Assembly: GCF_017356245.1 (NCBI RefSeq)
Contig: NZ_JAFMZZ010000001.1
Location: 3,317,294 to 3,381,293 of the forward strand
DNA from: Bordetella petrii
GTDB taxonomy: Bacteria > Pseudomonadota > Gammaproteobacteria > Burkholderiales > Burkholderiaceae_B
Direction of reading: 5' to 3'
Length of the DNA stretch: 64,000 nt
The position numbers and the translations under genes are program-made. Below are positions 1-64,000 of the stretch, in pieces. Under the pieces are notes generated by a model, which saw only the letters and a program-made list of their open reading frames with translations, was not told the origin of the DNA and searched no databases. Within the stretch, counting starts at the first letter, position 1; the number at the start of each line of letters is the position of its first letter.

Positions 1-28
1 CCACTGCACCTCAGGCCAAAACCACGAG

Positions 29-1444
29 TCAGGCCGTCTCCTGGAGTACGCGCTGCGCCTCTTCCCGGACGCGCTCGGGCGCCGTCCCACCGATGTGCTT
101 GCGGGCCGCCACCGAGCCTTCCAGTGTCAGCACCGAATGCACATCGTCGCCGATGCCCGGGTGGTAGGCCTTCAGGTCGGCCAGAGGCAGGTCGGCAAGA
201 TCGCAGCCGCGCTGTTCGCAGTCGCGCACGGCGTGGGCCACCACCTCGTGGGCGTCGCGGAACGGCACGCCCTGCTTGACCAGGTAGTCGGCCAGGTCGG
301 TGGCGGTGGCAAAGCCCTGCAGCGCCGCGGCGCGCATGTTGTCGGCCTTGACCTTGATGCCGCCGGCCATGTCGGCGAAGATGGTCAGCGTGTCGCGCAG
401 GGTGTCCACCGTGTCGAACAGGCCTTCCTTGTCTTCCTGGTTGTCTTTGTTGTAGGCCAGCGGCTGGCCTTTCATCAGGGTCAGCAGGGCCATCAGGTGG
501 CCGTTGACGCGGCCGGTCTTGCCGCGCGCCAGCTCGGGCACGTCGGGGTTCTTTTTCTGGGGCATGATCGAGCTGCCGGTGCAGAAGCGGTCGGCCAGGT
601 CGATGAAGCCCACGCGCGGGCTGATCCACAGCACCAGCTCTTCGGACAGGCGCGAAACGTGCGTCATGACCAGGGCGGCGGCGGCGCAGAATTCAATGGC
701 GAAGTCGCGGTCGGACACGGCGTCCAGCGAATTGCGGCACACGCCGTCGAAACCCAGGGTCTTGGCCACGCGTTCGCGGTCGATGGGGAAGCTGGTGCCG
801 GCCAGCGCGGCCGCGCCCAGGGGCAGGCGGTTGACGCGCCGGCGGCAGTCGGCCAGGCGCTCGGCGTCGCGGCCGAACATCTCGGCGTAGGCCAGCAGAT
901 GGTGGCCGAACGTGACGGGCTGGGCCACCTGCAGGTGAGTGAAGCCCGGCATGATGGTGGCGGCGTTTTCCAGCGCCACGGTGGCCAGGGCATGGCGCAA
1001 CTGGCGCAGCAGGCCGGTCAGTGTGTCGATTTCGGCGCGCAGCCACAGGCGGATGTCAGTCGCCACCTGGTCGTTGCGCGAGCGCCCGGTGTGCAGGCGC
1101 TTGCCGGCGTCGCCCACCAGCTCGACCAGGCGTTTTTCGATGTTCAGGTGCACGTCTTCGAGGTCGAGCAGCCACTGGAAGGTGCCGGCGTCGATTTCCG
1201 CCAGGATCTGGGCCATGCCGCGCTGGATGTCGGCCAGGTCTTGCGCCGGGATGATGCCCTGCGCGGCCAGCATTTCAGCGTGCGCCAGCGAACCCTGGAT
1301 ATCGTGGCGCGCCAGGCGCTGGTCGAAATCCACAGACGCCGTGTAGCGCTTGACGAGTTCGGAAACCGGTTCGGAGAACCGGGCGGACCAGGCTTGCGCC
1401 TTGTTGGCGAACTGGTTTTGGTCGGAAGAGGGTGTTTTTGCCAT
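29..1444 (-). CDS. argH: Argininosuccinate lyase
   Basis: Cleaves argininosuccinate to arginine and fumarate, the last step of arginine synthesis, in the cytoplasm. The 471-residue product has the usual family length and the superfamily signature [12 protein letters not shown] near residue 290, preceded by the TGRSRNDQ substrate-binding segment. The start is the ATG at 1444, giving MAKTPSSDQ. The open frame runs much further upstream, but that part is antisense to the next genes. The gene is transcribed away from the channel gene on its right. A TATAAT hexamer on the minus strand at 1455-1460 would place transcription start only a few bases before the ATG, but no -35 box is visible. Confidence 0.97.
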
Positions 1445-1466
1445 GATGGGCGGAATTATAGGGCCA

Positions 1467-1489
1467 GGCCCGGCGCCGCGCGCCGGGCC
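1467..1489. other. GC hairpin between divergent argH and the channel gene
   Basis: A perfect 10-bp inverted repeat (GGCCCGGCGC / GCGCCGGGCC) with a 3-base spacer lies in the 100-bp divergent region. No T tract follows on either strand, so it is not a canonical terminator. It may shape the leader of one of the two transcripts. Its function is unknown. Confidence 0.4.
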
Positions 1490-1552
1490 GCCGGCCGCGG
1501 GCGACTTGTTGGATAATTCGTGCAGGCCATACAAAGGAGTCCGGCTTTGGCT

Positions 1553-2896
1553 ATGGAATGGGATCGGCTGGTGGTGCGCCTGGGGGAATACGTGCCCACC
1601 CAGGCCTGGGCGCAGACGCTGGTCGGCGTCGGCGCCCTGGTGCTGGTGGCGCTGGTGGCGCAATGGGTGGGCGCGCGCATCGTGCTGGCCTGCGCGCACC
1701 GGCTGCTGGTGCTGACCGACCGCGAAAACTGGGACAAGGCCCTGCGCCGCCGGCGGGCCTATCACAACTTCTGGTACGCCGTGCCGTTCGCGGTGGTGTC
1801 GGTGGGCATCGGCCTGGTGCCGCACGCCGAGCGCGCCGTCGAGGTAGTGGGGCGCCTGGCCCATGCCGGGGCCTGGATCTGCATTTTCATGGCGGTCAGC
1901 GGCGGGCTCAGCGCCTGGCAGGACACCTATTCGGCCACCACGCGCGCGCAAACCCGCTCCATCAAGGGCTACATCCAGATCGGCAAGCTGATGCTGATCG
2001 CCATCTGCACGGTGCTGGTGCTGTCCATCCTGCTCGACCGCTCGCCGCTGTGGATGATTTCCGGCCTGGGCGCGCTGTCGGCGGTATTGCTGCTGGTATT
2101 CAAAGACACGCTGCTGTCGCTGGTGGCAAGCACCCAGCTCACCTCGAACGACATGCTGCGCATCGGCGACTGGATCGAAATGCCGCAGTCCAATGCCGAC
2201 GGCTTCGTGCGCGACATCGCGCTGCACACTGTCAAGGTGCAGAACTGGGACAACACCGTCACCACGGTGCCCACCTACAAGCTGTTTTCCGAAAGCTACC
2301 GCAACTATCGCCACATGTTCGAATCCGGCGGCCGGCGCATCAAGCGCACCGTGCGCGTCGACGCCACCAGCGTGCGCTTCCTGGCCGACGACGAGGCCGA
2401 GCGCCTGATGCGTTTCCGGCTGCTGCACGACTACCTGGCGGCCAAGCGGTCCGATCTGCTGCAGGCCAACAGCGAGCTGGGCGCGGATCTGGCCCAATTG
2501 CCGGCCAACCGGCGCCGGCTCACGAACATCGGCACCTTCCGGGCCTATGCGCTGGCCTACCTGAAGCGGCACCCCGAAATCCGGCAGGACATGTCCATGA
2601 TGGTGCGCATGATGGAGCCGCAGTCCGACGGCATCCCCATCGAGGTCTATTGCTTTACCGCGCTGACCGCCTGGGTGGAATACGAGCGCATCCAGGGCGA
2701 CGTGTTCGACCATCTGCTGGCCATCCTGCCCGAACTGGGCCTGCGGCTGTACCAGCAGCCGTCCGGCGCCGATATCGGCGCCATGGGCCAGGGGCTGGGC
2801 GAGGCGCTGCGGCGCGACATGGCGCGCGAGCGGGCGCTGGACGGCGAGGGCGCCCGCCTGGGGGCCGGCGCCGGCGCGGGCGCCGGCGTGCGATAA
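1553..2896 (+). CDS. Mechanosensitive ion channel, MscS family (YbdG-like)
   Basis: Inner-membrane channel expected to open on membrane tension during hypo-osmotic shock. The product (447 residues) has about five predicted membrane helices in its first half (for example around residues 18-45, 70-90 and 150-195). An MscS pore/beta region follows, with [13 protein letters not shown] and the segments [13 protein letters not shown] and [14 protein letters not shown], which are characteristic of YbdG. The AAAGGAG box at 1533-1539 fits either the ATG at 1553 (13 bases) or an in-frame TTG at 1547 (7 bases). The longer GTG start at 1520 has no ribosome site. The C-terminal tail is Gly/Ala-rich. Confidence 0.9.
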
Positions 2897-2934
2897 TTTT
2901 CTCTCTGTATTCAACCGATCTGGAACCGTCGTCC

Positions 2935-4569
2935 ATGAGCGCTGCCCGGGTTGCAATTGCGCAAATCAACGCCTGTGTAGGCGATATCAAGGGCAACGCC
3001 GCCCGCGTCCTGAAGGCCGCCCGTTCCGCCCACGAGCAGGGCGCCGACGTGCTGGTCACGCCCGAGCTGGTGCTGACCGGCTATCCGCCCGAAGACTTGC
3101 TGCTGCGGCCGCACTTCGTCGAAAGCCAGGAAGCCGCGCTGGAGCAGCTGCGCCGCGACACCGCCGGCCTGGCCGGGCTGCACCTGCTGGTGGGGCATGT
3201 GCTGGCGCGCGGCGGCAAGCTGTACAACGCCGCCACGGTATTGTGCGACGGCCGGGTGGTGGGCGTGTACTGCAAGCGCGAGCTGCCCAATTATTCGGTG
3301 TTCGACGAACAGCGCTACTTCGCCGCGGCCGACCAGCCGCTGGTATTCGAGGTCAAGGGCGTGCGCTTCGGCGTGAACATCTGCGAAGACATGTGGTTCG
3401 AGCGCGCCCCGCGCGCCGCGGCGCAGGCCGGCGCGCAGGTGCTGTTGGTGCCCAATGCCTCGCCCTACAACACCGGCAAGCAGGACGAGCGCCTGCAAGT
3501 GGCGCGCCGCTGCGCGCAGGACACCGGCTGCGCCGTCATCTACGCCAACCTGGTGGGCGGCCAGGACGAACTGGTCTTCGATGGCGCCTCGTTCGCGCTC
3601 GACGCGCAAGGCCGGCCGGCGGCGCGTCTGCCCGACTATGCCGAAGGCGTCAACGTGGTCGAAGCCGACAGCTCGGGCGCCATCCGCCCGGTATCGCGCC
3701 ATGCCGACGTCGCGCCGTACTGCCTCGAAGAGCAGGTCTGGAACGCGCTGGTGCTGGCCGTGCGCGACTACCTGGGCAAGAACGGCTTTCCCGGCGCCAT
3801 CATCGGGCTGTCCGGCGGCATCGATTCGGCCGTGGTGCTGGCGGTGGCGGTAGACGCCCTGGGCGCCGGCAACGTGCGCACGGTAATGATGCCGTCGCGC
3901 TATACAGCCGACATCTCGCAGACCGACGCGGGCGACATGGCGCGGCGGCTGGGCGTGCGCCACGACGATATCGCCATCGGCCCGGCGGTCGACGCCTTCG
4001 AGGCCATGCTGGCGCCGCAGTTCGCCGGCCTGCCGGTCGACGCTACCGAAGAAAACATCCAGGCGCGGGTGCGCGGCACGCTGCTGATGGCGCTGTCCAA
4101 CAAAACCGGCCAGCTGGTGCTCACCACCGGCAACAAGTCCGAACTCACTACCGGCTACTGCACGCTGTACGGCGACATGGCCGGCGGCTTCGCGGTCATC
4201 AAAGACGTGCCCAAGACGCTGGTGTACCGCCTGGCCGAATGGCGCAACCGCGAACACGAAGTCATTCCGCGCCGCATCATCACGCGTCCGCCCTCGGCCG
4301 AGCTGCGCCCCGACCAGACCGACCAGGACAGCCTGCCGCCGTACGACATCCTCGACGGCATCATGGAACGCTACATGGAACGCAACCAGTCGGCCGCCGA
4401 CATCGTGGCCGCGGGTTTTCCCCAGGCCGCGGTCGAGCAGGTAGTGCGCCTGATCCGCATCAACGAATACAAGCGCCGCCAGGCGCCGCCGGGGCCGCGC
4501 ATCACGCCGCGCGCCTTTGGCCGGGATTGGCGCTATCCTGTCACCAACGGGTTCCGGGAAACCGTCTGA
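2935..4569 (+). CDS. nadE: Glutamine-dependent NAD+ synthetase
   Basis: Makes NAD+ from deamido-NAD+, ATP and ammonia, with ammonia supplied by its own glutaminase domain. The N-terminal nitrilase-type amidase domain (residues 1-260) shows the Glu-Lys-Cys triad in [21 protein letters not shown] and NICEDMWF (Cys150). The C-terminal synthetase domain has the ATP-pyrophosphatase P-loop SGGIDS at 293-298. The length of 544 residues matches the two-domain enzyme. The ATG at 2935 sits 38 bases after the channel gene. A gene for a PII signal protein follows 42 bases downstream, a pairing that suggests nitrogen control of NAD synthesis. Confidence 0.97.
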
Positions 4570-4950
<381 letters not shown>

Positions 4951-4960
4951 TTTCTTGATC

Positions 4961-4989
4961 GGTGTCAGGCGCCTGCGGAGCCTGCACCT
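4961..4989. repeat. Half copy of the double-hairpin intergenic element
   Basis: A 29-bp imperfect inverted repeat (GGTGTCAGGC ... GCCTGCACC) lies 10 bp after the glnB stop. It matches one hairpin of the complete elements at 10495, 18946 and 53270. Like them it lies between convergent genes (glnB and gspF). Confidence 0.7.
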
Positions 4990-5018
4990 GCGTGGCAGAA
5001 AATGGGTGCGGCCAAAGT

Positions 5019-5101
5019 GGGGACGCCGCGGAGCCGGCTTCGCCGGTCCGCCAGCGTCGCCCCCCTTGAAGGGGGGAAGCGCGCAGCGCTTCGGGGGGTG
5101 G
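5019..5101. repeat. Hairpin-rich dispersed repeat, family B, copy 1
   Basis: An approximately 83-bp sequence with three small hairpins in series: CCGGC-TTC-GCCGG, CCCCCTT-GA-AGGGGGG and AGCGC-GCA-GCGCT. A second, roughly 80% identical copy lies at 55724-55800. Both copies end immediately next to the stop codon of a minus-strand gene (here gspF), so it may act in transcription termination or RNA 3-prime end stability. Confidence 0.8.
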
Positions 5102-5102
5102 G

Positions 5103-6308
5103 CTATCTAACCAGCTGGTTCATCTCCAGAATCGGCATCATCACCGCCAGCACGATCAGCAGCACGAAGCCGCCCATCAGCAGGATGAGCAGCGGCTCCA
5201 GCAGCGCGGTCATGGCCATGGCGCGCCGTTCGAGATCGCGCGACAGGTTCTGCGCGCCGCGCTCCAGCAGTTCGGGCAGTCGGCCGGTCTTCTCGCCGCT
5301 GGCGATCAGGTGAATCAATAACGACGGGAACACCTTCTGCGCCGCCAGCGCCGAAGCCAGCGGCGCGCCTTCGCGCACGCGTTCGGCGGCCTCGTCCACC
5401 GCGCGGCGCAGCCGGTCGTTGCCCAGCGTGCGGCGCGCCGCGTTCAAGGCGCCCAGCAGGCTGACGCCGCTGCCGCTCAGGATCGCCAGGGTAGAGGCAA
5501 AGCGCGCGGCGTCCACGCCCAGAACGAAACGCCCGATCAGCGGCAGGCGCAGCAGGCGGGCATGCCAGGCCTCGCGCCGCGCCGGCGCGCGCAGCGCGGC
5601 GCGCCACAGCGCGAACGCCGCCGCGGCGCCGAAGGCCGTGGCCCAGCCCCATTGGCGCACGAAGTCGCTCAGCGCCAGCATGACGCGAGTCAGCAGCGGC
5701 AGCTGTTGATGCGCGTGGTCGAACGCGGTGATGACCTGCGGCACCACATAGCCCAGCAGGAACGCCACGATCACCACCGATACGCACGCCACCACCGCGG
5801 GATAGATGAATGCCGTCATGACCTTGCTGCGCAGCGCATTGCGTTCTTCGATGTAGCCCGCCAGTTTTTCCATGACTTGCGCCAGGTCGCCCGATTCTTC
5901 GCCGGCCGCGACCAGCGCGCGGTAGATCTCGGGAAAATCGCGCGGCCGCGTGGCCAGCGCGTCGGCCAGGCGATAGCCGGCCCGCACCTCGTCGCGCACG
6001 CCAGCCAGCGCGCCGGCCACGTGGCGGCTTTCGGCCTGCTCCAGCGTGGCGTTCAACGCGGCGTCCAGCGGCAGGCGCGCGGCCAGCAGGCTGGCCAGCT
6101 GGCGCGTCAGCCATGCCAGCTCGGTGTCCGACAGGCGGCGCTGCGGCAGCCCCGAGCCCCCCTGGCGCGATGCCGCCGGCATGGTCGACAGCGGCAGCAG
6201 CCCGCGCGCGCGCAGCTGGTTGCGCGCGCTGCGCTCGGTCTCGGCATCGAGCGTGCCATGGACGATTTTTCCCACCAGGTCGGTGGCTTCATAGCGGAAC
6301 GACGGCAT
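5103..6308 (-). CDS. gspF: Type II secretion system inner-membrane platform protein GspF
   Basis: Polytopic platform protein that links the GspE ATPase to the pseudopilus. The 401 residues contain two T2SSF domains (about residues 65-195 and 268-390), each with the family pattern of a helical cytoplasmic bundle. Membrane helices lie near 172-195, 215-240 and 372-396. The N-terminus MPSFRYEATD is typical of GspF. The gene is divergent from gspD and separated from it by 124 bp, so this system is split into three transcription units. The ATG at 6308 is the first in frame. Confidence 0.96.
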   Translation of the reverse strand: MPSFRYEATDLVGKIVHGTLDAETERSARNQLRARGLLPLSTMPAASRQGGSGLPQRRLSDTELAWLTRQLASLLAARLPLDAALNATLEQAESRHVAGALAGVRDEVRAGYRLADALATRPRDFPEIYRALVAAGEESGDLAQVMEKLAGYIEERNALRSKVMTAFIYPAVVACVSVVIVAFLLGYVVPQVITAFDHAHQQLPLLTRVMLALSDFVRQWGWATAFGAAAAFALWRAALRAPARREAWHARLLRLPLIGRFVLGVDAARFASTLAILSGSGVSLLGALNAARRTLGNDRLRRAVDEAAERVREGAPLASALAAQKVFPSLLIHLIASGEKTGRLPELLERGAQNLSRDLERRAMAMTALLEPLLILLMGGFVLLIVLAVMMPILEMNQLVR

Positions 6309-6432
6309 GCGAAAAAACTCGTGATTTCAGGGGTTTTCAGGCCGTCACATTGAGCGCGAATTATGACCGTAGTGTTGCAGGGGTACCCCGTATACTCGGC
6401 CGCAATTTCACTGCTTTTGCTGTCGAGAACTC
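6309..6432. promoter_or_regulatory. Divergent gspF / gspD promoter region
   Basis: The 124-bp gap must carry the start signals for gspF (-) and gspDE (+). A TATACT hexamer at 6391-6396 is a good -10 candidate for gspD. Immediately upstream lies a perfect 10-bp palindrome GGGGTACCCC (6380-6389), which could be an operator because it would occupy the -35/-10 spacer. No convincing -35 hexamer is visible at 16-18 bp. Confidence 0.4.
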
Positions 6433-9042
6433 ATGCGCCGCCTTAGAAAAAACACCCTGGCCGTCCTGCTTGCCGCCGCGTGCGCGGCAGTGTCGCCGTT
6501 GCCCGTGCTGGCGCAGGCACAGCCTTCCGAGCAGCGCGTCAGCCTGAACTTCGTCGACACCGATATCCCGGCCGTGCTGCGCGCGCTGTCGCTGTTCACG
6601 CAGCGCAACTACCTGGTGGATCCGCGCGTCAAGGGCAAGCTGACGCTGGTGTCGGAACGACCGGTCGACCGCGACACGGCCTTGACGATGCTGGCCGGCG
6701 CGCTGCGCATGCAGGGCTTTGCCATTGTCGAAGTCGACGGCGTGACGCGCGTGGTGCCCGAAGCGGATGCCAAGCTGCAGGGCAGCGCGGTGGTGGCCGA
6801 CACGCCGCGCCGCACCGGCGCGCCGGCCCCGGTGCCGATGGCGGATTTCGCGCGCGATGCGCGCGGCAGCGAAGTGGTGACGCGGGTGTTTTCGCTGAAG
6901 TACGAGAACGCCGCCAACCTGCTGCCGGTGCTGCGGCCGCTGGTGCCCCCAAATAATCCCATCAATGCCTATCCCGGCAACAACACGCTGGTGGTCACCG
7001 ACTATGCCGACAACCTGGAACGCATCGCCCGCGTGATCGCCAAGGTGGATGTGCCCACCGCCATCGATACCGACGTCGTGCCCGTGAAATACGGCGTGGC
7101 CAGTGACCTGGCCTCGCTGGCCACGCAGCTGCTCGACGCACAGAACGGCGACGCCAGCCAGCGCATTGCCATGGTGGCCGACCCGCGCACCAACAGCGTG
7201 CTGGTGCGCGCCGGCAGCCCGGCCCGCACCCGCCTGGCGCGCGACCTGATCCAGAAGCTGGATTCCGAGCAGGCGCGGCCCGGCAACCTGCACGTGGTGT
7301 ACTTGCGCAACGCACAGGCATCGCGCATGGCCGAGGTGCTGGGCGGCCTGCTGGCCAGCCAGGCCCTGAACGGCGCGGGCCGCGATGCCGGCGGCGCGGC
7401 CGGCGGCGGCGCCGGCACGGGCGCGGCAGGCACGGGCCGGGCCGGCGGCCGCACGTCGGCTTCGCGTGCGTCGAGCACTCAGGTGGGCATGTCCAGCGGC
7501 AGTTCGGGCGGGCTGGGCGGCAGCGGCTCGTTCAACCAGCAGCCTATCGAGCGCGACGACGGCGGCGCGGGCGAGGCGGTGTCGTATTCGGGCGGCGGCG
7601 CCACCGTGCAGGCCGACCCGTCCACCAACACGCTGATCATCTCGGCGCCCGAGCCGCTGTACCGCAGCCTGCGCGAGGTGATCGACCAGCTCGACCAGCG
7701 CCGCGCGCAAGTTCTGGTGGAAAGCCTGATCGTCGAGGTCAGCCAGGAAAAGGCGGCCGAGTTCGGCATCCAGTGGATGACGGGCGCCGGCAGCCTGGAC
7801 GGCAGCGGCTTTGTCGGCGGCACCAACCTGGGCGGCAGCGGCATCGGCAGCGCCGGCACGGGGGCCACTACGCTGGACGCGCTGGGGCGCGGCCTGACGC
7901 TGGGGCTGGTCAAGGGCACGGTCGACGTGCTGGGCAACCAGGTGCTCAATTTGAATGTGCTGGCGCGGGCCCTGCAGAACAGCGGCGAAGCCAACATCCT
8001 GTCCACGCCCAACCTGCTGACGCTCGACAACGAGCCCGCCAGCATCCTGGTGGGCAAGACCGTGCCCTTCGTCACTGGCCAGTATGTCACGTCCGGCAGC
8101 GCCGGCAGCACCAACCCGTTCCAGACGATCGAGCGCGAAGATATCGGCCTGAAGCTGAATATCCGCCCGCAGATTTCGGAAGGCGGCGCGGTCAAGCTGG
8201 ACATCTACCAGGAAGTCAGCAGCATCGACGAAGCCAGCTCCAGCGAGACCACCGGCCTGGTGACCAACAAGCGCGCCATCGACACCAGCGTGCTGGTCGA
8301 CGACGGCCAGATCATCGTGCTGGGCGGCTTGCTGGAAGACCGGGTGACGTCCACCACCAACGCCGTGCCCGGCCTGAGTTCGATTCCGCTGCTGGGCGCC
8401 TTGTTCCGCTACGACACGCGCCAGCGCACCAAGAGCAACCTGATGGTGTTCCTGCGGCCGTTCGTGGTGCGCGACGCGCGCGACAGCGCCAATGTGACCC
8501 TGAACCGCTACGACTACATGCGCCGCGCGCAAAGCCAGGCGCAGCCGGGCAAGCACTGGCTGCTGCCGGACGTGCAGGCGCCGCTGCTGCCGCCGGCGCG
8601 CGTGCAGGCCGTGGGCAGCGCCGACTATGACATGCGTCCCGGGGCGGCGGCCGCCACGATGCGGCGCAAGCCGCCGACCACGACACAGACTTTCCAGGTG
8701 CGCCAGCTGCCGGCGCCGCCGGGCGGGTCGGACCCGGGCAGCCCGATACGCGCCAACCTGCCGCTGGGCGTCAGCATCGCCACCGATCCGTCGGCCCTGT
8801 ATGCCGAGACGCGCCAGGACACCACCATTCTGCAGGTGGCCATGGTGGCCGACCAGGCCGAGGCCGACCGCATCGCGAAGCGGGTCCGCATCAGCGGCCT
8901 GAGCGCCTATGTGCAGGTCGGCCCGGGCGGGCAGGGCTATGTGGTGCGCTCGGACGTGGCGCGCGACGCCACCACCGTTGACACGGCGGTGGCCCTGCTC
9001 AAAGAGCTGGGCTATCGCGCCGAGCTGGTGACGCACCTGTGA
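6433..9042 (+). CDS. gspD: Type II secretion system secretin GspD with C-terminal SPOR-like extension
   Basis: Forms the outer-membrane secretin channel. A signal peptide (residues 1-27, ending VLAQA) is followed by N0 (about 35-105), N1 and N2 (148-280), and an N3 interrupted by a Gly/Ser-rich linker (about 313-390). The secretin domain (about 495-690) has VPGLSSIPLLGALFR. After the secretin come about 90 Pro-rich residues and a final block (about 797-869) whose predicted order beta-alpha-beta-beta-alpha-beta and motifs ILQVAMV and YVQVGPGGQGYVV resemble a SPOR peptidoglycan-binding domain. This makes it long for the family at 869 residues. The stop overlaps the gspE start by 4 bases. Confidence 0.95.
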   Translation: MRRLRKNTLAVLLAAACAAVSPLPVLAQAQPSEQRVSLNFVDTDIPAVLRALSLFTQRNYLVDPRVKGKLTLVSERPVDRDTALTMLAGALRMQGFAIVEVDGVTRVVPEADAKLQGSAVVADTPRRTGAPAPVPMADFARDARGSEVVTRVFSLKYENAANLLPVLRPLVPPNNPINAYPGNNTLVVTDYADNLERIARVIAKVDVPTAIDTDVVPVKYGVASDLASLATQLLDAQNGDASQRIAMVADPRTNSVLVRAGSPARTRLARDLIQKLDSEQARPGNLHVVYLRNAQASRMAEVLGGLLASQALNGAGRDAGGAAGGGAGTGAAGTGRAGGRTSASRASSTQVGMSSGSSGGLGGSGSFNQQPIERDDGGAGEAVSYSGGGATVQADPSTNTLIISAPEPLYRSLREVIDQLDQRRAQVLVESLIVEVSQEKAAEFGIQWMTGAGSLDGSGFVGGTNLGGSGIGSAGTGATTLDALGRGLTLGLVKGTVDVLGNQVLNLNVLARALQNSGEANILSTPNLLTLDNEPASILVGKTVPFVTGQYVTSGSAGSTNPFQTIEREDIGLKLNIRPQISEGGAVKLDIYQEVSSIDEASSSETTGLVTNKRAIDTSVLVDDGQIIVLGGLLEDRVTSTTNAVPGLSSIPLLGALFRYDTRQRTKSNLMVFLRPFVVRDARDSANVTLNRYDYMRRAQSQAQPGKHWLLPDVQAPLLPPARVQAVGSADYDMRPGAAAATMRRKPPTTTQTFQVRQLPAPPGGSDPGSPIRANLPLGVSIATDPSALYAETRQDTTILQVAMVADQAEADRIAKRVRISGLSAYVQVGPGGQGYVVRSDVARDATTVDTAVALLKELGYRAELVTHL

Positions 9043-10469
9043 ACGCCTACCCCTTGCCCTACAGCTGGGCGCGCGCGCAGCGCGCGGTGCTGCTGCTGCG
9101 GCCGGGCGCGTCGCAGCTGACCACCAGCGCGCGCACGCCGGCCTGGGCGGTGCGGGAGATCCTGCGCTGCCACGGCGACGTGCCGGTGGCCGAGGTGTCG
9201 GACGATGCGCTGGAGACCCTGCTCAACGCCGCCTATAGCGACACGGCCGATGCGGCCTCGGTGATGGGCGTGGCCGAAAACGAAATCGACCTGGACCGGC
9301 TGCTGCAGGATATTCCCGAAGTGGCCGACCTGCTCGAAACGCAGGACGACGCGCCGGTGATCCGCATGATCAACGCGCTGTTCACGCAGGCGGCGCGCGA
9401 CGGCGCCAGCGACATGCACATCGAGCCCTACGAAAGCCATTCGGTGGTGCGCTATCGCGTCGACGGCGTGCTGCGCGACGTGGTCAGCCCGCGCAAGGCG
9501 CTGCATTCGGCGCTGATATCGCGCATCAAGATCATGGCCAACCTCGACATTGCCGAGAAGCGCCTGCCGCAGGACGGCCGCATCGCGCTGCGGGTGGGCG
9601 GGCGGCCCATCGACGTGCGGGTGTCCACGCTGCCCACAGGCCATGGCGAGCGCGCGGTCCTGCGCCTGCTCGACAAGGAAGCCGGGCGGCTGCAGCTCGA
9701 GAAGCTGGGTATGAGCCCGCAGGTGCTGGCGCAGCTGGACGGGCTGATCCGCCAGCCGCACGGCATCGTGCTGGTCACCGGCCCGACCGGCAGCGGCAAG
9801 ACCACTACCCTGTATGCGGCGCTGGCGCGGCTGGATGCGTCCACCACCAATATCCTGACGGTGGAAGACCCCATCGAATACGACTTGCCGGGCATCAGCC
9901 AGACCCAGGTCAACGCCAAGATCGACATGACCTTCGCGCTGGCGCTGCGGGCCATTCTGCGGCAAGACCCGGATGTGATCATGATCGGCGAGATCCGCGA
10001 CCTGGAAACCGCGCAGATCGCCGTGCAGGCCTCACTGACCGGCCACCTGGTGCTGGCCACGCTGCACACCAACGACGCCACCTCGGCGGTGACGCGTCTG
10101 GTCGACATGGGGGTCGAACCTTTCCTGCTGGCTTCGTCGCTGCTGGGGGTGCTGGCGCAGCGGCTGGTGCGCCGCCTGTGCCAGCAGTGCCGCCGGCCGG
10201 ATACCCTGCCCGACGGGCGGCTGGTATATCGGCCGGTGGGGTGCGAAGCGTGCAACCACACGGGCTACAGCGGACGCTCGGGGATCCACGAGCTGTTCGC
10301 GGTGGACGACGACGTGCGCCACCTGATCCATGAAGGACGCGACGAACAGGCGCTGCGGGCCCAGGCGCTGCGGGGCGGCATGCGTACCCTGCGCGACGAC
10401 GGCCAGCGCTGGGTCGAAGCCGGCGTGACCGCGCCGGAAGAAATCCTGCGCGTGACCCGCGAAGCGTGA
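9039..10469 (+). CDS. gspE: Type II secretion ATPase GspE
   Basis: Cytoplasmic hexameric ATPase that drives pseudopilus assembly. The 476 residues carry the Walker A motif GPTGSGKT at 248-255, an Asp box (TVEDPIEYDL), Walker B with IMIGEIRD and a His box (LVLATLHTND). The zinc-binding CxxC pairs (Cys381/384 and Cys402/405) typical of GspE are present. The N-terminal part is somewhat short, consistent with a single N1E-like domain. It starts at GTG inside the gspD stop (GTGA overlap), which implies translational coupling. It ends at a convergent junction with gspN. Confidence 0.97.
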   Translation: MNAYPLPYSWARAQRAVLLLRPGASQLTTSARTPAWAVREILRCHGDVPVAEVSDDALETLLNAAYSDTADAASVMGVAENEIDLDRLLQDIPEVADLLETQDDAPVIRMINALFTQAARDGASDMHIEPYESHSVVRYRVDGVLRDVVSPRKALHSALISRIKIMANLDIAEKRLPQDGRIALRVGGRPIDVRVSTLPTGHGERAVLRLLDKEAGRLQLEKLGMSPQVLAQLDGLIRQPHGIVLVTGPTGSGKTTTLYAALARLDASTTNILTVEDPIEYDLPGISQTQVNAKIDMTFALALRAILRQDPDVIMIGEIRDLETAQIAVQASLTGHLVLATLHTNDATSAVTRLVDMGVEPFLLASSLLGVLAQRLVRRLCQQCRRPDTLPDGRLVYRPVGCEACNHTGYSGRSGIHELFAVDDDVRHLIHEGRDEQALRAQALRGGMRTLRDDGQRWVEAGVTAPEEILRVTREA

Positions 10470-10494
10470 CCCTGGCGGTATAGGGGTGTGACAC

Positions 10495-10583
10495 AGGTGT
10501 CTGGCTTCGTGGGTGCCAGACACCGAAGTGCGCAGCGACTGTCTCAACAGTACGGTGTCAGGCACCTGCGGAGCCTGACACCT
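10495..10583. repeat. Double-hairpin intergenic element (family A), copy at gspE/gspN
   Basis: An 89-bp element made of two 10-bp perfect stems, GGTGTCTGGC/GCCAGACACC (10496-10524) and GGTGTCAGGC/GCCTGACACC (10554-10582), joined by a spacer containing GACTGTCTC. The whole is roughly a palindrome. Related copies lie at 18946-19034 and 53270-53361. It sits between convergent gspE and gspN, so a role as a bidirectional transcription block is plausible. It lacks long T tracts. Confidence 0.85.
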
Positions 10584-10601
10584 GATAAGCCTGCACCTTG
10601 A

Positions 10602-11351
10602 TCACTGCGGCGTGCCGAAATGGCTTTTGCCGTTCGACACCGGGCCCAGCGCGCTCAACAGGCCGGTCAGGGCGGCACGTTGGGCGGGGGTGGCATTGTC
10701 GGCGGGGGCGGCTTCGCCGCGGAAATGCAGGCGGCCGCGCTGCAGGCGGCCCTGCCCGGTGACTGACAGCACGCCGGAGTCGGTGCTCAGCGCCAGGCGC
10801 AGCGCGCCATTGTCGGCGGTGACGCGCAGGGTGTAGTCGCCCAGGGGGCGCACATGCGACAGGGCCGAACCGGCATTGGTCCAGTGGCCGGTGGCCAGGG
10901 TGCCGCTGGCGGGCAGGCGGCTCGGCGAGAAAGATCGCCATTCGATCTCGACCTGTCCGGCGGGGGCCACGGTGTTCAGCGGCGCCCCGAAGGCGGCCAG
11001 CGCCGCGGCGGGCAGGCGCAGGTTCTGGCCGGACACCGTGATGCCGGACCAACCTGGCTGTACGCGCACGGGGCCGCGCAGCCAGGCATGCGAGATTTCC
11101 ACCGCGCCGTCGCGCCACTGCCAGCGCAGCGGTTCGGACAGCAGGTGGCGGCCGCCCGGCGGGCCCAGCGCCAGCCGGGCGCTGCCGTGCCAGATCGTAC
11201 CGTCGGCATCGGCCAGCGTGGCCATGGCGTCGTCGGGCAGGGCCAGCAGCAGCCAGCGCGCCGGCAAGACCGGCAGCGCGGCCAGCAGGGCGCAGCACAG
11301 CGCCAGGGCCGCCAGCGGCGGCGAGAAGCTTGCGGGCAGGGGTAAACGCAT
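10602..11351 (-). CDS. gspN: Type II secretion system protein GspN
   Basis: Accessory T2SS protein of the PulN/GspN family, 249 residues. It has one N-terminal membrane anchor (about residues 10-32) and a beta-rich periplasmic part with the segment ADADGTIWHGSARL, which is typical of the family. It is the last gene of the gspC-to-gspN run, and its ATG shares one base with the gspM stop (TGATG). Not every T2SS has this gene, and its exact role is not established. Confidence 0.88.
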   Translation of the reverse strand: MRLPLPASFSPPLAALALCCALLAALPVLPARWLLLALPDDAMATLADADGTIWHGSARLALGPPGGRHLLSEPLRWQWRDGAVEISHAWLRGPVRVQPGWSGITVSGQNLRLPAAALAAFGAPLNTVAPAGQVEIEWRSFSPSRLPASGTLATGHWTNAGSALSHVRPLGDYTLRVTADNGALRLALSTDSGVLSVTGQGRLQRGRLHFRGEAAPADNATPAQRAALTGLLSALGPVSNGKSHFGTPQ

Positions 11352-11962
11352 CAGGGCAGGGCGGGAAGCAGGGTCAGGGTGCCGCTCAGGCGGCCAGGCA
11401 GGCGCCGGCCGGCGGGATTCGTCGCGCGGACGAGTTCGGCATCCGCCACCGACAGGCGCCAGTCGCGCGCCGTGGTGTCCAGCCAGCGGAACAAGGCCGC
11501 TGCGGGCGCGTCGCGCAGGGTCAGCGCGATGGCGGGCGAGGGCGCCGGCGTTTTCGAATCCGCCGGCGCCGGCCTGGCCGCCGCCTCGGCCAGCGACCAG
11601 CTGGCTTGCGGCAGGCCTTCGCGGCGCAGGCTGGCGGCCAGTTCGGCGATGGCGGGCGCCGCGCTTGCCGCGCCGGCGTCCTGGCGCCGCAGGGCGCGCA
11701 CCTGGGCGGTCAGTTCGGCCACCGTGGCGGCCTGGGCGCGCAGGCCGGGCAGTTCCCGCCTGGCCTGTTTCACGGTCGACCAGGCCGGTTCGATCAAGAC
11801 CAGGAACACGAATGCGGCGGCCATCAACGCGCCGGCCCCGGCCAGCAGCTGCTGCTCGCGGCGCGCCCGCTGCGCATACCAGGACACGGCGCGCCGGCGC
11901 CAGGCTGCGGCGCGCGCGGTCCAGGGGGCGAGGCGGTCGCGCAAGGAAGCGATAAGGGTCAT
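11351..11962 (-). CDS. gspM: Type II secretion system protein GspM
   Basis: Bitopic inner-membrane protein of the assembly platform that partners GspL. The 203 residues have a short basic cytoplasmic tail, one membrane helix (about 40-58), a coiled-coil-like Ala/Glu/Arg stretch and a C-terminal ferredoxin-like domain. Identification rests on size, topology and position between gspL and gspN, because GspM sequences diverge strongly. The start overlaps the gspL stop by 4 bases (ATGA). Confidence 0.9.
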   Translation of the reverse strand: MTLIASLRDRLAPWTARAAAWRRRAVSWYAQRARREQQLLAGAGALMAAAFVFLVLIEPAWSTVKQARRELPGLRAQAATVAELTAQVRALRRQDAGAASAAPAIAELAASLRREGLPQASWSLAEAAARPAPADSKTPAPSPAIALTLRDAPAAALFRWLDTTARDWRLSVADAELVRATNPAGRRLPGRLSGTLTLLPALP

Positions 11963-13041
11963 GGCTGGGCTCGCAGGATGCGCCAGGCGCCGCTGTCGTC
12001 GCGTTCCACGCGCGCGCCCAGCGCCGCGGCGCGTTGCAGAATGGCGGCCGTGTCGGCCAGGCGGTCGGCGGCCGCGCCGGCGGCAGCCGATGGCGTGGCC
12101 GCCCCGGCGGCGGGCGCACTGCCCGGCGCCGCATCGGCATGCCCGTCATGCAGGCGCAGCGTCAGCACCTCGTCGCGATAGGCCAGCCGGTCGACGGCGT
12201 CGGCCGCGAACGGCAGCACCTGCGCGGCCACGCGGGCCAGCGACAGGAAATCGTTGCCCGCGGCCTTGCCCTGGCCGGCCCGCAGCGCATCGCGGGCCTG
12301 CTGCGCCTGGCGCAAGGGGTCCAGCACGACCGGGATATCCGGAAACGCGTCGCGCACGTCCTGCTCCATGCGCTGGCGCAGCCGCCCGGCTTCGTCGCCA
12401 AGCTGCACGGCATACAGGTTCAGGCCCAGGATCCACACCGCCGCGGCGGCCGCCAGCCAGGCCCACGCGCCGCGCCAGCGCGAAGGCTGCCTGGGCGCCA
12501 ATTGCGGCAGCGCCAGCGACCAGCCCGGCCCGGGCGCCTGCCAGCGCGCATCGTGAATACCATCCAGCGCCGCGGGCCGCGCCTGTTCGGGCGCATCGGA
12601 CCAGACCTGCAGGGGATAAAACGCCTGCACGGCCAGCCCCGCGGCCGACAGCCGCTGCCAGGCCGCGCGCAGGGCGTCGCGCGCCATCCAGGCGGCCAGC
12701 ACCGTGCCATCGGCGGCGCGGCCGCCGTGCCCCACGGCCAGCGCCTCGAGATCGCCGAGCACCAGGCCTTCCAGCGTGCCGCGCACGGCGGCCGCGTGGC
12801 GGCTGGCCGGCACGGCCGGCACGCTGACGGCGGCGACGATCACGTCGTCGGGATGCAGAATGGCCTGCACGCGCGCCTGGGGAAAGGCGGCGGCCAGCGC
12901 GGCGGCCGCCAATCTGCCGCCGCGTGCGGCGCGGCCCTGGCGGTCCAGCCAGGCGTAGGCCAGCGGGGTCGTGTCCGACCAGGCCGCCAGCGGCGGCAGG
13001 GCCACGCGCAGGATGTTCTTTACGGTGTTTCTCTTATCCAT
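11959..13041 (-). CDS. gspL: Type II secretion system protein GspL
   Basis: Inner-membrane platform protein whose cytoplasmic actin-like domain recruits GspE. The 360-residue product has a cytoplasmic domain (1-185), one membrane helix near 192-213 (AWLAAAAAVWILGLNLYAV), then a periplasmic segment with a Pro/Ala-rich linker near 305-325. The ATG at 13041 lies 22 bp inside the end of gspK, an unusually long overlap for this operon that implies coupled translation. Confidence 0.93.
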   Translation of the reverse strand: MDKRNTVKNILRVALPPLAAWSDTTPLAYAWLDRQGRAARGGRLAAAALAAAFPQARVQAILHPDDVIVAAVSVPAVPASRHAAAVRGTLEGLVLGDLEALAVGHGGRAADGTVLAAWMARDALRAAWQRLSAAGLAVQAFYPLQVWSDAPEQARPAALDGIHDARWQAPGPGWSLALPQLAPRQPSRWRGAWAWLAAAAAVWILGLNLYAVQLGDEAGRLRQRMEQDVRDAFPDIPVVLDPLRQAQQARDALRAGQGKAAGNDFLSLARVAAQVLPFAADAVDRLAYRDEVLTLRLHDGHADAAPGSAPAAGAATPSAAAGAAADRLADTAAILQRAAALGARVERDDSGAWRILRAQP

Positions 13042-13958
13042 ACGGTTTCAGGAGCGCGCTGCCCGGAAATCGCCAGCAGGGCCTGCATGCTGACGCGGGC
13101 GCGTTGATAGGCCACGGTGCCGTCGGCCAGGAACCATTCGCTGGTCGTGGCCACCGCCGGTACTTGCAGGGGTTTTCCGCCCGCGGCCAGGCGGTTGGCA
13201 AAGTCGCCGCTGTCGTTGAACCAGCGGCCCCGGTCGCGCTCGCCCATCACCGAGCGGGCCTGCGCCAGGCTCAGGTCAGGCACCAGCGCGGCGATCACTT
13301 CCGGCTCGGCGGTGTTGACATTGACCAGGGTGGCGGCCGGCAGCAGCGTCATGGTGCGGCGCATGGCCCGCCGGCCCGCGTCGTCCACGCCCAGCTGCGC
13401 GGCCAGGTCGTCGATGCCGCGCGGCTGCGGCGCCTGGGCGCCGGCCTGCGTGCCGGCCGACGAGGCCGGCGCGGTGTCGGGCACACGGCTCTGCGTCAGG
13501 GCGACCTGCGCGGCCAGTTGCGGCGCCAGTGTGGCGGGCAGGCCCACCAGGTCCAGCAGGCGCGCCAGCACATCGACCTGGGACGGGTCCACCACGCCGC
13601 GCCTGGCCAGGTTGTACAAGTTGTATTTGCCCTGTTCGTCCTGGATGCCGCCGGAAAACACCGCGGCGCGCCCGCTGTCGTCGCCTTCGATGCGGGTGTC
13701 GAGCACCGGCGTCGACCATAGCTGGTCACGCCTGACGGTGGCCTCCTGGCGGGCATTGTCGCGCAGCAGCAGGCGCGCCCAGTCGATGCCGCCCAGCAGC
13801 AGCCAGCGCGCCTGCACGCGCGCCTGTTCGTTCTCGATCTGCCGGATGGCCGAAGTCTGGCGCAGGAACAGGCCGCTGGTCAGGGCCGCGACGATGGCGA
13901 CCACGATCAGCGCGCTGACCACCGCCATGCCCTGCTGCCTTGGCGCGCGCGGGGTCAT
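13020..13958 (-). CDS. gspK: Type II secretion minor pseudopilin GspK
   Basis: Large minor pseudopilin that caps the pseudopilus tip together with GspI and GspJ. It has 312 residues with a prepilin-type start (RQQG|MAVVSALIVV), and as in other GspK proteins the Glu at position 5 of the mature protein is absent. The body contains a helix-hairpin-helix-like region with NVNTAEPEVIAAL. The start was placed at the ATG at 13958 because the longer frame is antisense read-through, and this ATG overlaps the gspJ stop by 4 bases. Confidence 0.94.
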   Translation of the reverse strand: MTPRAPRQQGMAVVSALIVVAIVAALTSGLFLRQTSAIRQIENEQARVQARWLLLGGIDWARLLLRDNARQEATVRRDQLWSTPVLDTRIEGDDSGRAAVFSGGIQDEQGKYNLYNLARRGVVDPSQVDVLARLLDLVGLPATLAPQLAAQVALTQSRVPDTAPASSAGTQAGAQAPQPRGIDDLAAQLGVDDAGRRAMRRTMTLLPAATLVNVNTAEPEVIAALVPDLSLAQARSVMGERDRGRWFNDSGDFANRLAAGGKPLQVPAVATTSEWFLADGTVAYQRARVSMQALLAISGQRAPETVWIRETP

Positions 13959-14554
13959 GGCAGCACCACGATGCGGGTATAGCGTTCGGGCTGGCCGCGG
14001 CCGCGGCGTTCGATGGCCACTTCCAGCCCGGTGGCGCGCTCGGTCTCGGGCTGAAGCGGATCGCGCCAGCCGCGGCCGGGCACCCAGGCGCGCACGCCCA
14101 GCCCGCTGGCGCCGGGCATCACCAGCACGCCCTCGGCCGGCTCGGGCAGCGGATAGCGCGCCGCGGGCACGCCGCTGTAGCGCCACAGGCCGTCGGGCCG
14201 CAGGCGCCACGTGATGCGCTGCCACAAGCCGCCGTCCGGCGTAGCGCGCACGATGTTCAGCAGCGCCGCGCCGGCCGACTGCGCCACCTGTATGCCGGGC
14301 GGCAGCAGGGTGGCGGCGCCGGCCTGGGCCGGCGTGCCTGCATAGGCGCGGTTCAGGTCGCGTTCGACCTGCCCCAGCGTGCGCAACACCACGGCCTGGT
14401 CCTGCGCCTGTTCACCCAGCCAGTCGCGCGCCGCCGACACGTGTTCCAGGCCCTGCCACGACAGCAGGCTCACGACCGCCATCAGCGCAATGGCGATCAG
14501 CACTTCGATCAGCGTGAAGCCTTGCTGGCGGGCGGGGCGGCGGCGCGGGCGCAT
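13955..14554 (-). CDS. gspJ: Type II secretion minor pseudopilin GspJ
   Basis: Minor pseudopilin of 199 residues. It has the prepilin peptidase site RQQG|FTLIEVLIAIAL, with Glu5 present, followed by one hydrophobic helix and a globular domain. The ATG at 14554 shares a base with the gspI stop (TGATG). A TTG three bases earlier is possible but less likely. The prepilin peptidase that would process it is not encoded in this window. Confidence 0.95.
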   Translation of the reverse strand: MRPRRRPARQQGFTLIEVLIAIALMAVVSLLSWQGLEHVSAARDWLGEQAQDQAVVLRTLGQVERDLNRAYAGTPAQAGAATLLPPGIQVAQSAGAALLNIVRATPDGGLWQRITWRLRPDGLWRYSGVPAARYPLPEPAEGVLVMPGASGLGVRAWVPGRGWRDPLQPETERATGLEVAIERRGRGQPERYTRIVVLP

Positions 14555-14949
14555 CAACGGATCTGCGACAGCAGGCCGGTCAGTTCGGCCAGCGTGGCGT
14601 CGTTGCGCTCGGGGTCGTGCACGCGCACGGTGACCTGGCGGAAATTGCGGTTCAGCGAATTGCGTATTTCCAGTTCGCAGCGCAAGGCCCGCGTGCCCTG
14701 AGGGCAGGGCGCGGTCTGCGTGCCGGCGCGCGGAAAGGCCTGTTCCAGCCGCAATTGGGCCAGGGCATTGTCGGCCGCCAGCAGCGCCAGCGTCTTGTCG
14801 CGAATGGCGCGGCTGTTGTCCAGCATGACCTGGGTCGCGCGCATCGCGGCGCCCATGGCTACCGCGATGATGGCCAGCGCCACCAGCACTTCGATCAGCG
14901 TGAAGCCGCGCTGCGCGGCGCCGCCGCGGCGCTGCCTACCGGATGGCAT
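14554..14949 (-). CDS. gspI: Type II secretion minor pseudopilin GspI
   Basis: Minor pseudopilin of 131 residues with the processing site RG|FTLIEVLVALAI and a hydrophobic first helix. It forms the tip complex with GspJ and GspK. The ATG at 14949 overlaps the end of gspH by 14 bases, and the upstream part of the open frame is out-of-phase gspH sequence. Confidence 0.95.
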   Translation of the reverse strand: MPSGRQRRGGAAQRGFTLIEVLVALAIIAVAMGAAMRATQVMLDNSRAIRDKTLALLAADNALAQLRLEQAFPRAGTQTAPCPQGTRALRCELEIRNSLNRNFRQVTVRVHDPERNDATLAELTGLLSQIR

Positions 14950-15427
14950 AGCCGCCTGCCGCGTCGCGTTCGATGCGCACGCTGTCGCCCCGCGAGGCCA
15001 GTTCCAGCACCAGCGGGTCGGCGATCCATTCGGTGCCGAACACGACCGGGCGGTCCGGCGCGCGCCGCAGGCTGACGGGCGGCGCGCTCCAGGCCTGCGC
15101 GTGCAGAACCTGGTCGTTGGTGAAGCGGTCGGGGGTCTGCGGGCCGTCGTCCTGCGCCGACAGGCGCGCCGGCCTGCCGCGCCGCTCGAACGACCAGCCG
15201 CGCTCGTCGGCGCGCCACTGGATGGCCCGCCCGTCGCTGCGCGCCTCGCTCTGCGCCACCGCAAAAGCATCGACCAGGCGTTCGGCGTCGGCGCGCAGCG
15301 AGCGCTCTGAAGAAGATGCCACCGACAGGCTCACCATCGACGCGGCGATGGCGATGATCGCCACCACCACCAGCATTTCAATCAGCGTGAAGCCGCGCTC
15401 AGAGATCCCACGAGCCGATGTCCGCAT
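14936..15427 (-). CDS. gspH: Type II secretion minor pseudopilin GspH
   Basis: Minor pseudopilin of 163 residues with the site ERG|FTLIEMLVVVAI, one membrane helix and a beta-rich C-terminal domain of the GspH type (RFTNDQVLHAQ region). It probably joins the shaft GspG to the tip proteins. Its 5-prime end overlaps gspG by 29 bp, the longest overlap of the run. Confidence 0.94.
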   Translation of the reverse strand: MRTSARGISERGFTLIEMLVVVAIIAIAASMVSLSVASSSERSLRADAERLVDAFAVAQSEARSDGRAIQWRADERGWSFERRGRPARLSAQDDGPQTPDRFTNDQVLHAQAWSAPPVSLRRAPDRPVVFGTEWIADPLVLELASRGDSVRIERDAAGGYAIR

Positions 15428-15848
15428 CGTCCTGCTCTCCGCCCGCTTTGCTGTCGGGCCCGAACGTGAATACGTCGATCTCGCCTTTGACGCCGGGGTT
15501 CAGGTACTGATAGGGGTGGCCCCAGGGGTCGTTGGGCAGGCGGTCCAGGTAGGGCCGCCAGTTGCGCGCGCCGTCGGGGCGCTGCACCAGCGCCTGCAGC
15601 CCCTGGGCGGCGGACGGATAGCGGCCGTTGTCCAGGCGGTACAGCTTCAAGGCCTGCATCAGGCCGCTGATGTCCTGGCGCGCGGCCACGCGCCGCGCCT
15701 GGTCGGGGCGGTCCAGCACGCGGGGAACGACCAGCGCGGCCAGGATCCCCATGATCACGATCACCACCATGATCTCGATCAGTGTGAAGCCCTGCTGCCG
15801 GGCTCGCGGGCGCTGGAATTGACGCACGAAGACTCTCCGCTCATTCAT
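15399..15848 (-). CDS. gspG: Type II secretion major pseudopilin GspG
   Basis: Main subunit of the pseudopilus. The 149 residues have the site RQQG|FTLIEIMVVIVIMG and the strongly conserved C-terminal part with LPNDPWGHPYQYLNPG, DVFTFGPDSKAGGEQDDADIG and the calcium-binding end. The ATG at 15848 gives a 20-residue leader. An in-frame GTG at 15827, seven bases after a GGAGAG box, would give a more typical 13-residue leader and may be the true start. Confidence 0.97.
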   Translation of the reverse strand: MNERRVFVRQFQRPRARQQGFTLIEIMVVIVIMGILAALVVPRVLDRPDQARRVAARQDISGLMQALKLYRLDNGRYPSAAQGLQALVQRPDGARNWRPYLDRLPNDPWGHPYQYLNPGVKGEIDVFTFGPDSKAGGEQDDADIGSWDL

Positions 15849-15900
15849 GGAAAGCGGGCATGATGCGTCAAAAATATGACAGTAATACTGTTGCCGCGCT

Positions 15901-16344
15901 TCAGGGCGCGGGCACGATCCCGGCCGGCGCGGCGGCGCGCGCGGGGGCCGCCGCGCGCACCAGCGCGCCGTTGCGGTCCAGCTCGACGCCGGTCGGCGAT
16001 ACGGCGGCCAGCGCCAGGCCCGGCGCGATCTCCGCGCCCACACGATAGGCGCGGGCCGGGCCGCCGTCCACGCTCAGCACGGCCGAGCCCTGCGCGCCGG
16101 CCGCGATCAGTCCCAGCACCGTGATTTGCGTATCGATGGCGCCATCCGCGCCGAACAGCATGGCCACGGCCTGCGTATCGGATGCCGGCGCCGACGCGGC
16201 GGCCAGCGCCGGCGGCAGCTCGGCCGGCCCGGGCGCCAGCAGGATGGCGCACCACAGGCCGACGCCGGCGGCCGTGGCCGCGATGGCCAGCACGCGCAGC
16301 GCGCGCGGGGCGGGGGGCAGGGCGAATGGCGGGCGCAGGCGCAT
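15901..16344 (-). CDS. gspC: Type II secretion protein GspC, short form without PDZ domain
   Basis: Connects the inner-membrane platform to the secretin. The 147 residues show a short cytoplasmic tail, one membrane helix (about 17-36) and an HR domain (about 55-125, with VAMLFGADGAIDTQITVLG and AYRVGAEIAPGLALAAVSPTG). They then end in an Ala/Pro-rich tail, so the C-terminal PDZ or coiled-coil part of longer GspC proteins is absent. It is the first gene of the minus-strand run, and 52 bp separate it from gspG. A PHO-box-like site lies 50 bp upstream of its ATG. Confidence 0.85.
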   Translation of the reverse strand: MRLRPPFALPPAPRALRVLAIAATAAGVGLWCAILLAPGPAELPPALAAASAPASDTQAVAMLFGADGAIDTQITVLGLIAAGAQGSAVLSVDGGPARAYRVGAEIAPGLALAAVSPTGVELDRNGALVRAAAPARAAAPAGIVPAP

Positions 16345-16394
16345 GCGGGCAGGGCGGTAGTGGGTGAACAAGGCCCCGACGCTAACCGATCGAC

Positions 16395-16412
16395 ATGACA
16401 GCCATATGAGCG
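16395..16412 (-). promoter_or_regulatory. Candidate PHO box upstream of the gspC operon
   Basis: Read on the minus strand, CGCTCATATGGCTGTCAT has two 7-base repeats in the arrangement of the PhoB consensus CTGTCAT-N4-CTGTCAT. The second repeat is perfect, the first matches 5 of 7, and the spacing is exact. It lies 50 bp before the gspC ATG and within the divergent region shared with the lipoprotein/phospholipase operon. No good -10 box was found 10-11 bases further on. Confidence 0.4.
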
Positions 16413-16508
16413 GCCGGCGCCGCCGTGCCGGCCGGCGCGCCCGCCGCGGTCGGGCAATTGTCATTGTTGATCCCTAGCATCGTCGTGCGGCCCGTGCGCC
16501 GCGCAAGT

Positions 16509-16539
16509 CCCCGCCCCGGCGGGGTTCTTTTTGTTTTTT
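16509..16539 (+). terminator. Intrinsic-terminator-like hairpin in the leader of the lipoprotein-phospholipase operon
   Basis: A CCCCGC-CCCG-GCGGGG stem-loop is followed by a T-rich run (TTCTTTTTGTTTTTT) and points rightward. No rightward gene ends before it, because gspC is on the other strand. It would therefore stop the transcript of the downstream operon itself, which makes it a candidate attenuator. The lipoprotein gene ribosome site starts 14 bases after it. Confidence 0.6.
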
Positions 16540-16567
16540 CCATTGCCTGAAAAAGGAACAGAACACC

Positions 16568-16717
16568 ATGAGCGTAATGACCTGGCGCCGCCTGGGAATG
16601 GCGGCGCTGCTGTGTGCCCTGCTGGCGGCCTGCGGCAGCGGCGATTCGGACGATGACGACAGCGGCCAGCCGAATCCCCCCACGGCCTCCGAGCCCGTGC
16701 TGCGCTGCGCGCCGTGA
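16568..16717 (+). CDS. Small lipoprotein, 49 residues
   Basis: A short gene with an AAGGAA ribosome site 9 bases before its ATG. The product begins MSVMTWRRLGMAALLCALL and has a lipobox LLAAC with the acylated Cys at residue 22. The mature peptide is only about 28 residues, very acidic (GDSDDDDSG) and then Pro-rich. The residue after the Cys is Gly, not Asp, which favours outer-membrane sorting by the usual rule. It lies 38 bp before the phospholipase gene and is probably co-transcribed with it. I recognise no family; a role as partner or release factor for the phospholipase is only an inference from position. Confidence 0.75.
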   Translation: MSVMTWRRLGMAALLCALLAACGSGDSDDDDSGQPNPPTASEPVLRCAP

Positions 16718-16755
16718 GGCGCGTTTCCCGACACTTTCCAGGACATCTCCCTTCC

Positions 16756-18930
16756 ATGTCGCAACATCGACCCGCTTCACCGGCCAAGCGCCGGTTCCTG
16801 CGCAACAGCGCCATCGCCGCGTCCGGCGTGGCCGCCCTGTCGGCATTTCCCCCCAGCATCCGGCGCGCGCTGGCGATTCCGGCCAACCATCGCACCGGCA
16901 CGATCCAGGACGTCGAGCACGTGGTGATCCTGATGCAGGAAAACCGCTCTTTCGACAATTACTTCGGCACTTTCAAGGGCGTGCGCGGCTTCGGCGACCG
17001 CCTCACCATCCCCCTGCCCGACGGCCGCTCGGTGTGGGAACAGTCCAACGGCGCGCGCCTGGTGCTGCCCTACCACCTGGATGCCAGCCAGGGCAACGCG
17101 CAGCGCGTGGCGGGCACGCCGCACGACTACCCCGATGCGCAGGCCGCCTGGGACGGCGGGCGCATGGACCAGTGGCCGCTGCACAAGCGCGACCATTCCA
17201 TGGGGTACTACGGCGCCGCCGAGCTCGAGTTCCAGTTCGCGCTGGCCGAGGCATTCACGCTTTGCGATGCCTACCATTGCGCCACGCATGGCGGCACCAA
17301 CACCAACCGGCTGTTCCTGTGGACCGGCACCAACGATCCCACCGGCGCGGGCAACGGGCCCTCGACGCGCAACCAGTGGGACGGCCTGGAAGCCTCTGCC
17401 GAAGGCTGGAACTGGACCACCTATCCCGAACGCCTGCAGCAGGCCGGCGTAAGCTGGAAGGTCTACCAGAACCTGCCCGACAATTTCACCGACAATTCCC
17501 TGGCGGGTTTCCAGCAGTTCCGCCGCGCCAACGAGCAGGCCGGCAACGGCCCCGACGGCGCGCCGTATCCGGCCTGGACGCCGGCCGTCGACGGCGCCAA
17601 TCCGCTGTACAAGGGCGTGGCCAATACCATGCCCGATGGCGGCATGCTGCAGGCCCTGCGCGACGACGCCGCCAACGGCAGCCTGCCGCAGGTGTCGTGG
17701 ATCGTGGCGCCGGCCGAATACTCCGAACATCCCGGGCCGTCCAGCCCGGTGCAGGGCGCCTGGTACATCCAGGAAGTGCTGGACGCGCTTACCGCGAATC
17801 CCGAGATCTGGAGCAAGACCGTGCTGCTGGTCAACTTCGACGAGAACGACGGCTTTTTCGACCATATGCCATCGCCGGCCGCGCCGTCGCTGAACCCCGA
17901 CGGCTCGATGGCGGGCGATTCCACGGTGGATACCGCAGCCGAGCGCCATACCGTGGCCTCGCGCCAGGACCCGGCCGACCGGCGCGTGTACGGCCCGGGC
18001 CCGCGCGTGCCCATGTACGTGGTGTCGCCCTGGAGCCGCGGCGGCTGGGTGAATTCGCAAGTGTTCGACCACACCTCGGTGCTGCGCTTCCTGGAAGCCC
18101 GCTTCGGCGTGGCCGAGGCCAACATCAGCCCGTGGCGCCGCGCCGTGATGGGCGACCTGGTGTCGGCGTTCGATTTCGCCGCGCCCAACAGCGAACCCCT
18201 GCCCGACCTGAAGCTGCTCAGCAAGGCGCAGGCCGACGCGATCCGGGCCGAGCAGGAAGCGCTGGGTCCGGTGCCGGTGCCCACGGTCGACGGCCAGGCC
18301 GTGCCGGCACAGGCGCGCGGTGTGCGGTTCTCGCGCGCGCTGCCTTACGAACTGCATACCAGCGCGCGCGCCGACGCCGCCGGCGGCGCCATGCAGCTGC
18401 TGTTCGCCAATACCGGCACCGCCGCCGCCGTGTTCCATGTGTACGACCGCCTGCACCTGGACCGCCTGCCGCGCCGCTACACGCTCGAGGCCGGCACCGA
18501 GCTGGACGGCCGCTGGGACGCCACGGCCGACGCCGGCGCCTATGACCTGTGGGTGCTGGGTCCGAACGGCTATCACCGCCATTTCAAGGGCAGCCTGGCA
18601 GGCATCGGCCCGCTGTCGGCCGATTCGGAAATCCGCGTCTGCTACGAGATCACCCGCGGCGATGTGTATGTGTCGTTCCTGAACCGCGGCGCGGCCCCGT
18701 GCACGTTCCAGGTGCAGCCCAACGCCTACTATCCGGGCGGCCAGAGCTGGTCGTTCGAGGTGGCGGCGGGGGGCGAGGTCGAGCAGCACTGGGCGCTGGC
18801 CGACAGCGGCGGCTGGTACGACTTCAGCGTCACCCTGGCGGGCGACGGCGGCTACCTGCGCCGCTATGCCGGCCGCGTGGAAACCGGCAAGCCGTCCATC
18901 AGCGACCCGGCCATGGGGGCGGGCGCGTAG
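16756..18930 (+). CDS. Phospholipase C, phosphocholine-specific (PlcH/PlcN family)
   Basis: Hydrolyses phosphatidylcholine or related lipids outside the cell. The 724-residue product begins with a Tat signal (KRRFLRN, hydrophobic stretch, then SIRRALA as in Pseudomonas PlcH). A phosphoesterase domain (about 45-500) follows, with QENRSFDNYFGTF and HGGTNTNR. Thr181 in the latter aligns with the family nucleophile. Two C-terminal DUF756-type beta domains lie at about 530-720. The ATG at 16756 was chosen because the Tat signal follows at the normal distance; the longer GTG start at 16714 overlaps the lipoprotein stop. In Pseudomonas, Tat-exported PlcH/PlcN leave through a type II system, and one is encoded next door here. 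Confidence 0.93.
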   Translation: MSQHRPASPAKRRFLRNSAIAASGVAALSAFPPSIRRALAIPANHRTGTIQDVEHVVILMQENRSFDNYFGTFKGVRGFGDRLTIPLPDGRSVWEQSNGARLVLPYHLDASQGNAQRVAGTPHDYPDAQAAWDGGRMDQWPLHKRDHSMGYYGAAELEFQFALAEAFTLCDAYHCATHGGTNTNRLFLWTGTNDPTGAGNGPSTRNQWDGLEASAEGWNWTTYPERLQQAGVSWKVYQNLPDNFTDNSLAGFQQFRRANEQAGNGPDGAPYPAWTPAVDGANPLYKGVANTMPDGGMLQALRDDAANGSLPQVSWIVAPAEYSEHPGPSSPVQGAWYIQEVLDALTANPEIWSKTVLLVNFDENDGFFDHMPSPAAPSLNPDGSMAGDSTVDTAAERHTVASRQDPADRRVYGPGPRVPMYVVSPWSRGGWVNSQVFDHTSVLRFLEARFGVAEANISPWRRAVMGDLVSAFDFAAPNSEPLPDLKLLSKAQADAIRAEQEALGPVPVPTVDGQAVPAQARGVRFSRALPYELHTSARADAAGGAMQLLFANTGTAAAVFHVYDRLHLDRLPRRYTLEAGTELDGRWDATADAGAYDLWVLGPNGYHRHFKGSLAGIGPLSADSEIRVCYEITRGDVYVSFLNRGAAPCTFQVQPNAYYPGGQSWSFEVAAGGEVEQHWALADSGGWYDFSVTLAGDGGYLRRYAGRVETGKPSISDPAMGAGA

Positions 18931-18945
18931 CAGGCCATCGCTGGC

Positions 18946-19034
18946 AGGTGTCTGGCTCCAAAGGTGCCAGACACCGTACTGCCGAGACAGTCTCCGCACA
19001 CCTCGGTGTCTGGCACCTTCGGAGCCAGACACCT
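18946..19034. repeat. Double-hairpin intergenic element (family A), copy at phospholipase/LysR junction
   Basis: An 89-bp element, the same length as the copy at 10495 but inverted in its central spacer (GAGACAGTCTC instead of GACTGTCTC). Both hairpins use GGTGTCTGGC / GCCAGACACC arms. It lies between two convergent genes. Confidence 0.85.
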
Positions 19035-19067
19035 GCAGCCCCCCAGACGAGCACGCGCCCGCGCCAT

Positions 19068-19970
19068 TCAGCCCGGCAAAGGCTGCGTCCGCAGCCGGAA
19101 TATCGCCAGGCTTTGCGCGCAGATCTCGCGCGTGATGTCCTGGCGCGCGTGGTCGCGCCGTTCCAGCATGCCCAGGCTGCGGGCCGGATGGCCAGCCTCT
19201 TCGGGCAGCGGCAGGATGCGCAGGTCGGCGCTGGACTGCCAGTTCGAGCCGTTGAGCAGCGGCAGCAGGCTCACGCCCACTTCCTGGCGCACCAGTTCCA
19301 CCAGGGTTTCGATGGCGTTGAGCTCCAGGAACTCGCTGACCGGCACGCCCAGGCGGCGCAGCACCCGGTCGATCTGGCGGCCGGTGCGCTGGGTGCGGTC
19401 GAAGCGCAGGAAAGGGTTGGCGGCCAGCACCGCCTGGGCGGTCTGGCCCGTGGCCGAAGGCGGCGCCACCACCACCAGCGGCTCTTCGTACAAAGGGGTC
19501 CAGTGCGTGCTGGCCATCTTGCGGCTGCTTTCCACCAGGAAGGCGGCATCGAGTTCGCCTGCCTCGACCTTGCCGGCCAGCTCGCTGGCCTTGCCCGACA
19601 GCACGCGCACATCCAGCCCCGGGTGCTCCCGCTTCAGGCTGGACACCACCTTGGAAAGCGTGCCCATGCAGGACACCACCGCGCCGATCGACACGGCGCC
19701 GGCCAGCGCGCCCGGGGTGTTGCGCGGCAGTTTCAGGCGGTCGTACAGGTCGACCAGCTGCTTCACGTCGGGCAGCAATTCGCGTCCGGCGGCGTTCAGG
19801 ATGGCCAGGCGGCCGCTGCGGTCGAACAGTTCGCGGCCCAGTTCGGCTTCCAGCGAGCGCATCTGGAAGCTGATGGCCGCCTGGGTCAGGGCGACTTGCT
19901 CGGCTGCTTCTGAAAATGAACCGTGGTGGGCCACGGCCAGGAAGCTGCGCAGAAAGCGGATGCTACTCAT
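19068..19970 (-). CDS. LysR-family transcriptional regulator
   Basis: DNA-binding regulator of 300 residues. The winged helix-turn-helix lies at residues 1-60 (FLAVAHHGSFSEAAEQVALTQAAISFQMRSLE), and the periplasmic-binding-like effector domain at about 90-295. It is transcribed away from the gamma-glutamyltransferase/peptide transporter operon. An 11-bp-arm inverted repeat lies between the two starts, the usual layout for a LysR protein controlling its divergent neighbour. The effector is unknown; a peptide or gamma-glutamyl compound is a reasonable guess from context. Confidence 0.93.
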   Translation of the reverse strand: MSSIRFLRSFLAVAHHGSFSEAAEQVALTQAAISFQMRSLEAELGRELFDRSGRLAILNAAGRELLPDVKQLVDLYDRLKLPRNTPGALAGAVSIGAVVSCMGTLSKVVSSLKREHPGLDVRVLSGKASELAGKVEAGELDAAFLVESSRKMASTHWTPLYEEPLVVVAPPSATGQTAQAVLAANPFLRFDRTQRTGRQIDRVLRRLGVPVSEFLELNAIETLVELVRQEVGVSLLPLLNGSNWQSSADLRILPLPEEAGHPARSLGMLERRDHARQDITREICAQSLAIFRLRTQPLPG

Positions 19971-19986
19971 AAAATAATTTTGTACG

Positions 19987-20013
19987 TTAAATCAATTATT
20001 CAAATTGATTTAA
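19987..20013. promoter_or_regulatory. Inverted-repeat operator, probable LysR box
   Basis: Two perfect 11-bp arms, TTAAATCAATT (19987-19997) and AATTGATTTAA (20003-20013), are separated by 5 bp. AT-rich dyads with this spacing contain the T-N11-A type motif bound by LysR proteins. The site lies between the divergent LysR and ggt genes, and its right arm overlaps the -35 box of the probable ggt promoter. Confidence 0.75.
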
Positions 20014-20033
20014 TTAGAGCACAAGAGTAATTT
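20005..20033 (+). promoter_or_regulatory. Sigma-70-type promoter of the ggt-gsi operon
   Basis: A TTGATT -35 box (20005-20010) and TAATTT -10 box (20028-20033) are separated by 17 bp, 49 bp before the ggt ATG. The -35 box lies within the right arm of the LysR-type dyad, so the regulator would contact or block polymerase here. Confidence 0.5.
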
Positions 20034-20081
20034 CGATTGTCTTTTCTCCGTCTTTCTTTCTTACTTCGAGCTTCAGCGTCC

Positions 20082-21710
20082 ATGAAAACCTTCGACTGGA
20101 ACAATCCTTATCCCACGGCGCGGATTCCCCTGTTCGCCCGCAACGTGGTGTCCACCTCGCATCCGTTGGCGGCGCAGGCCGGCCTGCGCATGATGCTCAA
20201 GGGGGGCAATGCGGTGGATGCGGCCATTGCCGCGGCGGCCACCATCGTGCTGGTCGAGCCAGTGTCCTGCGGCCTGGGCGGCGACTGCTTCGCCATCGTC
20301 TGGGACGGCAAGGAACTGCATGGCCTGAATTCCTCGGGCGTGGCCCCGGCCGCCTGGAACGTCGAGTACTTCAAGCGCAAATACGGCACCGGCCCCGACG
20401 GCTTGGCCAAGCAGCCCAAGCGCGGCTGGGATGCCGCCACGGTGCCGGGCGTGGTGGCCGGCTGGGCCGCGCTGCACGAAAAGCTGGGCAAGCTGCCGTT
20501 CGCGGACCTGTTCGAACCCGCCATCGAGATCGCCGAGCGCGGCTATGCCGTGCCGCCCGTGGTGGCCCACAAGTGGGCCGCCGCCGCCGACGAGCTGCGC
20601 GACCAGCCGGGCTATGCCCAGGCCTTCCTGCCCAACGGCCGCGCGCCGGCCGTCGGCGAGCATTTCCGCATTCCCGATGCGGCCTATACGCTGCGCCGCA
20701 TCGCCGCAAGCGGCGGGCGCGACTTCTACGAAGGCGAGCTGGCCGAGAAAATCGCTGCGTTCAGCAAAGAATGCGGCGGCGCCATGACGCTCGACGACCT
20801 GCGCAACTACCGGCCCGAGTGGGTCAAGCCCATTTCCAAGTCGTACCGCGGCTATGAACTGCACGAAATCCCGCCCAACGGGCAGGGCATTGCCGCGCTG
20901 ATGGCGCTGGGCATCTGCGAGCACTTCGACCTGGGCAGCATGCAGGTAGATTCGGTGCTGTCGCAGCACGTGCAGATCGAAGCCATGAAACTGGCCTTCG
21001 CCGACCTGTACCGCTACGTGTCCGACCCGCGCACCATGGACGTCACGCCGCAGCAGATGCTGTCGGACGCCTACCTGGAAAGCCGCGCCAAGCTCATCCG
21101 CCTGGACCGCGCCACGCAGTTCGAGGCCGGCCGGCCGCATGCCGGCGGCACCATCTACCTGAGCGCCGCCGACGAAAGCGGCATGATGATCTCGTTCATC
21201 CAGTCCAACTACATGGGCTTCGGTTCGGGCGTGGTGGTGCCGGGCACCGGCATCAGCCTGCAGAACCGCGGCGTGGGCTTTTCCATGGACCCGAAGTCGC
21301 CCAACGTGGTCGACGGCGGCAAGCGGCCGTTCCACACCATCATCCCGGGCTTCCTGACGCGCGGCGGCAAGCCCGTCATGAGCTTCGGCGTCATGGGCGG
21401 CGACATGCAGCCGCAGGGGCACCTGCAAACCGTGGTGCGCATGCTCGACTACCACCAGCAGCCGCAGGCCGCCTGCTGCGCGCCGCGCTGGAAGGTCAAC
21501 CGCGACTTCTCGCTGGACATCGAGTCCACCATGAGCCGCGCCACCGTGGATGGCCTGCGGGCGCTCGGCCACACCATGAAGTCGGTGGACGACCCCTACA
21601 TGGACTTCGGCGCCGGCCAGTTCATCTGGCGCCTGCACGAAAGCGACAACGAGCACGGCTATGTCGCCGCCAGCGACAGCCGCCGCGACGGCCAGGCAGT
21701 TGGTTTCTAG
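20082..21710 (+). CDS. ggt: Gamma-glutamyltransferase family protein
   Basis: N-terminal nucleophile hydrolase that removes gamma-glutamyl groups, for example from glutathione. The 542 residues include the large-subunit motif GGNAVDAAIAAAATIVLVEPVSCGLGGD cut into the usual order. The autoprocessing and catalytic Thr is at about residue 357 (HAGG-TIYLSAAD), and a C-terminal MSFGVMGGDMQPQGH motif follows. There is no signal peptide, so it appears cytoplasmic, like Bacillus YwrD, and would act on imported substrates. The ATG at 20082 was preferred to an upstream TTG. It is the first gene of the transporter operon and takes the position that iaaA holds in the E. coli gsi operon. Confidence 0.9.
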   Translation: MKTFDWNNPYPTARIPLFARNVVSTSHPLAAQAGLRMMLKGGNAVDAAIAAAATIVLVEPVSCGLGGDCFAIVWDGKELHGLNSSGVAPAAWNVEYFKRKYGTGPDGLAKQPKRGWDAATVPGVVAGWAALHEKLGKLPFADLFEPAIEIAERGYAVPPVVAHKWAAAADELRDQPGYAQAFLPNGRAPAVGEHFRIPDAAYTLRRIAASGGRDFYEGELAEKIAAFSKECGGAMTLDDLRNYRPEWVKPISKSYRGYELHEIPPNGQGIAALMALGICEHFDLGSMQVDSVLSQHVQIEAMKLAFADLYRYVSDPRTMDVTPQQMLSDAYLESRAKLIRLDRATQFEAGRPHAGGTIYLSAADESGMMISFIQSNYMGFGSGVVVPGTGISLQNRGVGFSMDPKSPNVVDGGKRPFHTIIPGFLTRGGKPVMSFGVMGGDMQPQGHLQTVVRMLDYHQQPQAACCAPRWKVNRDFSLDIESTMSRATVDGLRALGHTMKSVDDPYMDFGAGQFIWRLHESDNEHGYVAASDSRRDGQAVGF

Positions 21711-21791
21711 GCCGAACCATGGCATTCTGAACCGGCGCCGGGCTCGTGGCGCCGGTTCCATACTCACAACACTCATACAAGGGAAACACAT

Positions 21792-23306
21792 ATGAAGCTT
21801 TCGCACTTCAAGCTGGGGTTGTGCGCCGCGCTGCTGGCGGCTGCATCGGGGGCCGCGGTGGCGCAGGAAATGCGCATCGGCCTGCAAGAAGACCCCGATG
21901 TGCTCGATCCCCACCGCGCCCGCACCTATGTCGGCCGCATCGTCTTCACCTCGCTGTGCGACAAGCTGGTCGACGTCAACGAAAAGCTGCAGTTCGTGCC
22001 GCAACTGGCGCAGTCGTGGTCCTGGAACGCAGACAACACCGTGCTGACGTTCAAGCTGCGCACCGACGCGCTGTTCCACGACGGCAGCAAGTTCGACTCG
22101 GCGGCGGCCAAGGCCAATCTCGAACGCGCCATGACGCTGAAAGAAAGCATGCGCAAGGGCGAACTGGCCTCGATCGCCAAGATCGACACGCCCGACCCGC
22201 AAACCCTGGTGCTGACGCTCAAGCAGCCCGATGCCACGCTGCTGGCCGCGCTGTCCGACCGCGCCGGCATGATGCTGTCGCCCAAGATCTTTTCCGACGA
22301 CATCGGCGCCGTGGGCCGCAAGCCCATCTGCTCGGGGCCGTACAAATTCGTCGAGCGGGTGCAGAACGACCGCATCGTGCTCGACAAGTTCGACCAGTAC
22401 TACAACGCCAAAGACTTCGCGTTCAAGCGCGTCACTTTCCTGCCCATTCCCGACACCACCGTGCGCCTGTCCAACCTGCGCGCCGGCGGCCTCGACATCC
22501 TCGAGCGCATGAACCCGTCGGACGCCCAGCAGGTCAAGGCCGATCCCAGCCTGCAGTTCGCGCCCATCTCGGGCCTGGGCTACCAGCAGTTCTATTTCAA
22601 CGTGGCCAACGGCGAACGAGCCAAGACCAATCCGTTTGCCGACGAGCGGGTGCGCCGCGCGTTCGAGCTCACCCTCGACCGCAACATCATCAACGAAGTG
22701 GTCGGCGGCGGCATCTTCGATCCTGCCAACCAGCCGTTCCCGCCCGCCAGCCCCTACCACAGCGACAAGTTCCCCATTCCCGCGCGCGACATCGCCAAGG
22801 CCAAGGCCCTGCTGAAAGAAGCCGGCAAAGAGCAGGTCAAGGCGGAACTGGCCTTCGGCAATAACACCACCACTTCGGCCATCGCCGAAATGGTGCAGGC
22901 CATGGCCGCCGAAGCCGGCTTCCAGCTCAGCCTGCGGCCCACCGAATACGCGGCGCTGCTCAACGAAGCGCAAAGCGGCAACTTCGAGCTGCTGATGCGC
23001 GGCTGGTCGGGCCGGGTCGACCCCGACGGCAATATCTACCAGTTCGTCACCTGCAAGGGCGCGCTCAACGACGGCCGCTATTGCAACCCGGAAGTCGACA
23101 AGCTGCTGGCCCAGGCCCGCACCGTTCCCGATGAAGCCAAGCGCAAGGCCATCTACGACCAGGCGCAAGAGATCCTGCAGGCCGATGCCCAGGCGGTGTA
23201 TATCTATTACCAGCCCTGGCCCTTCGTGCTGGCCAAGAAGGTCAAGGGCTTCAATCCCTATCCCGACGGCATGATCCGCCTCAAGGGCGTGAGCTTCGCG
23301 CAGTAG
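21792..23306 (+). CDS. Peptide ABC transporter substrate-binding protein
   Basis: Periplasmic binding protein of the DppA/OppA class (SBP family 5), 504 residues with a signal peptide ending AAVAQ at about residue 25. Family features include DPHRARTYVGRI, LFHDGSKFDSAAAKANLER and GLGYQQFYFNVANG. A GGGAAA ribosome site precedes the ATG. It belongs with the two permease genes that follow and is distinct from the GsiB-like protein encoded further on. The ligand is unknown; a di- or oligopeptide or an opine-like compound is likely. Confidence 0.92.
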   Translation: MKLSHFKLGLCAALLAAASGAAVAQEMRIGLQEDPDVLDPHRARTYVGRIVFTSLCDKLVDVNEKLQFVPQLAQSWSWNADNTVLTFKLRTDALFHDGSKFDSAAAKANLERAMTLKESMRKGELASIAKIDTPDPQTLVLTLKQPDATLLAALSDRAGMMLSPKIFSDDIGAVGRKPICSGPYKFVERVQNDRIVLDKFDQYYNAKDFAFKRVTFLPIPDTTVRLSNLRAGGLDILERMNPSDAQQVKADPSLQFAPISGLGYQQFYFNVANGERAKTNPFADERVRRAFELTLDRNIINEVVGGGIFDPANQPFPPASPYHSDKFPIPARDIAKAKALLKEAGKEQVKAELAFGNNTTTSAIAEMVQAMAAEAGFQLSLRPTEYAALLNEAQSGNFELLMRGWSGRVDPDGNIYQFVTCKGALNDGRYCNPEVDKLLAQARTVPDEAKRKAIYDQAQEILQADAQAVYIYYQPWPFVLAKKVKGFNPYPDGMIRLKGVSFAQ

Positions 23307-23332
23307 CGGGGCCGAGCCGCGCGCCTGACCGC

Positions 23333-23358
23333 CGGGCCGTGCCGCAACGCACGGCCCG
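23333..23358 (+). other. Intercistronic hairpin after the binding-protein gene
   Basis: A perfect 10-bp GC stem (CGGGCCGTGC / GCACGGCCCG) with a 6-base loop lies between the binding-protein stop and the permease start, with no T run. Such structures protect the upstream message from 3-prime decay and commonly raise binding-protein over permease levels. A comparable 13-bp hairpin follows the second binding-protein gene. Confidence 0.6.
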
Positions 23359-23394
23359 CGCGTTTGGCGCCAACCAGAATTTCAGGTTCCACCT

Positions 23395-24339
23395 ATGTTC
23401 AAAATCATTTTGCGCCGCGTGCTGGTGGCGATCCCGACGCTGATCCTGGTGTCGATGATCGTCTTCATGCTGCAGAAAATCCTGCCTGGCGATCCGGTGC
23501 TGACGATGGCCGGCGAAGAGCGCGACCCCGCCGTGCTCGACTACCTGCGCGACAAGTACCGGCTCAACGACCCCTTGCCGGTGCAATACGGCGCCTGGGT
23601 GTCGCAGGTGCTGCAGGGCGACCTGGGCAAGTCGCTGCGCACCGATGTGCCGGTCACGCGCCTGATCGCCCAGAAGCTGCCGGTGACGCTGCAGCTGGCC
23701 GCCATGGCCATGTTCTTCGCCCTGATCATCGGCGTGCCCATGGGCATTGTGGCGGCCGTGCGCAAGGGCACGGCCACTGAAATGGGGGCCAACGTCGCGG
23801 CCCTGTCCGGCATGTCCATTCCCAACTTCTGGCTGGGCATCCTGCTGATCATGCTGGTGTCGGTGAAATGGCGGCTGCTGCCGGCGTCCGGCTATGTCTC
23901 GCCTTTCGACGATTTCTGGATGTCGATGAAAACCATGCTGATGCCGGCGCTGGTGCTGTCCTCGGCCATCGCGGCCTATCTGATGCGGCACACGCGTTCG
24001 GCCATGCTCGAGGCCCTCAGCGCCGACTACGTGCGCACCGCGCGCGCCAAGGGCGTGTCGCCGCGCCGCGTGGTGCTGCGCCACGCGCTGCGCAATGCGC
24101 TGATGCCCATCGTGACCCTGGTCACGCTGCTGTTCGGCGAACTGCTGGCCGGCGCCGTGCTCACCGAACAGGTATTCACCATTCCGGGCTTCGGCAAGCT
24201 GATCGTCGACGCGGTATTCACGCGCGACTACGCGGTAGTGCAGGGCGTCGTGCTGTGCGTGGCGGTCGGCTTCATCATCATGAATCTGCTGGCCGACATC
24301 CTGTATATCCTGGTCAATCCCCGCCTGAGGCACGCATGA
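23395..24339 (+). CDS. Peptide ABC transporter permease (DppB type)
   Basis: Inner-membrane subunit of 314 residues, with about six helices. It has the N-terminal [19 protein letters not shown] and the ATPase-coupling EAA loop [26 protein letters not shown] near residue 210. It forms a heterodimer with the next gene product. The end overlaps that gene by 4 bases (ATGA). Confidence 0.94.
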
Positions 24340-25214
24340 GCGCACAACTCGCCACGGCCGCTGCCGTCACGCCGCCCCGCAGCCGCAACCGCGCCTGGGG
24401 CAAATTCAAACGCAATTACGTCGCGCTGCTGGGCGCGGCCATCGTGCTGGCCGTAGTGCTGCTGGCGCTGCTGGCGCCGCTGCTGGCCACGCACGATCCG
24501 CTGCAGACCAGCTTCATGGCCATCCGCAAGGCGCCTTCGGCCACTTTCTGGCTGGGCTCCGACGAGCTGGGCCGCGACATCTACAGCCGCATGCTGTACG
24601 GCGCGCGCGCCTCGCTCATGGCAGGCCTGGTGTCGGTGCTGATCGCGCTGGTCGCGGGTGTGCCGTTCGGCCTGGTGTCGGGCTATTTCGGCGGCTGGAT
24701 CGACAGCGTGGTGTCGCGCTGCACCGAGGCGCTGCTGGCCATCCCGTTCCTGATCCTGGCCATTGCCCTGGCCGCCTTCCTGGGCCCCAGCCTGACCAAC
24801 GCCATGATCGCCATCGGCGTATCGGCCGCGCCCAAGTTCATCCGGCTGGCGCGCGGGCAGGTGCTGGCCGTGAAAAACGAAGACTACGTACAAAGCGCGC
24901 GGGCGCTGGGGGCGTCGGATACGCGCATCATCCTGCGCCACATCCTGCCCAACATCATGCCGCCGCTGATCGTGCAGGCCACCATCACCATCGCCACCGC
25001 TATCATCGCCGAGGCCAGCCTGTCGTTCCTGGGGCTGGGCCTGCAGCCGCCCAATCCGTCGTGGGGCTCGATGCTGAACACGGCCAAGAACTTCATGACC
25101 CAGGCCCCCTGGATGTCGATCTTCCCCGGATCGGCGATTTTCCTGACGGTGCTGGGATTCAACCTGCTGGGCGACGGCCTGCGCGACGCACTGGACCCCA
25201 GGCAAGAGAAATGA
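24336..25214 (+). CDS. Peptide ABC transporter permease (DppC type)
   Basis: Second membrane subunit, 292 residues. It has the OppC N-terminal [21 protein letters not shown], the motif [13 protein letters not shown] and the EAA loop [24 protein letters not shown]. The ATG at 24336 lies in the stop of the upstream permease, and its own stop overlaps the ATPase gene, so the three are translationally coupled. Confidence 0.94.
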
Positions 25215-27076
25215 ACGCGATGACTAGCATGGATGCCAAAAGGGTGGTGCAGGTCGATGGCCTGACCGTACGCTTCAATACCCCCGAGCGCGTGGTCGAG
25301 GCCGTGCGCGATGTATCGTTCCACGTCGACCGCGGCGAAACGCTGGCCATCGTGGGCGAGTCCGGTTCCGGCAAATCGGTCACCTCGCTGGCGCTGATGC
25401 GTCTGGTGGAATACGGGGGCGGGCGCATCGTGCGCGGCGACATGCAGCTGCGCCGGCGCGGCGGCGAAGTCCTGGACCTGGCGCGCGCCGGCGAAAACGT
25501 GCTGCAGCGCGTGCGCGGCGCCGACGTGGCCATGATCTTCCAGGAACCCATGACCTCGCTGAACCCCAGCTTTACCGCGGGGTCGCAGATCGCCGAGGCG
25601 CTGCAGCTGCACCAGGGCCTGGACGCCGCAGCCGCGCGGGCCGAGACCCTGCGCATGCTCGAGCGGGTGCGCATTCCCGAGGCGCGCGCCATTCTCGATC
25701 GCTACCCGCACCAGCTGTCGGGCGGCATGCGCCAGCGGGTCATGATCGCCATGGCGCTGTCGTGCAAGCCGCAGCTGCTGATCGCCGACGAGCCCACCAC
25801 GGCGCTGGACGTGACCATCCAGGCGCAGATCCTGCAACTGATCCGCCAGCTGCAGGAAGAAATGGACATGGGCGTGATCTTCATCACGCACGACATGGGC
25901 GTGGTGGCCGAAGTGGCCGACCGCGTGCTGGTGATGTATCGCGGCGACAAGGTCGAAGAGGGCGCTTCCGAACAGGTGTTCGGCCAGCCGCAGCACGCCT
26001 ATACGCGCGCGCTGCTGTCGGCCGTGCCGCGCCTGGGGGCCATGGCCGGCACCGACCTGCCGGCCAAGTTTCCGCTGCTGCGCGTCGATGCCGGGCAGGC
26101 GCCCGAGCCGGACCGGCCCCACGATACCGTGCACGCCGACGCCCAGCCCATTCTGCGCGTCAAAGACCTGATCACCCGCTTCGATGTGCCCAGCGGCCTG
26201 TTCGGCCGCGTCAAGCGGCGCGTGCACGCGGTCGAGCGCGTCAGCTTCGACCTGTATCCCGGCGAGACGCTGGCGCTGGTGGGCGAATCGGGCTGCGGCA
26301 AATCGACCACGGGCCGCTCGCTGCTGCGCCTGGTCGAAAGCCAGAGCGGCGCCATCGAATTCGGCGGGCAGAACATCCGCGAGATGCCGTCCAGCACGCT
26401 GCAGCACCTGCGCCGCAATATCCAGTTCATTTTCCAGGATCCGTTCGCCTCGCTGGACCCGCGCGTCACAGTGGGCTTCTCGATCATGGAGCCGCTGCTG
26501 GTGCACGGCATCGCCAAAGGCGAGGCGGCGCGCCAGCGCGTGGCCTGGCTGCTGGAAAAAGTCGGGCTGCCGGCCGAGCACGCCAGCCGCTATCCGCACG
26601 AGTTTTCCGGCGGGCAGCGCCAGCGCATCGCCATCGCGCGCGCCCTGGCCCTGAACCCCAAGGTGGTGGTGGCCGACGAATCGGTGTCGGCGCTCGACGT
26701 TTCCATCCAGGCGCAGATCGTCAACCTGATGCTCGACCTGCAGCGCGAGCTGGGTGTGGCGTTCCTGTTCATTTCGCACGACATGGCGGTGGTCGAGCGC
26801 GTCAGCCACCGCGTGGCGGTGATGTACCTGGGGCAGATCGTCGAGATCGGCCCGCGCCGCGCCATTTTCGAGAATCCGCAGCATCCGTACACGCGCAAGC
26901 TGATGGACGCCGTGCCGATCGCCGATCCGGCGCGCCGGCACGCCAAGCGCGAACTGCTGTCCGATGAAATTCCCAGCCCGATCCGGGCCGTCGGCGACGA
27001 ACCGTCGGTCCAGCCGCTGGTGCAGGTTGCACCGCGGCATTTTGTCGCCCGGCATCGCATTGCCGGTGCCTATTGA
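25211..27076 (+). CDS. gsiA: Double ATP-binding protein of peptide/glutathione ABC transporter (GsiA-like)
   Basis: Energises peptide import. The 621 residues are two fused ATPase domains. Domain 1 has Walker A GESGSGKS at 49-56 and signature LSGGMRQR, and domain 2 has GESGCGKS at 358-365 and FSGGQRQR. Each is followed by the oligopeptide-specific tail ([12 protein letters not shown] and [12 protein letters not shown]). E. coli GsiA has the same fused layout and size. It lies between two binding-protein/permease sets and is the only ATPase for both, so it may serve both. The start overlaps the previous stop by 4 bases. Confidence 0.94.
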
Positions 27077-27112
27077 TAAGCAAGCGACTGCATACCCCCA
27101 AGGAGCCTGTCC

Positions 27113-28675
27113 ATGAATAAACGAGTCGATTCGCTGTTCCAGCGAAAAACCCTGGCGGCAAGCCTGCTGGCATTGTCGGCCCTGACCTGCGGCAGCGCCG
27201 CGTTCGCGGCCAAGGATGTCGTGCTGGCGCTGAGTTCGCAGGCCGAGACCCTGGATCCCTACAACACCAACACCACGCTGACCACGGCCGTCACCAAGTC
27301 GTTCTACGAAGGCCTGTTCGAGTTCGACAAAGATCTGAAGATCAAGCCGGTGCTGGCCGAAAGCTACGACGTCACGCCCGACGGCCTGACCTACACGTTC
27401 AAGCTGCGCCAGGGCGTGAAGTTTCATGACGGCACGGATTTCAACGCGGCGGCCGTCAAGGCCAACCTGGACCGCGTGCTGAACCGCGACAACCATCTGG
27501 CGCGCTACAACCAGTTCAACCGCATCGGCAAGGTCGAGGCGGTGGATGCCAGCACGCTGCGCATCACCCTGAAAGAGCCGTTCGCGCCGTTCATCAACTC
27601 GCTGGCGCACGCCTCGGCGGCCATCATCTCGCCGGCCGCGCTGGAAAAATACGGCAAGGACATCGCCTTCCACCCCGTAGGCACCGGCCCCTTCGTGTTC
27701 GACGGCTGGAAACAGACCGATTACGTGCGCGGCAAGAAGTTCGACGGCTACTGGAAGAAGGGCTATCCCAAGATCGACACCATTACCTGGAAGCCGGTGC
27801 TGGAAAACAGCACCCGCGCCGCCATGCTGCAGACCGGCGAGGCCGATTTCGCCTACACGCTGCCCTACGAGCAGGCCGCGCTGCTGAAAAAGAGCGACAA
27901 GCTGGACGTGCTGACCGGCGATTCCATCATCACGCGCTACATCAGCTTCAACGTGCAGCACAAGCCCTTCGACAACGTGAAGGTGCGCCAGGCCATCAAC
28001 TATGCCATCAACCGCGAGGCGCTGGCCAAGGTGGCGTTCGCCGGCTACGCCTTCCCGGCCCAGGGCATCGTGCCGCAGGGCGTCACCTACGCCTACAAGA
28101 TGGACCCGTGGCCGTACGATCCCAAGAAGGCCAAGCAGCTGCTGGCCGAGGCCGGCTATCCCAACGGCTTTGAATCGGTGCTGTGGGGCGGCTACAGCAA
28201 CACCACCACCCAGAAGGTGCTGCAGTTCGTGCAGCAGCAGCTGCGCCAGGTCGGCGTGAAAGTCGAGGTGCGGGCCCTGGAAGTGGGCCAGCGCACCGAG
28301 CTGGTGCAATCCGCGCCGGACCCCGCCACCGCCCCCGTGCGCATGTACTACGCGGGCTGGTCGTCGTCCACCGGCGAGGCCGATTGGGCCCTGCGTCCGC
28401 TGCTGGCCTCGGAATCCTTCCCGCCCAAGCTGAACAACACGGCCTACTACAAGAACGAGGTGGTCGACGCCGACATCGCCAAGGCCCTGCGTTCGGTCGA
28501 CGACAAGGAAAAGACCCAGCTCTACAAAGAAGCGCAAGAGCAGATCTGGAAGGATGCCCCGTGGGCGGCGCTGGTCACTGAAAAAGTGCTGTATGCCCGC
28601 AGCAAGAAGCTGGATGGTGTCTATGTGATGCCCGACGGCAACATCAATTCCGACGACATCTCGCTTTCCGAGTAA
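27113..28675 (+). CDS. gsiB: Glutathione/peptide-binding protein (GsiB-like)
   Basis: Periplasmic binding protein of 520 residues with a signal peptide ending SAAFA (about residue 32). It matches E. coli GsiB closely from memory over many segments, for example [39 protein letters not shown] and [20 protein letters not shown]. GsiB binds glutathione in E. coli, and with a gamma-glutamyltransferase in the same operon glutathione or gamma-glutamyl peptides are the likely ligand. An AAGGAG ribosome site precedes the ATG. Confidence 0.92.
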
Positions 28676-28701
28676 GCGGACCTCAACGGCCGCAACACGG
28701 C

Positions 28702-28737
28702 CGATGCGCGCGCCGGCAACCGCGGGCGCGCGCATCG
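28702..28737 (+). other. Intercistronic hairpin after gsiB
   Basis: A perfect 13-bp stem (28702-28714 with 28725-28737, arms CGATGCGCGCGCC / GGCGCGCGCATCG) with a 10-base loop lies between gsiB and gsiC. No T run follows, so it is more likely an RNA stabiliser or partial attenuator than a terminator. It mirrors the hairpin at 23333-23358. Confidence 0.65.
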
Positions 28738-28753
28738 CCGATCAGGTTGAAAA

Positions 28754-29674
28754 ATGCTGAATTACTTCCTCAAGCGGTTACTGGGCCTGGCGCCCACCCT
28801 GCTGATCGTGGCGGTGCTGGTGTTCCTGTTCGTGCACATGCTGCCCGGCGATCCGGCGCGCCTGGCGGCGGGGCAGGATGCCGACCTCGAAACCGTCCAG
28901 CTGGTGCGCAAAGAGCTGGGGCTGGACAAGCCGCTGCCCGAACAGTTCGTACGGTTCTTCACCAATATCGTGCAGGGCGACCTGGGCACGTCGATCCGCA
29001 CGCGCCGGCCGGTGTCGGTGGAGATTGGCGAGCGCTTCATGCCCACGCTGCTGCTGACGCTGGTCAGCATGGCCTGGTCGGTGGTGTTCGGCATGGCCAT
29101 CGGCATTACCTCGGCGGTGTTCCGCAACCGCTGGCCCGACCGCCTGGGCATGACCCTGGCCGTCTCGGGCATTTCATTTCCGGCCTTTGCGCTGGGCATG
29201 CTGCTGATGCAGATATTTTCGGTGGACCTGGGCTGGCTGCCGACAGTGGGCGCCAATTCATGGCAGCACTACATCCTGCCTTCCATCACGCTGGGCGCGG
29301 CGGTGGCCGCGGTCATGGCGCGCTTCACCCGCGCCTCGTTCGTGGAAGTGATCCAGGAAGATTTCGTGCGCACCGCGCGCGCCAAGGGCCTGCGCGAGCG
29401 CATTGTCATCGTCAAGCACTGCCTGCGCAACGCGCTCATTCCGGTGGTGACCATGATGGGCCTGCAGTTCGGCTTCCTGCTGGGCGGCTCCATCGTGGTC
29501 GAGGCCGTGTTCAACTGGCCCGGCCTGGGCCGGCTGCTGGTCGATTCGGTGAACATGCGCGACTACCCTGTCATCCAGGCGCTGGTGCTGCTGTTCTCGC
29601 TGGAATTCATCCTGATCAACCTGGTGGTGGACATGCTTTACGGTTTCATCAACCCCACCATTCGCTACAAGTGA
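28754..29674 (+). CDS. gsiC: Glutathione ABC transporter permease (GsiC-like)
   Basis: Inner-membrane subunit of 306 residues, the same length as E. coli GsiC, starting [22 protein letters not shown]. Features are the [15 protein letters not shown] loop and the EAA coupling loop [28 protein letters not shown]. It pairs with GsiD, whose gene starts 7 bases downstream. Confidence 0.93.
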
Positions 29675-29681
29675 GGCGGCC

Positions 29682-30566
29682 ATGACGCAAACGACCGCCG
29701 TGCAGACCGGCACCGACGTACGCACCCCCTGGGGCGAGTTCTGGCGCAAGTTCCGCAAGCAGCACGTGGGCATGGGCGCCCTGGTATTCGTGCTGCTGCT
29801 GGTGCTGATCGCCGTGCTGGCGCCCTGGATCAGCCCCTACGACGCCGAGAACTATTTCGACTACGACATGCTCAACACCGGGCCCTCGGCGGCCCACTGG
29901 TTCGGCGTCGACCCGCTGGGCCGCGACATCTTCAGCCGCATCCTGATGGGCGCGCGCATTTCGCTGGCGGCCGGCTTTCTGTCGGTGCTGCTGGGCGCGC
30001 TGGTGGGCTGCACGCTGGGCTTGCTGGCCGGCTACTACGAAGGCTGGTGGGACCGCATCACCATGCGCATTTCCGACGTGCTGTTCGCCTTCCCGGGCAT
30101 CCTGCTGGCGCTGGGCGTGGTGGCCATCCTGGGCAGCAGCATGACCAACGTGGTGGTGGCGGTGTCGGTGTTCAGCGTGCCGGCCTTCGCGCGCCTGGTG
30201 CGCGGCAATACGCTGGCCCTGAAGCACCTGACCTACATCGAGGCCACCAAGAGCATCGGCGCGTCCGACCGGACCATCCTGCTGCGGCATATCCTGCCCG
30301 GCACGATCTCTTCCATCGTGGTGTATTTCACCATGCGCGTGGGCACGTCCATCATCACGGCGGCCAGCCTGTCGTTCCTGGGCATGGGCGCGCAGCCGCC
30401 CACGCCCGAATGGGGCGCCATGCTGAACGAGGCGCGCGCCGACATGGTCAATGCGCCGCACGTGGCGCTGTTTCCCAGCCTGGCCATTTTCCTGACCGTG
30501 CTGGCCTTCAATCTGCTGGGCGACGCCTTGCGCGATGCCCTGGATCCCAAGATAGACCGCCTGTAG
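29682..30566 (+). CDS. gsiD: Glutathione ABC transporter permease (GsiD-like)
   Basis: Second membrane subunit, 294 residues. It has the motifs [16 protein letters not shown] and the coupling loop [24 protein letters not shown], and ends with the family tail [12 protein letters not shown]. Together with gsiA, gsiB and gsiC it completes a full importer. A peptidase gene follows after 9 bases. Confidence 0.93.
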
Positions 30567-30575
30567 TCTGCGCCG

Positions 30576-31655
30576 ATGGATACCCATTCGATTCTTCCCC
30601 GCATCGGCGCGCTGCCGGCGGGGCCGCTGGACGCCATCAGCGACGTGCACGGCGTTACGGTGGGGCACCACACCCTGTCCCGGGGCTCGCTGCAGACCGG
30701 CGTCACCGTGGTGCGCCCGCATGCCGGCGACACCTACCGCGACAAAGTGCCGGCGGCCGCGGCGGTGCTCAACGGCTTCGGCAAAAGCGTCGGGCTGGTC
30801 CAGGTGCGCGAACTGGGCGTGCTGGAAACCCCGCTGGCCCTGACCAATACGTTCGGCGTGGGCGCGGTGGCCAATGCGCAGATCCGCGCCGCCGTGGCCG
30901 GCAACCCCGCCATCGGACGCGAATGGCCCACTGTCAATCCGCTGGTGTTCGAATGCAATGACGGCTACCTGAACGACATCCAGGCGCTGGCCGTGCAAGA
31001 AGCGCATTATGCGCAGGCCCTGGCCGCCGCCGATGCCCGCTTCGCGCAGGGTTCGGTGGGGGCGGGGCGCGGCATGTCGTCGTTCTCGCTCAAAGGCGGC
31101 ATCGGCTCGGCATCGCGCATCGCCGGCATCCAGCCGGGCCTGCGCCATACCGTGGGTGCGCTGGTGCTGGCGAATTTCGGCCGCCTGCCCAGCCTGACCA
31201 TTGCCGGCCGGCCGTTCGGCCGCGAACTGGCCCGCCAGCAAGACCAGAGCCAGGCCGCCGAGGCGGCGCGCCCCGAGCAGGGCTCGATCATCCTGCTGCT
31301 GGCCACCGACGCGCCGCTCGATGCCCGCCAGCTGCGCCGCCTGGCGCTGCGGGCCGGCGCCGGCCTGGCGCGCACCGGATCGGTGTTCGGCCACGGCAGC
31401 GGCGACATCGCCCTGGCGTTTTCCACGGCCTACACCATTCCCCATCTGGCCGAGCGCGGCATGCCGGCCGTGGCGCTGCTGCACGAGACCCGCATCGATC
31501 CGCTGTTCGAAGCCGCGGCCGAGGCGGCCGAACAGGCCATCGTGGCGGCGCTGTGGCATGCCGAATCGGTCAGCGGCCGCGACGGCCACCGCCGCATCTG
31601 CATCCGCGAAGCCGCGCCCCGCTGGCGCGAATGGCTGGCGCGCACTGAACTGTAG
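30576..31655 (+). CDS. P1 family peptidase (S58, DmpA-like aminopeptidase)
   Basis: Self-processing aminopeptidase of the DmpA/BapA family, which releases N-terminal residues including D- or beta-amino acids. The 359 residues contain ISDVHGVTVGH and GVTVV, and the autocleavage and nucleophile site is GSIILLLATDAPL with Ser237. A C-terminal LARTGSVFGHGSGDIALAFSTA is typical of the family. No signal peptide is visible. The gene is embedded in the peptide importer operon, so it likely breaks down imported peptides. Confidence 0.92.
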   Translation: MDTHSILPRIGALPAGPLDAISDVHGVTVGHHTLSRGSLQTGVTVVRPHAGDTYRDKVPAAAAVLNGFGKSVGLVQVRELGVLETPLALTNTFGVGAVANAQIRAAVAGNPAIGREWPTVNPLVFECNDGYLNDIQALAVQEAHYAQALAAADARFAQGSVGAGRGMSSFSLKGGIGSASRIAGIQPGLRHTVGALVLANFGRLPSLTIAGRPFGRELARQQDQSQAAEAARPEQGSIILLLATDAPLDARQLRRLALRAGAGLARTGSVFGHGSGDIALAFSTAYTIPHLAERGMPAVALLHETRIDPLFEAAAEAAEQAIVAALWHAESVSGRDGHRRICIREAAPRWREWLARTEL

Positions 31656-31696
31656 GCGGCCCGGCAGGCGGCCGCCGCAACCCTGGTGACACACTC

Positions 31697-32515
31697 ATGA
31701 AGATCCTGATTTCCACTGACATCGAGGGCGTGGCCGGCGTGTTCCATGCCGAGCAGGTCCGGGCCGGCAACGGCGAGTACGAGCGGGCCCGCGCCTGGAT
31801 GACCGGCGAGGCCAACGCCGCCATCCAGGGCGCCTTCGCCGGTGGCGCCGATGAAGTCCTGGTCAACGATTCGCACGGCGGCTTCCGCAACCTGCTGCCC
31901 GACGCGTTGGACCCGCGCGCCCGCCTGGTGCTGGGCAAGCCGCGCTACCTGGGCATGATGGGCGGCCTGGAAGAACCCTGCGACGCGGTCTGCCTGATCG
32001 GCTACCACGCGCGCTCGCAGGCGCGCGGCATCCTGGCCCACACGATCAACAGCTTTGCCTTCGCGCGCGTGTTCATCAACGGCGCCGAGCTGGGCGAGGC
32101 GGGGCTGTATGGGGCGCTGGCCGGCGAGCTCGGCGTGCCGGTCATCCTGGCCAGCGGCGATGATGTCTTCATTGCCGAGACCCGTCCGCTGTTTCCCCAT
32201 GCGCAGTGGGTGCAGACCAAGGTGGCGCACGGGCAGGGCAGCGGGGCCACGCTGTCGCCGGCCGCCGCCCGCCAGGCCATCGCCGCCGCGGCCGAGGCCG
32301 CGGTGCGCGGCGCCGCCGGCGCGGTTCCCTTGCGCATCGCCGCGCCTATAGAATGCCGGTTGCAGACCCAGAGTTCGGCGCTGGCCGACCTGTTCTGCAT
32401 GTGGCCCACGCTCGAACGCGTGGACGGCGTGACCCTGCGCTTTGCCGTAGACAGCATGCAGGCCGCCATCCGCACGCTCAACAGCCTGTCGGCCATGTCA
32501 TCCATGCTGCGCTAA
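31697..32515 (+). CDS. M55 family D-aminopeptidase (DppA type)
   Basis: Zinc aminopeptidase of 272 residues. The N-terminal MKILISTDIEGVAGV holds the SxDxEG metal-binding motif (Asp8, Glu10), and GYHARSQARGILAHTI supplies further metal ligands. The Bacillus homologue DppA cleaves D-Ala-containing dipeptides and sits in a dipeptide transport operon, as here. Together with the P1 peptidase it suggests use of cell-wall or unusual D-amino-acid peptides. Confidence 0.93.
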   Translation: MKILISTDIEGVAGVFHAEQVRAGNGEYERARAWMTGEANAAIQGAFAGGADEVLVNDSHGGFRNLLPDALDPRARLVLGKPRYLGMMGGLEEPCDAVCLIGYHARSQARGILAHTINSFAFARVFINGAELGEAGLYGALAGELGVPVILASGDDVFIAETRPLFPHAQWVQTKVAHGQGSGATLSPAAARQAIAAAAEAAVRGAAGAVPLRIAAPIECRLQTQSSALADLFCMWPTLERVDGVTLRFAVDSMQAAIRTLNSLSAMSSMLR

Positions 32516-32523
32516 GGATACTC

Positions 32524-34326
32524 ATGCCCCCCACCGATACCCGCATCGCCCAGCTGCGGCAGGCCATGCGCCGCCGCGGCCTGGACGCCTGCATCGTCCC
32601 GTCCGCCGACCCGCACCTGTCCGAATACCTGCCCGCCCGCTGGCAGGGCCGCCAGTGGCTCAGCGGCTTCACCGGCTCGGTGGGCACCCTGGTGGTCACC
32701 GCCGACTTCGCCGGCCTGTGGGTCGACAGCCGCTATTGGGTGCAGGCCGAGGCCCAGCTGGCCGGTACCTGCGTGCAGCTGATGAAAATCGCCGCGGCCA
32801 ACACGCCGGGCCATATCGACTGGCTGGCGGCGCACATGCAGGCCGGGCAGCGAGTGGGCGTGGACGGCCAGGTGCTGGGACTGGCCGCCTTCCGGGCGCT
32901 GTCGGCAGCCCTGGCGCCGGCCGGGGCCAGCCTGGACATCCAGGCCGACCCGCTGTCCGAGATCTGGCCCGACCGCCCGGGCCTGCCCGACGCGCCCGTG
33001 TACGCGCATGAACCGCCCTACGCCTGCGCCTCGCGGGCCGACAAGCTGGCCCAGCTGCGCCAGGCCATGCGGGCGCACGGCGCCGACGTGCACCTGGTGT
33101 CCACCCTGGACGACATCGCCTGGCTGTTCAACCTGCGCGGCGCCGATGTGTCGTACAACCCGGTGTTCCTGGCGCACGCCCTGGTCGGCTCCGACCATGC
33201 CACGCTGTTCGTGGCCGACGGCAAAATAGGCGCCGCCCTGCGCGCGGCCCTGGCGGCCGATGGCGTCGACGTGGCGCCCTACGGGCTGGCCGCCGAGGCC
33301 CTGGGCTCGCTCGAACGCGACCAGACCCTGTTGATCGACCCGGCCCGCGTCACCTGCGGGGTGTTCCACGCCATGGATCCGTCGGTGCCGCGCGTCGAGG
33401 CCATCAATCCCAGCACGCTGTTCAAGTCGCGCAAGTCCGAGGCCGAGCTGGCCCATGTGCGCCAGACCATGGCGCACGACGGCGCCGCGCTGTGCGAATT
33501 CTTCGCCTGGTTCGAAGACGCCCTGGGCCGCGACACCGTCACCGAGCTGACCATCGACGAGCAGATCACGGCGGCGCGCGCGCGCCGCCCCGGCTATGTG
33601 TGCCCCAGCTTCGCCACCATCGCCGGCTTCAACGCCAATGGCGCCATGCCGCACTACCGGGCCACCGCCGAATCGCACGCCGTCATCGAAGGCGACGGGC
33701 TGCTGCTGATCGATTCCGGCGGCCAGTACCTGGGCGGCACCACCGACATCACCCGCGTGGTGGCCGTCGGCCGGCCCAGCGCCGACCAGAAGGTCGATTT
33801 CACGCTGGTACTCAAGGGCATGATTGCGCTGTCGCGCGCCGCCTTCCCGCGCGGCACGCCGTCGCCCATGCTCGACGCCATCGCCCGCGCGCCCATCTGG
33901 CAGGGCGGGGCCGAATACGGCCACGGCACCGGCCACGGGGTGGGGTATTTCCTGAACGTGCACGAAGGGCCGCAGGTCATTTCCTACCGGGCGGCGCCCG
34001 GCCCCCACACGGCCATGGAGCCGGGCATGATCACCTCGAACGAGCCCGGCATCTACCGCCCCGGGCGCTGGGGCGTGCGCATCGAGAACCTGGTGGCCAA
34101 CCGCAGCTGGCTCGAGGGCGAACTGGGCGAGTTCCTGTGCTTCGAAACCCTGACCCTGTGCCCCATCGACACCCGCTGCATCGACGCCTCGCTGCTGCGG
34201 CCCGACGAGGCCGCCTGGCTGGACGACTACCATCGGACGGTCCGGGAACGGCTGTCGGGATTGGTGTCCGGGCGGGCGCTCGAGTGGCTACAGGAGAGGA
34301 CGCGGCCGCTGCTGGGGGCTGAGTAG
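32524..34326 (+). CDS. Xaa-Pro aminopeptidase, M24 family
   Basis: Removes N-terminal residues preceding proline. The product (600 residues) is the long three-domain form. Two creatinase-like N-terminal domains (1-160 and 165-320) precede the catalytic pita-bread domain (about 325-540), with ligands in DSGGQYLGGTTDITR, HGTGHGVGYFLNVHE and TSNEPGIYR. A C-terminal M24-C tail ends the protein. It is the last gene of the ggt-peptidase run, and the ATG at 32524 is 8 bases after the D-aminopeptidase stop. The upstream open frame is out of phase with that gene. Confidence 0.94.
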   Translation: MPPTDTRIAQLRQAMRRRGLDACIVPSADPHLSEYLPARWQGRQWLSGFTGSVGTLVVTADFAGLWVDSRYWVQAEAQLAGTCVQLMKIAAANTPGHIDWLAAHMQAGQRVGVDGQVLGLAAFRALSAALAPAGASLDIQADPLSEIWPDRPGLPDAPVYAHEPPYACASRADKLAQLRQAMRAHGADVHLVSTLDDIAWLFNLRGADVSYNPVFLAHALVGSDHATLFVADGKIGAALRAALAADGVDVAPYGLAAEALGSLERDQTLLIDPARVTCGVFHAMDPSVPRVEAINPSTLFKSRKSEAELAHVRQTMAHDGAALCEFFAWFEDALGRDTVTELTIDEQITAARARRPGYVCPSFATIAGFNANGAMPHYRATAESHAVIEGDGLLLIDSGGQYLGGTTDITRVVAVGRPSADQKVDFTLVLKGMIALSRAAFPRGTPSPMLDAIARAPIWQGGAEYGHGTGHGVGYFLNVHEGPQVISYRAAPGPHTAMEPGMITSNEPGIYRPGRWGVRIENLVANRSWLEGELGEFLCFETLTLCPIDTRCIDASLLRPDEAAWLDDYHRTVRERLSGLVSGRALEWLQERTRPLLGAE

Positions 34327-38389
<4,063 letters not shown>

Positions 38390-38396
38390 CCACGCC

Positions 38397-38419
38397 GGCC
38401 GGGCGCGGCGCGCCCGGCC
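38397..38419 (+). other. GC hairpin between eno and ftsB
   Basis: A perfect 10-bp inverted repeat (GGCCGGGCGC / GCGCCCGGCC) with a 3-base loop lies directly after the eno stop. It lacks a T tract. It may reduce read-through into ftsB, which would fit the large difference in protein need between enolase and a division protein. Confidence 0.5.
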
Positions 38420-38455
38420 CTTGCGGTTGGCCGCAATCGTTCAGGGTGTTCGCAT

Positions 38456-38791
38456 ATGCGCCTGTTGTTCCTGGTGCTGCTCGTCTTGCTGGGCCTGATC
38501 CAGTATCCGCTCTGGCTGGGCAAGGGCGGCTGGTTCAAAGTATGGGACCTGCAGCGCCAGGTGGCCGCGCAACACGAAACCAATGATGGCCTGCGCGCGC
38601 GCAACGCGGCGCTCGAGGCCGAAGTGCGCGACCTCGCCACCGGCGTGGGCGCCATCGAAGAGCGGGCCCGCAGCGAACTGGGCATGATGCGCGAAGGCGA
38701 AGTCTTCGTGCAGATCGTGCCGCCCGGCACGCCCGTGCCCCAGCCGGCGCCCGGCGCCACCAGCCAGCCGGCCGCGCCGCCGCGCCGCTGA
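38456..38791 (+). CDS. ftsB: Cell division protein FtsB
   Basis: Small bitopic divisome protein that forms a complex with FtsL and FtsQ. The 111 residues have an N-terminal membrane helix (2-20), a periplasmic coiled coil (about 28-65) and the family motif [21 protein letters not shown] Pro/Ala tail follows. The position after eno is the standard one. It meets a minus-strand gene end to end, with a 13-bp gap. Confidence 0.95.
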
Positions 38792-38804
38792 GCCGGGGCG
38801 GTTT

Positions 38805-39506
38805 TCACGGCCCGTCGCGGGCGCAATCCCAGGTTCCGTACACCACCGGCCCTTGCCGCGCGGCGGGCGGCGCATGCCAGTCCACCGGGTGCGACTGCAT
38901 CTCGATGCGAAGTTCCAGCCGCAGGGCCAGCAGCCCGCGCTGCAGGGCGCGTTGCGCGCAAGTGCCGGCGGGGCGCCCTGCCTGCCGCAGCAGCGCGCGG
39001 GTCAGGGGCGCCAGCGGCCGGTGCAGGGCGGTCAGGCGCAGGTGCAGGGTATTGGCATCGAAAATCGTCGGCCCGCCGGTCGCCGCGCCGCGCGCCGCGT
39101 GCTGCTCGGCCTGGTAATCGTTGCTGACGGCGCGGCGGCCGGCGGCGCCTGGCACGGCCAGGCCAGAGCGGGCATGGGCCTGGAACGCCGCGGCGCCGGG
39201 CTGCAGCACCTCGATGCGCCAGGGCGCCATGCCCGCCGCGCCGCCGTCCACGGGCGCGTGGCGCGGCCGCAGGGCCTGTTCAAACGCGTGGGCGATGGCC
39301 GCGGGCCGGCCGTGCTGCGTGGCGCCGGCGCGGGCGGCATCGACCAGGGCCACGTAGGCCCGCTGCCGCGCCAGGTGCCAGTGCGCGGCTTCGGCCGCCA
39401 GCACGCCCAGCAGCAGCAGCGGCGGGGCGGCCAGGGCGAATTCAAGCAGGGTGGCGCCGCGGCTGCGGCGCGGCCGGCGCAAGCGGGGCGGAATGAAATG
39501 GCGCAT
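38805..39506 (-). CDS. TadE-like pseudopilin-related protein
   Basis: A 233-residue protein with an N-terminal basic stretch and the motif RGATLLEFALAAPPLLLLGVLAAEAAHWHL, typical of TadE/TadG pilin-like proteins (one membrane helix preceded by a prepilin-type region). The rest is an extracytoplasmic Ala/Arg-rich domain without a family I can name. No other tad or flp genes are nearby, so it is an orphan. The ATG at 39506 was chosen because it places the TadE motif at residue 15; the longer frame adds an unlikely basic leader. Confidence 0.7.
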   Translation of the reverse strand: MRHFIPPRLRRPRRSRGATLLEFALAAPPLLLLGVLAAEAAHWHLARQRAYVALVDAARAGATQHGRPAAIAHAFEQALRPRHAPVDGGAAGMAPWRIEVLQPGAAAFQAHARSGLAVPGAAGRRAVSNDYQAEQHAARGAATGGPTIFDANTLHLRLTALHRPLAPLTRALLRQAGRPAGTCAQRALQRGLLALRLELRIEMQSHPVDWHAPPAARQGPVVYGTWDCARDGP

Positions 39507-39573
39507 GGCCGGCAGTGTGCCCGCCGCCTGCCGGCCCCGTCGATTGTGGCAACTACCCTGGGGCGCCGATGTC

Positions 39574-40491
39574 CTAGTGGACGGTGGGCGGGTCCTGTTC
39601 GGGCATCGGCCGGGCCGGGGCAAACAGCCCCGAGCAGTCGACCGCGTCGAACTCATACGGCTTGCCGCAGAAATCACAGGTAACGCGCACCTTGCCCTGC
39701 TCGGCCAGGATGTCTTCGACTTCGCGTTCGCCCAGGGTGCGCAGCATGGAAGATACGCGCTCGCGCGTGCATGGGCAGTGCCAGCGCACCGGGCTGGGCT
39801 CGAAGGCGATCAGGGTTTCTTCCCAGTACAGCCGGTGGATCAGCGTGTCGATATCGGTGCGCACCAGTTCGTCGGGCTCGAGCGTGTCGGCCAGCACGAT
39901 GGCGCGCGCAAGCGTGTCGGCGCTGCTTTCGGCGCGCGCCGCGCCGCCCTGGTCGGGCAGGCGCTGCACCAGCAGGCCGGCCGCGTACTGTGTGTCGGCC
40001 TGCAGCCACAGGCGGGTATCGAGCTGCTCGGACGCCTTCATGTAGTGCTGCAGGGCCTGCGCCACGGTGTCGCCTTCCAGGGGCACGATGCCCTGGTAGG
40101 TTTGCTGGCCCGGCACCTTGCGGCGCGGGTCCAGCACCACGATGAAGCGGCCCTGGCCGTCGGCATTGAGCAGGCTCTGCATGTCGCCGTCGGCGGGCAC
40201 TTCGTGGCCCTCGCGTATTTTCACGGTGGCGCGCAGGCTCAGGTCCGACTGGCATTCGACCACCACCAGCGCGATCGGGCCGCTGCCCTGGATCTGCAGC
40301 AGCAGCGAGCCTTCGAACTTGATATTGGCCGCCAGCAGCGCCGCCGCCGCCATCAGTTCGCCCAGCAGGCGCTGGACGGCGGGCGGGTACTGGTGGTTTT
40401 CCTGGGCGGCCTGCCAGGTATCGTGCAGCCGTACGGCCTGGACCCGCACCGAGCGGTCTTCGAACAGGTATTTCTTGAGTTGATCGGTCAT
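39574..40491 (-). CDS. hslO: Redox-regulated chaperone Hsp33
   Basis: Chaperone activated by oxidation. The 305 residues contain the N-terminal chaperone domain (with GSGPIALVVVE) and the C-terminal zinc-binding redox switch formed by CPC (WHCPCTRER) and CDFC, so all four cysteines are present. A thick Pro-containing tail follows. It is separated from the next minus-strand gene upstream by 35 bases. Confidence 0.97.
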   Translation of the reverse strand: MTDQLKKYLFEDRSVRVQAVRLHDTWQAAQENHQYPPAVQRLLGELMAAAALLAANIKFEGSLLLQIQGSGPIALVVVECQSDLSLRATVKIREGHEVPADGDMQSLLNADGQGRFIVVLDPRRKVPGQQTYQGIVPLEGDTVAQALQHYMKASEQLDTRLWLQADTQYAAGLLVQRLPDQGGAARAESSADTLARAIVLADTLEPDELVRTDIDTLIHRLYWEETLIAFEPSPVRWHCPCTRERVSSMLRTLGEREVEDILAEQGKVRVTCDFCGKPYEFDAVDCSGLFAPARPMPEQDPPTVH

Positions 40492-40526
40492 GGGGGAATG
40501 TTAGCCGATCGCCTGGCCCCGCCGCT

Positions 40527-41048
40527 TCAGCCGATGCGCTTGAGCGCCCGTTTGTAGTGCTGCGCGCGCGTTTCGTAGTGGCGCGTGTTCTTGTGCATGG
40601 TGGCGATTTCTTCGGCCGTGAGCTCGCGCACCACCTTGCCGATGCCGATGACCAGCGAATTGTCGGGGATCACCCGGCCCTCGGGAACGATGGCGCCCGC
40701 GCCCACCAGGCAATTGCGCCCCACCACGGCGTTGTTCAGCACGATGGCCTGCATGCCGATCAGGGCGCCTTCGTGGATGGTGCAGCCATGCAGCATGGCC
40801 TGGTGGCCCACGGTGACGCGCGGGCCCACGGTCAGGGGACAGCCTTCGTCGACGTGCAGCACGCTGGATTCCTGGATGTTGCTGCCGGCCTGGACGACGA
40901 TGGGCGCGTTGTCGCCGCGGATGGACACATGCGACCAGATGCTGACGCCGGCCTGCAGGGTGACATCGCCAATGATGTCGGCGCTGTCGGCGACGTAGAC
41001 GCTGGGATCGATGGCGGGCGTTTGTTCGTCGAGCTGGTAAATGGGCAT
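40527..41048 (-). CDS. Gamma-carbonic anhydrase family protein
   Basis: Left-handed beta-helix hexapeptide-repeat protein of 173 residues. The three zinc-ligand histidines of gamma-class carbonic anhydrases are present at His65, His82 and His87 (SVLHVDEG, VGHQAMLHG). It may hydrate CO2 or act as an acyltransferase-like YrdA protein. The ATG at 41048 has a GGAG site 8 bases upstream, whereas the ATG at 41069 has none. Confidence 0.92.
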   Translation of the reverse strand: MPIYQLDEQTPAIDPSVYVADSADIIGDVTLQAGVSIWSHVSIRGDNAPIVVQAGSNIQESSVLHVDEGCPLTVGPRVTVGHQAMLHGCTIHEGALIGMQAIVLNNAVVGRNCLVGAGAIVPEGRVIPDNSLVIGIGKVVRELTAEEIATMHKNTRHYETRAQHYKRALKRIG

Positions 41049-41069
41049 GCAGCGGTCTCCGGTATGCAA

Positions 41070-42734
41070 TCAGGCCTGGGCGGCCGCGGCCCGCGCTTCT
41101 TCGCGCTGGCGCAGCACCCTGCGCTGGATTTTACCGGTGGTGGTCATGGGCAGCTCGTCGATGAACTCGATTTCCTTCGGGTATTCATAGGGCGCCAGGC
41201 GGTCGCGCACGTGGTCCTGCAGGGCCTGGATGAGCTGGGCGCGGTCATGGCCGGCGTATTCGGGGGTCAGCACCACGTAAGCCTTGACCAGCGCGCCGCG
41301 CTCGGCGTCGGGCTTGGGCACTACTGCGGCATTGGCCACGGCATCGTGCCCCAGCAGGCAGTTTTCGATCTCGCCGGGGCCGATGCGGTAGCCGGCCGAC
41401 TTGAACACGTCGTCGGCGCGGCCCGCGTACCACAGGTAGCCGTCGGCATCGATACTGGCCAGATCGCCGGTGCGGCACCAGTCGCCGGTAAACTTGGCCT
41501 GGGTGGCGGCTTCGTTGCGCCAGTACCCCAGGAACAGGATGGGGTCGGGAAAGCCATGGATATCGAGCCGGTTCAGGGCGATTTCACCGGTTTCGCCCGG
41601 CGCCACCGGGCGGCCCGCGTCGTCGATCACGGCCACCTGGTGGCCCGGATAGGGGCGCCCCATGCTGCCCGGCCGGGCCGGCCAGCGCAGGTGGCTGTTG
41701 CCCACCAGGTAATTCATTTCGGTCTGGCCGAACATTTCGTTGGGCGTGATGCCCAGCGCGGTCCGGCACCACGAAAACACCGTCTCGCCCACGCTTTCGC
41801 CGGCGCTCATGACCGAGCGCAGGGCCAGCCGGTAGCGGCCGGCCGGCTCGGGCACGGCTTTCATCATCATCTTGAGCGCGGTCGGGAACAGGAAAGTGTT
41901 GGTGACCTGGTAGCGCTCCATCAGCTCGAAAGCCCGCTCGGGTGTGAAGCGCCCGCGCGTGCCCACGATAGGGTGGCCGAAATACAGGGTGGGCAGCAGG
42001 GCGTCCATCATGCCGCCGGTCCAGGCCCAGTCGGCCGGCGACCAGAACACATCGTTGGGCTTGGGAAACCAGTCTTGCGAGGCCACGAAGCCCGGCAGGT
42101 TGCCGATCAGCACGCTGTGGGGCAGCAGGGCGCCCTTGGGGGCGCCGGTGGTGCCCGAGGTATACAGCAGGATGGCCGGGTCGGACGAGCGCGTCGGCAC
42201 CGGCTTGAATTCGCCGGGCTGGCGGGCCAGCAGGCTGCGCCAGGGCAGGACGCGCTCATCGGCGAAGCCGATGCCGATGATCTGGTGCAGGTTGGGGCAG
42301 CTGTCGCTGATGGCCAGCAGATTGGCGCTGGAGGCGTAGTCGACGATGGCCACCCGGGCGTCCGAGTCGCGCAGGCGGGTTTCCAGGGCCTCGGGGCCGA
42401 ACAGCGACGACAGTGGCACCACCACGGCGCCGACGCTGTAGATGGCCATGTGCGCCACGGCGGTTTCCGGGCGTTGTCCCAAAACCACACCGATCCGGTC
42501 GCCGCGCTCGACGCCCATTTTCACCAAGCCATTGGCCAGCTGGTTGGCCGCCTCGGCCAGGCGCGCATAGGTCCAGACTTCGCGGTTGCCGGCTTCGTCT
42601 TCGTAATAGATGGCGATGCGGCGGGCGTCGGAACTGCTGGCCGCCCAGCGGTGGCAGCAGGCTTCCGCAATGTTGAATTGGGTCGGCACCAGCCAGCGGA
42701 ATGATTGGTAGAGCGCGTGATATTGGTCGTTCAT
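41070..42734 (-). CDS. Acyl-CoA synthetase (AMP-forming)
   Basis: Activates a carboxylic acid to its CoA thioester with ATP. The 554 residues show the AMP-binding P-loop YTSGTTGAPKG, the A5 region FGQTEMNYLVGN, GDWCRTGDLASIDADGYLWYAGR and the C-terminal catalytic Lys region TGKIQRRVLR. It resembles the acetyl/medium-chain (AcsA/MACS) group, so acetate, propionate or a short-to-medium chain acid is likely. The substrate cannot be fixed from sequence. The stop lies 21 bases before the carbonic anhydrase start. Confidence 0.92.
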   Translation of the reverse strand: MNDQYHALYQSFRWLVPTQFNIAEACCHRWAASSSDARRIAIYYEDEAGNREVWTYARLAEAANQLANGLVKMGVERGDRIGVVLGQRPETAVAHMAIYSVGAVVVPLSSLFGPEALETRLRDSDARVAIVDYASSANLLAISDSCPNLHQIIGIGFADERVLPWRSLLARQPGEFKPVPTRSSDPAILLYTSGTTGAPKGALLPHSVLIGNLPGFVASQDWFPKPNDVFWSPADWAWTGGMMDALLPTLYFGHPIVGTRGRFTPERAFELMERYQVTNTFLFPTALKMMMKAVPEPAGRYRLALRSVMSAGESVGETVFSWCRTALGITPNEMFGQTEMNYLVGNSHLRWPARPGSMGRPYPGHQVAVIDDAGRPVAPGETGEIALNRLDIHGFPDPILFLGYWRNEAATQAKFTGDWCRTGDLASIDADGYLWYAGRADDVFKSAGYRIGPGEIENCLLGHDAVANAAVVPKPDAERGALVKAYVVLTPEYAGHDRAQLIQALQDHVRDRLAPYEYPKEIEFIDELPMTTTGKIQRRVLRQREEARAAAAQA

Positions 42735-42871
42735 GGCCCTATGTTGTAAGCGCGCCGGCGACTGTCCCCTGGGAATGCCGCCTGGGGCCGGGATGCCCCA
42801 AGTGCAAGCATGACCTAGAGGGCCGCGAACTGCAACATTCCCGTGCCGCTAACGGGGACGTATAAGGGTTT

Positions 42872-43720
42872 TTACGGGTGCTTGTTCTGCCGGCGCAAGG
42901 CCGAAGGCAGCGCCGGCAGCGACAGGGGCCTGCGGTTGCGCGCCGCGGCCGGCCCGGACTCGCGCCGGGCATGCTGAGCGGCCCAGTCCACCAGCACCAG
43001 CTGGCCGTCGTGCGACTCGGCCAGGGCCGACAGGCTTTCCACCCAATCGCCGTCGTTGCAGTACAGCACGCCACCCACCTCGCGCATCTCGGGCTTGTGG
43101 ATGTGGCCGCACACCACGCCGTCCAGGCCCCGCCGCCGCGCTTCGCCGGCCAGGGCTTCCTCGAAATCGGTAATGAAGGCCACGGCGTTCTTCACCTTGT
43201 GCTTCAGGTACTGCGACAGCGACCAGTAGTGCAGGCCCACGCGGTGGCGCAGGCGGTTGAAATGGTGGTTCAGCCACAGGGCCGACTGGTACAGGGTGTC
43301 GCCCAGGTGGGCCAGCCATTTGCTGTGCTGGATCACGCCGTCGAACTGGTCGCCGTGCAGCACCAGCAGCCGCTGCCCGCGCGCCGTGACATGCACGTCT
43401 TCATCCAGGATCTCGATGTCGCCGAAGGCATAGCCGATGAATTCGCGTGCGAATTCATCGTGGTTGCCGGGCACGAACACCACCCGCGTGCCGTTGCGGG
43501 CCTTGCGCAGGATGCGCTGCACCACGTCGTTGTGGGCGCGCGGCCAGTGCCAATGCTTGCGCAACTGCCAGCCATCGACAATGTCGCCCACCAGGTACAG
43601 GGTGTCGGACTCGTTCTGTTCCAGGAAGTCCAGCAGGAAGTCCGCCTTGCACCCGACCGTGCCCAGGTGCAGGTCGGAAATCCAGAGTGTGCGCCAATGA
43701 GTGGGGCGGATTTCGTTCAC
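42872..43720 (-). CDS. Calcineurin-type metallophosphoesterase (UDP-2,3-diacylglucosamine diphosphatase-like)
   Basis: Two-metal phosphoesterase of about 282 residues with all motifs of the LpxH/YbbF-like group: SDLHLGT, VGDIVDGW, GNHDEF, LHGDQFD and CGHIHKPEM. Compared with LpxH it has a longer C-terminal Arg/Pro-rich tail, and it resembles the UDP-diacylglucosamine diphosphatase-related proteins found widely in Burkholderiales. It may therefore not be the essential LpxH. The start is uncertain: the GTG at 43720 has a GAGGA box 8 bases upstream, while ATGs at 43747 and 43765 have none. Confidence 0.9.
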   Translation of the reverse strand: MNEIRPTHWRTLWISDLHLGTVGCKADFLLDFLEQNESDTLYLVGDIVDGWQLRKHWHWPRAHNDVVQRILRKARNGTRVVFVPGNHDEFAREFIGYAFGDIEILDEDVHVTARGQRLLVLHGDQFDGVIQHSKWLAHLGDTLYQSALWLNHHFNRLRHRVGLHYWSLSQYLKHKVKNAVAFITDFEEALAGEARRRGLDGVVCGHIHKPEMREVGGVLYCNDGDWVESLSALAESHDGQLVLVDWAAQHARRESGPAAARNRRPLSLPALPSALRRQNKHP

Positions 43721-43830
43721 GTGGGCGTTCCTCGGGGCTGTCGTCATGCCCAGGGATGTAACCATCCGGCCGTGACGCCGGTGTGAACGCAGGATGACGC
43801 TGTTGTGACGGATGCGTCCCTGTTGCCGCC

Positions 43831-44340
43831 TCAGGCCTTGCGCGGCGGCGCGTTGCGCAGGCGCGTGCCCAGCAGCCGGTCGTGCATGAACTGGCCGTCG
43901 GGGTCGAACCATGACCAGATGAAAATGGCGAAGGGCGCGGCCACGATGAACATGTCGACCGATTTCCAGCCCGTGGCGGCCGAGGCCGCGGCCACGATGC
44001 CGGCCCCCGCCAGCACGGGCGGCCAGGCCAGCAGGTAGCGCGCCATCAGGCGCGGCACCGAAGGCGGCCGGCCGTCGCGGTCGACCAGCCGGATGTTCCA
44101 GGTTTTCATGGGCAGTGTCTGGCCCTTGCGGCGCCAGCACAGCACGAAGTAGGCGCCGATGGCCAGGAACAGCCAGGCCTGGCGGGCGTGGCGCAGCATC
44201 AGCGCGTGGCGGCTCTGGGTCAGGGTGTCGAACAGGTAGCCGGCCAGGAACACCACGCCGAACAGCAGCACGGTTTCGTACATCATGCAGGCAAAACGGC
44301 GCAGCCGGCTGGGGGTCAGTGGGGTGGGGGTGTCGGTCAT
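43831..44340 (-). CDS. RDD family membrane protein
   Basis: Inner-membrane protein of 169 residues with three predicted helices (about 20-40, 55-70, 105-140). The RDD-type Arg and Asp residues appear at RRFACMMYE, RLVDRDG and FMHDRLLGTR. The function of such proteins is mostly unknown; some are linked to ion exchange or membrane stress. About 110 bp without coding sequence separates it from the phosphoesterase gene. Confidence 0.9.
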   Translation of the reverse strand: MTDTPTPLTPSRLRRFACMMYETVLLFGVVFLAGYLFDTLTQSRHALMLRHARQAWLFLAIGAYFVLCWRRKGQTLPMKTWNIRLVDRDGRPPSVPRLMARYLLAWPPVLAGAGIVAAASAATGWKSVDMFIVAAPFAIFIWSWFDPDGQFMHDRLLGTRLRNAPPRKA

Positions 44341-44379
44341 GGGGGCGTATTATCCCGCATCCTCGGCACGCATCAGGGC

Positions 44380-44410
44380 AAAAAAAACCCACCGTTGCGG
44401 GTGGGTCTTA
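44380..44410 (-). terminator. Rho-independent terminator of the 64-residue protein gene
   Basis: Read leftward, the stem ACCCACC-CGCAAC-GGTGGGT is followed by a run of eight T residues, a textbook intrinsic terminator. It lies about 53 bp after the stop of the small minus-strand gene and insulates it from the RDD gene. A second hairpin, GGGGCTG-TAG-CAGCCCC, lies just upstream at 44415-44431. Confidence 0.85.
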
Positions 44411-44463
44411 AAAGGGGCTGTAGCAGCCCCCAAGGGGAAATCGGTACGTTGCGCGGGCTGGCC

Positions 44464-44658
44464 TCAGGCGGCCGAGTGCGCGGCCTTGGCGCCAGCGGCT
44501 TCGCGGGCGACCAGGGACTTGATGCCCTTGCCCAGCTTGCGCAGGCCCGAAGCCAGTGCGCGCATGGGGCGGGGGCGGAATTGTTCTTCGATGGCTTGCA
44601 GCATCAGCTGACGCTCGAGTTCGTCGGTCAGTCGGACGGTGGGGTTGACGTGGATCAC
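44464..44658 (-). CDS. Small basic protein of unknown function, 64 residues
   Basis: I do not recognise a family. The product starts from GTG (44658), six bases after a weak GGAA, and is predicted helical and basic in its second half (RPRPMRALASGLRKLGKGIKS). It is monocistronic: it has its own promoter with two palindromic operators upstream and a strong terminator downstream, which supports it being a real, regulated gene. No signal peptide or membrane segment is visible. Confidence 0.75.
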   Translation of the reverse strand: MIHVNPTVRLTDELERQLMLQAIEEQFRPRPMRALASGLRKLGKGIKSLVAREAAGAKAAHSAA

Positions 44659-44693
44659 GATAATTCCAGGGCTTGCGTAAATGTAAACTGCTA

Positions 44694-44735
44694 CGGGTTA
44701 ACCCGAATTTTAGGGTTAACCCTGAATTTATGCAA
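44694..44735 (-). promoter_or_regulatory. Promoter with twin GGGTTAACCC operators
   Basis: Read leftward, a -35 box TTGCAT (44730-44735) and -10 box TAAAAT (44707-44712) are separated by exactly 17 bp. A 12-bp perfect palindrome AGGGTTAACCCT (44712-44723) fills the promoter-proximal spacer. A second, CGGGTTAACCCG (44694-44705), covers the expected transcription start. Their centres are 18 bp apart, and the flanks AATTT also repeat. This is the classical design of a promoter shut off by a dimeric repressor bound at two sites. Confidence 0.75.
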
Positions 44736-44833
44736 GCGCCTGGTGCATCGTGCGCATTCCTGGTGCCGATAATGCGTTAATTCGGCGCCTTGTGGCTTGA
44801 TCGCCACAATAGGGGGGCCATGTTGCAGCTTTT

Positions 44834-46288
44834 TTACAACGCGGGGTCGGAGCGCTCGCGGTACCCCGCGGCCACCAGTTCGAAGCCGAACAGGCGGCAG
44901 TCCAGCGCGCCGTTGTACAGCGGCGTGCGCCGCAGCGGTTTCAGGCGCAGCCGCTGGGGTAGGTCGCGGTCGCTCGAAATGGCGTGCACCTGCCAGCCGG
45001 CGAATTCGTGCTTCAGGTGGGCCGACCAGGCTCGCCAGAGGTCAGTGTCATCGGCCGGCAGGCGTTCGCCGTAGGGCGGGTTGGTGACGATCCAGCCGTG
45101 CCCGGCCGGCGCCGGCACCTGGCAGGCGTCGCCCACTTCGAAGCGGATGGTGTCGGCGGTCAGCCAGGCGCGTTCGGCGTTGTTGCGCGCATATTCGATA
45201 GCCAGCGGATCCAGGTCGTAGCCCACCAGCGGGGCATCCAGGCCCGGCAGGATGCGCGCGCGCGCATCGTCTTTCAGGTCGTGCCAGCGGCGCGCATCGT
45301 GGCCGCGCAGCCGCTCGAAGCCGAACGGGCGCGAAATGCCCGCCGGCACGCCCAGCGCGATCCAGGCGGCCTCGATCAGGATGGTGCCGCTGCCGCAGAA
45401 CGGGTCCAGCAGCGCGGCGGCGGGATCCCAGCCGGCCAGCGCCAGCATGCCGGCGGCCAGGTTCTCGCGCAGCGGCGCTTCGCCTTTGTCCAGGCGCCAG
45501 CCGCGCTTGAACAGCGATTCGCCAGACGTGTCCAGGTAAAGGGTGGCGGTGTGGCCGGTCAGGAACAGGTGCACGCGCGCATCGGGCCGCACCGTGTCGA
45601 TGCTGGGCCGCTCGCCTTCCAGGTCGCGCAGGCGGTCGCAGATGCCGTCCTTGGCGCGCAGGTTGCAGTACTGCAGGCTCTGCACGGGGCTCTTGATGGC
45701 CGAGGTATCCACCCGCAGCGTCTGCTCGGCGCCGAACCAGCGTTCCCAGGGCACGCTGCGGGCCAGGTCGAGAATGTCGTCTTCGTGCGAGATTTCCGCG
45801 TGGGCCACTTGCAGCAGAATGCGCGTGGCCAGCCGCGAGTACAGGTTGGCGCGCTGCATGCCCGCCCAGTCGGCGCTGAAGTGGCAGCCCGCGCGGCCGG
45901 CGCGGGCATCGGCGAAGCCCAGGGCCTGCATTTCGGCGGTCAGCGCCGCTTCCAGGCCCTGGGGGCAGGGGGCGAAGGCGTCGAATGTTTCGGCTTCGCG
46001 CGGGGCGCGCGGCATGCGGCGGCGCACGGCCGGCTGTTCGGCCTGCGCGGCTTCGCTTTGCGGCTCGGCGTGCCGCCGGGGCCGCTCGGCGGGCGCCGGG
46101 ACGGGGGCAGCCGGGGCAGGGTCGGCCCGGCGCCGTTCGGTTTTTTCGCGCGCCAGTTCCATTTGCGCGGCCGACCGCGCCCGCGCGCCGCTGCGCACGC
46201 GCTTGTTGCCGCGCTCGGCGGCATGGGCATCGCGCGCTGTTTTCTTGACCGTCAGCGTCTTGCGGCGGTCTTGTTCATCAGAGGACAT
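44834..46288 (-). CDS. THUMP-domain class I SAM-dependent RNA methyltransferase (RlmL N-half-like)
   Basis: Probably makes a 2-methylguanosine in 23S rRNA, like the RlmL part of E. coli RlmKL. The 484 residues have an N-terminal extension (1-95) rich in Arg, Ala and Pro that looks disordered. A THUMP domain (about 105-215) follows, then a methyltransferase domain (about 215-475) with SAM site LLDPFCGSGTILIEAA and catalytic NPPYGERL. The second, RlmK-like half of the E. coli fusion is missing, which is common outside gammaproteobacteria. Confidence 0.9.
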   Translation of the reverse strand: MSSDEQDRRKTLTVKKTARDAHAAERGNKRVRSGARARSAAQMELAREKTERRRADPAPAAPVPAPAERPRRHAEPQSEAAQAEQPAVRRRMPRAPREAETFDAFAPCPQGLEAALTAEMQALGFADARAGRAGCHFSADWAGMQRANLYSRLATRILLQVAHAEISHEDDILDLARSVPWERWFGAEQTLRVDTSAIKSPVQSLQYCNLRAKDGICDRLRDLEGERPSIDTVRPDARVHLFLTGHTATLYLDTSGESLFKRGWRLDKGEAPLRENLAAGMLALAGWDPAAALLDPFCGSGTILIEAAWIALGVPAGISRPFGFERLRGHDARRWHDLKDDARARILPGLDAPLVGYDLDPLAIEYARNNAERAWLTADTIRFEVGDACQVPAPAGHGWIVTNPPYGERLPADDTDLWRAWSAHLKHEFAGWQVHAISSDRDLPQRLRLKPLRRTPLYNGALDCRLFGFELVAAGYRERSDPAL

Positions 46289-46319
46289 ACGAATCCAGGC
46301 CAGGGGCCGGGCAGGGGGG

Positions 46320-46742
46320 TCAGAAGGGCTTGAGCACTACCAGCAGCACCACCGCCACGAGCAGCAGGACGGGAACTTCGTTGAACCAGCGGTAGAACTT
46401 GTGCGAGCGCGTGTTGCGGCCCTGTTCGAATTTGCGCAGCATCACGCCGCAGGCATGATGGTAGCCGATGATGAGCAGCACGAAGAGCAGCTTGGCATGC
46501 ATCCAGCCGTTGCCGGGGCCCATGCCGATGCCATAGCCCACGTACAGCCACAGGCCCAGCGCCACGGCGATGATGGCGAGCATGGTGGTGAAGCGGTACA
46601 GGCGGCGCGCCATGCTGACCAGACAGGACTGCACGGCGGGGTCGGGCTGCTGGGCCAGGTTCACGTACAGGCGCGGCAGGTAGAACAGCCCGGCGAACCA
46701 GGACGCGATAAAGACAATATGAAAGGCCTTGACCCAGAGCAT
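46320..46742 (-). CDS. hemJ: Protoporphyrinogen oxidase HemJ
   Basis: Membrane enzyme that oxidises protoporphyrinogen IX in haem synthesis where HemG and HemY are missing. The 140 residues show four hydrophobic helices and the family motifs KAFHIVFIASWFAGLFYLPR and NGWMHAKLLFVLLI, ending RSHKFYRWFNEVPVLLLVAVV. It is also annotated as a CopD-like protein in some genomes. The ATG at 46742 gives the usual MLWVKAFHI start; the longer frame is not conserved-looking. Confidence 0.93.
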   Translation of the reverse strand: MLWVKAFHIVFIASWFAGLFYLPRLYVNLAQQPDPAVQSCLVSMARRLYRFTTMLAIIAVALGLWLYVGYGIGMGPGNGWMHAKLLFVLLIIGYHHACGVMLRKFEQGRNTRSHKFYRWFNEVPVLLLVAVVLLVVLKPF

Positions 46743-47060
46743 GGCGGGCGTCCGATGCGGCGTAGTGATGACTGCATTGTAGTCAAGGATGGTGCGGGGC
46801 TGTCTTGTTCTGTTTATTGAGTTCTTGCGTCGCCTTGCCGTGGCGGGGTGGGGGCCGGTCGAAGCCCGTCGGGCTCGGGCGCATGCAGGCGCCCTCGGCC
46901 TGCTGCGCAGGCTGCCCCGCCGGTCAACTCGCCCAGCCCCCACCCCGCCACGGCAAGGCTGGCGGGATCTCGCAATGGCACAAGCGCGCCACGCGGCTTG
47001 CGGTTATTTGTACCTGTGCCGGACGGAGCTAGAAGAAACGAAAAGGCACTTGACCTCAAA
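46743..47060. other. 318-bp gap between hemJ and prpD
   Basis: This is the only gap longer than 300 bp in the window. It holds the structured inverted repeat at 46832-46959 and, on each side, roughly 90-100 bp. The hemJ promoter should lie in the left part, but no clear boxes are visible. Near 47026-47050 the sequence GCCGGACGGAGCTAGAAGAA resembles a stretch before pyrG. No coding frame with support was found. Confidence 0.7.
46832..46959. repeat. Long inverted repeat with 24-bp perfect arms
   Basis: Arms at 46832-46855 and 46936-46959 (beginning GCCTTGCCGTGGCGGGG and ending CCCCGCCACGGCAAGGC) are perfectly complementary over 24 bp. The 80-bp spacer itself contains smaller hairpins such as AGCCC-GTC-GGGCT and GCCTGC-TGC-GCAGGC. 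It lies after prpD and before hemJ on the minus strand. It could be a transcription block, a non-autonomous mobile element remnant or a structured RNA. No target-site duplication is evident. Confidence 0.75.
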
Positions 47061-48512
47061 TCAGATCACGTACAAATCCACATATTCATGGACGGGCATG
47101 CCCTCGAGCGTCTGCTGGTCGAGCGAGGCCGCCAGGATCCGCGCCTGCTGCCGGGCCGGGAAGACGCGGGCCAGGTTGGTGCGGAACTTGGCCTCGAGCA
47201 GCGGGATGCCTTCCTGGCGGCGCCGCTTGTGGCCGATGGGGTATTCGCACACGACCTCGTCCAGCCGCGTGCCATCGTTGAATTCCACCGTCAGCGCATT
47301 GGCGATCGACCGCTTGTCCGGGTCGTGGTAATCACGCGTGAACGCGGGATCTTCAACGCACGCGATCTTGTCGCGCAGCGCGTCGATGCGCGGGTCGCGG
47401 GCGATATCGTCTTCATAGTCGGCGGCCGTCAGGCGCCCGAACAGCACCGGCACCGCCACCATGTACTGGATGCAGTGGTCGCGGTCGGCCGGGTTGTTCA
47501 GCGGCCCCTGCTTGTCGATGATGCGGATGCAGGCCTCGTGCGTGCGGATGGTGATCCGCCTGATATCGCTCGCCGACTTGCCGGCCGCCTGCAGCCGGCC
47601 GTGGATGTCCATGGCGCATTCCACCGCCGTCTGCGCATGGAATTCGGCCGGAAACGAGATCTTGAACAGCACGTTTTCCATGACATAGCTGCCATAGGGC
47701 CGCTGGAACTTGAACGGCTGGCCCTTGAACAGCACGTCGTAAAACCCCCAGGTCCGGGCGGTCAGCACCGAGGGGTAGCCCATTTCGCCGGTGCGCGCCA
47801 TCAGCGCCAGGCGCACCGCGCGGCTGGTGGCGTCGCCCGCGGCCCAGCTCTTGCGGCTGCCCGCGTTGGGCGCATGGCGATAAGTGCGCAGGCTCTGCCC
47901 GTCGACCCAGGCCAGCGACACGGCATTGATGATTTCTTCGCGGCTCAGGCCCAGCATCTGCGCCACCACCGCGGTCGAGGCCACTTTGACCAGCACCACA
48001 TGGTCCAGGCCCACCTTGTTGAACGAGTTTTCCAGGGCAATGCAGCCCTGGATCTCATGCGCCTTGATCATGCCGGCAAGCACGTCGCGCATGGTGAGCG
48101 GCGTCTTGCCCGCGGCCACCGCATTGCGCGACAACCAGTCGGCCGTGGCCAGGATGCCGCCCAGGTTGTCGGATGGGTGCCCCCATTCGGCGGCCAGCCA
48201 GGTGTCGTTGAAATCCAGCCAGCGGATCATCGTGCCGATATTGAACGCGGCCTGCACCGGGTCCAGCTGGAACTGCGTGCCGGGCACCTTGGCGCCGTTG
48301 GGCACCACGGTGCCCGGCACGATGGGGCCCAGCAGCTTGCGGCAGGCCGGGTATTCCAGCGCTTCCAGGCCGCAGCCCAGGGTGTCGATCAGGCAGTTGC
48401 GGGCGGTTTCATAGGCCAGGGCGCTTTCGATTTCATAGCCCAGGACATAGTCGACGATATCGACCAGAACCTGGTCCGGATCGGGACGGACGTTCGAGAC
48501 AGGGGCGGACAT
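47061..48512 (-). CDS. prpD: 2-methylcitrate dehydratase, PrpD type
   Basis: Dehydrates 2-methylcitrate to 2-methyl-cis-aconitate in propionate oxidation. The product has 483 residues, the length of the E. coli enzyme, with MmgE/PrpD family segments [40 protein letters not shown] and [15 protein letters not shown]. It is divergent from the gntR-acnD-prpF operon, which encodes the alternative dehydration route. The shared 157-bp region holds a GntR-type operator that probably controls both sides. Confidence 0.96.
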
Positions 48513-48596
48513 GGTGGGCTCCTAGGTCGGGCCGGCGCGGCGCGTGAGGTGGCGCGCGGCGCCACGGCGTGAGTCATCAACAGCCGATTGCGGTTT

Positions 48597-48610
48597 GATT
48601 GTCGACAATC
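48597..48610. promoter_or_regulatory. GntR-FCD operator in the prpD/gntR divergent region
   Basis: A 14-bp perfect palindrome, GATTGTCGACAATC, fits the TNGT-N3-ACNA pattern bound by FCD-type GntR regulators. It lies 24 bp upstream of a TATAAT box on the gntR side and 84 bp upstream of the prpD start. Confidence 0.75.
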
Positions 48611-48633
48611 TAGCTCGAAAATATCGAAATGGC

Positions 48634-48639
48634 TATAAT
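48634..48639 (+). promoter_or_regulatory. -10 box of the gntR-acnD-prpF operon
   Basis: A perfect TATAAT lies 31 bp before the gntR ATG. No good -35 hexamer lies 16-18 bp upstream, which suggests activation or dependence on the regulator bound at the adjacent palindrome. Confidence 0.5.
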
Positions 48640-48660
48640 TTCCCCAGTCATAACGCATGA

Positions 48661-48672
48661 ATTGTCGACATG
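48661..48672 (+). promoter_or_regulatory. Second GntR operator overlapping the gntR start codon
   Basis: ATTGTCGACATG matches 10 of the 12 core bases of the palindrome at 48598-48609 and includes the ATG. Binding here would block transcription of the regulator gene itself, implying autoregulation. Confidence 0.6.
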
Positions 48673-49383
48673 GACACCAAAATCTTGACGCTGCCAGTGG
48701 CTGCCGAAGGCGAGGCCGAAACCCTGTCGGACCACGTTTTCCGCAAGATCCAGGCGGCCATCGTCAAGGGCGAAATCGCACCCGGCAGCAAAATGTCCGA
48801 GCCTGAACTCGCGCGCACGTACGGCATCAGCCGCGGGCCGCTGCGCGAGGCCATCCACCGGCTCGAAGGCCAGCGGCTGCTGGTGCGCGTGCCGCACGTG
48901 GGGGCGCGGGTCGTGTCGCTTAGCCAGCAAGAATTGTGCGAGCTGTACCAGATTCGCGAATCCCTCGAAGGCATGGCCTGCCGCCTGGCCGCCGAACGCA
49001 TGACGCCCGCCACCGCCGGCGAGCTGCGCCGCGTGCTCGAGGCGCACGAGCGCGACGAGGCCTTCCAGGCGGGGCGCGGCTACTACCTGCAGGAAGGCGA
49101 CTACGATTTCCACTACCGCATCGTGCAGGCCAGCGGCAACCAGATGCTGATCCGCCTGCTCTGCGACGAGCTCTACCAACTGGCCCGCATGTACCGCATC
49201 CAGTATTCGGCCACGCCCAACCGTCCCCGCCAGGCGTATGCCGAGCATCACCGTATCCTCGACGCCATCGCCGATGGCGACGGGGAACTGGCGGAACTCC
49301 TGATGCGCAGGCACATCCGCGCATCGCGTCTCAACATTGAACACCAGATCGCGCAGGGCAACCTGGCGCGCACCGAGGCATGA
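48670..49383 (+). CDS. GntR-family regulator, FCD type, of the methylcitrate genes
   Basis: DNA-binding regulator of 237 residues. It has an N-terminal winged helix (about 20-85, SEPELARTYGISRGPLREAIHRLEGQRLL) and an all-helical FCD effector domain (95-225) with metal-ligand-like residues (DFHYRIV, AEHHRIL). It is the first gene of the operon, with its stop overlapping the acnD ATG by 4 bases. Enteric prp genes use the sigma-54 activator PrpR; here an FCD regulator takes this place. The ligand is probably methylcitrate or a related acid (inference). Confidence 0.93.
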   Translation: MDTKILTLPVAAEGEAETLSDHVFRKIQAAIVKGEIAPGSKMSEPELARTYGISRGPLREAIHRLEGQRLLVRVPHVGARVVSLSQQELCELYQIRESLEGMACRLAAERMTPATAGELRRVLEAHERDEAFQAGRGYYLQEGDYDFHYRIVQASGNQMLIRLLCDELYQLARMYRIQYSATPNRPRQAYAEHHRILDAIADGDGELAELLMRRHIRASRLNIEHQIAQGNLARTEA

Positions 49384-51995
49384 ACACAAAATACCGCAAG
49401 CCCCTGCCGGGCACCCGCCTGGACTACTTCGATGCGCGCGCCGCCGTAGAAGCGATCGCGCCCGGTGCCTACGATGGCCTGCCTTATACATCGCGCGTGC
49501 TGGCCGAGAACCTGGTGCGCCGCTGCGATCCGGCGCTGCTCGACGACGCCCTGCGGCAACTGGTCGAGCGCCGCCGCGATCTCGATTTTCCGTGGTTTCC
49601 GGCGCGCGTGGTGTGCCACGACATCCTGGGCCAGACCGCGCTGGTGGACCTGGCCGGCCTGCGCGACGCCATTGCCGACAAGGGCGGCGACCCGGCCAAG
49701 GTAAACCCGGTGGTGCCGGTGCAATTGATCGTCGACCACTCCCTGGCGGTCGAGCACGGCGGCTTCGAGCCCGACGCCTTCCAGAAGAACCGCGCCATCG
49801 AAGACCGCCGCAACGAAGACCGCTTCCATTTCATCGAATGGACCCGGCAGGCGTTCCGCAACGTCGATGTGGTGCCGCCGGGCAACGGCATCATGCACCA
49901 GATCAACCTCGAGCGCATGTCGCCGGTCATCCACGCGCAAGACGGCGTGGCCTATCCCGACACGCTGGTGGGCACCGACAGCCACACGCCGCATGTCGAT
50001 GCGCTGGGCGTCATCGCCGTGGGCGTGGGCGGCCTGGAAGCCGAAAACGTGATGCTGGGCCGGGCCTCGTGGATGCGGCTGCCGGACATCGTCGGCGTCG
50101 AGCTCACCGGCCGCCGCCAGCCCGGCATCACCGCCACCGACATCGTGCTGACGCTGACCGAGTTCCTGCGCAAGGAACGGGTGGTGGGCGCCTACCTGGA
50201 ATTCTTCGGCGCGGGCGCGTCCAGCCTCACCCTGGGCGACCGCGCCACCATTTCCAACATGGCGCCGGAATACGGCGCCACCGCCGCGATGTTCTCCATC
50301 GACGGCCAGACCATCGACTACCTGAAGCTCACCGGCCGTGACGATGCGCAGGTCAAGCTGGTGGAAACCTACGCCCGCGCCGCCGGGTTGTGGTCCGACA
50401 CCCTGAAGAACGCCCAGTACGAGCGCGTGCTGCGGTTCGACCTGTCCAGCGTGGTGCGCACGCTGGCCGGTCCGTCCAATCCGCATCGCCGCCTGCCCGT
50501 GGCCGACCTGGCCGGGCGCGGCATCGCCGGCCCGGCCGAAGTCCAGCCCGGCCTGATGCCCGATGGCGCCGTCATCATCGCCGCCATCACCAGCTGCACC
50601 AATACCAGCAATCCCCGTAACGTCATCGCCGCCGGCTTGCTGGCGCGCAACGCCAACCGCGCCGGCCTGGCCCGCAAGCCCTGGGTGAAAACCTCGCTGG
50701 CGCCCGGCTCCAAGACCGTGGCCCTGTACCTGGACGAAGCCGGCCTGACGGCCGAACTCGAACAGCTGGGCTTCGGCGTGGTGGCGTTCGCCTGTACCAC
50801 CTGCAACGGCATGTCGGGCGCGCTGGATCCGGCCATCCAGCAGGAAATCATCGACCGCGACCTCTATTCCACCGCCGTGCTGTCGGGCAACCGCAATTTC
50901 GACGGGCGCATCCATCCCTACGCCAAGCAGGCTTTCCTGGCGTCGCCGCCGCTGGTGGTGGCCTATGCCATCGCCGGCACCATCCGCTTCGACATCGAGC
51001 AGGACGTGCTGGGCACCGACGCCGGCGGCAAGCCGATCCGCCTGAAAGACATCTGGCCCAGCGACGAAGAAATCGACGCGGTGGTGCAGGCGGCGGTCAA
51101 GCCGGAGCAGTTCCGCAAGGTCTACGAGCCCGTGTTCGGCATCCGCGACCAGCGCCGCGAAACCGCCAGCCCGCTGTACGAATGGCGCGCCGCCAGCACG
51201 TACATCCGGCGCCCGCCGTACTGGGAAGGCGCGCTGGCCGGCGAGCGCACGATGCGCGGCATGCGCGCGCTGGCGGTGCTGGGCGACAACATCACCACCG
51301 ACCATCTTTCGCCGTCCAACGCCATCCTGCCCGACAGCGCGGCCGGCGAATACCTGGCGAAAATGGGCCTGCCCGAAGAAGACTTCAACTCGTACGCCAC
51401 CCACCGCGGCGACCACCTGACCGCGCAGCGCGCCACCTTCGCCAACCCCAAGCTGTACAACGAAATGGTGCGCAACGACGACGGCAGCGTGCGGCAGGGT
51501 TCGCTGGCGCGCGTCGAGCCCGAAGGCAAAGTCATGCGCATGTGGGAAGCCATCGAAACCTACATGCAGCGCAAGCAGCCGCTCATCATCGTGGCGGGCG
51601 CCGACTACGGCCAGGGCTCCTCGCGCGACTGGGCCGCCAAGGGCGTGCGGCTGGCCGGCGTGGAAGTCATCGTTGCCGAGGGCTTCGAGCGCATCCACCG
51701 CACCAACCTGCTCGGCATGGGCGTGCTGCCGCTGGAATTCAAGCCCGGCACCAACCGCGTCACGCTCGAACTGGACGGCACCGAGACCTACGACGTGGTC
51801 GGCGAGCGCCAGCCGCGCGCCGACCTGACGCTGGTCGTGCACCGCCGCAACGGGCAGACGGTGCAGGTGCCCGTCACCTGCCGCCTGGACACGGCCGAAG
51901 AAGTGTCCATCTACGAAGCCGGCGGCGTGCTGCAGCGTTTTGCGCAAGACTTCCTCGAAGCCGAGTCCGCGCAAACCGCCCGCCGCGCCAGCTGA
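49380..51995 (+). CDS. acnD: Fe/S-dependent 2-methylcitrate/2-methylisocitrate dehydratase AcnD
   Basis: Aconitase-type enzyme that dehydrates 2-methylcitrate to the trans isomer of 2-methylaconitate, which PrpF then isomerises. The 871 residues include substrate segments VGTDSHTPHVDALG and DHLSPSNAIL. The cluster cysteines are in SCTNTSNP and ACTTCNG, and the swivel domain has GADYGQGSSRDWAAKG. The length and the prpF neighbour separate it from AcnA. It lies in the operon of its regulator. Confidence 0.97.
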   Translation: MNTKYRKPLPGTRLDYFDARAAVEAIAPGAYDGLPYTSRVLAENLVRRCDPALLDDALRQLVERRRDLDFPWFPARVVCHDILGQTALVDLAGLRDAIADKGGDPAKVNPVVPVQLIVDHSLAVEHGGFEPDAFQKNRAIEDRRNEDRFHFIEWTRQAFRNVDVVPPGNGIMHQINLERMSPVIHAQDGVAYPDTLVGTDSHTPHVDALGVIAVGVGGLEAENVMLGRASWMRLPDIVGVELTGRRQPGITATDIVLTLTEFLRKERVVGAYLEFFGAGASSLTLGDRATISNMAPEYGATAAMFSIDGQTIDYLKLTGRDDAQVKLVETYARAAGLWSDTLKNAQYERVLRFDLSSVVRTLAGPSNPHRRLPVADLAGRGIAGPAEVQPGLMPDGAVIIAAITSCTNTSNPRNVIAAGLLARNANRAGLARKPWVKTSLAPGSKTVALYLDEAGLTAELEQLGFGVVAFACTTCNGMSGALDPAIQQEIIDRDLYSTAVLSGNRNFDGRIHPYAKQAFLASPPLVVAYAIAGTIRFDIEQDVLGTDAGGKPIRLKDIWPSDEEIDAVVQAAVKPEQFRKVYEPVFGIRDQRRETASPLYEWRAASTYIRRPPYWEGALAGERTMRGMRALAVLGDNITTDHLSPSNAILPDSAAGEYLAKMGLPEEDFNSYATHRGDHLTAQRATFANPKLYNEMVRNDDGSVRQGSLARVEPEGKVMRMWEAIETYMQRKQPLIIVAGADYGQGSSRDWAAKGVRLAGVEVIVAEGFERIHRTNLLGMGVLPLEFKPGTNRVTLELDGTETYDVVGERQPRADLTLVVHRRNGQTVQVPVTCRLDTAEEVSIYEAGGVLQRFAQDFLEAESAQTARRAS

Positions 51996-52068
51996 TTTTC
52001 CATACAGCCGGGGCGTCCGCCGGGCGCCCCGCGTTTTTTCTCGATACTCCGTTTTCCAGGACAGCATC

Positions 52069-53250
52069 ATGGCCCATGCACCCCAGATCAGGATTCCCGC
52101 CACCTACATGCGCGGGGGCACCAGCAAAGGCGTGTTCTTCAAGCTGGCCGACCTGCCCCAGGCGGCCCAGGTACCCGGCCCCGAGCGCGACGCGCTGCTG
52201 CTGCGCGTGATCGGCAGCCCGGACCCCTACGGCAAGCAGATCGACGGCATGGGCGCGGCCACTTCCAGCACCAGCAAGACGGTCATCCTGGCCAAGAGCA
52301 GCCGGCCCGACCACGACGTCGACTACCTGTTCGGCCAGGTGTCCATCGACCAGCCTTTTGTCGACTGGAGCGGCAATTGCGGCAACCTGTCGGCCGCCGT
52401 CGGCCCCTTCGCCATCGCCAACGGCCTGGTCGACCCGCAGCGGGTGCCTGCTGACGGCATCGCCATCGTGCGGATCTGGCAGGCCAATATCGGCAAGACC
52501 ATCATCGCCCACGTGCCCATGACCGGCGGGGCCGTGCAGGAAACCGGCGATTTCGAGCTCGACGGCGTCACTTTCCCGGCCGCCGAGGTGCAGATCGAAT
52601 TCATGGATCCGGCCGACGAAGGAGACGCGGGCGGCTCGATGTTTCCCACCGGCAACCTGGTCGACGAACTCGAAGTGCCGGGCGTGGGCACCTTCAAGGC
52701 CACCTTCATCAATTCCGGCATCCCCACCATTTTTCTGGAAGCGGCGGCGCTGGGCTACACCGGCACCGAACTGCAGGACGATATCAACGGCGACGCCGCC
52801 GCGCTGGCGCGCTTCGAAACCATCCGCGCCCATGGCGCGCTGCGCATGGGCCTGATCGGTTCGCTGGAAGAGGCTGCCAGCCGCCAGCACACGCCCAAGG
52901 TGGCCTTCGTGGCCGGGCCGGCCGACTACACCGCATCCAGCGGCAAGCGGATCGGCGCCGGCGATGTCGACCTGCTGGTGCGGGCGCTGTCGATGGGCAA
53001 GCTGCACCACGCCATGATGGGCACGGCTTCGGTCGCCATCGCCACGGCGGCCGCAGTGCCCGGCACCCTGGTGAACCTGGCCGCAGGCGGCGGCGAGCGT
53101 GACGGCGTGCGCTTCGGGCACCCGTCAGGCACGCTGCGCGTGGGCGCGCAGGCCCGCCAGGTCGACGGCGAATGGACGGTGACCAAGGCCGTCATGTCGC
53201 GCAGCGCCCGCGTGCTGATGGAAGGCTGGGTGCGCGTGCCTGGCCGGTGA
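52069..53250 (+). CDS. prpF: 2-methylaconitate cis-trans isomerase PrpF
   Basis: Isomerises the product of AcnD to 2-methyl-cis-aconitate. The 393 residues have a diaminopimelate-epimerase-like fold, with family segments TYMRGGTSKGVFF, DWSGNCGNLSAAVGPFA (active-site Cys) and FINSGIPTIF. It follows acnD by 73 bp. The ATG at 52069 was chosen over the upstream frame because that part overlaps the acnD end out of phase. Confidence 0.96.
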   Translation: MAHAPQIRIPATYMRGGTSKGVFFKLADLPQAAQVPGPERDALLLRVIGSPDPYGKQIDGMGAATSSTSKTVILAKSSRPDHDVDYLFGQVSIDQPFVDWSGNCGNLSAAVGPFAIANGLVDPQRVPADGIAIVRIWQANIGKTIIAHVPMTGGAVQETGDFELDGVTFPAAEVQIEFMDPADEGDAGGSMFPTGNLVDELEVPGVGTFKATFINSGIPTIFLEAAALGYTGTELQDDINGDAAALARFETIRAHGALRMGLIGSLEEAASRQHTPKVAFVAGPADYTASSGKRIGAGDVDLLVRALSMGKLHHAMMGTASVAIATAAAVPGTLVNLAAGGGERDGVRFGHPSGTLRVGAQARQVDGEWTVTKAVMSRSARVLMEGWVRVPGR

Positions 53251-53269
53251 ACGCAGTGCCGGCATGCCC

Positions 53270-53361
53270 AGGTGTCAGGCTCCCGGCAGGGTGCCTGACA
53301 CCGCACGACTGAGACAGCCTTTGCCCACTTCGACGTCTGACACCTGTGGAGTCAGACACCT
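53270..53361. repeat. Double-hairpin intergenic element (family A), copy at prpF/prpC junction
   Basis: A 92-bp copy in the same orientation as the one at 18946. The first hairpin is 3 bp longer and uses GGTGTCAGGC / GCCTGACACC, and the second uses GTCTGAC / GTCAGAC. It lies between convergent prpF and prpC, next to a strong intrinsic terminator. Confidence 0.85.
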
Positions 53362-53381
53362 GCGAACTACACCGGCAAGCC

Positions 53382-53413
53382 AAAAAAAAGCCTGGGCGCG
53401 AGCCCAGGCTTTT
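53382..53413. terminator. Bidirectional intrinsic terminator between prpF and prpC
   Basis: A perfect 9-bp stem AGCCTGGGC / GCCCAGGCT with a GCGA tetraloop (53389-53410) is preceded by eight A residues and followed by TTTT. It can therefore stop transcripts from both sides; the leftward (prpC) direction has the longer T run. Confidence 0.85.
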
Positions 53414-53435
53414 GCATGTGCTTGCCTGCCGGCGC

Positions 53436-54632
53436 TTACTTGCGCTTTTCCAGGGGCACGTATTTCTGGTCTTCGGGGCCCACGTAGTTGGCGGTGGGGC
53501 GGATGATCTTGTTGTCGACGCGCTGTTCGATGATGTGCGCCGACCAGCCCGCGGTGCGCGCGATGACGAACAGCGGGGTGAACATCGCGGTGGGCACGCC
53601 CATCATGTGATAGCTGACGGCCGAGAACCAGTCCAGGTTGGGGAACATCTTCTTCACGTCCCACATCACGGTTTCCAGGCGTTCGGCGATGTCGAACATC
53701 TTGGTGCTGCCGGCCTTCTTCGACAGCTTGTGCGCGACTTCCTTGATGACCTTGTTGCGCGGGTCGGACACCGTGTATACCGGATGGCCGAAGCCGATGA
53801 TGACCTCTTTGGCCTCGACGCGGCGCCGGATGTCGGCCTCGGCTTCGTCGGGGCTGTCGTAGCGCTTCTGCACTTCGAAGGCCACTTCGTTGGCGCCGCC
53901 GTGCTTGGGCCCGCGCAGCGCCCCGATGGCGCCGGTAACGGCCGAATAGATGTCGGAACCGGTGCCGGCAATGACGCGGCCGGTGAAGGTCGATGCGTTG
54001 AATTCGTGCTCGGCGTACAGGATCAGCGAGGTGTGCATGGCGCGCACCCAGTCGTCGGACGGCTTCTTGCCGTGCAGCAGGTGCAGGAAGTGGCCGCCGA
54101 TGCTGTCGTCGTCGGTTTGCACGTCGATGACGCGGCCGTTGTGGCTGTAGTGATACCAGTACAGCAGCGCCGAGCCCAGGTTGGCCATCAGGCGGTCGGC
54201 GATGTCGCGCGCGTCGGGGATGTTGTGGTCGTCTTTTTCGGGCAGCACGCAGCCCAGCACGGATACGGCCGTGCGCATCACGTCCATAGGGTGGCTGGCG
54301 GCGGGCAGGCATTCCAGGGCGTCCTGCAGCTGGGCCGGCAGGCCGCGCATCGAGCGCAGCTTTTCTTTGTAGGCTTTCAGTTCGGCCTTGGTGGGCAGCT
54401 TGCCGTGCACCAGCAGGTGGGCGATTTCTTCGAACTCGGCGGTGCCGGCGAAATCCAGGATGTCATAGCCGCGGTAGTGCAGGTCGTTGCCGGTGCGGCC
54501 GACCGTGCACAGGGCCGTGTTGCCGGCCACCACGCCGGACAGCGCCACGGATTTCTTGGGCTTGAACCCGGCCTTTTCCTCGGTGGGCGCACTTGCTTTC
54601 TTGGCGGCCGGCTTCTTTTGCGAGGTGCTCAT
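53436..54632 (-). CDS. prpC: 2-methylcitrate synthase
   Basis: Condenses propionyl-CoA with oxaloacetate to 2-methylcitrate. The 398 residues have a citrate-synthase fold with [40 protein letters not shown] cut across the active-site His, and [13 protein letters not shown]. The N-terminus carries a Lys/Ala-rich leader (about 30 residues) that is longer than usual. AAGGAG precedes the ATG. It is the second gene after prpB on the minus strand, with a terminator downstream. Confidence 0.96.
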
Positions 54633-54694
54633 GTCTCTGACTCCTTGCCCGTCGGGGCGTAGATGGGGCGTAAACAAAAAACAGGAATGCGGGC

Positions 54695-55588
54695 CTACTT
54701 GCCTTTGCCCTGCTGGAACAGCGCATCCAGCTGCGATTCGAAAGCGTGGTAGCCGATGCGGTCGTAGAGTTCGTCGCGGGTCTGCATGGTGTCCAGCACG
54801 TTTTTCTGGTGGCCGTCGCGGCGGATGGCCTGGTAGACGTTTTCGGCGGCCTTGTTCATGGCGCGGAAGGCCGACAGCGGATACAGCACCATGGCCACGC
54901 CCACGCTGCCCAGCTCTTCCACCGAGAACAGCGGCGTCTTGCCGAACTCGGTAATGTTGGCCAGTACCGGCACCTTGACGGCCTTGGCGAAGCGGTCGTA
55001 GGTGGGCAGGTCGTAGGCGGCTTCGGCGAAGATGGCGTCGGCGCCGGCTTCCACGCAGGCCAGCGCGCGCTCGATGGCGGCATCGACGCCGTGCGAGGCG
55101 ATGGCGTCGGTGCGGGCGATCAGGTAGAAGTCGGAGTCGGTGCGCGCGTCGGCCGCGGCCTTGACGCGGTCGGCCATTTCTTCGGTGCTGACGATTTCCT
55201 TGCCCGGCCGGTGGCCGCAGCGCTTGGCGCCGACCTGGTCTTCGATGTGGCAGGCGGCCGCGCCGAACTTGATCAGGCTTTTCACGGTGCGCGCAATGTT
55301 GAACGCCGACGGGCCGAAGCCGGTGTCGATGTCGACCAGCAGCGGCACGTCGCACACGTCGGTAATGCGGCGCACGTCGGTCAGCACGTCGTCGAGCGTG
55401 TTGATGCCCAGGTCGGGCAGGCCCAGCGAACCCGCCGCCACGCCGCCGCCCGACAGATAAATGGCGCGGTATCCGGCGCGCTTGGCCAGCAGGGCATGGT
55501 TGGCGTTGATGGCGCCGATGATCTGCAGGGGACTTTCTTCGGCCAGCGCCTGGCGGAAGAGGGCGCCGGGAGAGGCGGGTCGGGTCAT
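54695..55588 (-). CDS. prpB: 2-methylisocitrate lyase
   Basis: Cleaves 2-methylisocitrate to pyruvate and succinate, the final step of the cycle. The 297 residues are a (beta/alpha)8 enzyme with the catalytic loop KRCGHRPGK (Cys in the KKCGH-type motif) and Mg ligands in DIDTGFG and IEDQ. The start at 55588 has GGAGA seven bases upstream. It is first in the prpB-prpC operon; the region upstream up to mdh shows no clear promoter boxes. Confidence 0.96.
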
Positions 55589-55723
55589 GGGCGAGTCTCC
55601 GTGGAAGGCACGGGGCGCTCGCTCAGGCGCCCAGGCCAGATTGATATAGCGGCAACGAGGACAGTTCAGTTGTTCAAAGCGGCGCCACAGCACTCACGCC
55701 GCATGAACCAGGCGCCCCGCAAG

Positions 55724-55800
55724 CGGGGACGCGCGGATCCGGCTTCGCCGGTCCGCGGCGTCGCCCCCTTGAGGAGAAGCGCGCAGCGCTTCCGGGGCGG
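55724..55800. repeat. Hairpin-rich dispersed repeat, family B, copy 2
   Basis: A 77-bp sequence about 80% identical to 5019-5101, again with CCGGC-TTC-GCCGG and AGCGC-GCA-GCGCT hairpins. It ends 6 bp from the mdh stop codon, in the same orientation to the gene as the copy after gspF. It occupies most of the 218-bp gap between mdh and prpB. Confidence 0.8.
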
Positions 55801-55806
55801 GTCACA

Positions 55807-56796
55807 CTATTTCAGCAGGTCTTTCACGCCGTCGCGCTCTTCGAGCAGCTCTTTCAGCGTGAAGTCGAGGCGTTCGCGCGAGAAGGCGTCGATTTCCAGG
55901 CCTTCGATGCGTTTGTATTCGCCGTTTTCGGTGGTGACCGGCACGCCGTAGATGATGCCTTCGGGGATGCCGTAGGAGCCATCGGACGGAATGCCCATGG
56001 TGACCCACTTGCCGTTGCTGCCCAGCACCCAGTCGCGCACGTGGTCGATGGCGGCGTTGGCGGCCGAGGCGGCCGACGACAGGCCGCGCGCTTCGATGAT
56101 GGCGGCGCCGCGCTTGCCCACGGTGGGGATGAACGTATCGCGGTTCCAGGCGTCGTCGTTGATCAGCTTGGACAGGCTCTGGCCGCCGACGGTGGCGAAG
56201 CGGTAGTCGGGGTACATGGTGGGCGAGTGGTTGCCCCACACGACCAGCTTTTCGATGTCGGCCACGGGCTTGCCGGACTTGGCGGCCAGTTGCGACAGCG
56301 CGCGGTTGTGGTCCAGGCGCAGCATGGCGGTGAAGTTCTTGGCGGGCAGGTCGGGCGCCGACTTCATGGCGATGTAGGCGTTGGTGTTGGCGGGGTTGCC
56401 CACCACCAGCACCTTGACGTTGCGGCTGGCCACGTCGTTCAGGGCCTTGCCCTGGGCCGTGAAGATCTGGGCGTTGACGCTGAGCAGGTCTTTGCGTTCC
56501 ATGCCGGGGCCGCGCGGGCGGGCGCCCACCAGCAGGGCGACGTCGGCGTCTTTGAAGGCGGTGCGCGGATCGCTGTGGGCGGTGATTTCCTGCAGCAGCG
56601 GGAAGGCGCAGTCATCCAGTTCCATGATGACGCCCTTCAGGGCCTTTTGCGCTTTTTCGTCGGGGATTTCCAGCAGTTGCAGAATGACCGGCTGGTCTTT
56701 GCCCAGCATCTCGCCGGAGGCGATGCGAAACAGAAGGGCGTAACCGATTTGGCCGGCGGCGCCGGTGACGGCGACACGCATGGCGGGCTTGGACAT
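55807..56796 (-). CDS. mdh: Malate dehydrogenase
   Basis: Oxidises malate to oxaloacetate with NAD+. The 329 residues belong to the cytosolic-type MDH group: the Rossmann site [22 protein letters not shown], substrate Arg loop [15 protein letters not shown], and catalytic His in [12 protein letters not shown]. Oxaloacetate from this enzyme is used both by citrate synthase and by methylcitrate synthase, encoded on either side. It is divergent from a GntR gene, with palindromic sites in between. Confidence 0.98.
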
Positions 56797-56915
56797 GAAG
56801 GTTCTCCGTAATGAGTTCGGTGAGACAAAAATCTCGCCAATCAGTGTAATCGCTGGGCACGCTCGGGCGTGCCGCCGGACAGCCGGCAGGTAGCTTTGAA
56901 TCCTAGATGGAATTT

Positions 56916-56925
56916 ACGTATACGT
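56916..56925. promoter_or_regulatory. ACGTATACGT palindrome in the mdh/gntR region
   Basis: A 10-bp perfect palindrome lies 8 bp left of the longer operator at 56933. AT-centred dyads of this kind are typical GntR sites. It may be a second site for the adjacent regulator or for another factor acting on mdh. Confidence 0.45.
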
Positions 56926-56932
56926 CAATCGC

Positions 56933-56958
56933 TCTTATATCTTATATAAGACATAAGA
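56933..56958. promoter_or_regulatory. 26-bp near-perfect palindromic operator, probable UTRA-GntR site
   Basis: Twelve of thirteen base pairs are symmetric around the core TCTTATATAAGA (56940-56951), with outer TCTTAT and ATAAGA half-sites, so the unit TCTTAT occurs twice on each side. It lies 32 bp before the first possible ATG of the GntR gene and 137 bp before mdh, a position fit for control of both. Confidence 0.75.
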
Positions 56959-56989
56959 CGTTGGACAACGCCAGCCGCGTTATGCCACA

Positions 56990-57874
56990 ATGATGCGTTT
57001 GCCCGGTACGCCCGTCCGCAGCGCGGACGCCATGGCAGCGCCAGCGCCGTTTCGCGCGGGCCGCGCCGCCGAACAAGCACATACAACGACTTCCATGGCA
57101 GACCCCAGGCCCGATCCCGCACCACGCCATCGCGCCGCCCGCACGGCGGGCGAAGGGGCCGCTTTCAGTCCGCTTTACCGCCAGATCAAGGGCCTGCTGG
57201 TGCAGAGCCTCGAGCGCGGCGAATGGAAGCCCGGCGAACTCATCCCCAGCGAAATCGACCTGGCGGCCCGTTTCCAGGTCAGCCAGGGCACGGTGCGCAA
57301 GGCGGTCGATGAGCTGGCCGCCGAACACCTCTTGCTGCGCCGGCAGGGCAAGGGCACCTTCGTGGCCACGCACCACGAGGCGCGCGTGCGCTACCGCTTC
57401 CTGCGCCTGGCCGCCGACGAAGAAGGCGAGGGCGGGCGCGCCGAAAGCCGCATCCTCGAATGCCGGCGCCTGCGCGCGCCGGCCGAGATCGCCCGCGCGC
57501 TCGAACTGCGCGCCGGCGAAACGGTGGTCACCATCCGCCGCCAGTTGTCCATGAACCACCGGCCCACTGTCATCGACGACATCTGGCTGCCCGGTTCGCT
57601 GTTTCGCAGCCTGACCCTCGAATTGCTGGCCGCCAACAAGGCGCCGCTGTATGGCCTGTTTGAAACCGAATTCGGCGTCAGCATGGTGCGCGCCGACGAA
57701 AAGCTGCGCGCCGTCGCGGCCCCGGTCGAAATCGCCGGCCTGCTGGGCGTGGAGCCCGGCGCGCCGCTGCTGCAGGTCGACCGCGTGTCCTATACCTACG
57801 GCGACCGGCCGGTAGAGATCCGCCGCGGCCTCTACCTCACCGATCGATACCACTACCGCAATAGCCTGAATTGA
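56990..57874 (+). CDS. GntR-family regulator with UTRA domain
   Basis: Regulator of up to 294 residues. A winged helix-turn-helix (about 58-125 from the first ATG, PSEIDLAARFQVSQGTVRKAVDELAAEHLL) is followed by a UTRA ligand domain (140-290). It lies between mdh and the sdh operon, so control of TCA-cycle genes is likely; the ligand is unknown. The start is uncertain: ATGs at 56990, 56993, 57032 and 57095 all lack a good ribosome site, and the last would leave a typical 22-residue leader before the DNA-binding domain. Confidence 0.88.
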   Translation: MMRLPGTPVRSADAMAAPAPFRAGRAAEQAHTTTSMADPRPDPAPRHRAARTAGEGAAFSPLYRQIKGLLVQSLERGEWKPGELIPSEIDLAARFQVSQGTVRKAVDELAAEHLLLRRQGKGTFVATHHEARVRYRFLRLAADEEGEGGRAESRILECRRLRAPAEIARALELRAGETVVTIRRQLSMNHRPTVIDDIWLPGSLFRSLTLELLAANKAPLYGLFETEFGVSMVRADEKLRAVAAPVEIAGLLGVEPGAPLLQVDRVSYTYGDRPVEIRRGLYLTDRYHYRNSLN

Positions 57875-57893
57875 TGAGCTTTTTTCCTACGAT

Positions 57894-57923
57894 TTGATAC
57901 CAACCCGTTCTCTGGGCGAAAAT
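57894..57923 (+). promoter_or_regulatory. Candidate sdhCDAB promoter
   Basis: TTGATA (57894-57899) and GAAAAT (57918-57923) are separated by 18 bp, in the 121-bp gap before sdhC. The -10 match is moderate. No terminator separates this gap clearly from the gntR gene, so read-through is also possible. Confidence 0.35.
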
Positions 57924-57995
57924 AACGCGTTTGCCTGCAAGGGCGAATCCAATTTCGCTGTCACGAATCCCTAGCACCGTAACACCGAGGCCGTC

Positions 57996-58409
57996 ATGTC
58001 CGACACCGCTGCCAAGCCACGTCCGCAGTTCCGCAATATTGGCATTGCGCAAATTGCCCGCTACCGCCTGCCCCTGGCGGGCAAGCTGTCCATTCTGCAC
58101 CGCGTCAGCGGCGCGCTGCTGTTCCTCTGTCTTCCCTTGGTCATCCTGCCGCTGTTCGCGGCCAGCGTGGCCTCGCCGGAAAGCTATGCGCAGGTGGCGC
58201 AATACGCGGGCAACCCCCTGGTGAAGCTGGTCCTGCTGGTCCTGGTGTGGGGCTACCTGCACCACTTCTGCGCCGGCATCCGCTACCTGGTGCTGGACCT
58301 GCACATCGGCATCGACAAGGTCTCGGCCCAGAAAAGCGCCGGCGTGGTTTTCGGTGTCAGCCTGGCGCTGACCCTCGTGTTCGCCCTCAAATTGTTCGGA
58401 GCTCTGTAA
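57996..58409 (+). CDS. sdhC: Succinate dehydrogenase cytochrome b556 subunit
   Basis: Membrane anchor of complex II, 137 residues with three helices. It shows the family motifs RYRLPLAGKLSILHRVSG (quinone-site Ser/Arg) and GYLHHFCAGIRYLVLDLH with the haem-ligand His. The stop is immediately followed by the sdhD ATG. Confidence 0.96.
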   Translation: MSDTAAKPRPQFRNIGIAQIARYRLPLAGKLSILHRVSGALLFLCLPLVILPLFAASVASPESYAQVAQYAGNPLVKLVLLVLVWGYLHHFCAGIRYLVLDLHIGIDKVSAQKSAGVVFGVSLALTLVFALKLFGAL

Positions 58410-58793
58410 ATGGCCGCTACCAAGAACTATGGCCCCACACGCCTGGTCGTGGGCGCCCATTACGGCGTCGTCGATTTCATCGCGCAGCGCCTTACCGCCG
58501 TCATCATGGCGGTGTACACGCTGGTGCTCATCATCGGCATGCTGGTCATGCCGTCGTTCTCGTATGAAAACTGGAAGGCGCTGTTCACCTTCCACGTCTA
58601 TGCCCTTCCGCTGGGCCAGATCCTGGCCACACTGTTTTTCTTTGCGCTGGCGTGGCACGCCTGGATCGGCGTGCGCGACATCTGGATGGATTACGTCAGG
58701 CCCGCGGGCGTGCGCATGCTGCTGCAGGTGCTGACCCTCCTCTGGCTGGTCGGTTCGGTCGTCTATTTCGCGCAAATCCTCTGGAGTATCTAA
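58410..58793 (+). CDS. sdhD: Succinate dehydrogenase membrane anchor subunit
   Basis: Second membrane anchor, 127 residues with three helices. HAWIGVRDIWMDYVRP contains the conserved Asp/Tyr of the quinone site. It has no gap to sdhC and a 3-base gap to sdhA. Confidence 0.95.
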   Translation: MAATKNYGPTRLVVGAHYGVVDFIAQRLTAVIMAVYTLVLIIGMLVMPSFSYENWKALFTFHVYALPLGQILATLFFFALAWHAWIGVRDIWMDYVRPAGVRMLLQVLTLLWLVGSVVYFAQILWSI

Positions 58794-58796
58794 GCC

Positions 58797-60575
58797 GTGG
58801 TCTCTGTCATGAATTCCCTGCCGCGCCGCCAGTTTGATGTGGTGGTCGTCGGCGCCGGCGGAGCCGGCATGCGCTGCTCGCTGCAACTGGCCCAGGCGGG
58901 CCTGTCGGTGGCGGTCCTGTCCAAGGTTTTCCCCACGCGCTCGCACACCGTGGCGGCCCAGGGCGGCGTCAGCGCGTCGCTGGGCAACATGAGCGAAGAC
59001 AACTGGTACTGGCACATGTACGACACCGTGAAGGGGTCGGACTGGCTGGGCGACCAGGACGCCATCGAATTCATGTGCCGCGAAGCGCCCAATGCCGTGT
59101 ACGAACTCGAGCATTTCGGCATGCCGTTCGACCGCAATGCCGACGGCACGATCTACCAGCGTCCATTCGGCGGACACACCGCCAACTTTGGTGAAAAACC
59201 CGTGCAGCGCGCCTGTGCGGCTGCCGACCGCACAGGCCACGCGCTGCTGCACACCCTGTATCAGCGCAACGTGGCGGCGCGCACCCAGTTCTTCGTCGAA
59301 TGGATGGCGCTGGACCTGCTGCGCAACGAAGCCGGCGACGTGGTCGGCGTCACCGCGCTCGAAATGGAAACCGGCGACATCTACATCCTGGAAGCCAAGA
59401 CCACGGTGCTGGCCACCGGCGGCGCGGGCCGCATCTGGGCGGCTTCCACCAACGCCTTCATCAATACCGGCGACGGCCTGGGCATGGCGGCGCGCGCGGG
59501 CATTCCGCTGCAGGACATGGAATTCTGGCAATTCCACCCCACCGGCGTGGCCGGCGCGGGCGTGCTGATCACCGAAGGCGTGCGCGGCGAAGGCGGCATT
59601 CTGCTGAACAAAGACGGCGAACGCTTCATGGAGCGCTATGCGCCCACCCTGAAAGACCTGGCGCCGCGCGACTTCGTGTCGCGCTCGATGGACCAGGAAA
59701 TCAAGGAAGGCCGCGGCTGCGGCCCCGACGGCAGCTACGTGGTGCTCAAGCTCGACCACCTGGGCGCCGACGTCATCAACAAGCGCCTGCCGTCCATCCG
59801 CGAAATCGCCATCAAGTTCGGCAACGTCGACCCCATCAAAGAGCCGATCCCGGTCGTGCCCACCATCCACTACCAGATGGGCGGCATCCCGGCCAACTAC
59901 CACGGCCAGGTGCTTACGCACGTCAACGGCGAAAGCAAGATCGTCAACGGCCTGTACGCCATCGGCGAATGCGCGGCGGTGTCGGTGCACGGCGCCAACC
60001 GCCTGGGCACCAACTCGCTGCTCGACCTGATCGTGTTCGGCCGGGCCACCGGCAACCACATCGTGGCCTCGCATCCCGAGCGCCAGCATGCGCACCAGCC
60101 GGTGCCCAAGGAAGCCGTAGATTTCTCGATGGACCGCGTGGCCAAGCTGGAAGCCCGCACCTCGGGCGAAAAGACGCAGGACGTCGCCAATGCCATCCGC
60201 GTGTCGATGCAGCGCCACTGCGGCGTGTTCCGCACGCTGGACCTGCTCAACGAAGGCGTGGGCCAGATCGAAGACCTGGCCAAGCAGGCCGAGCATGTCT
60301 ATTTCAAGGACAAGTCCAAGGTGTTCAACACCGCCCGCATCGAGGCGCTGGAACTGACCAACATGATCGAAGTGGCGCGCGCCACGGTCAAGTCGGCCGC
60401 CAATCGCCACGAAAGCCGTGGCGCCCATGCACTGGACGACCACCCCGAGCGCGACGACGTGAACTGGCTGAAGCACACCCTCTGGTATTCCGATGGCAGC
60501 CGCCTGGATTACAAGCCCGTTCAAATGAAGCCCCTGACGGTCGAGTCCTTCCCGCCCAAGGCGCGTACTTTCTAA
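58797..60575 (+). CDS. sdhA: Succinate dehydrogenase flavoprotein subunit
   Basis: Oxidises succinate to fumarate on a covalently bound FAD. The 592 residues show the dinucleotide site [17 protein letters not shown], the flavinylated His in [10 protein letters not shown], and active-site [21 protein letters not shown] and [16 protein letters not shown]. The start may be the GTG at 58797 or the ATG at 58809. FAD attachment is helped by SdhE, encoded two genes later. Confidence 0.98.
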
Positions 60576-60588
60576 GCAGGATGCTGTT

Positions 60589-61305
60589 ATGAGCACCAAG
60601 AGAATCGTCAAATTCGAGATCTACCGCTACGACCCGGACAAGGACGAGCGCCCGTACATGCAGAAGCTGGAAGTCGAACTCCAGCCCACCGACAAGATGC
60701 TGCTCGATGCGATCATCCGCATCAAGAACGACGTCGATGACAGCCTGGCCCTGCGCCGTTCGTGCCGCGAAGGCGTGTGCGGTTCCGATGCCATGAACAT
60801 CAACGGCAAGAACGGCCTGGCCTGCACCACCAACCTGCGCGAGCTGAAAGAGCCCATCGTGCTCAAGCCGCTGCCCGGCCTGCCCGTGATCCGCGACCTG
60901 ATCGTGGACATGACGCACTTCTTCAACCAGTACCACTCGATCCGTCCGTACCTGATCAACGACACGCCGCCGCCCGAGCGCGAACGCCTGCAGTCGCCCG
61001 AGGCCCGCGAAGAGCTCGACGGCCTGTACGAATGCATCCTGTGCGCCTGCTGCTCGACGTCGTGCCCGTCGTTCTGGTGGAACCCCGACAAGTTCGTCGG
61101 CCCGGCCGGCCTGCTCCAGGCCTACCGCTTCCTGGCCGACAGCCGCGACGAAGCCACGGGCGAACGCCTGGACAACCTGGAAGACCCGTATCGTCTGTTC
61201 CGCTGCCACACCATCATGAACTGCGTCGACGTCTGTCCGAAGGGGCTGAATCCGACCAAGGCGATTGGCAAGATCAAGGAACTGATGGTCCGCCGGACGG
61301 TCTAG
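60589..61305 (+). CDS. sdhB: Succinate dehydrogenase iron-sulfur subunit
   Basis: Electron-transfer subunit of complex II, 238 residues. The 2Fe-2S cysteines lie in [12 protein letters not shown] and LAC, and the 4Fe-4S and 3Fe-4S cysteines in [12 protein letters not shown] and [15 protein letters not shown]. All expected ligands are present. Confidence 0.98.
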
Positions 61306-61326
61306 TTAAACGGTGCAGAGATCGAT

Positions 61327-61587
61327 ATGGGCAGTCTGACTGAACTCGAACGGACGCGTCTGCGGTGGCGGGCGCGCCGGGGCCTGCTCGAAAACGACCT
61401 GATCATCACCCGGTACCTGGACGCATACGAAACGCAGCTCACCGATGACGATGTCGACGCTCTTGCCCAGCTTTTCGAGCTGGGCGACAACGATCTGCTC
61501 GATCTGCTGTTGGCGCGCAAAGAGCCCGAAGGGGCGCTCGATACGCCGCGGCTGCGCACTATCATCGGACAAATGCGCGAGCTCTGA
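61327..61587 (+). CDS. sdhE: FAD assembly factor SdhE
   Basis: Small helical protein (86 residues) that promotes FAD attachment to SdhA. It has the family motif [10 protein letters not shown] at about residues 18-27. Its place between sdhB and gltA, with gaps of 21 and 20 bases, shows it belongs to the operon. Older annotations call it DUF339 or antitoxin CptB. Confidence 0.95.
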
Positions 61588-61607
61588 TTAATTGTGAGGA
61601 AATAGCG

Positions 61608-62918
61608 ATGAACCTGTCTGACAAAAAAGCCACTCTATCGTTCTCGGACGGCTCCCAGCCTATCGAGTTTCCCGTGTACAAGGGCACGGTCGGCCCGGAC
61701 GTCATCGACATCCGCAAGCTGTACGGCCAGACGGGCATGTTCACGTTCGACCCCGGTTTCATGTCGACCGCGGCGTGCGAATCGGCCATTACGTACATCG
61801 ACGGCGACAAGGGCGAACTGCTGTATCGCGGCTATCCCATCGAGCAGCTGGCCGTCAATTGCGACTTTCTCGATATCTGCTACCTGATCCTGAACGGCGA
61901 GCTGCCCAATGCCGGCCAGAAAACCGATTTCGATTCGCAGGTGACGCACCACACGATGGTGAACGAGCAGCTGCATTTCCTGCTGCGCGGCTTCCGCCGC
62001 GACGCCCACCCCATGGCCGTCCTGACCGGCCTGGTGGGCGCGCTGGCGGCGTTCTACCACGACTCCACCGACATCACCAACCCGCAGCACCGCCACATTT
62101 CGGCCATCCGCCTGATCGCCAAGATGCCCACCCTGGTGGCCATGGCGTACAAGTATTCGCAAGGCCAGCCGTTCATCTATCCGCAGAACGACCTGTCGTA
62201 CACCGGCAACTTCCTGCGCATGATGTTCGCCACGCCGTGCGAAGAGTACAAGGTCAATGAAGTCGTCGAGCGCGCGCTCGACCGCATCTTCATCCTGCAT
62301 GCCGACCACGAACAGAACGCTTCCACCTCTACCGTGCGCCTGTGCGGCTCGTCGGGCACCAACCCGTTCGCGGCCATCTCGGCCGGCGTGGCGTGCCTGT
62401 GGGGCCCGGCCCACGGCGGCGCCAACGAAGCGTGCCTGCAGATGCTCGAAGAACTGCAAGCCAACGGCGGCGTGGCCAAGGTTGGCGAGTTCATGGAAAA
62501 GGTCAAGGACAAGAACTCGGGCGTGCGCCTGATGGGCTTCGGCCACCGCGTGTACAAGAACTACGACCCGCGCGCCAAGCTGATGCAGGAAACCTGCAAG
62601 GAAGTGCTGCAGTCGCTGGGCCTGGAAAAAGACCCGCTGTTCAAGCTGGCCATGGAACTCGAACGCATCGCCCTCGAAGACGACTACTTCGTGCAGCGCA
62701 AGCTGTACCCGAACGTCGACTTCTACTCGGGCATCGTGCAGCGCGCCATCGGCATCCCGACCTCGCTGTTCACCGCCATCTTCGCGCTGGCGCGCACGGT
62801 GGGCTGGATCGCCCAATGGAACGAAATGCTGTCCGACCCCGACTACAAGATCGGCCGTCCGCGCCAGCTGTTCACGGGCGCGGTCACGCGCGACGTGCCC
62901 CCGATGGGCAAGCGCTGA
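61608..62918 (+). CDS. gltA: Citrate synthase
   Basis: Type II (hexameric, NADH-sensitive class) citrate synthase of 436 residues. Active-site segments are [30 protein letters not shown] and [22 protein letters not shown] ribosome site precedes the ATG. It ends the sdhCDAB-sdhE-gltA operon. Its paralogue in the window, prpC, is shorter and handles propionyl-CoA. Confidence 0.98.
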
Positions 62919-62972
62919 TCCATTCCTTCCGCGCCGGGGCCCGACGGCCGCCGGCGCACCCGGATGGTGTTG

Positions 62973-63027
62973 CTGCCGCCGGTGTCCTGCGCGGCTCTCT
63001 TCGAGAGCCACGCAGGCCCGGCGGCAG
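62973..63027. terminator. Long stem-loop between convergent gltA and LysR genes
   Basis: A 55-base interrupted hairpin: arms CTGCCGCCGG / CCGGCGGCAG, then CCTGCG / CGCAGG, then GGCTCTC / GAGAGCC, with small bulges and a 3-base loop. It gives about 23 paired bases. It lies 55 bp after the gltA stop and 14 bp before the LysR stop. It lacks a T run, so it is probably a processed 3-prime end or a weak bidirectional terminator. Confidence 0.55.
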
Positions 63028-63040
63028 TGCCGTCTGGCGC

Positions 63041-63955
63041 CTACGAGGCCGCCTGCATCCAGGGCGCGCGGCCGCCGAGTTCATGCAGGTGCTGAAGAAA
63101 ATGCTCGGTGCGCGCGGAGCGGGCCTTGCGCGACGCCACCAGCGCCACGATGTCGGCGTCGGGCAGGCGCCAGCCCGGCAGCAGTTCGACCAGCCGACCC
63201 TGGCGCAGCAGGTCGGCAACGTCCCACTCGGACCGCACCAGGATGCCCATGCCCGCCAATGCCCAGTGGCGCGCCGCGCCGCCGTCGTTGCAGGCAAGCA
63301 CCGGATCGATGCGCACGGTGGCCGTGGCGCCGTCGTGGTGGCGCAGGCGCCACAGCGTGACGTCCTCGTCGTTCTCGCGCAGCGCGATGCAGTCGTGGTC
63401 GTGCAGGGCATCCGGATGGGCCGGCGCGCCGCGCCGCTTCAGATATGACGGCGCGGCGCACAGCACCCGCCGGTTGGGCGCCAGCCGGTGCATGACGAGC
63501 GCCGAGTCGCGCAGTTCGCCAATATGGACCAGCACGTCCCAGGTGTGCGCGGCCAGGCTGCCCGGCCGGTCGGACAGGGTCAGCGTGGCGGTGACTTCGG
63601 GGCACTGGCGCCGGAAGCGCGCGATGGCCGGCGCGACGTAGCGCTGCCCGAAGCCCAGCGGCGCCAGCACGCGCAGGTGGCCGGCCACCTGTCCGCGCCG
63701 GCTGGCCAGCGCGTCGGCCAGCCCGCCCAGGTCGGCGCAGATGCCGCGCGCCCGCTCGGCCAGCAGCTCTCCTTCGTCGGTCAGCGCCATGCGCCGCCCC
63801 GAGCGGTCGACCAGGCCGATGCCCAGCCGGCGTTCCAGCCCGATGAGACGCTGGGTGACCGCCGAGGGCGTGACATCCAGTTTGCGCGCCGCGTCCGCCA
63901 GCGAGTTGGCCGAGGCCAGCGCCAGGAAGAAAAGCAGGTCGTCGCTGCTCAGCAT
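63041..63955 (-). CDS. LysR-family transcriptional regulator
   Basis: Regulator of 304 residues with an N-terminal helix-turn-helix (FLALASANSLADAARKLDVTPSAVTQRLIGLERRLG) and an effector domain (about 90-295) of the CrgA/AaeR-like subgroup. The target gene is not in the window; it likely lies to the right, divergent from this gene. A dyad with 6-bp arms lies 12 bp upstream of the ATG. The effector is unknown. Confidence 0.93.
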   Translation of the reverse strand: MLSSDDLLFFLALASANSLADAARKLDVTPSAVTQRLIGLERRLGIGLVDRSGRRMALTDEGELLAERARGICADLGGLADALASRRGQVAGHLRVLAPLGFGQRYVAPAIARFRRQCPEVTATLTLSDRPGSLAAHTWDVLVHIGELRDSALVMHRLAPNRRVLCAAPSYLKRRGAPAHPDALHDHDCIALRENDEDVTLWRLRHHDGATATVRIDPVLACNDGGAARHWALAGMGILVRSEWDVADLLRQGRLVELLPGWRLPDADIVALVASRKARSARTEHFLQHLHELGGRAPWMQAAS

Positions 63956-63967
63956 ATTAAGTTTCTT

Positions 63968-63984
63968 CTTAATAAACTATTAAG
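63968..63984. promoter_or_regulatory. Inverted repeat upstream of the LysR gene, probable LysR box
   Basis: CTTAAT-AAACT-ATTAAG, perfect 6-bp arms with a 5-bp spacer, fits the T-N11-A layout of LysR sites. It lies at the right edge of the window, just before the regulator start, in markedly AT-rich DNA. Confidence 0.6.
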
Positions 63985-64000
63985 TTGGTATTAAACACCA

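Follow-up and report, generated by a model that had tools for sequence, protein, structure and literature searches.

A SPOR domain at the C-terminus of the type II secretion system secretin GspD of Bordetella petrii as a candidate peptidoglycan tether

In this study, the type II secretion system (T2SS) gene gspD of Bordetella petrii and its surroundings were analysed in a stretch of 64,000 nucleotides, which is called the window below and to which the coordinates of the following features refer.

6433..9042, + strand: gspD, T2SS secretin of 869 residues (TIGR02517, 627.5 bits against a curated cut-off of 351)
6433..6516, + strand: GspD signal peptide, residues ~1-28, putatively of the type I class
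6544..6753, + strand: GspD N0 domain, residues 38-107 (PF21305, 78.8 bits)
7969..8472, + strand: GspD Secretin pore domain, residues 513-680 (PF00263, 168 bits)
8503..8667, + strand: GspD S-like region, residues ~691-745 (sequence comparison by eye; dN/dS 0.083)
8668..8817, + strand: GspD Pro/Gly-rich linker, residues ~746-795 (pLDDT < 50)
8827..9030, + strand: GspD SPOR domain, residues 799-866 (PF05036 match)
9039..10469, + strand: gspE, whose start codon overlaps the gspD stop (TIGR02533, 712 bits)
5103..6308, - strand: gspF, upstream of and divergent from gspD (TIGR02120, 518 bits)
10602..15857, - strand: cluster of gspN, M, L, K, J, I, H and G (profile matches)
15901..16464, - strand: gspC (PF11356, 32.1 bits, cut-off 27; part tested 15901-16380)

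The components C, E, F, G, H, I, K, L, M and N of the cluster were above the profile cut-offs, gspN and gspM being recognised by Pfam only, and GspJ was weak, under both the NCBIfam and the Pfam cut-offs. In GspD, Pfam additionally detected three stretches of Secretin_N, and a search of PHROGs matched one family, the filamentous-phage protein IV, over the secretin part. The N0 domain directly follows the signal peptide without a long tether, and from its sequence this peptide is best read as a signal peptidase I type. A lipoprotein (liposecretin) was considered and rejected: Cys17 was flagged by a loose lipobox pattern, yet it is present in 3 of 7 Bordetella sequences (the window counted) and thus not conserved, and the N-terminal tether is missing.

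The initial annotation of this DNA, made from the sequence alone, had assigned the C-terminal block (residues 797-869) to a SPOR-like domain of beta-alpha-beta-beta-alpha-beta topology behind a Pro/Gly-rich linker, and the identity, the boundary, the topology and the linker were all borne out. Searching the whole GspD with Pfam gave SPOR at residues 799-866 with an E-value of 2.5e-4 and a marginal 21.8 bits, barely over the gathering score of 21, while the C-terminal 121 residues alone reached 24.8 bits (E 2.7e-5). Among 18 GspD tails, the window counted, 17 matched SPOR at E<=0.1. A lipidated SPOR-tailed copy (L018), of which the piece searched ended five residues early, scored 14.6 bits on its own, under the Pfam cut-off. 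An AlphaFold model of residues 744-869 showed the order E-H-E-E-H-E, an RNP-like fold, with pLDDT values of 79-94 over the SPOR domain (ten-residue means) and 65 for the last six residues. Because the pLDDT was below 50 across the ~50 residues ahead of it, this stretch is probably a disordered linker. By fold comparison, the glycan complex 6i09 of the SPOR domain of Pseudomonas aeruginosa RlpA was the second-best match to the tail model, and with Foldseek the RlpA SPOR domain ranked 14th (E 0.022), after unrelated proteins of similar fold. When PDB sequences were searched with a profile of the tails, 44 entries were returned at E<=1 with no SPOR protein among them, and a profile-profile alignment of the tails to three SPOR segments of the same genome was not significant (probability 4%). 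A chance match to SPOR was rejected because homologous tails, fold and constraint concur, and sequence and model together support the identity of the GspD tail as a SPOR domain.

For the putative glycan site, the GspD tails were compared with RlpA, the residue numbers of which were counted from Gln270 along the structure chain. In RlpA the glycan is contacted by Gln270, Arg302, Arg309, Arg311 and Phe274, with the Gln as the only highly conserved residue; the basic patch of SPOR domains can be built from other residues, and their targets are glycan strands without stem peptides, which become enriched at septa via amidases (PMC6895207, cited, like all papers here, from excerpts). Gln801 of GspD aligns with Gln270, a position occupied in 55 distinct tails by Gln (52), Glu (2) or Leu (1); a fragment at a contig edge in genome G019 is likewise devoid of the Gln. 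Arg839 aligns with Arg311 and is kept in 54 of the 55 tails. It is the only basic-patch position (R302, R309, R311) kept in the alignment, as the tails carry a hydrophobic residue at the position of Arg309 and no basic residue at that of Arg302. Phe274 is replaced as well. Without these three contacts, the domain may bind glycan weakly or no longer at all; with Gln801 and Arg839 retained, glycan binding by this domain is plausible but not assured. Four arginines outside the classical site, i.e. Arg817, Arg819, Arg844 and Arg862, are invariant in an alignment of 18 tails. Across 7 Bordetella sequences (21 pairs), mean dN/dS was lowest in the S-like region (0.083), followed by the linker (0.114, from 17 usable pairs), the core from N0 to the secretin domain (0.125) and the SPOR domain (0.138), and it reached 0.426 in a Gly/Ser loop. 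By this measure, the tail is maintained by selective constraint.

To determine the distribution in the bacterial family, 268 genomes from 43 genera were searched with a tail profile at E<=0.001, which yielded 76 matches in 66 genomes; GspD itself was found at E<=1e-50 in 152 of the 268. Strong matches (E<=1.1e-11, frames of >=495 residues) numbered 59 and came from 50 genomes and 11 genera. The secretin was read in the same frame for 46 of them, and for the remaining 13 a TIGR02517 match was located in a frame of equal length at an adjoining place. One further match was the G019 contig-edge fragment. The 16 weak matches comprised 11 short frames (248-294 residues), which were taken for other SPOR proteins, one frame of 330 residues in G019, and four GspDs ending before the SPOR domain, in which just the linker was hit. 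In samples of the order and the class, where at most 11-16 candidates were scored per genome and the counts are thus lower bounds, a tail match in a frame of GspD length was present in at least 2 of 300 genomes (any match in at least 8) and in at least 2 of 369 genomes, respectively. One of the latter lies outside the order (genome G829, locus L141), the secretin part was also read there, and its tail has an RVR motif as in classical SPOR domains. In a scan of named genomes all 17 tail loci were fused to GspD: five in Bordetella (two strains of Bordetella petrii, Bordetella sp. BOR01, Bordetella genomosp. 2 and 4), six in Variovorax, and the others in Schauerella, Achromobacter aestuarii, Xylophilus, Mitsuaria, Pseudogulbenkiania and Pseudothauera. 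The secretin cores of the five Bordetella loci are identical to those of five orthologs from genomes of the window's genus, in agreement with its origin in Bordetella. In each of two genomes of one genus (G393 and G392; L117-L122), three GspDs have a SPOR tail, and two of the three also have a lipobox.

To follow the history of the tail, 93 GspD cores were placed on a tree with the tail excluded, and an earlier tree of 74 rows, built before 19 SPOR-less rows were added, was used as well. The rows were picked partly for having SPOR, and the larger tree, in which some branches are long and the outgroup does not form one side of a branch, comes from a quick search. On both trees the fewest changes for SPOR were three, and on the 93-row tree these are read as one gain at the base of a clade of 83 rows (support 99) and two losses. 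One loss concerns a clade made up of 20 liposecretins, among them the second GspD of the same genome (contig C4). The other concerns 8 rows of one genus, which are without lipobox, too, and in which the GspD frame is still open. Because the domain was lost there, it is dispensable in these two lineages. The rows from Variovorax, Mitsuaria, Xylophilus, Pseudogulbenkiania and Pseudothauera nest within the clade, as expected from transfer. Lipidation, for which lipobox and tether were assessed by eye, also required three changes, and the 93 rows were made up of 38 with SPOR and no lipobox, 17 with both, 20 with the lipobox only and 18 with neither. Within a single gene family, a probable wall-binding domain and a lipid anchor have thus each been gained and lost naturally, and with every one of the four combinations present the two roles are separable by experiment. 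Several SPOR-less GspDs (L109, L110, L111, L137, L016, L159-L161) retain the motif of the linker and end just before the SPOR domain. In the two ends inspected, those of L109 and L016, gspE directly follows gspD without a visible SPOR remnant, which looks like a clean deletion.

The S-domain of solved secretins is located on the periplasmic side. In the window GspD, the secretin domain is followed by an S-like region ahead of the linker, a feature that the initial annotation had passed over, and SPOR-less GspDs have it as well; a SPOR domain replacing the S-domain was rejected from this comparison by eye. An Ala-Phe motif of helix alpha-12 is described in the S-domain of pilotin-dependent secretins, the pilotin-independent ExeD depends on ExeAB, and according to solved structures secretins reside only slightly in the outer membrane and otherwise in the periplasm (PMC6532946, excerpts). 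The lack of a pilotin gene noted for this DNA extends to the whole genome for the PulS/OutS and AspS profiles, each of which gave no match; in the control run of each profile E. coli matched and 1 of 14 genomes was over the cut-off. For the suggested lack of GspAB, the GspA part stood, since the two PG_binding_1 matches in the genome are both on frames without a P-loop, leaving no GspA of the known kind found. The GspB part stood as a weak negative, as the profile had no match in the genome, but none of the 14 control genomes exceeded its cut-off either.

LspD of Legionella pneumophila is a precedent for a T2SS secretin with a SPOR domain of its own; such a domain is predicted for it, and neither a pilotin nor GspA or GspB is known there (PMC6617341, PMC9239104). 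The excerpts of PMC9239104 name LspD as the only T2SS secretin known with a SPOR domain. In LspD the domain is N-terminal, before N0, whereas in the window GspD it stands at the C-terminus (799-866, with N0 at 38-107), behind the S-like region and a long linker. As no description of a C-terminal SPOR domain on GspD was found in the parts seen of the open-access literature searched (CC0, CC BY and CC BY-SA), the arrangement is new for GspD as far as these sources show. The RlpA SPOR domain (6i05, 6i09) shares 15% identity with that of GspD, and is attached to a lytic transglycosylase instead of a secretin. PilQ, the secretin of type IV pili, also has wall-binding domains as possible anchors (PMC5285504), but these are N-terminal AMIN domains in a pilus system. 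GspA/GspB (ExeAB, OutB) similarly tie a T2SS secretin to peptidoglycan (PMC9239104, PMC6532946), but as separate proteins acting on N-terminal secretin domains. The liposecretins HxcQ and XpsD are targeted without a separate pilotin, too (PMC6617341), in their case by an N-terminal lipid anchor. The gene family described above bears on how secretin channels, the main periplasmic part of which is 18-20 nm long (PMC9239104), cross and stay in the wall, and on how secretins assemble without a known pilotin.

Our favoured reading, held with moderate confidence, is that the window GspD carries its own peptidoglycan tether, which would hold the channel in the wall and concentrate subunits during assembly. 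The flexible linker of ~50 residues, placed after the pore and the S-like region, would keep the SPOR domain in the periplasm. Judging from the stoichiometry of other secretins, a channel has ~15 subunits. Each pore would hence be equipped with a ring of SPOR domains, and by binding glycan strands this ring would both fix the channel and gather subunits at the wall while it assembles. Thereby the domain would do in cis the job that GspA/GspB-type scaffolds do in trans elsewhere, and pilotin function would not be replaced; in some SPOR-tailed relatives, outer-membrane targeting would be provided by a lipid anchor, and in the window GspD by some other route. Given that no PulS, AspS, GspB (the weak negative) or P-loop PG_binding_1 protein was found, the simplest reading, and a likely one, is a GspD that supplies its own wall tether.

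The initial annotation had suggested that the SPOR domain may place or anchor the secretin instead of a pilotin, and targeting and anchoring of this kind we regard as improbable. The absence of PulS and AspS matches stood, and it agrees with this proposal, as does the lack of a conserved lipobox or long N-terminal tether in the window GspD. As a rule it was not supported: the S-like region is kept, 17 of the 55 SPOR-tailed rows are also predicted lipoproteins, the 8 rows of one clade with neither feature keep an open GspD, and a pilotin of a family other than those searched may exist. The co-occurrence of SPOR with lipid anchors, and its disappearance from lineages that keep the gene, make it an unlikely targeting device, and wall anchoring is the more likely reading than piloting. 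That the domain instead directs channels to denuded division glycan, so that the T2SS would be placed at septa or poles by the division machinery, is rather unlikely; the glycan targets of SPOR domains and the high rank of 6i09 point this way, and the only partly kept basic patch points against it. Most doubtful is a SPOR-derived fold which has lost glycan binding and whose partner is now an adjacent secretin subunit or a different component of the T2SS. The unconserved positions of Arg302, Arg309 and Phe274 would fit it, and the four invariant arginines off the classical site suggest a conserved surface elsewhere, but the best-conserved side chain of SPOR domains, that of Gln270 (PMC6895207, excerpts), persists in nearly all tails. 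It can be suggested tentatively that, in a betaproteobacterial T2SS lineage found in other orders as well, the pore itself senses the wall: its ~15 SPOR domains, flexibly tethered in a ring, would attach to denuded glycan, channels would be positioned or put together at sites of recent amidase action, and secretion would thereby be coupled to division or wall turnover.

The second GspD of the same genome (G000:C4:323983-326157; L039) has a LALAGCAAP lipobox, a long Pro/Ala tether and no SPOR domain, and its sequence looks like the liposecretin type, so a single genome has both the wall-tail and the lipid-anchor GspD. Near this gene lies a frame of 732 residues (L039, 8832-11027, - strand) with a lipoprotein-like start and, by eye, a sulfatase/phosphatase-like motif, which is a possible substrate of the second T2SS.
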